A stretch of DNA of 27,697 nucleotides. Source: a virus. Both the position numbers and the translations under genes were made by a program. The notes under the pieces are model-generated. The model searched no databases and was not told the DNA's origin. It saw only the letters and a program-made list of their open reading frames with translations. Of the stretch, positions 1 through 27,697 are shown in pieces (position 1 is the stretch's first letter; each line of letters opens with the position of its first letter). The stretch covers positions 1-27,697 of the IMG/VR virus record IMGVR_UViG_3300010883_000320; one strand, written 5' to 3'.

Positions 1-154
1 AGGGAGGCTGGCTGTGAAACCGGCGATTCGGGGCGATAAAAAGCGGCCGCTGGAAATAGTGGGGCAAAAGGGGTTTGACCCACCGCCGGCGATTCGGGTT
101 CAAATAACTCAAAAAAGGCTGGACTTTGAACATCTGCGCTGCTAGGATGGGGTC
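1..154. other. Leader region upstream of the plus-strand operon, with a 13-base direct repeat
   Basis: No plus-strand gene is supported here. The 13-mer CCGGCGATTCGGG occurs at 20-32 and again at 86-98, and an 11-base version (ACCGGCGATTC) recurs at 27685-27695 at the far end of the window. A -35-like TTGACC lies at 75-80, but no good -10 box sits at 17 bases; the nearest AT-rich stretch is 99-107, so a promoter is only possible. The minus strand stays open in the frame the terminase small subunit would take if the molecule were circular. Confidence 0.5.
20..98. repeat. 13-bp direct repeat CCGGCGATTCGGG, two copies 66 bp apart
   Basis: Exact copies are at 20-32 and 86-98, just before the first plus-strand gene. 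They could be operator half-sites for one of the small helix-turn-helix proteins (155-382 or 5407-5613), or simple repeats near a genome end. The spacing of 66 bases is about six helical turns. Function is inference. Confidence 0.55.
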
Positions 155-382
155 ATGACTATAAATGAAGCGAGTGAACGCCTCTCTGTTTCGGGTTCTA
201 CCGTCAGGAATTGGATCAAGAGTAAGAAGATTCAGGGATACAAGGATGGCGCCCAGAATCTGTGGTTCGTCTACGCGGGTTCATTGCGGTTCGCCAAGCG
301 AGATCCGCGTGGGAGAAAGGCCAAGGCCGCGTTAGTCGCGTCAACTATCAGCAACACCACAAACGGCAACAGGAGTACCTAA
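155..382 (+). CDS. Small excisionase/MerR-like helix-turn-helix protein
   Basis: This 75-residue protein opens with a helix-turn-helix of the kind found in excisionases and other small HTH_17 proteins. Residues 3-26 read as recognition of an EA(S)xxLxVSxxTVRxWI pattern, followed by a wing-like KDGAQNLWFV stretch and a basic tail (RDPRGRKAK). Such proteins bind DNA as regulators or architectural factors. The ATG at 155 is preceded by AGGA (144-147) at a seven-base spacing. It is the first gene of the plus-strand run and the next gene starts two bases after its stop, so it may regulate its own operon, perhaps through the direct repeats upstream. An excisionase role would need an integrase, and none is seen. 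Confidence 0.72.
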   Translation: MTINEASERLSVSGSTVRNWIKSKKIQGYKDGAQNLWFVYAGSLRFAKRDPRGRKAKAALVASTISNTTNGNRST

Positions 383-383
383 C

Positions 384-806
384 GTGAACCTAATAGAAGA
401 GATTGTTAAGCACCCCACAGTTTCGCGGGCGATGATGACCCACAACCCCGAAGAGCTAGAACTGTATAGCGGCCTTGAGTCACTGGTCAAGCTACGGAAG
501 GCACGACGCGACGTGAAGCGCAGCCAAACCAACGCACGGATAGACGCTTGCCAGACTGGTCGAGCGCGCCACGAACCACCACCGATGCCTGGGCTACGGC
601 TGCTGACAGTAGCACTACACAATGGACTACCGCCAGATCTGAGCAACCTAGTACAAGAGTACATACAAACGGAATCAGATAGTCGCGGGGTAAAGGAGCC
701 ATCCATGCATAGATCTGTAGACTTTTGCACGGCGGCCTTTGCTGTCGTTTTCGTCCTGTTCTTATCATCACTAGCGCTGATCCAATCGTATTACGGAGGA
801 TTTTAA
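384..806 (+). CDS. Unknown protein with C-terminal membrane segment and a possible internal start
   Basis: I do not recognise this 140-residue protein. It starts at GTG 384 with AGGAG at 371-375 (eight-base spacing). The middle is basic and Pro-rich (around RRDVKRSQ and HEPPPMPG). Residues about 111-135 are a hydrophobic helix (CTAAFAVVFVLFLSSLALI) able to span the membrane, followed by a short polar end. An in-frame ATG at 705 has a consensus AAAGGAG at 692-698, so a second 33-residue product consisting only of the membrane segment may be made. It sits two bases after the HTH gene and one base before the next gene. Confidence 0.6.
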   Translation: MNLIEEIVKHPTVSRAMMTHNPEELELYSGLESLVKLRKARRDVKRSQTNARIDACQTGRARHEPPPMPGLRLLTVALHNGLPPDLSNLVQEYIQTESDSRGVKEPSMHRSVDFCTAAFAVVFVLFLSSLALIQSYYGGF

Positions 807-807
807 G

Positions 808-1041
808 ATGCCAAGCGGAATAGTTATAGTCAAACCCGGCGCGACGCCGCAGTATAGAAACGAGGACGAATGGGATTCGGAACTGGTCCGCGCGTACGCT
901 AGCGGCCAATGGGCCGTTCCCGGGTCCGTAGTAGAGGCGGCTATGGAGCGGATGAGGGCCGCCTCGCGCGCACCCACAATCAAAGAGAGACCGGGCTATA
1001 CCGGCGCCGGACCAACCGCAACCAGGAGGGGGCCGTGTTGA
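808..1041 (+). CDS. Hypothetical phage protein (77 aa)
   Basis: This is a small soluble protein with no family I can name. The start is well supported: ATG 808 follows a strong GGAGG (796-800). The first half is acidic and aromatic (YRNEDEWDSELVRAYASGQW), then a helix around VVEAAMERMRAAS and a basic Gly/Arg tail. Its stop lies inside the GTG/TTG start region of the next gene (1035-1041), pointing to translational coupling with the Cys-rich protein downstream. Confidence 0.6.
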   Translation: MPSGIVIVKPGATPQYRNEDEWDSELVRAYASGQWAVPGSVVEAAMERMRAASRAPTIKERPGYTGAGPTATRRGPC

Positions 1042-1505
1042 GCGGAAATGGCTTTGATTTAGCCCCGGCCCCATCGACGCCGGATGAGCCCGTGGGCGCA
1101 TGTGTGATCTGTGATGTTAGAACTCCGCGATTTTACAGATGCGAGCATTGCAGCCAGGCCATTTGCTATAGCTGTTTCGAAAAACCTGAGTCGGGCTGTT
1201 TTTTCTGTGAGCACTGTAATTTCCACAGCTGCCCGCGGTGCGGCGTCGAAGACGAGGCGGCGCGAGCTGTAGCCCAGCTTACCAACTCGTGCGATGCGCA
1301 CATGTATAGGGTCGTCCTAGAAATGATCATTACCGGGCGAGCTGATCGGCGCCACGTAGACAAGGCGGTGGCCGAGCTGGGCGTCGTCGATGTATCCGAA
1401 AAAGAGCTGAGCCCTATTCAGCTATCCATACATGCCGGAAAGCTCGATTTCTGGGTAGGGGAGGCCATCAAGAGCCTTAAGAGGGCCCAGGGACGGAGGT
1501 TTTGA
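1035..1505 (+). CDS. Cys-rich RING/treble-clef-like zinc-binding protein
   Basis: The likely start is GTG 1035, seated five bases behind AGGAGGG (1024-1030) and overlapping the previous stop; the frame is open further upstream but only the GTG has a good ribosome site. The 156-residue product has a dense zinc-ligand cluster: Cys 23, 26, 36, 39, 44, 47, 55, 58, 61, 66 and 69, with His 38, 60 and 64 nearby. The CxxC pairs resemble a RING, B-box or treble-clef arrangement holding two or three zinc ions. The rest (about 72-156) is helical and lacks Cys after residue 85. Bacterial phage proteins with RING-like clusters are uncommon, and no enzymatic role is claimed. The stop overlaps the next ATG (TGATG). 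Confidence 0.65.
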   Translation: MLSGNGFDLAPAPSTPDEPVGACVICDVRTPRFYRCEHCSQAICYSCFEKPESGCFFCEHCNFHSCPRCGVEDEAARAVAQLTNSCDAHMYRVVLEMIITGRADRRHVDKAVAELGVVDVSEKELSPIQLSIHAGKLDFWVGEAIKSLKRAQGRRF

Positions 1506-2140
1506 TGGCTAAAGTGAAAAGAGAAACGTACCTTCCGCTGCTGGAGAAATACGAGCTAGACGGGTCGGCTGTCTGGGATTGCCATGGAAGCCCAACGCTG
1601 TATCACTGGGCCTGCGAGCACATCGGTTCGCGCCTGAGCATAGAGTTTCACCCGCCTGAGGTCATTCACAACGATAACCTTCCGGGTTCGCAGTGCACTA
1701 TAGTCCTCCTTGTAGCCGGCAGCCTGCCTGATTCGTCATCTCGGATTTGGACGTTCGCCGAGGTCAACCCAAAGAACAACAAGATGGACTACCCTTGGGC
1801 GATGGTCGAGAAGCGAGGTAAGGACCGGTTAATCCTTAAGTTGGCCGGTCTCCACGGTCGGCTATACGCTCAATCGGAAATGGAGGGACGTGGTGATGGG
1901 TCCATTCTCGACCCAGGCGAGCCTCAGTTCCGGGATGCGGCTGATTTCAGTGTGCGTATGCGCCTCGCTTTTGTGGCCGCCTTGGATTGCGCGTCACGTG
2001 ATGAGGTTATAGACTATACTAACGGGCTTCTAGCCAAATACGATGCTAAGAGCTTTTTGGAGGTGCAGCCCGGCCACTGGCTAGACGTGGCTGTACTTAT
2101 GCGCCAGCAGGTTGAAAAATGGAGAAAACAGAAATCATGA
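1505..2140 (+). CDS. Candidate single-strand-annealing-like (Rad52/Erf-type) phage protein
   Basis: ATG 1505 overlaps the previous stop (TGATG) and has GGAGG at 1495-1499; the TTG three bases earlier is less likely. The 211-residue protein contains the stretch AEVNPKN followed by YPWAMVEKRGKDRLILKL (about 91-120). From memory this resembles phage proteins with an AMAEKRAxDRxILKL helix, which sit with recombination genes and recall the helix of Erf/Rad52-type annealing proteins. Its neighbours, a VRR-NUC nuclease and a SNF2 helicase, fit a recombination role. I cannot run a profile comparison, so the function is an inference and the safe label is conserved phage protein. The C-terminus is helical and basic. 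Confidence 0.6.
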   Translation: MAKVKRETYLPLLEKYELDGSAVWDCHGSPTLYHWACEHIGSRLSIEFHPPEVIHNDNLPGSQCTIVLLVAGSLPDSSSRIWTFAEVNPKNNKMDYPWAMVEKRGKDRLILKLAGLHGRLYAQSEMEGRGDGSILDPGEPQFRDAADFSVRMRLAFVAALDCASRDEVIDYTNGLLAKYDAKSFLEVQPGHWLDVAVLMRQQVEKWRKQKS

Positions 2141-2352
2141 ATATATGTCGATACTGTGGATGCTTTTCCGAGGCCCCACTGGCTCATCAATCTCCCGACT
2201 CGGGCGCCGTGGGGATATGCTCCGAGGCCGTGCCGCAGCACGCCGTCGACGATTATATGGACGCAACCCTGCATCTTAAAGTTCACGACGGGGTCGCTTG
2301 GCTGTACTCTCACTCCACGTGCGACCTCTGGGTAGAGAAAGATCTAGCTTGA
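2137..2352 (+). CDS. Small CxxC protein (putative zinc-binding)
   Basis: Of two in-frame starts (2119 and 2137), ATG 2137 is preferred because it overlaps the previous stop as ATGA, the arrangement used throughout this operon. The 71-residue product begins with CRYCGC, with later Cys 28 and 62, so one zinc site is possible. The rest is acidic with two His-containing stretches. I do not recognise a family. Its TGA stop overlaps the TTG start of the VRR-NUC gene. Confidence 0.55.
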   Translation: MNICRYCGCFSEAPLAHQSPDSGAVGICSEAVPQHAVDDYMDATLHLKVHDGVAWLYSHSTCDLWVEKDLA

Positions 2353-2672
2353 CAGAGAGCCAGGTGGTTAAGTGCGTCACCGAGTTCATGGTCGCACGAG
2401 GCTGGCACCCGGCCAGGCAGCATGTAGGCACTTTCAGGACTCGTTATGGGGGGTGGATCAAAATGGGAGAGAAGGGAATGGCTGACTGTCTGTTCCTCCA
2501 CCCCGATCACGGTGCTCTTTACATCGAGTGCAAACGCCCGGGCCGGGTGCCGGATTTACACCAGGAGGAGTGGATTCGCTCGAAGCGGTTACATGGCTTC
2601 AACGTGTGGGTAGTCGACGGGGAAAAATCGCTGATCGCGCATTGGTCAGCCGCTGAATGGTCCGCCCGATGA
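2349..2672 (+). CDS. VRR-NUC domain nuclease
   Basis: The 107-residue product has the VRR-NUC layout of the PD-(D/E)xK superfamily: Glu 3 in an N-terminal helix (TESQVVK), the metal-binding Asp 46 in GEKGMADCLFL, the Glu 60 and Lys 62 of YIECKRPG, then Gln 72 and a helix leading to GFNVWVVD. Stand-alone VRR-NUC proteins of phages cut branched or flapped DNA such as Holliday junctions. I chose TTG 2349 because the family begins just before this Glu and TTGA overlaps the preceding stop; an ATG at 2298 would add 17 residues unlike the family. The upstream ribosome site is weak, consistent with coupling. It lies between the annealing-like protein and the helicase. Confidence 0.85.
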   Translation: MTESQVVKCVTEFMVARGWHPARQHVGTFRTRYGGWIKMGEKGMADCLFLHPDHGALYIECKRPGRVPDLHQEEWIRSKRLHGFNVWVVDGEKSLIAHWSAAEWSAR

Positions 2673-2746
2673 ATGAACAGTGGCAGCTGAATGCGCTCTT
2701 CGGCCAGACGTTGAAATGGAGACAACGACATGACAAGCAAGTTTAA
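2669..2746 (+). CDS. Possible 25-residue leader-type ORF
   Basis: An ATG overlaps the VRR-NUC stop as ATGA and opens a 25-codon frame (MNEQWQLNALFGQTL then a basic end) that runs 17 bases into the next gene. The ATGA junction is the operon's usual signature, but there is no clear ribosome site and no composition test is possible at this length. It may only carry ribosomes across the 57-base gap. Confidence 0.25.
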   Translation: MNEQWQLNALFGQTLKWRQRHDKQV

Positions 2747-2945
2747 TTTTGACGGTACAGTGACGTACTGGAGCGTCAACCGCCAAGAGTGGCACGAGCA
2801 GGCGAACCCTGTAGAGATCGCGGATAGTGACCTAGCGACAATGAGCTGCGCGGAAGCAGCTCGCATTATCGCCATGCCCAGCGCAACGCCGGGGCTATAT
2901 TCCAACCGCAAAGAGGAGACACAAAAACGACATGACGCCGACTGA
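2730..2945 (+). CDS. Hypothetical phage protein (71 aa)
   Basis: This small protein begins with an aromatic, beta-like segment (KFNFDGTVTYWSV), followed by a helical part with SCAEAARIIAM and a charged tail. No family is recognised. The start ATG 2730 has only a distant GGAG (2718-2721). The end overlaps the helicase gene by 14 bases, so the two are probably translated from one message. Confidence 0.5.
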   Translation: MTSKFNFDGTVTYWSVNRQEWHEQANPVEIADSDLATMSCAEAARIIAMPSATPGLYSNRKEETQKRHDAD

Positions 2946-4440
2946 ACTACGAGCAGAGGGCGTCAGCCTAGCCCGCCGACCAGAATGGGGAGCGAAACCC
3001 CCGCTATGGGCTAGCGCGATGACGCAGGCGGATTGGGAAGCGGAGGCGGCTATCGTGGAGCAAGATCAGTACCAAAGGTTTCTAGACCAGAAAACCCAAT
3101 ACAAGGGACAGGACGCGATCCCCTGTAAGTTTGTGCCGGAGATGATGTTTCCGTTTCAAGTCGCACTACTGGAGTGGGCTTGCCAGATTGGGCGCGGCGC
3201 GATCTTTGCCGATTGCGGGCTCGGCAAAACGATTGTCGAACTGGCGTGGGCTCAGAACGTTGTCGAGCACACGAACCGCCCGGTAGTGATTCTCGCACCG
3301 CTTGCCGTCTCGCGTCAGATTGTCGAAGAGGGCGCGAAGTTTGGTATCGAGTGCGACCTAGCCGAGAACCGCACAAGCCGGAGCAAGATCGTCGTCACCA
3401 ACTACGAGCGGATACATCATCTTGACTCGGCTGATTTTGTTGGCGGCGTATGCGACGAGTCTAGCTGTCTGAAAAACTTCTCGGGTAGGCGACGCAAAGA
3501 CATTACGGAGTTTCTGCGTAACATGCGATACCGTCATATGTCCACCGCGACAGCGGCGCCGAATGACTACACCGAATTGGGCACAAGCTCGGAAGCCCTA
3601 GGCCGATTGGGCTACGTGGATATGCTCGGGCGATTCTTTAAGAATGATCAGAACACAAATGCTCAAGGCGGCGGTGGTGCGGATTGGAAGAAACTAAGCG
3701 CCCCAAAATGGCGATTCAAAGGACACTCAGAAGAGCCGTTCTGGCGTTGGGTGTGTTCGTGGGCGCGGGCTTGCCGCAAGCCGTCCGATATTGGATTCGA
3801 TGACGCTGGTTTTGACTTGCCGCCCTTGCAGGAGGTCGAGCATATGGTCCACACCAAAAAACTTAGGCCGGGGATGCTGTTCCCCTTACCAGCGCGAGAT
3901 CTAAGAGAAGAGCGCGAAGAGCGCAGGCTGACGATTGAAGAACGCTGCGAGACCGTAGCTGGCTTAGTTGACCACGACAGGCCCGCCGTAGTTTGGTGCC
4001 ATCTAAACGACGAGGGGAAGCTGCTAAAAAAACTGATACCCGATGCGGAAGAAATCGCCGGAAGTACTCCCGACGAAAAGAAGATGGAGATTTTCGAGCG
4101 GTTCCGAACCGGGGAAACCCGAGTACTAGTGACCAAACCGAAAATCGGAGCCTGGGGATTGAATTGGCAACATTGCAATCATGTTGTGACGTTCGTCAGC
4201 CATTCGTACGAGCAGTACTACCAATCCGTTCGACGCTGCTGGCGATTCGGTCAACAGCGCCCCGTCACCGTGGACATCGTAGCAACCGAGGGAGAAGTCG
4301 GCATCAAGGCCAACATGCAACGCAAGGCTGTGCAAGCGAGTCGGATGTTCGATCGGCTCGTGGCCAACATGCAGTCATCAGAACAGATTGAAAGAAGTAC
4401 GTACGAACAACAGAAAGTAGAGACACCGAAATGGCTTTAG
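2932..4440 (+). CDS. SNF2-type DEAD/DEAH-box DNA helicase/translocase
   Basis: This 502-residue superfamily 2 ATPase shows the motifs in order: Q-like FPFQVALLEWA (73-83), Walker A FADCGLGKTI (92-101), Ia VVILAPLAVSRQ (118-129), motif II as CDESS (174-178) in place of DEAD/DEAH, motif III MSTATAAPND (203-212), motif V KIGAWGLNWQ (404-413) and motif VI QSVRRCWRFGQ (431-441) with its arginine fingers. Motif VI and the compact form resemble SNF2-like phage helicases that move on double-stranded DNA. Residues about 220-300 are an insertion with a Gly run and many Trp. It overlaps the methyltransferase gene by ten bases. This helicase-methyltransferase pair is common in siphoviruses and suggests joint action in replication, recombination or modification. 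Confidence 0.9.
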   Translation: MTPTELRAEGVSLARRPEWGAKPPLWASAMTQADWEAEAAIVEQDQYQRFLDQKTQYKGQDAIPCKFVPEMMFPFQVALLEWACQIGRGAIFADCGLGKTIVELAWAQNVVEHTNRPVVILAPLAVSRQIVEEGAKFGIECDLAENRTSRSKIVVTNYERIHHLDSADFVGGVCDESSCLKNFSGRRRKDITEFLRNMRYRHMSTATAAPNDYTELGTSSEALGRLGYVDMLGRFFKNDQNTNAQGGGGADWKKLSAPKWRFKGHSEEPFWRWVCSWARACRKPSDIGFDDAGFDLPPLQEVEHMVHTKKLRPGMLFPLPARDLREEREERRLTIEERCETVAGLVDHDRPAVVWCHLNDEGKLLKKLIPDAEEIAGSTPDEKKMEIFERFRTGETRVLVTKPKIGAWGLNWQHCNHVVTFVSHSYEQYYQSVRRCWRFGQQRPVTVDIVATEGEVGIKANMQRKAVQASRMFDRLVANMQSSEQIERSTYEQQKVETPKWL

Positions 4441-5402
4441 CCCCAATCATCAACGGCGATTACGCAATCTACCACGGCGACTGCATGGAGGTGATGAAGC
4501 AACTGCGACGGCCCAAGGCGGTCGTCGATCTTTCGATCTATTCGCCACCGTTCGGCGGGCTGTACGTTTACTCGTCGAGTGAGCGCGATCTATCAAACTG
4601 CCTCAACTACGATCAATTCTTTGAGCATTACAAATTCGTCGTCGAATTGATCGCAGAGATCACGAAGCCGGGTCGGATGACTTGCGTTCATTGTGCCGAT
4701 GTGCCGACCGGCAACAGCGGGACGGATACCTTGATCGACTTCCCGGGAGACATCATTCGCCTACACCAAAAGCACGGCTTCCAATACGTCGCCCGTTACT
4801 CGGTCTGGAAAGAGCCGCTAGGAGTCCGCAACCGTACGATGATGAAATCGCTAGCCCATAAGACGATCGTTGACGACTCCGCGCGATGCTCGAACGCCTC
4901 GGCTGATTACTTGCTCGTATTTCGCAAGACTGGCGAAAACGAGGTAGCGATTGAGCATCCGCGCGGGCTGATGGAATACGCCGGAGAGCGTGAGATCCCT
5001 AGCGCCGTGCTGGGGTATCGCGGCTACGAAGGCGAGCAAACCGAAAACAGGTATTCTCACTGGATCTGGCGTCAGTACGCATCCGCGTTTTGGGATGACG
5101 TGCGACTCGGCCGCGTGTTGCCATTCAAGGCGGCGCGTGACGAGGAAGACGAAAAGCACGTCCACCCGCTACAACTCGATGTGATCGACCGAGCGGTAAC
5201 CCTTTGGTCTAATCCTGGTGAAACCGTGTTCACCCCGTTTATGGGCGTTGGCTCGGAGGTTTGGGCGGCGGTATCAGGCGGGCGGCGCGGGGTTGGCGTC
5301 GAGCTGAAGGAGTCGTACTTCCGGCAAGCTGTCAAGAATATGGAGACGGCCAAGCCGTACGGCGACCAGTCGGCTCAAGCCGAGCTAGCGTTCACGGAGT
5401 AA
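4431..5402 (+). CDS. Beta-class site-specific DNA methyltransferase (N6-adenine or N4-cytosine)
   Basis: The 323-residue protein carries the catalytic motif IV as SPPF (38-41) near the N-terminus and the AdoMet-binding motifs at the C-terminus: motif X around HPLQLDVIDRAV (245-256), motif I FTPFMGVGS (268-276) and motif II GVGVELKESY (287-296). This order is the permuted beta class. SPPF occurs in amino-methyltransferases; it leans toward N4-cytosine or N6-adenine but does not settle the base. The central part (about 95-230) would contain target recognition. No restriction endonuclease is next to it, so it is probably an orphan enzyme that protects phage DNA or times replication. It overlaps the helicase gene by ten bases. 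Confidence 0.92.
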   Translation: MALAPIINGDYAIYHGDCMEVMKQLRRPKAVVDLSIYSPPFGGLYVYSSSERDLSNCLNYDQFFEHYKFVVELIAEITKPGRMTCVHCADVPTGNSGTDTLIDFPGDIIRLHQKHGFQYVARYSVWKEPLGVRNRTMMKSLAHKTIVDDSARCSNASADYLLVFRKTGENEVAIEHPRGLMEYAGEREIPSAVLGYRGYEGEQTENRYSHWIWRQYASAFWDDVRLGRVLPFKAARDEEDEKHVHPLQLDVIDRAVTLWSNPGETVFTPFMGVGSEVWAAVSGGRRGVGVELKESYFRQAVKNMETAKPYGDQSAQAELAFTE

Positions 5403-5406
5403 CCTG

Positions 5407-5613
5407 ATGCCAGTCAAAGAAGCAGCAGCGTACCTAGGCGTACAGGTCAAGGCCATCCGCGAACATATCTGGTCCGGGCGGTTGTGGGCCGTTAAACGCG
5501 GTACTGCCTGGTGGGTCGATCGCGAGTCACTGGAGGATCTTGCGCGCCCTGGGGCGCGCCACGCTGGAGGTAGGCCGCTTGCTAGCCCGCAAGCGGACGC
5601 CATTCAACCGTAG
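5407..5613 (+). CDS. Small excisionase-like helix-turn-helix protein
   Basis: The 68-residue protein fits the HTH_17/excisionase pattern: residues 1-25 (VKEAAAYLGVQVKAIREHIW) form the helix-turn-helix, a beta wing follows at AVKRGTAWWVDRESLEDL, and the end is an Arg/Gly-rich arm (GARHAGGRPL) that could reach into the minor groove. ATG 5407 has GGAG at 5396-5399. It closes the plus-strand run and its last 32 bases overlap the tail of the convergent metallophosphoesterase gene, so it may control the early unit. It is a second small HTH, distinct from the one at 155-382. Confidence 0.75.
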   Translation: MPVKEAAAYLGVQVKAIREHIWSGRLWAVKRGTAWWVDRESLEDLARPGARHAGGRPLASPQADAIQP

Positions 5614-6829
5614 CGACCCGGCCCTCTTCGGGATGCCATATCATCCCCATCGCGGTAGGCGGGTTGCCCACGAAGCCGTTCTCACTGTGCCATGCGTCCG
5701 GCTGACACAGGGCGGGCAGTGTACGCACTGTGAAACCGACGTCCTGGACCACTTGCTCCCGGTGGAAGTGTCCAATATGGGCCTCACGGTAAGTCGTGGA
5801 GGCCCACATCTCCGGCTGCTCAGACGCGAACAAGGCAGAATACCCGGACCCGGCGCGCCGAGAGGCCTTGTCGCCGTGCGTCAGCATGAACCCGCAGCGG
5901 CCGAATTTGTAATACTTCCGAGGCTTCGGCGAGTTGTCGACGGTGACGTGCTTGTGGCCTTGAAACACCAGCCCGAGCGCGTGGCCTAGATGCCATGCGG
6001 CCATAGTGTCGTGATTCCCCCTCACCATCACGACGTCGACCGGGGCCACTGCTGACAATCTATAAATATTCTCGATAACTGCGTCACAGCCTCGCTGGAA
6101 GATCTTCTCGAATCTTGAGTCGTAATCCATAGCCGTTCCCCTGTGGGTCGCACCGTCGCGGTCGTCTATGTGAAACATATCATTACCACACGGCACCATA
6201 ATCCGTGCGACGTCATAGCCCGCAACCCGGCTTAGCAGCGTTTCTGAGGCCTCGCGATAGAGCTTGATGGCTATATCCAAGTCATATGGAGGGTGTCCCG
6301 TCTCCTCACCCCAGGCGAGCTTACCGAAATGTGGGTCGTAGATCGACTCCTCGTACAGACAACCCTTTGGTTTCCGGCGTGTTTTGTATTTGGGGGGGGC
6401 TGCAAACTGCTTGCTGGAGTTGGCGGCTAGTCGCTCAATCTCATCACGCGCTTTCATCACCGCGACTTTGCGCCGCATAGTCGCACGGACTTTGAACATC
6501 TGGCGGACCACCATCTCCTGGGTAGATGCATCTTTGATGGCAAAATCCCACTTTCCGCAGGTCCACCGCTCTATGTCCCAGATTTCAGTGTCTATGTCGC
6601 ATGCCGCGACCAGCTCATCTAGCGTCTTTACTTCGGTAGACAGCACGGCGTCCTGAGTCCGCTCGTCGCCTGACTCGGACAGCCGGCTAGAGGGTTCACC
6701 GCTTATAGGCTTGGCGATGTTCGCCGCGCCTTGATCGCGGAGCAGGTAGCCGTGCTTGCGGCAACAGGTCTTGACTTTACTGCATGCCGCCTCGAAATCG
6801 CTCTTGCACCACTCACAGTTCTTTTGCAT
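5582..6829 (-). CDS. Calcineurin-like metallophosphoesterase with N-terminal zinc finger
   Basis: The 415-residue protein has the metal-binding motifs of calcineurin-like phosphoesterases: DPHFGK (165-170), GND (215-217) followed by HIDD, VRGNHD (269-274), THGD (317-320) and GHFH (353-356). Phage members of this group are often called DNA-repair or phosphodiesterase-like, with substrate unknown. The first 30 residues contain CEWC, then CC and a later His, which look like a treble-clef zinc finger; residues 40-150 are a variable helical linker. It is the last gene of the minus-strand unit, overlaps the preceding gene by 17 bases and converges on the HTH gene by 32 bases. Its place after the lysis genes rather than with replication genes is unusual. 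Confidence 0.85.
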   Translation of the reverse strand: MQKNCEWCKSDFEAACSKVKTCCRKHGYLLRDQGAANIAKPISGEPSSRLSESGDERTQDAVLSTEVKTLDELVAACDIDTEIWDIERWTCGKWDFAIKDASTQEMVVRQMFKVRATMRRKVAVMKARDEIERLAANSSKQFAAPPKYKTRRKPKGCLYEESIYDPHFGKLAWGEETGHPPYDLDIAIKLYREASETLLSRVAGYDVARIMVPCGNDMFHIDDRDGATHRGTAMDYDSRFEKIFQRGCDAVIENIYRLSAVAPVDVVMVRGNHDTMAAWHLGHALGLVFQGHKHVTVDNSPKPRKYYKFGRCGFMLTHGDKASRRAGSGYSALFASEQPEMWASTTYREAHIGHFHREQVVQDVGFTVRTLPALCQPDAWHSENGFVGNPPTAMGMIWHPEEGRVATVEWRPLAG

Positions 6830-7109
6830 GGGTTAGTAGTCGCGCCTCGTCGATTGCAATGCTTAGAGAATCCCTGAGCCGAACCGCCCGATTCACCGAG
6901 CACCCCATTCCACAGTTCGGGGTGATGCTCGGGGTCAGGCCGTCGATCTGCCTGACGATGACAGGCGCGTCTTCTTTACTGATCTGTATCCAAATTTCGC
7001 GGCGTTTGCGATATATCTGAGGGCCTGAGCCCACGTTCAGCACTACGCCCTCCTCCATTGTAACTGTTTTCAACTCGCCGCGCCCCCTTGGATGTAAGAG
7101 ACACCCCAT
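6813..7109 (-). CDS. Hypothetical phage protein (98 aa)
   Basis: No family is recognised. The first Met (7109) has GGGAGGAG ten bases ahead but overlaps the previous gene by 40 bases; an internal ATG at 7058, 11 bases after the upstream stop, would give 81 residues (MEEGVVLNVG...) and avoids the Arg-rich leader. I cannot decide between them. The predicted protein has a beta-like first half (VVLNV, EIWIQIS, VIVRQI) and an Asn-Cys-Gly-Met-Gly-Cys turn, then a helical end. It sits between the holin candidate and the phosphoesterase. Confidence 0.5.
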   Translation of the reverse strand: MGCLLHPRGRGELKTVTMEEGVVLNVGSGPQIYRKRREIWIQISKEDAPVIVRQIDGLTPSITPNCGMGCSVNRAVRLRDSLSIAIDEARLLTHAKEL

Positions 7110-7267
7110 GACGCTAGGGCTCCTCCCAGGGCTCCAAAGACTCCGGCAACCCGAATGTATATAGCGATCTGGGCTTCGATTACGGCGACCCGTGGAAGTA
7201 GAGAGGCTAGATCCTCGCGCATCTCCCTCACCATTTCGATTAGCAGGTCTTCTTTTTCGGTGGACAT
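7070..7267 (-). CDS. Small XhlA-like holin or lysis accessory protein
   Basis: From the preferred start ATG 7267 (AAGGG upstream) the product is 65 residues: a charged N-terminal helix with heptad-like Leu/Val (LLIEMVREMREDLASLLPRV), then one membrane segment (about IYIRVAGVFGALGGALASWG). An earlier in-frame ATG at 7297 would add ten residues but has no ribosome site. This helix plus single membrane-span layout is that of XhlA-type lysis proteins, and it lies directly beside the endolysin. It is therefore the best holin candidate. Charge and length fit, but many membrane microproteins look alike. Confidence 0.55.
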   Translation of the reverse strand: MSTEKEDLLIEMVREMREDLASLLPRVAVIEAQIAIYIRVAGVFGALGGALASWGVSYIQGGAAS

Positions 7268-7272
7268 TTCAT

Positions 7273-7857
7273 TCAAGCCCTTAGTCGCTTCTTCCATCCG
7301 GCCGCAAACTTGGCCTTGGCGGGGTTGCGCGCGATCCGCTCAAGGTAATATCCCCACATTTTAGCCGCCAGGCTCGACTCTAGCTGCCGGGGGTCGGTAT
7401 ACCTGATAGCCCGGCGAGTCTCTGGCCCGAATTCGCCGTCAATGGAAACCTGATGACCACAGAAGCCTAACGCCTCTTGCAGCTCAATCAGCGCTTGGCG
7501 TTCGCTTACGTTTATAGCGAACAGAAATAACTTCGTTGCGACCACCAGCGGCATATCGGGAGTTTCGTAAATCTTGACGTTGTAATACTTGACTCGGTAA
7601 AACGATTTAGCGTCACTCCATGACTGAATCCCCTTGAACTCCTCCGGATGGTAGCGACTGGATATGCCCCACTTTGTCGCACCCCCAGGGTCGACTGGGT
7701 CGTCGGCCAAGCCGCCCTCGGCCTCTAGCGTCCGCGCCATTATCCACTCGAACCGCTCATTATCCATGACTTGCACTCCTTTTTTCAGTGGCATTGACTC
7801 GGCAATCGGCAAGCAATAAAGCATCGCGATCGGTATCCATATAACAATTCGCCTCAA
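7273..7857 (-). CDS. GH108-type endolysin (muramidase) with C-terminal peptidoglycan-binding domain
   Basis: The core has the GH108 signature LEAEGGLADDPVDPGGATKW (start of the enzyme domain), with the catalytic Glu of EGG, and after about 70 residues a peptidoglycan-binding repeat (VSIDGEFGPETRRAI). It would cut glycan strands at lysis. Two starts are plausible. ATG 7767 follows a perfect AAGGAG at eight bases and gives a soluble 164-residue enzyme. TTG 7857 follows GAGG at eight bases, three bases after the previous stop, and adds MRR plus a hydrophobic stretch (IVIWIPIAMLYCLPIAES) like a signal or signal-anchor. The longer form could be exported by Sec, as known for signal-anchor-release endolysins, but both readings stand. 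Confidence 0.88.
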   Translation of the reverse strand: MRRIVIWIPIAMLYCLPIAESMPLKKGVQVMDNERFEWIMARTLEAEGGLADDPVDPGGATKWGISSRYHPEEFKGIQSWSDAKSFYRVKYYNVKIYETPDMPLVVATKLFLFAINVSERQALIELQEALGFCGHQVSIDGEFGPETRRAIRYTDPRQLESSLAAKMWGYYLERIARNPAKAKFAAGWKKRLRA

Positions 7858-8262
7858 TTACTGAGCCTCGTTTGTCCGGCGTATCGAGCCGCTACCAGCC
7901 GCCGCCGCGGCGAACAGTCTCACGGCAACAAGGCAGTAAAGGGCGCGCCACTGAGGCATTCCCGATCGCCTAGCGACCGTGTAGAGCGTCCAGTCGGCCT
8001 GGGCGCGAGCCGATGCCGAGAGCTGGCCGTGGCGGATCATTTGATATAACGCGTCATGGACCAGCGAAGCAACCATGAACGTGGGAGTGTCGACCGCGGG
8101 CCCTGACGGTCCATCCCATGCGTAACCGGCCTCAATTGACAATGTGCCGCCGGCTGTCAGCGACAGGAACTGCCCGTGGGACGAGTCAGTGGGCGAGGCT
8201 ATTCCCGTCTCTTCCGTCCACCGCTCGAGGAGTTGGTATTTGTGGCCGCTTGAATACTTCAC
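7858..8262 (-). CDS. DUF1353-like phage protein
   Basis: The 134-residue product starts at GTG, overlapping the previous stop (GTGA). Its middle follows the DUF1353 pattern: a beta turn GYAWDGPSGP, a Leu-Val-His-Asp segment (VASLVHDALYQM) where the family has AxxHDxLY, then a helix with RAQADWTLYTVARRSG and a hydrophobic C-terminal helix. DUF1353 proteins accompany lysis genes of many phages; their biochemical function is not known to me. It stands directly before the endolysin gene. Confidence 0.65.
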   Translation of the reverse strand: MKYSSGHKYQLLERWTEETGIASPTDSSHGQFLSLTAGGTLSIEAGYAWDGPSGPAVDTPTFMVASLVHDALYQMIRHGQLSASARAQADWTLYTVARRSGMPQWRALYCLVAVRLFAAAAAGSGSIRRTNEAQ

Positions 8263-8861
8263 TCCCCTTCGATCTCCATGGAGTCAGACCAGGTGTGTAT
8301 GGATGCGTGTGCAGTAGGTTTGCTCGCTCCCCCGACTACCAAGACCCTCATAACCCCTATCTGACCGGGCTTCAAGGTGAATTCACTAGGGCTGGAAAGG
8401 GCTGAAACCGTAGCCTCTTGCGGGATTCTGGCCTCTGCCGCTTGCAGCGAATCACGAACGAGGCGATCGCCTATCACCCATGCGGCGGCCACCCATGGAC
8501 CTGAGCCCAATAGAGCCGCCCCAACAGGCGCGGCGTATTCACTAACGGCAAACCCGACCCTCTTAACTACCCTTACAATCGTAGCCCTTGCGCCCTTGCG
8601 CGTCACCTCACGGAAGTTCAACAGCGCGGCTCCTGGGTCAGCGACCATCACGCCTTGTGCGACGAGCGCCAATGAGAGCTGGTCTAGGGTAACATCAACC
8701 GGGTCCGACCCTGAGTTCATAAGCCAGCATGTTAATAGGTCGTAACTCTGGCTAACCTGCGCGCCCACCGCGGCAGGCATTTCAGCCTGCCGCGAGCAGT
8801 CAGCAGTAACCCGCGCCTGAGCCACGGTCAACGTCAAAAAAAACAGCAGGGCGCCGATCAC
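8259..8861 (-). CDS. Unknown secreted protein (200 aa)
   Basis: The GTG start overlaps the previous stop (GTGA). The N-terminus is a short signal peptide (GALLFFLTLTVAQA, probable cleavage after Ala-Gln-Ala), followed by a mature domain with Cys 22 and Cys 45 that could form a periplasmic disulfide. Around residues 105-135 there is a Gly/Ala-rich hydrophobic stretch (PVGAALLGSGPWVAAAWVIG). No family is recognised. The location between the tail fibre and lysis genes allows a periplasmic lysis or superinfection role, but that is a guess. Confidence 0.6.
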   Translation of the reverse strand: MIGALLFFLTLTVAQARVTADCSRQAEMPAAVGAQVSQSYDLLTCWLMNSGSDPVDVTLDQLSLALVAQGVMVADPGAALLNFREVTRKGARATIVRVVKRVGFAVSEYAAPVGAALLGSGPWVAAAWVIGDRLVRDSLQAAEARIPQEATVSALSSPSEFTLKPGQIGVMRVLVVGGASKPTAHASIHTWSDSMEIEGE

Positions 8862-9439
8862 GATTGATCGACGTCCCCGAACAAGTGAGGGGGCGTGAAC
8901 GGGTGGCGATCGATAACGGGGATGACATAGCCGTTGCTCACCATGTCGGATTGGTATTTGGCCACGATTAAGTGGGGCGTATTGACGAGCGTGTGGATCG
9001 AAACAGACTCATAATGGGGGAGTGGGACGTCGCCGAAATAGGCCATCCACCCGTATCGCCCTTCGTAAAAGCTCGCGCGGCCCATGCCCCACGCCTCGGT
9101 CGTCTGTTGGGTCAATTCCAGCAGGTAGGGCGAGACGAATTCAGGGACGCCCGCGCGAACAAAATACTTTAGATCCTGCTCGTACGCGGTCTTGGCTATA
9201 CGAAAAGCCAACGATGGATTGGTTTCTTCGTGAAAGTCATTGGAGTCGGGAGCCGGTCCGAAGATTTCGGCGAAGCCTTCAGGCGTGCTCACTTCCGGCT
9301 CCTCCAGCGCCCACGGCGCCTCGGTGGTGAACGGGTTCACGTACCACCACTCACCGCCGCTCTCAACTGGCGCTTGGCGGTAGGGTCCGAACGGGGATTT
9401 CCATTGGTCGGGAACGGTTGGATAAGTTGGTGCAGGCAT
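8858..9439 (-). CDS. Hypothetical protein (193 aa), tail/host-range region
   Basis: The protein is rich in Pro, Trp, Tyr and Glu, with no signal peptide and no repeats; it reads as a compact soluble or structural protein. I do not recognise a family. ATG 9439 is preceded by an imperfect GAGAGA and, 17 bases upstream, by AAGGAG. It is the first gene after the structured gap that follows the hub/fibre gene, so it may be a tail-fibre-related or adsorption protein. The four-base GTGA overlap with the next gene argues for coupled expression. Confidence 0.55.
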   Translation of the reverse strand: MPAPTYPTVPDQWKSPFGPYRQAPVESGGEWWYVNPFTTEAPWALEEPEVSTPEGFAEIFGPAPDSNDFHEETNPSLAFRIAKTAYEQDLKYFVRAGVPEFVSPYLLELTQQTTEAWGMGRASFYEGRYGWMAYFGDVPLPHYESVSIHTLVNTPHLIVAKYQSDMVSNGYVIPVIDRHPFTPPHLFGDVDQS

Positions 9440-9474
9440 TCTCTCTTCAGTGTACTCCTTTTTTGTTATTGGAC

Positions 9475-9531
9475 GGGGCGCCCTCCGCGCGGGGAAGGAG
9501 GAGGGTTCGCGCGGGTAGGGGTGGGCGCCCC
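9475..9531 (-). promoter_or_regulatory. Nested GC-rich hairpin in the gap between hub/fibre gene and next gene
   Basis: Outer arms GGGGCGCCC (9475-9483) and GGGCGCCCC (9523-9531) are exact inverse complements; inside them CCGCGCG (9485-9491) pairs with CGCGCGG (9508-9514), leaving a 16-base loop (9492-9507). In the minus-strand transcript the loop is pyrimidine-rich with CCTCCTCC, complementary to Shine-Dalgarno sequence. There is no U run, so it is not a standard terminator; attenuation or mRNA protection is possible. Confidence 0.5.
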
Positions 9532-9539
9532 TAGTCGTT

Positions 9540-9557
9540 GGCCCCGCGGCGGGGGCC
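9540..9557. promoter_or_regulatory. Short GGCCCC/GGGGCC hairpin after the hub/fibre stop
   Basis: GGCCCC (9540-9545) and GGGGCC (9552-9557) pair over a six-base loop, eight bases beyond the stop of the hub/fibre gene on the minus strand. No U tract follows in the minus direction. It may work with the larger hairpin next to it as a weak terminator or a 3'-end protector. Confidence 0.4.
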
Positions 9558-9564
9558 TGGTTTG

Positions 9565-11346
9565 TTATATGTTTTTGGGGAGCCCTCGGTCTTTGTGTAC
9601 TGGCCCCAAATTAGCTGTAAAATCGTCGCCATTTCCGCTCGTGTCGTCAACCGTCACCACGTCTACTCCATCTGCCAGGTCGTCGCACACGAGATAAATG
9701 AGCTCGTTAAATAGGCCCGTCGTGTTATCGCCGGTTATCCCTGCGGCGTACATCCCCGCCGCCTCGCTGGATGAGATCGCGGCGTTGGTTAATACGACCT
9801 TGTAGATCCACCCGTCCATAGGGTCTCCGCCCGATGACGCCGCGCCGATATCTAAGTAGCCATTGTCGGCGTCAACCGTTCCACTGCCCTTCGTGCCCGT
9901 GACGGACATGTCGCTACCCCCGTCAATATAGACCTCCGTCTGGGTCGACAACAAGGCCGTGGATTGTCTGAAGACGATCACGAAATGGTGTATTTCGCCC
10001 GCCGTGAACGCGGCGTTAGTTGTCGTGATGTCGGTTTCTGTCGATGCGTTGGCCGCTCGAAAACGGATTTTGCCTGCCGTGGTGACCGTAATGGCCCATC
10101 CGTCAGTGTCTGCGGCCGGCCCGCCGCTGGGATCAAGGTAATCGGTCTGAGCCAGGCACGACTCCGCGGCGAATGAATTGAAGAGAACCCAGCCGGAAAT
10201 CGAGAATACGTACGGACTTGTCGCCAGCAGGTCGGCAAAAGCAGTGGAGTAGCCTACGATATGGTCGTTTGTTCCGTCAAATTCGATCCCTGTCACCACG
10301 TCCAGCAGATCCTGGTTGCGGTCATTCGCTGCCTCGAGTTGGCGCGCGTACTGCTCGACCGTGGGCCTCGGGTCGCCAGCGTCAACCGAATAGAGCTGAA
10401 CGCCTGGACGCTCAAATCCGGTCGAAATGCGTGATATGAGCGCGTCTTCCGCGGTGATCCCATAACCACTGTCTGTTATGTTTTGCAGCTGTCCCACCAC
10501 TAGGTCGTCATCGGTTGTTTGGTAACTGAAAATCCGACGATCGCCGCGCAGTGAAATCAACGATTTCGCATACGCTGCAGCCTGAAGGGCGTCGGTCACC
10601 CACGGAAAACTGAACATGGACGTGTAGCTCACCGCCGTTCCAGATGAGCCCTCAACCATGAGCCCTGTCTCGTCGTTGACAGCGCCGTGAACGATCACTC
10701 TCTCAAGAGGTTTGTGCGATGTGTTCCCGACGGATAGGTTCCGAACATCGTCGGTTCCACCTGCTCCCCCGTCGTCTACGTCAAAAGCCGCATCGTTGAC
10801 CGATGGGGTCGCGAAAAAGTGCAAACCCTTATCTGCGTGGTCTACACGCCACCAGGCGCCGGTGCGTAGGGATAAGTCGTCCAGGACCTGTCGGACGGTG
10901 GCGTCCTTGTAGGCCGCCAGAATGTCTTCGCCGTCGCCTGTGATGACGTCAACGTCGGCGTCCAGGGCCGTAATTCCGCCGGGGTCTCCAGCGTCTGAAA
11001 TCACGGCTTGGATAATCTCACGATTATTCCGCGACGGGAATCCGCGATTGATCAAAGGCGTGTGGTTGTCTAGATACCACTCAAGCCCGCGGACCTCCGC
11101 TACGCAGAAAAAGTTAGCGCCATCAAGTCCGCGGACCTCCCTAGTTACTTTAACGATGCGCCCCTCAAAAACCACAGCAGCGCCTTCGAGCACCTGCACG
11201 GTCTTGTCGGTTAGCACGTCAGTGGCAGATGTGGCCGTCCACGTGAACGAGCCTTGCGATTCGCCGCCCAAAGTGAACTCCCACGACGACTCATCAAACA
11301 GCGGCTCGCGCGTCGAGCCGTTGTATTTAACCGTCAGTTCAGCCAT
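9565..11346 (-). CDS. Tail hub/tip protein with C-terminal LamG-like lectin domain
   Basis: The 593-residue protein lies immediately downstream of the tape measure gene, where siphoviruses place distal tail or hub proteins; the two overlap by one base. Residues about 1-345 look like a beta-rich hub part (short strands, a DNREIIQAV-like helix, GVQLYSVDAGDPRPTV). From about 350 on (GIEFDGTNDHIVGYS, ISGWVLFNS, IHHFVIVFRQ, TEVYIDGG, LDIGAASSGGDPMDGWIYKV) the pattern is that of a LamG/concanavalin-like jelly roll, typical of sugar or host-surface binding. I infer a receptor-binding role. The exact domain boundary cannot be fixed by eye. Confidence 0.75.
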   Translation of the reverse strand: MAELTVKYNGSTREPLFDESSWEFTLGGESQGSFTWTATSATDVLTDKTVQVLEGAAVVFEGRIVKVTREVRGLDGANFFCVAEVRGLEWYLDNHTPLINRGFPSRNNREIIQAVISDAGDPGGITALDADVDVITGDGEDILAAYKDATVRQVLDDLSLRTGAWWRVDHADKGLHFFATPSVNDAAFDVDDGGAGGTDDVRNLSVGNTSHKPLERVIVHGAVNDETGLMVEGSSGTAVSYTSMFSFPWVTDALQAAAYAKSLISLRGDRRIFSYQTTDDDLVVGQLQNITDSGYGITAEDALISRISTGFERPGVQLYSVDAGDPRPTVEQYARQLEAANDRNQDLLDVVTGIEFDGTNDHIVGYSTAFADLLATSPYVFSISGWVLFNSFAAESCLAQTDYLDPSGGPAADTDGWAITVTTAGKIRFRAANASTETDITTTNAAFTAGEIHHFVIVFRQSTALLSTQTEVYIDGGSDMSVTGTKGSGTVDADNGYLDIGAASSGGDPMDGWIYKVVLTNAAISSSEAAGMYAAGITGDNTTGLFNELIYLVCDDLADGVDVVTVDDTSGNGDDFTANLGPVHKDRGLPKNI

Positions 11347-14342
11347 TACCTACGCCGCTCTGAGTTGCGCGGCAATCTATTGGGCCTGCTTCGCTTGCCG
11401 CCGCCATTGTCCTTCTCTTGGACCTGTTGCACTGGGTCTGGCGCTGGAGCTGCCGGCATCTGGGCTTCATTGCCCGGCTTTAGGTCGCGGATAGCGCCGC
11501 GGATGTCCCAGAGAGTAGATTTCATGTCGTCTGTGTTCGTCACGATGTAGCTGGTCGATACGGCGACCCGGTCGACGCTCGGGCGGATGGCCCACAACGA
11601 CTCATTCACTTGAGCCGTAGCGCCTACCCCGTACTGCGTCCACTCCAGGATCTTCAAATTCGACGTAACCAGTCCACCGTCTTGGCGCGCGCCCACGTAC
11701 TGCATCGTAAATCTTGTGTTATGCTCGACCGCCTTCAGTTTGTTTGTCATCTCCGCCATTTGGAAGTTGCCTATAATGCTCGAAACGGCAGTGGCGACGT
11801 TCGCTACGGCGCTGACAAGTCCGGTGATCGGGCCGGAGGCAAACCCGCCGGCAGTTGAGGCACCGCTGGCGGCTGCCCCCCCTGCATCCCCCGAAGCGGT
11901 TCCGGCAGCGCCGCCCCACCCGCCACCGCCACCAGGGACACCGGGAACAGGGGCCTTGGATGGGGCGCTCCCCCCTAGCCCTCCGAGTTTCCCTATCTTA
12001 TCACCCAGCCCTGTCGCCTCGGCTGACCACGTTACGAATTGAGCAATAAGTTTGTCAATAACAGGGGCCAGCGACTGAAGTGCGCCCTTTAGCGATAGGT
12101 CGCCCGATATGAGTCCAGTGACTATACTGCCGGCCGCCTCTCCGATGTCTCCGAACTGGGCTAGGGTTTCTACCGCGAAAGTCGCCAGTACCGGCTTCAG
12201 GGTCGCAATCGCGCCGGAAATAGAGAAATCCCCAGTAAGGATTGAATCCACGATGCTTGAGGCCGCCACCCGCAGGCCATCAAAAGCCTCCTTAGCGGCT
12301 TCCGCCGGCGGGGCCGGTAGTTCTAGCGCTAACTGCTCGGTCAGGCCGACTAGCGCAGTGTCTGCCTTCCCTGTCACGTCGGCCAGGTCAATAAGCCCTT
12401 GATTGACAGCAGGGGGCGGTGGCGCCACCGCGATGAAATCGCCCCACGAGCCAGTGGCTAACGCTATATCTTCAGATGTCAAGACCGCCTGCGCCGCAAC
12501 GTCGAAGAGCTCGTCTTGCAAATCCTTCAGGTACTCCGGGCGCGAGTCGGCCTTGAGATCCTTTACCGCTTTCGCGACCTCTCCGACCTTGCCCCCCGTC
12601 GTTCCGCTCTCCGTGCCGAGTGATTCCATTTGCGCGGTCAAGCTCTTGACCGCGGGGGTGGTTACTCTCACCTCTTCAGCTACGTTTTTCGACGCCGTCT
12701 CGAAGTCGTCCATCGACAACGATGCTTTCTGAACCATGCCACTGAGGTCTACGCCAAAGAACTCACCGATGGCCGTGACAGCGCCTTCGACAAACGCCAA
12801 AACCGCATTCAGCTGCCCTTCAACCATGGACTTCATCCCGGCCCATATCTGTTCCCATGACCCATTGATGATCCCATTTGCAATCTCAATAACGGCTTTG
12901 ACCTGCCCCAGGGCTATCTTGAGCACCATCACCACAGCATCAAAAACGACCGAGACGACAAGCTTCAGTGACTTCCAAAAGTCCTCCCACGCCTTCATCA
13001 GCACTCCCCCGCCGGGGCCGCCAAATAGCTCTGCTAGTTCGTCTACGATCGGGCCGAATAGGGCGACCACCTCGTTCCAGCCCTTCATGAATTCATCCTT
13101 AATGCCGACCATAGCGGCCTTCACGCCGGCCAGCAACCCTTCGTCAGAATTCCATGCCGCGCCGATGGCCGAGACGGCATCGGTAGCGCCGCGTACCATC
13201 GTTGTCAGGGCCTCAACAGCGGAGGATGCAATGTCCCCGAAACCTCCGTCCTTGCCGATCGATATAAGCAGCCCCTCCCATGCGGACGACAAGCCCTTGA
13301 CTTTTCCTTTGAGATTATCCCCCATGGTGTCGGCCATGGTTTTAGCGGCTCCGCCGGCTTCGGTTATTTCAGTTGCATACGATCTCAACTGACCTGAGTT
13401 TTCAACGATGATCTTACCGGCAGAAAATGCCTCCTGGCCGAATAGGGCGATCTGCTGCTTCGTAGTTGCGCCGCTAGCAGCTATGTCTTCCATGATGTCG
13501 GCGAATGGGCGCATCTTGTCGCTAGAGTCGGTGACCTCCACGCCCATGGCTTTCAGCGCCTCGGACGCCTCATTTGAGGGCGCTTGGAGTCGCAGCAGTA
13601 TTGACCTGAAGGCCGTACCGGCCATAGATCCGCCGATCATATTATTGGCCAATACGCCTAGGACTGAAGAGGTCTCCTGTATTGATAGCCCGGCGCCCTT
13701 CGCGGGCGCCGCGACCATTGTGAACGCCGCACCCAGCTCCCCTATGTTCGTTTTAGCCGAGCCCGCGGTAAAGGCTAAGGTGTCAGCCACCATTCCGGCT
13801 TGAGACGCATCTAGACCGAAGCCGCGGATTAACCCGGCGGCCTGATCCGCGGCTTGCCCAAGCCCTATCCCCCCCGCCGCCGCAAGGCTTAGGACGCTCG
13901 GCATCGAAGCCATAACCTCAGCTGCGCTGAAGCCTGCGGTGGCTAGCGCTTCCATCGCGCCGGCAGCCTCGGACGCAGAAAACTTAGTGGTACCGCCAAG
14001 CAACGTCGCCTGCGCGGTCAGCTCTTGCATTTTTAACGGGTCCGCGTCTGAAAGTTTGGCCTGAACCGCAGACATCCCGGCCTCGAAATCCGAGAACGCA
14101 GTGAATACAGCCTTGCCGAAACCGACAGCCGCGCCGACGCTGAGCGTGGCAGCCAGCATTGGCCCAAATGATTTAAGCGCGCCGCCGGCGATGCCGGACG
14201 ATGAGCCGATCCCCTTTAGCGCGCCTGATGTCTTTCCTGCGCTTTCCGACAGCCCTTTAAGCTCTTTCTTAGCGTCTCCAACGCCCTCTTTGAGCCCCGA
14301 TACATTCGCTCCGATCTTAACGATGATTCCCTTGAGTGACAT
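11346..14342 (-). CDS. Phage tail tape measure protein (TP901 family)
   Basis: At 998 residues it is the longest gene here and follows the tail assembly chaperones, as in lambda. Residues about 95-290 match the TP901 core: TKFSASEAAGAMEALATAGF, then VLSLAAAGGIGLGQAAD, TNIGELGAAFTMVAAPAKGA, NNMIGGSMAGTAFRS. The N-terminus is coiled and Ala/Lys-rich. A hydrophobic stretch near VVSVVFDAVVMVLKIALG may act on the membrane during DNA ejection, and a low-complexity Gly/Ala/Pro stretch lies around residues 800-850. By the rule of about 0.15 nm per residue, tail length would be near 150 nm (inference). It determines tail length and is ejected with the DNA. Confidence 0.93.
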   Translation of the reverse strand: MSLKGIIVKIGANVSGLKEGVGDAKKELKGLSESAGKTSGALKGIGSSSGIAGGALKSFGPMLAATLSVGAAVGFGKAVFTAFSDFEAGMSAVQAKLSDADPLKMQELTAQATLLGGTTKFSASEAAGAMEALATAGFSAAEVMASMPSVLSLAAAGGIGLGQAADQAAGLIRGFGLDASQAGMVADTLAFTAGSAKTNIGELGAAFTMVAAPAKGAGLSIQETSSVLGVLANNMIGGSMAGTAFRSILLRLQAPSNEASEALKAMGVEVTDSSDKMRPFADIMEDIAASGATTKQQIALFGQEAFSAGKIIVENSGQLRSYATEITEAGGAAKTMADTMGDNLKGKVKGLSSAWEGLLISIGKDGGFGDIASSAVEALTTMVRGATDAVSAIGAAWNSDEGLLAGVKAAMVGIKDEFMKGWNEVVALFGPIVDELAELFGGPGGGVLMKAWEDFWKSLKLVVSVVFDAVVMVLKIALGQVKAVIEIANGIINGSWEQIWAGMKSMVEGQLNAVLAFVEGAVTAIGEFFGVDLSGMVQKASLSMDDFETASKNVAEEVRVTTPAVKSLTAQMESLGTESGTTGGKVGEVAKAVKDLKADSRPEYLKDLQDELFDVAAQAVLTSEDIALATGSWGDFIAVAPPPPAVNQGLIDLADVTGKADTALVGLTEQLALELPAPPAEAAKEAFDGLRVAASSIVDSILTGDFSISGAIATLKPVLATFAVETLAQFGDIGEAAGSIVTGLISGDLSLKGALQSLAPVIDKLIAQFVTWSAEATGLGDKIGKLGGLGGSAPSKAPVPGVPGGGGGWGGAAGTASGDAGGAAASGASTAGGFASGPITGLVSAVANVATAVSSIIGNFQMAEMTNKLKAVEHNTRFTMQYVGARQDGGLVTSNLKILEWTQYGVGATAQVNESLWAIRPSVDRVAVSTSYIVTNTDDMKSTLWDIRGAIRDLKPGNEAQMPAAPAPDPVQQVQEKDNGGGKRSRPNRLPRNSERRR

Positions 14343-14345
14343 AGG

Positions 14346-14582
14346 TTATTGCTCTGTGATTGTGCCGTTTTCGCGAAGCATCTTCAGTCGCGCGTGCAGC
14401 TTGGGGTTCTTCGAGTTTTCGACCGTTGACCCTGGGCCACCCTGTGTTTTCTTGTCTGCATGCTGGAGCATCAATGTCACCCCTACAAAATCGTCGTAAT
14501 CCATCGCCCGGACGTCAGCCGGCGACAGGTTCAAGCGGCAGGCGAGCGCCCAGACGTCGGACTCTGCGTGGCCGGCTTGTAT
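14346..14582 (-). CDS. Tail assembly chaperone, frameshift (T) extension
   Basis: This is the downstream frame made by -1 slippage, not an independent gene. The frame has a stop (TAA) just before the slippery A run and remains open from base 14582 down to 14346, so entry is only through the run 14590-14582. After slippage it adds 78 residues (start IQAGHAESDVWALACRLNL, then SPADVRAMDYDDF), giving a fusion of about 194 residues. A TTG-led reading from 14534 overlapping the first stop would give only 62 residues and cut off the conserved start of the domain. The fusion is the equivalent of lambda GT, which brings tape measure and tail tube proteins together and is absent from the finished tail. 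Confidence 0.85.
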   Translation of the reverse strand: MQAGHAESDVWALACRLNLSPADVRAMDYDDFVGVTLMLQHADKKTQGGPGSTVENSKNPKLHARLKMLRENGTITEQ

Positions 14583-14929
14583 TTTTTTTTAGTCTCTTCG
14601 ACGTTCCCTGAGAACGACTGATTAATGACCCTGGAGACCACGTCGCCGTCGAGGGTCATGACCTCGGCCAGGTCTTCTGGATTGTCTAAATCCCACTCGA
14701 GGTCACCTGTCGATGGATCGGCGACGATAGACATAAAGCCGATAGCCATAACTCGACCGATGGCCCTGTCTGGGTCTTCTGATTTCTCGGCGGTGTTGAC
14801 CTCGGCCCTGAAATCCTGTACGCGCTGTACGGACATGGGGCGAAGCTTCACCTTGACCCCCCCCCACTCAGGAATGGTCACCAGTTTTCCGCGGCTCTTG
14901 CTTGCCCTGACGATAGCGTTTCTATTCAT
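14531..14929 (-). CDS. Tail assembly chaperone (lambda G-like)
   Basis: The preferred start ATG 14929 follows an AGGGGGGGG run; an earlier frame reaching 15043 includes the hairpin region and is unlikely. The 132-residue product has a core (KLRPMSVQRVQDFRAEV, then ADPSTGDLEWDLDNPEDLAE) found in tail assembly chaperones located between tail tube and tape measure genes. Its codons 114-116 are AAA AAA AAA (14590-14582), the slip site that yields the longer GT-type product. The unshifted product ends 17 residues later (at 14531). Both forms are expected, with the fusion a minority. Confidence 0.85.
   Translation of the reverse strand: MNRNAIVRASKSRGKLVTIPEWGGVKVKLRPMSVQRVQDFRAEVNTAEKSEDPDRAIGRVMAIGFMSIVADPSTGDLEWDLDNPEDLAEVMTLDGDVVSRVINQSFSGNVEETKKKYKPATQSPTSGRSPAA
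14582..14590 (-). promoter_or_regulatory. Programmed -1 ribosomal frameshift site (A9 slippery run)
   Basis: Nine A residues in the minus-strand message, read as AAA AAA AAA in the zero frame. Position 14588-14582 provides the A AAA AAA heptamer, the classical X XXY YYZ form. The -1 frame is closed immediately upstream and open for 78 codons downstream, exactly the pattern of the lambda G/GT switch. Confidence 0.85.
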
Positions 14930-14952
14930 CTTCCCCCCCCTTATCGATTCAG

Positions 14953-14986
14953 CCGCCACCCGGTCCAATTGGTCGCCGGGTGGCGG
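14953..14986 (-). terminator. Perfect 11-bp stem-loop between tail-tube-like and chaperone genes
   Basis: CCGCCACCCGG (14953-14963) and CCGGGTGGCGG (14976-14986) are exact inverse complements over a 12-base loop that itself contains CCAATTGG. It sits between the end of the 15000-15416 gene and the chaperone start. No U run follows, so it is more likely an attenuator or 3'-end stabiliser that lowers expression of chaperones relative to tail tube protein. Confidence 0.5.
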
Positions 14987-14999
14987 GTTGCGCTGGCTC

Positions 15000-15416
15000 T
15001 TACGCGACAGCTCTGGTAATGGCTCCGGTTGGCTGTAGCTCAACGTTTGCGATTGCCATGTCGCCCACGCTCCCCTGGATTGGCGTATAGGCCGACACGA
15101 TATACGAGCCTTGGTAATCCGGGTTGGTGGCCGCCGTTGACGCGGAAGTCGCTTTGTAGTTGCAAGCTATTGCGGCGCCTCCATTGAAAGCTGACCAGAT
15201 CGTCGCATCGGTCTTACTAGAAGCGAAATCTTGGAGTAACGTTAGCGATAGCGAGCGGGTCTGTAGGCCCCCAGCGCCAACTGTGCGAGTTGTGTTACCC
15301 ATGGACGTGTTATCCGGGGTTTCCACCCCCAGATTGAGCGTCGCTGAGACCACACGATCGGACAGGTCTACAGAATTGAAAAGTATGGTTCCATCAGTAA
15401 ACACGACTTCAGCCAT
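15000..15416 (-). CDS. Tail-tube-like protein, short paralog (138 aa)
   Basis: This protein shares with the next two upstream genes an N-terminal pattern (MAEVVFTDG, then SMGNTTRTVGAGG) and the strong block SAYTPIQGSVGD near the C-terminus, so the three are paralogs. It lacks the extra C-terminal domain of the longer two. Its position directly before the chaperones is that of the major tail tube protein, which makes it the best candidate for the main tube subunit. The ATG has GAGG ten bases upstream. A strong hairpin follows the stop. Confidence 0.72.
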   Translation of the reverse strand: MAEVVFTDGTILFNSVDLSDRVVSATLNLGVETPDNTSMGNTTRTVGAGGLQTRSLSLTLLQDFASSKTDATIWSAFNGGAAIACNYKATSASTAATNPDYQGSYIVSAYTPIQGSVGDMAIANVELQPTGAITRAVA

Positions 15417-15465
15417 AAAATTTTTACCTCATAACATTGATCCCCTTCCGCTGGTTATATGCATG

Positions 15466-15509
15466 CCACCTAAGCACGCGCCCCCGCGCGCGTTTTAACC
15501 CTCAGGTGG
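15466..15509 (-). promoter_or_regulatory. Two-level stem-loop between paralogous tail genes
   Basis: CCACCTAAG (15466-15474) pairs with CTCAGGTGG (15501-15509) with one mismatch, and inside it ACGCG (15476-15480) pairs with CGCGT (15489-15493). It fills most of the 100-base gap between the stop at 15517 and the next ATG at 15416, the longest gap in the tail cluster. On the plus strand the inner stem is followed by TTTT, on the minus strand by none, so for the minus message it is better read as an attenuator or processing structure. Confidence 0.45.
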
Positions 15510-15516
15510 TAGATAG

Positions 15517-16236
15517 TCAGACCGTCTGTAGTCCCATGAAGCACTGTACGGTTACGGACGTAAACGTTCCAGACAGATCCACCGCCCAGTAGTCGTCGGT
15601 GATCGAGCCCGCCACCGTTCCCAGCTCCGAGCCGATGGCTGTAAACTGGGTGAGCGTGACGCGATCGGTCGCGGTCGACATCCCGGAGTTGTCGTCCGAC
15701 TGAAGTTTTATTGTGCAGTTGGTTCCGTTAAACGCAGTGACGTGGGCCGCGATGAAACACACTTGAACAGCGGACGGGGCGCCAAGCTGGATTCCCGCTC
15801 CTGTAGTGATCGACGAATGGGCGCCCGTGAGGTTTAGCTGGCCGCGATAGGTCGGATCCCGCGCCATGGCCTCAATGTTAAACGTGAGCAGGTCGCCGGG
15901 GCTGCCTTGAATGGGCGTATACGCTGACTGGATGGTGTTTATAGAGTAGCTCGTATTGGTTAAAGTTAGCCCCTCCGGGGATACCGTTACGAGCTTATCG
16001 GTAGCACTTAGCGCGCCGAATTGTTCGTCTACGGTGCTGGTTCCGTACTCAACCTTGCCTGTTCCAGACCAGGTCGACTGCCACAGCCCGCCAGGGGCTA
16101 CAACTCGGGACGTGGACCCGAACGACGTAGCGTCTGGGGCCTCCTGGCTAATCGAGAATTGGGTACTCTGGAATTGCGCCGCGAAATCGTAGCTCCCCCA
16201 GAGCAGCTTCAAGTCCTTCAGAATAAATTCACTCAT
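15517..16236 (-). CDS. Tail-tube-like protein, long paralog 2 (239 aa)
   Basis: It is a paralog of the proteins at 15000-15416 and 16249-16962: it has SFGSTSRVVAPGGLW where the short one has SMGNTTRTVGAGGL, and SAYTPIQGSPGD in the same relative place. After about residue 128 it carries an additional domain (TYRGQLNLTGAH, GIQLGAPSAVQVCFIAAHV, then FTSVTVQCFMGLQTV) that is also present in the 16249-16962 protein. The extra domain may project from the tube surface or form a decorated segment. ATG 16236 is 12 bases after the upstream stop, behind GAGGA. Confidence 0.68.
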   Translation of the reverse strand: MSEFILKDLKLLWGSYDFAAQFQSTQFSISQEAPDATSFGSTSRVVAPGGLWQSTWSGTGKVEYGTSTVDEQFGALSATDKLVTVSPEGLTLTNTSYSINTIQSAYTPIQGSPGDLLTFNIEAMARDPTYRGQLNLTGAHSSITTGAGIQLGAPSAVQVCFIAAHVTAFNGTNCTIKLQSDDNSGMSTATDRVTLTQFTAIGSELGTVAGSITDDYWAVDLSGTFTSVTVQCFMGLQTV

Positions 16237-16248
16237 TTGTGATCCTCT

Positions 16249-16962
16249 TCATGCCGACTGCAGGCCCAGGTAGGCTTCGACTGTGATACTTGAGAAGGTT
16301 CCGATTACCGCGATGCGCCACCAGTCATCGGTGTCGCCTCCCGCGAATATAGCCAGCTGGTACTCTCCGGCATTAGAGGAGCCTACGAGTGTGTTACCGA
16401 AGCCGGTGAACGCATTATCCGACGACTGGATGATTATTTGGTAGTTCGTCCCGGTAAATGCGGTGGCGTGTACCAGCGCGAAAACAACGTCTGAGGCGCC
16501 CGGGGCGCCAATCTGGGTAGCGCCCCCGAATATATAGCCCGAGGAGGTCCCGGACAGGTGATGCTGCCCCCTGTACACGTTTCCGATCGCGGTGAGCGAA
16601 ACAGAGAAAGGAAGCACGTCACCGACGCTGCCGCCCGTTGAGTAATTGGTGGGTAGTGCGAGCATGGAGTAGGACACATTGTGATCAGCCAGGGTCAGCC
16701 CACCCGGGACGACCGTCATCATGTTTCCAGCGGTCGTCATGTCGTTCCAGGTTCCGTCCACATCCTGGCCCGAGGCTATCCATTTCCCCGACCCGGAGAA
16801 ATGAGCCGTTTTCTTTCCTGATGCAAACGTTCGAGTTGTCCCGGTTATGTCCGTGTTTCCAACCACTTCGCGGCCTAGCTCAAGCGAGGCCGACTGAAGC
16901 TGCCCGCTGAATATGTCATCACCATAAATCATCGCTAGATCGGTCAACACCAATTCCGCCAT
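16249..16962 (-). CDS. Tail-tube-like protein, long paralog 1 (237 aa)
   Basis: This 237-residue protein has the same two-part plan as the 15517-16236 product. The N-terminal part includes DITGTTRTFASGK and a Gly/Ser stretch (TNYSTGGSVGD) matching the SAYTPIQGSxGD block; the C-terminal part shares VYRGQHHLSG, QIGAPGASDVVFALVHATAF and ITVEAYLGLQSA. The ATG at 16962 overlaps the previous stop (TAATG). Three tube-like genes in a row are not usual for siphoviruses. One may be the tube, the others a collar, a tip cap or tube-surface proteins. Confidence 0.68.
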   Translation of the reverse strand: MAELVLTDLAMIYGDDIFSGQLQSASLELGREVVGNTDITGTTRTFASGKKTAHFSGSGKWIASGQDVDGTWNDMTTAGNMMTVVPGGLTLADHNVSYSMLALPTNYSTGGSVGDVLPFSVSLTAIGNVYRGQHHLSGTSSGYIFGGATQIGAPGASDVVFALVHATAFTGTNYQIIIQSSDNAFTGFGNTLVGSSNAGEYQLAIFAGGDTDDWWRIAVIGTFSSITVEAYLGLQSA

Positions 16963-17366
16963 TACTCCACCGCCACTACCCTGAAATCCATGGTCCGCAG
17001 AAACACGCCCTGTTCGGCCAGGGTAATGTCTGTGGTTCCTTCCAGCTCCGTGTGCAGCACGGTCGTGCCCCCGGAGGCGCCACTAAACCAATCGAGAGCC
17101 ACTTCGACCTGGGCTGCTACAGCCTGGGCGCTGGTGTACGTTTCAGCGTAAATTTCAAACGTAAAATCCGACTCTTTGGATCCGCCGCCGCCCATTGTTC
17201 GTATGGGGCCGGCGCCAGGGAATCGCGTATATATGACGTAGGGCAGGGCCGGTGCCGATCCAGCGTCTTTCTTTACGGGGTAAAGCCGAGTAGGGCTTGT
17301 CCCGACTAGCGACGTAAAGCCGCCTGTGGCTAGAAGCTGAGCTACCAATGATTGTTCTGCTGCCAT
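16962..17366 (-). CDS. DUF3168-type tail completion/terminator protein
   Basis: The 134-residue product follows the DUF3168 layout: an N-terminal helix (MAAEQSLVAQLLATGGFTSL) ending in Leu-Val-Gly and TRLYP, the PYVIYTRF strand, then a long helix with TSAQAVAAQVEVALDWF and a final strand LRTMDFRVVAVE. DUF3168 proteins close the head-proximal end of the tail (tail terminator, gpU-like). It sits between the HK97-gp10-like gene and the tube genes, the usual place. Confidence 0.8.
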   Translation of the reverse strand: MAAEQSLVAQLLATGGFTSLVGTSPTRLYPVKKDAGSAPALPYVIYTRFPGAGPIRTMGGGGSKESDFTFEIYAETYTSAQAVAAQVEVALDWFSGASGGTTVLHTELEGTTDITLAEQGVFLRTMDFRVVAVE

Positions 17367-17372
17367 GTTCTT

Positions 17373-17771
17373 CTATATTGTTTTTAGATAATTACGGACG
17401 GCGGCCCGCATCTTCTCTGGAGCGGCGCGAGCCGCGCGCTTACGCGCCTGGTGAAATCCCTGAAGCCCCCCGTCGCCGTCCTTGCGGCCATATTCAATCA
17501 CGTTCGTTTTAATATCGCCGCGCTTGGTCTTATCGCTAACGACTCCGAACCACGCACCAGCCGGGATCTTGGTTCCTGTTTTGACAGGAAGCCGCCCAGA
17601 TCCAATCCGGCTTTTGTAGTCTCCTGTATCGACCGGAGCGATGGACCGAGCCAGCGCGGCGGACTTGTCCGCTTCTAGCCCTGCAGCGCGTGCAACAGCC
17701 TCCAATAGCCCTTTTCCCGCGGCTTCGTCCAGGCCTCGAATTACCTCGTCTAGGTTTTCTACTCTGAGCAT
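17373..17771 (-). CDS. HK97 gp10-like neck/tail-connector protein
   Basis: The 132-residue protein begins with the family's helix pattern (NLDEVIRGLDEAAGKG) followed by a second helix and the conserved PVDTGDYKSRIG motif, then a basic beta part and a final helix rich in Ala/Arg. HK97-gp10 relatives join the head and tail (neck) and probably complete the head-proximal tail. It lies between head closure and DUF3168 genes, the conserved order. Start ATG 17771 is one base from the previous stop. Confidence 0.85.
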   Translation of the reverse strand: MLRVENLDEVIRGLDEAAGKGLLEAVARAAGLEADKSAALARSIAPVDTGDYKSRIGSGRLPVKTGTKIPAGAWFGVVSDKTKRGDIKTNVIEYGRKDGDGGLQGFHQARKRAARAAPEKMRAAVRNYLKTI

Positions 17772-17772
17772 A

Positions 17773-18123
17773 TTACGTGTGGTCCTTGCACAGCAGCTCC
17801 GAGAACTGCAAGTGGCCTGTTACACGCCGGACGTATACCACGTCCAGTGTTTTCTCTGTCGCGACCCGGCCATGTCGCGGCGTCCAAAATATACGCATCC
17901 CCACATCGGCTTCCTTGTCTGCGCGATGAAGTATAAAGACCCGGTAGGTGGCCTCGGCGTTCCTCACCCCCCGGTCTAGCGCTTCAAGTCCAGATAGGGG
18001 CATAACTCGCGCCCATGCGGTCATGTGAGAGGCCCACGTTAGCGTTGGCTCGTTCAGGGCGTTGAAAACCTCGGTAGCGCTCTTGATCGTGATCCGCTCA
18101 TCTAGCTGGCCGAGTGTAGGCAT
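17773..18123 (-). CDS. Phage head closure protein (head-tail joining)
   Basis: The 116-residue product has the head-closure pattern seen in SPP1 gp16 relatives: LDERITIKS at the start, the strand TWASHMTAWARVMPL, and the C-terminal VVYVRRVTGHL. It seals the head after DNA packaging and contacts the tail. It overlaps the connector gene by one base at 18123 and precedes the gp10-like gene. Confidence 0.8.
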   Translation of the reverse strand: MPTLGQLDERITIKSATEVFNALNEPTLTWASHMTAWARVMPLSGLEALDRGVRNAEATYRVFILHRADKEADVGMRIFWTPRHGRVATEKTLDVVYVRRVTGHLQFSELLCKDHT

Positions 18124-18719
18124 TACGCTCGCACGATCCTATACGGCCACCAAAGGTTAAACGACGTTCGGCTCATCTCCACTCTTGACCCACCTATGGA
18201 GAACTCTTCACCTTGAGCATTGCGATATGCGTCGGCGCATTCCAGGAGCAGGCCGGCTTTGATACTGTCCGGGATTTCGTCCGCGGTGCCTAAGCCCGAT
18301 AAGTGCCTCACCACTACGCCATTTATGGTCTTCAGTGTTACGGCGGGCCAGGACTGGGCGTACTTCAATGCGACGCGTCCCGGCTCGGGTGCTGCGTTGG
18401 CCTCATATACAGTCGTGGCTACCACCGTTGACGTGTCACCGGAGTCGGTATAAGTGATTGACGTTACGGACTGAAGACGCCCCCCGGAAAGCACAAGGCT
18501 ATCTGACCCGCCGGGAAAGGCGTCGAACGATTCATCCACCGTTCGCTCGATCAAGTATCTGCCAGTGAACGTCTCGCACCGAGCCCGCGCGGCCCGGATG
18601 ATCGACCAGAGCCGCAAATCTTCAGCTGTGTCGTCGCGCTCGATGGCGAGGTGATCCTTTAACTCGTCTAGCAATAGCGGCTCGTGCGCGGCAGCCGTTA
18701 CGGTTGTGCTTCTGCTCAT
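18123..18719 (-). CDS. Head-tail connector protein (gp6-like)
   Basis: The 198-residue protein fits the gp6-like connector family: a helical start (EPLLLDELKDHLAIERDDTA), then RLWSIIRAARARCETFTGRYLI, which carries the family's conserved ARxxCExxTGR block, followed by a beta segment and a final helix near SIKAGLLLECADAYRN. It forms the ring under the portal. Its start overlaps the end of the gene upstream by four bases (18716-18719). Confidence 0.85.
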   Translation of the reverse strand: MSRSTTVTAAAHEPLLLDELKDHLAIERDDTAEDLRLWSIIRAARARCETFTGRYLIERTVDESFDAFPGGSDSLVLSGGRLQSVTSITYTDSGDTSTVVATTVYEANAAPEPGRVALKYAQSWPAVTLKTINGVVVRHLSGLGTADEIPDSIKAGLLLECADAYRNAQGEEFSIGGSRVEMSRTSFNLWWPYRIVRA

Positions 18720-19051
18720 GTCTTTGCCGGCTTCAGCGTGACGTTACCGCGTGAAACCACACTCTCGTTAGCTGATCCGTCAGTCACTTTGAGTTGGTGC
18801 CAATATACCCGCGGCTCTAACGAATCCGTGTCGGTGTCGGCAACCGTAACCGTGCATACCCCGTTGGCCGCGTCCGTGATCACCCCTGCGACAGTGAGGG
18901 CCGCTGAGCTAGCCATGGGGTGCGTATAGAGCTTCCAGGCTATTGTGTAGGCCGTGATGTTAATAGCCGTCGTGCCGTCGGAAGTCACGGTGAATGAAAT
19001 AGTCCGGTCTTCACCTACGTCAAGGTGGAAGTGTTGGTTTACCGCGCTCAT
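18716..19051 (-). CDS. Ig-like structural protein (111 aa)
   Basis: A beta-rich protein: N-terminal LDVGEDRTISFTVTS, then AWKLYTHP and VTVADTDTDSLEPRVYWHQLKV. It resembles the N-terminal Ig-like unit of baseplate or decoration proteins and small head-decoration proteins. I cannot name its family. The ATG overlaps the stop of the repeat microprotein (TCATGA), and its stop overlaps the connector start, so it belongs to the same coupled run. A decoration or assembly role is inferred from place and fold. Confidence 0.55.
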   Translation of the reverse strand: MSAVNQHFHLDVGEDRTISFTVTSDGTTAINITAYTIAWKLYTHPMASSAALTVAGVITDAANGVCTVTVADTDTDSLEPRVYWHQLKVTDGSANESVVSRGNVTLKPAKT

Positions 19052-19215
19052 GACTTCGCCGTGAAGGATGTCTGGGCCAGCAGTCCGCTAAGACTTGGAT
19101 TGGCTGCTGTCGCGGTGAAGGATGTCTGGGCCAGCAGTCCGCTAAGAGATGGATTGGCTGCTGTCGCCGTGAAGGATGTCTGGGTCAGCAGTCCGCTAAG
19201 AGATGTCGAGCTCAC
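19048..19215 (-). CDS. 55-residue repeat microprotein, three 18-residue units
   Basis: A GTG start (19215-19213), with GAGGGGG about ten bases upstream, opens a 55-codon frame that overlaps the previous stop (GTGA) and the next start (ATGA). Its product is nearly all repeat: SLSGLLAQTSFTATAANP occurs twice, the first copy with Thr in place of Ala at position 8, and the third is cut to 13 residues plus Lys-Ser. The DNA repeats are 54 bp, with few differences. Coding is supported by both coupled junctions, a clear ribosome site, and a repeat length that is an exact multiple of three. The sequence is Ser/Thr/Ala-rich, without charge apart from the last Lys. Function unknown; it lies among head-tail genes. 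Confidence 0.7.
   Translation of the reverse strand: MSSTSLSGLLTQTSFTATAANPSLSGLLAQTSFTATAANPSLSGLLAQTSFTAKS
19061..19205. repeat. 54-bp tandem direct repeat, about 2.7 copies
   Basis: Copies start at 19061, 19115 and 19169; each begins GTGAAGGATGTCTGG on the plus strand and the last ends at about 19205. The units are joined without spacers. The array lies wholly inside the minus-strand frame 19048-19215, where it codes for 18-residue units. Sites that differ between units are few and include silent and non-silent changes. Confidence 0.9.
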
Positions 19216-19553
19216 GTTATGCGATCCCCCTCTGTGATGTGCTTGATCAACTTCTTAAGGAACGCCTTCAGGTCGCTTATGCTTGACAGGCTATCGACAA
19301 TGCTGATCAGCCGCGCCCGCTCATATAGCTTGTCGGGGCTCCAGTTTGACCGATTGGCGTTGATCGCCACCACTAAATCATCGGCGGCGGACTGCGTAAC
19401 GTCCCTGCCGAAAACAATTGTTCCGACCTTTGATTTTCGGTCCAGTGTAACGGTGGCCACGTTATCGTTCGCCGCCTTTGCAAACTTTAGAACCTGATCC
19501 TGCCCCGGCCAACGCGAGCCGGCGTTAAGGTTGAACGTCTCGTGGCTTGACAT
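19212..19553 (-). CDS. Unknown phage protein (113 aa)
   Basis: The preferred start is ATG 19553 with an AAAGAAG stretch ahead; the frame is open to a TTG at 19595 but that segment is read in another frame by the basic small protein. The product has a beta-like start (NLNAGSRWPG), Ser/Asp-rich middle, and a helical end with KLYERARLISIVDSLSSISD and basic KAFLKKLIKHITEG. No family recognised. Its stop overlaps the GTG of the repeat microprotein. Confidence 0.55.
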   Translation of the reverse strand: MSSHETFNLNAGSRWPGQDQVLKFAKAANDNVATVTLDRKSKVGTIVFGRDVTQSAADDLVVAINANRSNWSPDKLYERARLISIVDSLSSISDLKAFLKKLIKHITEGDRIT

Positions 19554-19689
19554 GCTTGCGCTTCTTTCGTTTTGGTTTGTTACCGGGAGGTTCAATCTGA
19601 GGCCCGCGGAGCTCAGCGGACCTCAGATCGAAAGCCAAAGTCTCAACCGCTTTACGTGCCCGGTCGAGACGATTGCCAAGGGTTTCCAT
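19525..19689 (-). CDS. Basic small protein (54 aa)
   Basis: An ATG at 19689, two bases after the previous stop, opens a 54-codon frame: an N-terminal amphipathic helix (NRLDRARKAVETLAFDLRSA), a Pro/Gln linker, then a very basic stretch (KPKRKKRKHVKPR) likely to bind nucleic acid or acidic protein. It ends 29 bases inside the next gene. No clear ribosome site; reinitiation after the TAA is a plausible mode. It is short and its reality rests on position, helix pattern and lack of another gene in the gap. Confidence 0.45.
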   Translation of the reverse strand: METLGNRLDRARKAVETLAFDLRSAELRGPQIEPPGNKPKRKKRKHVKPRDVQP

Positions 19690-19691
19690 TT

Positions 19692-20216
19692 TTAGGCGGA
19701 CCAGTCAGCAGTCACCGTAGTGTCGGACCCGCGAACGGTTCCCAGTGCGGCGTTCACTGTTACGTCTTCGTTAGCGGTGTCTACCAGGCGAAGTGTGCAA
19801 GTGCCCGCCGCCGTCGTGAGAACCTTGAAATGGTCAGTCGAAACGTGAGTGGCCACGAGGTCGCCCACTTGGAAGGCCGGCCCGGTCGAGTGGGTGTGGG
19901 CTGAGCCGCCAACACCCGTAGCGAGATCCGATAGCCATACGTCGATAGGGACAGGCGAGGTGATCGCCGTTCCATCGGGGTCAAGAACGGTAATGACTAC
20001 GTCAATCGTGTTGGATGCCGCGTTGGCCGCGACCACTGTAATCGATCCGACCGCCGCCGATGAGGCGTTAAGGTCAGCAGCCGTTGCGGTGATTGCAGTT
20101 CCCGCGACGGCCAATTCGATACCCTCCGGCGCAATAGCCGCAACCTGCGTTCCGCTGCCGTCTTTAAACGTCAGATTGCCGTTTGACCAATCCGACGTTA
20201 CATCTGTCTGGGGCAT
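19692..20216 (-). CDS. Capsid-associated (decoration/fibre-like) protein (174 aa)
   Basis: The protein opens with a short beta part ending in VAGTAITATAADLNASSAAV, a stretch like those of phage head-fibre and decoration proteins that repeat ITATAAxLN, and continues with Ig-like strands (SITVVAANAASNTIDVVITV). It lies two genes after the capsid gene, the usual place for decoration proteins. AAAAGGA precedes the ATG by a few bases, and the very stable UUCG hairpin (20239-20264) ends about 22 bases upstream of the ATG. Confidence 0.6.
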   Translation of the reverse strand: MPQTDVTSDWSNGNLTFKDGSGTQVAAIAPEGIELAVAGTAITATAADLNASSAAVGSITVVAANAASNTIDVVITVLDPDGTAITSPVPIDVWLSDLATGVGGSAHTHSTGPAFQVGDLVATHVSTDHFKVLTTAAGTCTLRLVDTANEDVTVNAALGTVRGSDTTVTADWSA

Positions 20217-20238
20217 AAATGTGTTCCTTTTCTTCGCG

Positions 20239-20264
20239 GCGAGCCGACCCGAAGGCCGGCCCGC
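20239..20264 (-). promoter_or_regulatory. cUUCGg-capped hairpin ahead of the decoration-like gene
   Basis: In the minus-strand message GCGGGCCGGC (20264-20255) pairs with GTCGGCUCGC (20248-20239) through ten pairs, two of them G-U, closed by C-UUCG-G. The G-U pairs form only in the minus-strand RNA; the plus strand would have A-C mismatches, so the structure is selected for in this transcript. It lies between 20277 and the next ATG (20216), with no U tract: probably an mRNA stabiliser or attenuator. Confidence 0.6.
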
Positions 20265-20276
20265 CTGACGATTTGC

Positions 20277-20744
20277 TTAGATTACGGTGGTGGGCGATAC
20301 GCCTTTTCGACTCTGGTCGACAAGGGCGAAGACGGCTGCGTCAACCGGGGAATCGGCGGACTCGGTTAAGGTGAGGCTAACGTAGTCGAAACCTTCCGTT
20401 AGTTCGTCGCGGTAAACTTCCACGAGGGTCGCCTTTGCGGCGCCCGCCGCGGGTGTTACGCCCGAGGCCGTCGCTGTCTGCCATGCGCCCCAGGTGTCAA
20501 GGCCGCCCGCCGTCGTTAGCAAACGATAACGGAAGGCGATGTCCGCGGTGCTGGTCCCGGTGTTCGTTGTGGCATTGGATAGCGTTACGATGGCCGTCCC
20601 GGTCCCGCCAGCGCCCTCCGCTATAACGAAGCAGACCGTTCCATCGCATTTGATCCAGTCCGTGGTTGGATCTGTGTTGTAGCGGTCGGCATCCGGCGCC
20701 AAAGCTAACGGGATTATGTGAATGTTTTCTGAAATTGTGCTCAT
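20277..20744 (-). CDS. Decoration-like protein downstream of the capsid gene (155 aa)
   Basis: The start chosen is ATG 20744, with AAGGA six bases upstream; a longer reading to 20855 lies inside the capsid gene and is rejected. The 155-residue product is beta-rich with repeated Thr/Gly stretches (TGTAIVTLSNATTNTGTS, GVTPAAGAAKATL) and charged DELTEGFDYVSLTLTES near the end. The place, 32 bases after the capsid stop, is typical of a decoration or stabilising protein. Family not identified. Confidence 0.6.
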   Translation of the reverse strand: MSTISENIHIIPLALAPDADRYNTDPTTDWIKCDGTVCFVIAEGAGGTGTAIVTLSNATTNTGTSTADIAFRYRLLTTAGGLDTWGAWQTATASGVTPAAGAAKATLVEVYRDELTEGFDYVSLTLTESADSPVDAAVFALVDQSRKGVSPTTVI

Positions 20745-20776
20745 TGTTTTCCTTCTGTCTCTATGTCTCTGCGCCT

Positions 20777-22132
20777 CTACGCGCGCGCGTCTAGGGTTAC
20801 GAACGGTGATTGGGTGTTGGAGCCGTTTACAGGGGTGATGGCGCTTTTCCACCACGATTTACCGTCGTTGCGAAGAGAGAAGCGGAATGCAGTCTCTTCT
20901 TTGGTGAAGTTCACGTGCATGCTCTGGGCCGACTTAATCCCGCCCTTTGTCGCGTACAGATACTGCGAGAGGTCCGCTAGCAAAATATCACCCTTATCGC
21001 CCAACGTCGACGCATGCTCCACCGCGATCACTGGACGCCCCATCAGCGTCGCGTTGGGCGATGCAGAGAGACCGCCCGCAGGCATATAAACCGGAACGCC
21101 GCCCGTGCCCACAGCGAGGGACATGGCGTTAAGCTGCGGTTCTATGTCCTGATTGATGAGCCACACCGAATTAGACCGGCTTGCAGCGTGGAGGCGTGCA
21201 TACATGTTGATGACGTTTTCGTAGAGAACCGTATCGGCCACCTGTCCGGATTCTTTAGCTACGCTGACAAGCGAAGCGGATTCCAGAATGCCCTCCATCT
21301 GCCCCACGCCGTCGCCCGTCATCATTTCCGACTCAATCTTATATGTGATGGCCTGCGGGACGAGGCCGTTCACTATACTCGCAACCTGCGATGCGTCTTC
21401 GATGTTCTCGTCGGTAAGGTAAACAAGCGCCGTCAGCTTCTTCAGTTGCAACGCGACGCGCTCGAACGCCGCCTGGCTTCCAGTGAACGAGCCAGCCTCT
21501 GCGGTTCTGTATGCACGGATGCCGCCAAATCGACCAGCAGCCGTCGACCGGTCGCTGCCCACTATAGCGTTCCAGCTTGTCGTGTTACCCACCGAAATGG
21601 GCACGCCTTGGGTACGGGAAACGATTTGCCCTTGCGTGATCTGGTGCTGTAGGATCGTGTCCGAAATGCTAGTAGGAACGAGGAAGCCGCCTTCGCTGTC
21701 AATTAGATTGCCTTGGCCGGTAGGCGCGCGCTTCTCATAGAGCGACCTGTAGTCCGCGTGGACGTTACCAGGAAGCTGCCTTGTAGTGTCCATGGAGTGG
21801 ACTATCTGGTAAAACTGGGCGGCCTCCTCGACCGGCCAGGAGTTGAAGTCGTCCCGGCTCTCGGCCTGTGCCGCGACGGGCTCGGTGTTAGCGTCGACCG
21901 GAACGTGGGAGGGGGTTTTGAGGGCCTTGACTCGCCCCTCGAAGCCGGAACGCCTGTCGATTGCATCCAGGTCGTTTTCGCCCTGCGTCATCTCGACTCC
22001 GATCTGAGCTATGCGCTTGCCCTCTTCTTCGGTCAGGCTCTCCCGCGTTTTGTCTGCGTCGACAGATTTGTATATCGCATCGCCTTCGGCTGCAAGCGCC
22101 CGCAGGCGCGATTCCACTGTATTCCTTGTCAT
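20777..22132 (-). CDS. HK97-type major capsid protein
   Basis: The 451-residue protein lies directly after the prohead protease. The N-terminal ~100 residues are helical and charged (RLRALAAEGDAI, LTEEEGKRIAQIGVEM), the delta-type scaffold removed by the protease; the next part has the HK97 fold signature, with EGGFLVPTSISDTILQ (N-arm end) and later SVWLINQDIEPQLNAM, VYMPAGGLSASPNATL and GRPVIAVEHASTLGDKGDI. The exact cleavage site is not certain. ATG 22132 is preceded by GGAG. It builds the icosahedral shell. Confidence 0.93.
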   Translation of the reverse strand: MTRNTVESRLRALAAEGDAIYKSVDADKTRESLTEEEGKRIAQIGVEMTQGENDLDAIDRRSGFEGRVKALKTPSHVPVDANTEPVAAQAESRDDFNSWPVEEAAQFYQIVHSMDTTRQLPGNVHADYRSLYEKRAPTGQGNLIDSEGGFLVPTSISDTILQHQITQGQIVSRTQGVPISVGNTTSWNAIVGSDRSTAAGRFGGIRAYRTAEAGSFTGSQAAFERVALQLKKLTALVYLTDENIEDASQVASIVNGLVPQAITYKIESEMMTGDGVGQMEGILESASLVSVAKESGQVADTVLYENVINMYARLHAASRSNSVWLINQDIEPQLNAMSLAVGTGGVPVYMPAGGLSASPNATLMGRPVIAVEHASTLGDKGDILLADLSQYLYATKGGIKSAQSMHVNFTKEETAFRFSLRNDGKSWWKSAITPVNGSNTQSPFVTLDARA

Positions 22133-22152
22133 TTTTTAATGTCTCCAAATCC

Positions 22153-22884
22153 TTACAAAACAGATAAGACTGCTCTTCGACGTAAAGCCCACGCGGCTGC
22201 GCTTATACGCGCAGTGCTGTTGCCTGAGTGGATTTCCTCGCGGGGTTCCGGCTCGGACAAGGCTTCAAGCTTCTTGATGCTCTGCGCAACCAGGTCATCT
22301 TGCGTCATTGTTAACGCAAAACCTGCTCGCCTGATAACCAGGGCCTCCGTAATGGCGTCCCAGTCAATTCCTGAATCGCTTATTGACCGTTGAACCTTCG
22401 CCGATGTGTGTCTAGAAGCAGGCATCACGACCGGGCCGGTCTCGATTAGCGCGATTTCTTTAATCGTCCGGTGGGTAGGGCGGCCGTTCTTTTCCTCCCA
22501 GTCCTCCTGGTGGACGGTGAAGGCCATTGAAGATCCGTCGACGTCGCCACGCTCAATCATCAAGACTACGTCCTTCGAGCGGCTGACGTCCGGGTGCACT
22601 CTTATGACGTATTCGAGCCCTCCGGGGGTCTCGTCAACGTCCATCGTTCCTGATTTGGTGCGGCCCAGCAGGAATCCTGGATCGTGGTTAAACATGCCCA
22701 GAATGTCAGGGTTTTCCGCTAGCGTTTTGCTGAACGCGCCAGGCGCGACGCGCTCCTTAAATCCATGCACTGGATACCAATTATTGAAAGATGCGCCGAG
22801 ACCAGATATGGTTAGGCAGTCGGCGTCGTCCTGGCCGACTTTGCAACGGGCGCGAGTAGCGCGATACTCTTCTAAGGTGTTCAT
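22153..22884 (-). CDS. HK97-type prohead protease
   Basis: The 243-residue protein has the catalytic pattern of phage prohead (herpes-like) serine proteases: His 67 in FNHDPGFLLGRT, then Ser at 118/119 in DVDGSSMAFTV, and Glu 148 of ALIETGPVVMPAS. It matures the capsid by removing the capsid delta domain and cleaving itself. The C-terminal ~70 residues are variable and Ala/Arg-rich. It stands between portal and capsid, as in HK97; the ATG lies three bases after the portal stop. Confidence 0.92.
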   Translation of the reverse strand: MNTLEEYRATRARCKVGQDDADCLTISGLGASFNNWYPVHGFKERVAPGAFSKTLAENPDILGMFNHDPGFLLGRTKSGTMDVDETPGGLEYVIRVHPDVSRSKDVVLMIERGDVDGSSMAFTVHQEDWEEKNGRPTHRTIKEIALIETGPVVMPASRHTSAKVQRSISDSGIDWDAITEALVIRRAGFALTMTQDDLVAQSIKKLEALSEPEPREEIHSGNSTARISAAAWALRRRAVLSVL

Positions 22885-22887
22885 AAT

Positions 22888-24912
22888 TTACCCCGGGACT
22901 AACATGCAGTTGCAGCCCTTGTGCAAGGGCGGATTCATCAGGTTTCGTTTGATCTTCAGAGGCCCTTTCGCCCCGGATGGATTGAAGTCGGTTTTGCCTA
23001 AAAACTGCTGGCCCTTTGTGACCCTCTTTCCTCGCATGGCGCTGCAGAACGGGCAGCTTCTCCCGAACGTGACCCAGACCAGCCCGTAGCCGTTAGCACT
23101 AAAGGTCTCCCTCGAGGTGATATTGGACAGCAGGAATGCTTCGCGTTGACCCCAGCGCTCCGACCGGGACCGACCGGCTCCGCCGTCCTCCCAATTAACC
23201 AGCCGGTCCTCGATTGCTTCGGCCACATTTTCGCCGGCTTGCTCGGCTTTGAGTGCGACGATCGACAACTGGTTGGTGGTCGATCGGCCCCAGTTCCGAG
23301 CCGCTATAGTCGCGTAGTCATCTACGGACTGAGCCACATCGCCCGCTGTGTCTAGCCCTATTTCGAGCGCCGACTGTGAAGCTATGTCGACGGCAAGAGC
23401 GAGAAACTGAGGCTTGAGAGCCGCGGCTACTTTCTCGTTCTGGGCCTGCGTGTATTTGCCAAGCCATTCTGCGAACGATTCCGCTGTCCGGCTAAGAACC
23501 TGAGGGGAGACAGCCCGTATGGCCTTGGCGTCCTGCTGTAAAATCCTTGCGTATACCGACTCAATCGGCCCCGCGTAGCGCTGGGTGGTGTCCCGTCGGC
23601 CGATCGATCCCCTTACTTCAGCCGGCGTCAACCCGGCGGCCATATTCTCTTGTACTTGGTCCTCGTCTTCTTCTTCTTCGGGCTCCGCTTTAGGTTCTCC
23701 GGTCATCGTGCTAAGCGGCCCCAGGTTGAGTGGTACTAGCGATTCATCGCCGCCAGGTACGGACTCAAGATCAAGCCGCGCACGAGCTTCGTTCACTGTG
23801 TTCATTCCGCCGTGAACAGCTATCGACAACCCTTCCATTCGCGTTTTGAAATCACCGCGAAGCAGGGCGTCTACGTTGTGTTTGACGTAATATTGGGTTC
23901 GCTCATCCGGCGTCAAAAACGCCGCTTCTATCGCCTGCTCCATGCTCACGAGGTCGGGCATCAGCGTGTATTGCAGATACTCAAGGGCCTGGTGTTCGAT
24001 ATTGGAAAACGTAGCCCGATCCAGCCCGTTCAGCCTGTGTAGCGGGACCAGGAACACTTGAGCCAGGACTTCCTTATTCCATCGCTGGGTCTCCATGAAC
24101 TGGGCTTCGTTATTCGGTATTTTAAGGGTTTGAGCTACGTCCATTCCGCGCGGCAGCACGGCGACTGTAGCCAGCCCCCTCTTTCCCATGAACTGCTTGT
24201 TCCAGCTGTTTACGAACTCGGTTTTGTCGTCTTCTGTGTCGAAGCCCGTAGGGTGCGTTAGGATCGTTTTCGGCTGGGGGCTAGTGAAGTAGGACGCCCC
24301 GTACTCGTTTAGGGCTATGGTCGAGCCGAAGGCATCCATGTTCCAGCGTATAGGCGAGACTCCCGAGAATCCATCAAACGATAGCCCGAAGTTGTGCAGC
24401 ACTTGATCGGAGGTCAACTTCCTCGGCTGGATTTCCCCGGTCGGAGTGTATTCAAACGTCTTAACGCCGTCGGTCACGCGGACCCTCATCCGCTCTGCGT
24501 TGAGCGGCCACGTAGTTAAGCCGCCCAGCCCATCCCTTACGATCTCCGAGTAGTCGTTCCCATAGGTGTGAACGGACGCCCAACCTCTACGCCTATATAT
24601 GGTCGAAGTCATGAGCGGATTGGGTCGCTTGATCCACTGCGCTACCGGGTGTTGGGTCACCTCCGCGCGACCGCCACCAGCCTTTCGCTCGTAGAGCTTC
24701 AGCGGGAGTGCGGATTTATCCCGCGACAAGATGTTGATGCAGGCGTAAGCCGTGGCGCAGCGGGCGCCGTTAGACTCAGAAACAGACACGCCTGATGGAG
24801 TCGGCTTCCCGAAATCACCCAGGTCAATTATTTGGTCTAACTGAGCCACGCTTAGGTCTACGCCTCTAAGGGCTGCCGAGGCCGCCTTGATTCTGTTCAG
24901 GATTTTCATCAT
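22888..24912 (-). CDS. Portal protein with C-terminal MuF-like domain
   Basis: This 674-residue protein is longer than a typical HK97 portal (about 420-480). Residues 1-415 look like a portal, with NGARCATAYACINILSRDKS, QHPVAQWIKRPNPLMTSTIY and LVPLHRLNGLDRATFSNIEHQ. After a Glu-rich linker (PEEEEDEDQ) the rest is helical and ends in a SCPFCSAMRGKRV...PPLHKGCNC pattern like the C-terminus of Mu gpF head-morphogenesis proteins. Fusion of the two is known in some phages. The ATGATG start overlaps the terminase stop by four bases. The portal forms the DNA-entry ring; the MuF part may be a minor head protein delivered with the ring. Confidence 0.88.
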   Translation of the reverse strand: MMKILNRIKAASAALRGVDLSVAQLDQIIDLGDFGKPTPSGVSVSESNGARCATAYACINILSRDKSALPLKLYERKAGGGRAEVTQHPVAQWIKRPNPLMTSTIYRRRGWASVHTYGNDYSEIVRDGLGGLTTWPLNAERMRVRVTDGVKTFEYTPTGEIQPRKLTSDQVLHNFGLSFDGFSGVSPIRWNMDAFGSTIALNEYGASYFTSPQPKTILTHPTGFDTEDDKTEFVNSWNKQFMGKRGLATVAVLPRGMDVAQTLKIPNNEAQFMETQRWNKEVLAQVFLVPLHRLNGLDRATFSNIEHQALEYLQYTLMPDLVSMEQAIEAAFLTPDERTQYYVKHNVDALLRGDFKTRMEGLSIAVHGGMNTVNEARARLDLESVPGGDESLVPLNLGPLSTMTGEPKAEPEEEEDEDQVQENMAAGLTPAEVRGSIGRRDTTQRYAGPIESVYARILQQDAKAIRAVSPQVLSRTAESFAEWLGKYTQAQNEKVAAALKPQFLALAVDIASQSALEIGLDTAGDVAQSVDDYATIAARNWGRSTTNQLSIVALKAEQAGENVAEAIEDRLVNWEDGGAGRSRSERWGQREAFLLSNITSRETFSANGYGLVWVTFGRSCPFCSAMRGKRVTKGQQFLGKTDFNPSGAKGPLKIKRNLMNPPLHKGCNCMLVPG

Positions 24913-26582
24913 GCGAACGCAAGCTGGCCCATTCGGATTGGCTCTGTGACCTTCGAACGGATCATCGCGGAGTAAGCCATTATGGTCGCCACTGGAAGGT
25001 CGATCTTGTTTTCATCGCGTTCTTTACGCGGATACACGTTATCCTTGGAATCTCGTCTAGATACGACTGACGACATCTGCCAGGCGTCCATAGGGCAGCC
25101 TTCGTGGGCCAGCCGTCCGCTATAGACTTCGGCTTCTAGCTGCTTCATAGGCTCGGATAAATTCATAATTATTTGTCGCACCTCCATGACCGGCAAGCCT
25201 TCCGCTGTCAGCTCTTGCATCATTTGATGGGCCTGGAACGGGTCGAACGCGACCGCCTGAACGTTGTAGGTCCTAGCCAGCTGCCGAAGCCGATCTTTGA
25301 TTAACTCGAAATCCATGGCTGCGCCGTCAGTGGCTTCGAGTCGCCCTGAGCTAACCCAGCCCCTGTACTGCGAATTGGTCGACGCTTCGACGGTGTCCTC
25401 CGGAACAAAGCACCATCGAAATAGGTAGTTTTTGTTTCCTTTTCGGAACACGGCCCGGATCGCGCTCATGTCTATCTTGCTCGCTAGGTCAACCCCGATC
25501 CAACACGGGCACCCCTTGAAATCGTCTATATTTAGGTCGGCCCCAAGCTGGTCCCATCGACGCATATCCATCCACGCTTTATCTGAAGACACCCACACAC
25601 AGAGGTGCTTCGTAAGGAAGCCGGTCTGCGCGCTGGCCATCTCAAGCGCTTTCCGCGCCTTACGGTTAAGGTCGTCGGGCTTGACTGACACGCCATAGTT
25701 CGGATTGGCCTTCGCCCACGTATCAGGGCAGGTCCAATCGTCGCCTTCGTCTATCGTGTATATAGTCCCGAAATACGTTTCATCGATAGCCGCTTTCGTC
25801 AGGATCTTCTTTACGTAGCTTCGTTGCTCGTAACAGATTCCCGCCCGGTTAGACCCTGCCGTCGTTATCGAATCAATGAGCGGCTGAGCCCGTGCACCCG
25901 TGCCGGTTTCGAGAATTTCATACATCGACCGCGTAGGATGCGCGTGTAGTTCGTCCACGATGGCGCCGTGGATCGAAAGCCCGTCGTGTCCGCCGGTGTC
26001 TTTGGACAGCGGCTTAAATGTGGAAGACCCAGCCAGAATCGCGTGGGCCATCGTTTGAAGACCGAACATGCCTCTTAGATCCGGGTCGGCTTTGATCATC
26101 TGGGCGGCAATTCCCCATGAAATCCTGGCTTGTTCTGAGTCTACAGCCGCCGAGTAAACTTCGGCCCCGGCCTCCCCGTCGCCAACCAGCAGGTACAGAC
26201 CCTCACCGGCTGCTATCGTCGTCTTGGCGTTCTTCCTCGGCAGTTCGGTGTAAGCCGTCCTGAACCGCCTGCGCTGGTCAGTGGACCGTCGCCAACCGAA
26301 TATAGTGGATGACCGGAAGCACTGCCAAGGCTCAAGCTTTATCGTCTCGCGACGCTTAGCCCACTCGCCCTTCACGTGTCTTAGATTCGAGAGGAATCGA
26401 CATACGCGATGGGCCTCGGCTTCATCAAAATAGAATTCGCCTCTCCCACGCTTGGTTCCCCACCGCTCTAGGTCGGCCAGTTGGCGTTCGCAGGCCATCC
26501 GCGCCAGTTCTCCGGCGGGCGTCGACCCATCGACAACAGAGCGCGCGTAGTTGCTCGCGCTGTCGACGTACGGCGATTTCAA
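24909..26582 (-). CDS. terL: Terminase large subunit
   Basis: The 557-residue protein shows the ATPase and nuclease halves. Walker A is PRKNAKTT (115-122), with Walker B VDEL around 209-212. The nuclease half has Asp 365 of GVDLA, Asp 447 of FDPFQ and Asp 528 of the NKIDLPVATIMAY end, the three acids of the RNase H-like fold. The start is TTG 26582, with AGGG seven bases ahead; an in-frame ATG would lose the conserved YVDSASNYARSVVDG that begins this family. It cuts and pumps the DNA into the prohead. The gene order TerS, two small genes, TerL is slightly atypical. Confidence 0.95.
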   Translation of the reverse strand: MKSPYVDSASNYARSVVDGSTPAGELARMACERQLADLERWGTKRGRGEFYFDEAEAHRVCRFLSNLRHVKGEWAKRRETIKLEPWQCFRSSTIFGWRRSTDQRRRFRTAYTELPRKNAKTTIAAGEGLYLLVGDGEAGAEVYSAAVDSEQARISWGIAAQMIKADPDLRGMFGLQTMAHAILAGSSTFKPLSKDTGGHDGLSIHGAIVDELHAHPTRSMYEILETGTGARAQPLIDSITTAGSNRAGICYEQRSYVKKILTKAAIDETYFGTIYTIDEGDDWTCPDTWAKANPNYGVSVKPDDLNRKARKALEMASAQTGFLTKHLCVWVSSDKAWMDMRRWDQLGADLNIDDFKGCPCWIGVDLASKIDMSAIRAVFRKGNKNYLFRWCFVPEDTVEASTNSQYRGWVSSGRLEATDGAAMDFELIKDRLRQLARTYNVQAVAFDPFQAHQMMQELTAEGLPVMEVRQIIMNLSEPMKQLEAEVYSGRLAHEGCPMDAWQMSSVVSRRDSKDNVYPRKERDENKIDLPVATIMAYSAMIRSKVTEPIRMGQLAFA

Positions 26583-26591
26583 TTGATCGCC

Positions 26592-26678
26592 CTAATTCCG
26601 AGGCTCGCTTGGGTGAATAGCTTTGATTATTGCCGTTAATATCACGACGGCAACTGCAACCTGTGCTCGGTCGTCCAT
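26592..26678 (-). CDS. Possible 28-residue membrane microprotein
   Basis: An ATG at 26678 opens a short frame (MDDRAQVAVAVVILTAIIKA and a polar end) in the gap between the gene at 26689 and TerL. One membrane-length hydrophobic run is present, but there is no clear ribosome site (GGTTCG), and a frame of this size is expected by chance. It is reported because the 106-base gap would otherwise hold nothing. Confidence 0.25.
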   Translation of the reverse strand: MDDRAQVAVAVVILTAIIKAIHPSEPRN

Positions 26679-26688
26679 GGCGAACCGG

Positions 26689-27048
26689 CTACCGAATGTA
26701 CACGTACGCCGCGCCGTCTTTTGCGTTGCCCGCATTCGTCACCGCGAGCGTAAGTGTGCTGTCAACACACCCACCAAGACTCGCCTGGAGTACGTACTCG
26801 GTGTTGGACGTGTGGCGATTCGCGCCCGCGCCGGCCAATACGTCAACGCTGTCGGCGTCCGTTATCGTAATGTCGTAGCTCGCCGTTGGCGCAGTCGCTC
26901 CGGGATCTGTCACAAATGAAATGACTTCCCCGTTGTACGTGTTGCTGGTCGTCGCGTCCGCCGCGCCTCCAGCCGATGATGTCCACGAGAACTTAACTCT
27001 CTTGACTGGACGGTGTGTGCTCTCGGTTGTGGTGACGGTTCCGGCCAT
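26689..27048 (-). CDS. Small Ig-like/structural protein between terminase genes (119 aa)
   Basis: A beta-rich protein: N-terminal Thr-rich TVTTTES, a strand VKRVKFSWTS, then SYDITITDADSVDVLAG and DSTLTLAVTNAGNAKDGAAY. It has the look of a small decoration or tail-associated protein, yet it lies between small and large terminase genes. I do not recognise the family. Its start follows TAATC and AGAGG ahead of ATG 27048, giving a fair ribosome site. Confidence 0.55.
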   Translation of the reverse strand: MAGTVTTTESTHRPVKRVKFSWTSSAGGAADATTSNTYNGEVISFVTDPGATAPTASYDITITDADSVDVLAGAGANRHTSNTEYVLQASLGGCVDSTLTLAVTNAGNAKDGAAYVYIR

Positions 27049-27070
27049 TAGATGATTACCTCTTGCGTTT

Positions 27071-27310
27071 TTAGCGCGTCAGACGATCTTGATTATGCAA
27101 TACAGCCATCCGGCGGAGGGGGTCCATTCCCGACGGAAGCAGTGCGGCCATGACGGAGTCATCTCGGGCGTTGGCCACTGGTTCACGCCTTGAATTTGTT
27201 GCCGCTGTGTCCTTTTTCGCGGCGGGCGGGGTCGCCTTGTTTAACCTGCGAAACAAATCGCGAATAACTTCTGGCGTTCTTTTCGCGCCCTGAGTCCTGC
27301 CTTTTGTCAT
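27071..27310 (-). CDS. Basic unknown protein downstream of TerS (79 aa)
   Basis: A basic, probably unordered protein: N-terminal MTKGRTQGAKRTPEVIRDLF, a Lys/Ala-rich middle, and a Met/Leu helix at the end (VMAALLPSGMDPLRRMAVL). It starts with ATG overlapping the TerS stop (ATGA). A packaging or head-assembly accessory role is possible. No family recognised. Confidence 0.5.
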   Translation of the reverse strand: MTKGRTQGAKRTPEVIRDLFRRLNKATPPAAKKDTAATNSRREPVANARDDSVMAALLPSGMDPLRRMAVLHNQDRLTR

Positions 27311-27697
27311 ACCACCCGCAACCCTTCGTCGCTCGGCTGCATAAAATCAGCCCAGCGGCTCTTCGACTTGTCTTTCTTCTCGATCACGCTCACCCGTGCT
27401 CGGTCAACCGGCGTCAGACCGAGCGTTTGCATCCATGCCCGGTGCTGCTGGCTGGCCTTTTCCTTTCGCATCGTAAGCCATTGCCGCTCGGGAAGCCGCT
27501 CGGGATCGTCGCCAACCTCTTTTATCCGAGCCCGGAAGTCCTGCAACTCGGCAAGATTTACCGCAGCGTCGTATATCGCAGTCCTATCTGTGACCGATAA
27601 CACGCCTAGAAGCTCCAAATCTTCAGTCAAAACGTCATAGCAATACCGCTCCATGTCCGAAAGTTCAAAGACAGGCTTGGCACGACCGGCGATTCCC
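27307..27697 (-). CDS. terS: P27-family terminase small subunit, 5' end cut by the window
   Basis: The ATG at 27654 is internal: the same frame is open to the window end and the added 14 residues (GIAGRAKPVFELSD) match the start of P27-type small terminases, where a Gly/Lys/Pro segment precedes the first helix. The visible part then has MERYCYDVLTEDLELLGVLS, TDRTAIYDAAVNLAELQDF and a basic helix (WLTMRKEKASQQHRAWMQTL). This gene binds the packaging site and directs TerL. The true N-terminus, perhaps 20-30 residues, lies beyond 27697. Confidence 0.85.
   Translation of the reverse strand, partial: GIAGRAKPVFELSDMERYCYDVLTEDLELLGVLSVTDRTAIYDAAVNLAELQDFRARIKEVGDDPERLPERQWLTMRKEKASQQHRAWMQTLGLTPVDRARVSVIEKKDKSKSRWADFMQPSDEGLRVV

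Follow-up and report, generated by a model that had tools for sequence, protein, structure and literature searches.

What might a peptide of 55 residues, made up of tandem repeats, do among the head and tail proteins of a phage, and is it made at all? The question is raised by a stretch of 27,697 nucleotides (positions 1 to 27,697 of IMG/VR virus record IMGVR_UViG_3300010883_000320), hereafter called the window, in which a short minus-strand frame lies between the capsid genes and the head-tail connector gene. The frame, its repeats and its ribosome-binding site are as follows.

19048..19215, minus strand: repeat microprotein, 55 aa, GTG start, units SLSGLL(T/A)QTSFTATAANP x2.8
19056..19205, minus strand: 54-bp tandem array found by Tandem Repeats Finder, 2.8 copies, 94% matches
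19220..19235, minus strand: ribosome-binding site of the microprotein, AGAGGGGGA, anti-SD pairing -11.1 kcal/mol

The frame of 55 codons with a GTG start that had been proposed in the initial annotation was confirmed at 19215-19048 on the minus strand, as were the claimed overlaps with both neighbours: its start overlaps the stop of the preceding gene as GTGA, and its stop overlaps the start of the following gene, which encodes 111 residues, as ATGA. Three copies of an 18-residue unit had also been described. Tandem units of 54 bp are indeed present and in frame, and Tandem Repeats Finder reports this array, with a period of 54 and no indels, as the only one in the whole window; the copies, however, amount to 2.8, the third unit stopping after 13 residues and ending in KS, and the units are not uniform, the first having T where the remaining ones carry A. 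Apart from this Thr/Ala change the full units differ by two synonymous codon changes, TCT to AGT (two bases, with Ser kept) and ACG/ACC. The 18-residue unit has a weak two-fold internal similarity (p 0.04) and may itself be composed of two 9-residue halves. Lys occurs once in the peptide and Arg is absent, a composition that a tryptic digest would miss.

The ribosome site of the microprotein had been described as good, and it proved to be the strongest among the 27 gene starts of the window that were tested for anti-SD pairing; for random positions the 5th percentile lies at -8.5 kcal/mol. When codon use was scored with a model based on 17 confident genes, the minus frame reached 0.111 versus a wrong-frame 99th percentile of 0.088, a difference worth only about 18 codons of evidence because the array reads one unit three times. 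The plus-strand frame across the array is also open, with a codon score of 0.068, and one could suppose that it is this antisense frame that codes, or that the array serves as an element at the level of DNA or RNA. We consider such explanations very improbable, since the ribosome site and the overlaps suit the minus frame and no plausible plus-strand gene is seen amid the minus-strand head and tail genes. The RNA structure of the array is not unusual (folding z 0.32) and the array matches no Rfam family, on which grounds an RNA element was rejected. No sigma-70 promoter was found inside the region. The earlier claim that the microprotein is translated within the head-tail region is backed by its ribosome site, by its codon use and by the overlaps within the operon, and the frame is a real and probably translated small gene of the head-tail operon.

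Two metagenome contigs contain the same locus. One (L003) matches the window without a difference over 6,792 bp, including the array, and the other (L002) shows a single difference in 5,007 bp, at 16295, which is outside the array. Because it is identical in both, the array is no artefact of assembly. Three units is the sole copy number observed in the window, L002 and L003; the suggestion that copy number varies between relatives is therefore not supported, and in this phage there is likewise no evidence for the proposed length-tunable spacer.

The supposition that no described phage protein contains the 18-residue unit was borne out by searches of phages, plasmids, viral and genome contigs, PHROGs and Pfam. 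No relative was found in phages, genome contigs, PHROGs or Pfam; the plasmids gave one chance match at E 10, and among the viral contigs the microprotein matched only within the same virus. Thirty-seven related records yielded no relative either. When modelled alone from its single sequence, the microprotein is given no confident fold by AlphaFold (pLDDT 46), and it matches no decoration family in PHROGs or Pfam.

The operon begins with the terminase, portal, protease and major capsid genes, followed by two hypothetical proteins, small frames and the microprotein; after the latter come the 111-aa gene, the head-tail connector, head closure, and the neck and tail genes. The genes closest to the microprotein are listed below.

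18123..18719, minus strand: head-tail connector/adaptor (phrog_442, Phage_connect_1)
18716..19051, minus strand: phrog_1084 protein, 111 aa, predicted from profile and structure to have an Ig-like fibre-anchor fold (like T5 p132/LtfC and BppU_N)
19212..19595, minus strand: hypothetical upstream gene, 113-127 aa, whose stop overlaps the microprotein start (GTGA)
19692..20216, minus strand: hypothetical 174-aa protein within the capsid-to-connector interval
20277..20744, minus strand: protein adjoining the major capsid gene, possible decoration protein, start probably ATG 20744

Several other genes of the window deserve comment. The portal gene (22888-24912, minus strand) is unusually long at 674 aa, and its product may have an extra C-terminal domain. 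On the same strand, phrog_9522, a major tail protein, is matched by the genes at 16249-16962 and 15517-16236, and that at 15000-15416 resembles the two of them in motifs, as judged by eye; the three consecutive genes of 15000-16962 look like tail-tube paralogues. The C-terminal third of a 593-aa protein of the tail region (9565-11346, minus strand), for which the PHROG match is weak (9.2e-05), resembles by eye a LamG-like carbohydrate-binding domain.

In relatives located with capsid, connector and terminase queries, the cargo genes of the capsid-to-connector interval differ from phage to phage, and no short repeat gene comparable to that of the window was found in the interval. A spring-water phage (L012, 2864-4990) carries there, adjoining the connector, a gene for a GDSL-lipase-like protein of 708 aa.

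The most informative neighbour is the product of the next gene. This 111-aa protein matches phrog_1084 at 2.4e-11; a weak match to phrog_3304, the family for assembly of L-shaped tail fibres, was also obtained. When 28 members of the family were combined into a profile, this matched T5-type p132 in the PDB (E 7.5e-07), and in Pfam BppU_N is matched by 13 of the 28 and LtfC by nine, the window's own member matching neither. AlphaFold models the 111-aa protein with high confidence (pLDDT 91). When this model was compared by VIA-align, the Z scores were 11.3 for p132 of DT57C, 11.2 for p132 of T5, 11.3 for a mycobacteriophage baseplate protein, 10.6 and 10.2 for the neck chains of Sf14 and Bas63, 9.9 for the neck of P74-26, and 9.4 for BppU_N of TP901-1. 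Phage anchor proteins rank first with both Foldseek and VIA-align, and unrelated immunoglobulins come next, at Z ~8. The predicted structure makes it likely that the 111-aa protein is a neck or fibre anchor, a shared fold alone being no proof. A pattern scan of bacterial genomes gave no confirmed phrog_1084.

The phrog_1084 start has no ribosome site of its own (-2.1 kcal/mol, compared with -11.1 for the microprotein), and the connector start is in turn weak (-2.7) and overlapping. These values, together with the ATGA overlap, are what one would expect of a translational entry point, where the ribosome site of the microprotein loads ribosomes that restart at the ATGA on phrog_1084 and the peptide is a passive by-product. 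Such a role is the chief alternative to the explanation favoured below, and conceivable, though we lean against it: a coupler requires just a few codons, it is left unexplained why the leader should consist of 18-residue units repeated in frame and differing mostly by synonymous changes, and weak sites are common in the window, the portal, tape measure and tail terminator genes all managing without a strong one.

What precedes phrog_1084 in other phages bears on the function of the microprotein. Scans of viral contigs gave approximately 125 phrog_1084 genes, 34 of them non-redundant, and the upstream slot was taken as the nearest gene of at least 80 aa before phrog_1084. At 8 of 33 loci this upstream gene encodes a tandem-repeat protein, as do 8 of the 193 remaining genes at these loci (Fisher p 5e-4), in a test that covers remote relatives (22-47% identity), with a repeat threshold of our own choosing, loci picked by their similarity to phrog_1084, and genes treated as independent. 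The upstream repeat proteins included the following.

L107: 372 aa; its phrog_1084 protein is the closest outside this virus (47%)
L108: at least 140 aa, running off the contig end
L127: 804 aa
L126: 622 aa
L136: 1,391 aa
L054: 985 aa
L131: 1,028 aa
L004: 416 aa
L137: 95 aa, just below the threshold

Downstream of phrog_1084 a tandem-repeat protein is present at 6 of 32 loci, several of these proteins being collagen-like; some loci thus have the repeat protein on the downstream side and others have none. In another group of phages, represented by L021, L023, L025, L027, L033, L036 and similar loci, the gene after phrog_1084 encodes a collagen-like (GXY) repeat protein, and a glycosyltransferase-like gene is often found nearby upstream of phrog_1084.

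The microprotein has in-frame tandem repeats and is encoded on the same strand as phrog_1084, directly upstream of it. In this it resembles the upstream proteins of L107, L108, L127, L126, L136, L054, L004, L137 and L166, which occupy the same slot, have in-frame repeats, and often overlap or adjoin the phrog_1084 start as the microprotein does. At L108, L127, L126 and L166 the order is repeat protein, phrog_1084 and connector (phrog_477); the window has the same order, but with phrog_442 as the connector. The same-slot proteins of these distant phages differ from the microprotein in their size, which is far greater and varies widely from 95 to 1,391 aa, and in their units of ~10-30 residues, which show no significant similarity to the 18-residue unit. 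By local alignment, the latter scored against the L108 repeats with a p of 0.23 relative to permuted units, and against those of L107 and the other upstream proteins it did not rise above permuted units; the value for L136, p 0.046 among eight tests, is weak. With a profile of the L108/L127 units, 405 of 2,000 permuted units scored at least as high as the real one. A DNA likeness to L108 (AG-GGACTGCTGGCC) that is striking by eye was not outstanding in a DNA search of all loci. The kinship of the microprotein with the upstream repeat proteins is one of position and architecture only, with no sequence homology detected.

The long repeat proteins with which distant phages fill this slot, and the truncated final unit of the array, would also suit a relic, that is, the remnant of a longer repeat protein that has been shortened by deletion or slippage and is now functionless. 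This we regard as unlikely. The start, the strong ribosome site and the frame are all intact, the overlaps with both neighbours are precise, units differ mainly by synonymous changes, and three contigs carry an identical array.

A further characteristic of the upstream proteins of L107, L108, L127 and L166 is that their last ~60 residues consist of repeats with a period of 10-11 residues, unlike in sequence to those elsewhere in the same protein and cleanest in L166 (GGGDVTQELSV). Short-repeat C-terminal tails occur in 5 of 33 upstream genes and in 3 of 193 others (p 0.002); L166 is an extra case. The microprotein may be a free-standing form of these tails, an idea formed after viewing the data, in which case it would be an independent array of strands threaded into the Ig-like anchor ring, where it completes or locks the neck collar; as a specific model this is quite unlikely, more so than a relic.

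The explanation that we favour, at a probability of roughly 0.4, is that the microprotein belongs to the virion as a miniature structural partner of the 111-aa putative anchor, located at the neck or at the fibre base. As a very short repeat segment it would fill the slot for repeat proteins that lies before the anchor, translational coupling would ensure that it is made in step with the anchor, and it would bind the latter at the neck or at the base of a fibre. This location is suggested by the gene order and by the predicted fold of the neighbour, and the link between microprotein and anchor is one of position, not of sequence homology. We surmise from this arrangement that the peptide accumulates, sits in virions and binds the anchor. 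The initial annotation had proposed a head-tail or decoration role, of which the structural part agrees with the predicted anchor fold and with the recurring repeat proteins in the slot; head decoration has gained no specific support.

If the positional link is true, repeat proteins are encoded next to a neck fibre-anchor gene in many tailed phages, and ordinary annotation overlooks genes of such small size. An orphan microprotein would also gain a structural partner, and the slot would indicate where uncultured phages encode their neck fibres.

Known phage systems invite comparison. In T5, p132 forms a dodecameric collar bearing grafted fibres, and an unmodelled density that threads between the p132 subunits may represent ~50 N-terminal residues of the fibre (PMC10038345). 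The 111-aa neighbour of the microprotein has the fold of p132 (LtfC), as judged from a Z of ~11 and the profile match of 7.5e-07. The p132 collar of T5 is at the tail tip, whereas here the anchor gene adjoins the head-tail connector, and unlike the T5 fibre LTFpb1 the microprotein is no fibre and has no detected sequence relative.

The N-terminal domain of TP901-1 BppU, which like p132 of T5 holds fibres by means of this fold, has the same Ig-like anchor fold as the 111-aa protein (Z 9.4), but it is located in the baseplate and has another partner.

The neck of Sf14 carries two sets of whiskers, which are built of gp30 and gp31 (PMC11821841) on the adapter gp37. The fold of the 111-aa protein is shared by neck chains of Sf14 and of Bas63 (Z 10.6 and 10.2). 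No short repeat peptide such as that of the window is mentioned in the available portions of the Sf14 and Bas63 neck descriptions. The location of these chains at the neck is in agreement with the gene order of the window, where the anchor gene stands next to that of the head-tail connector.
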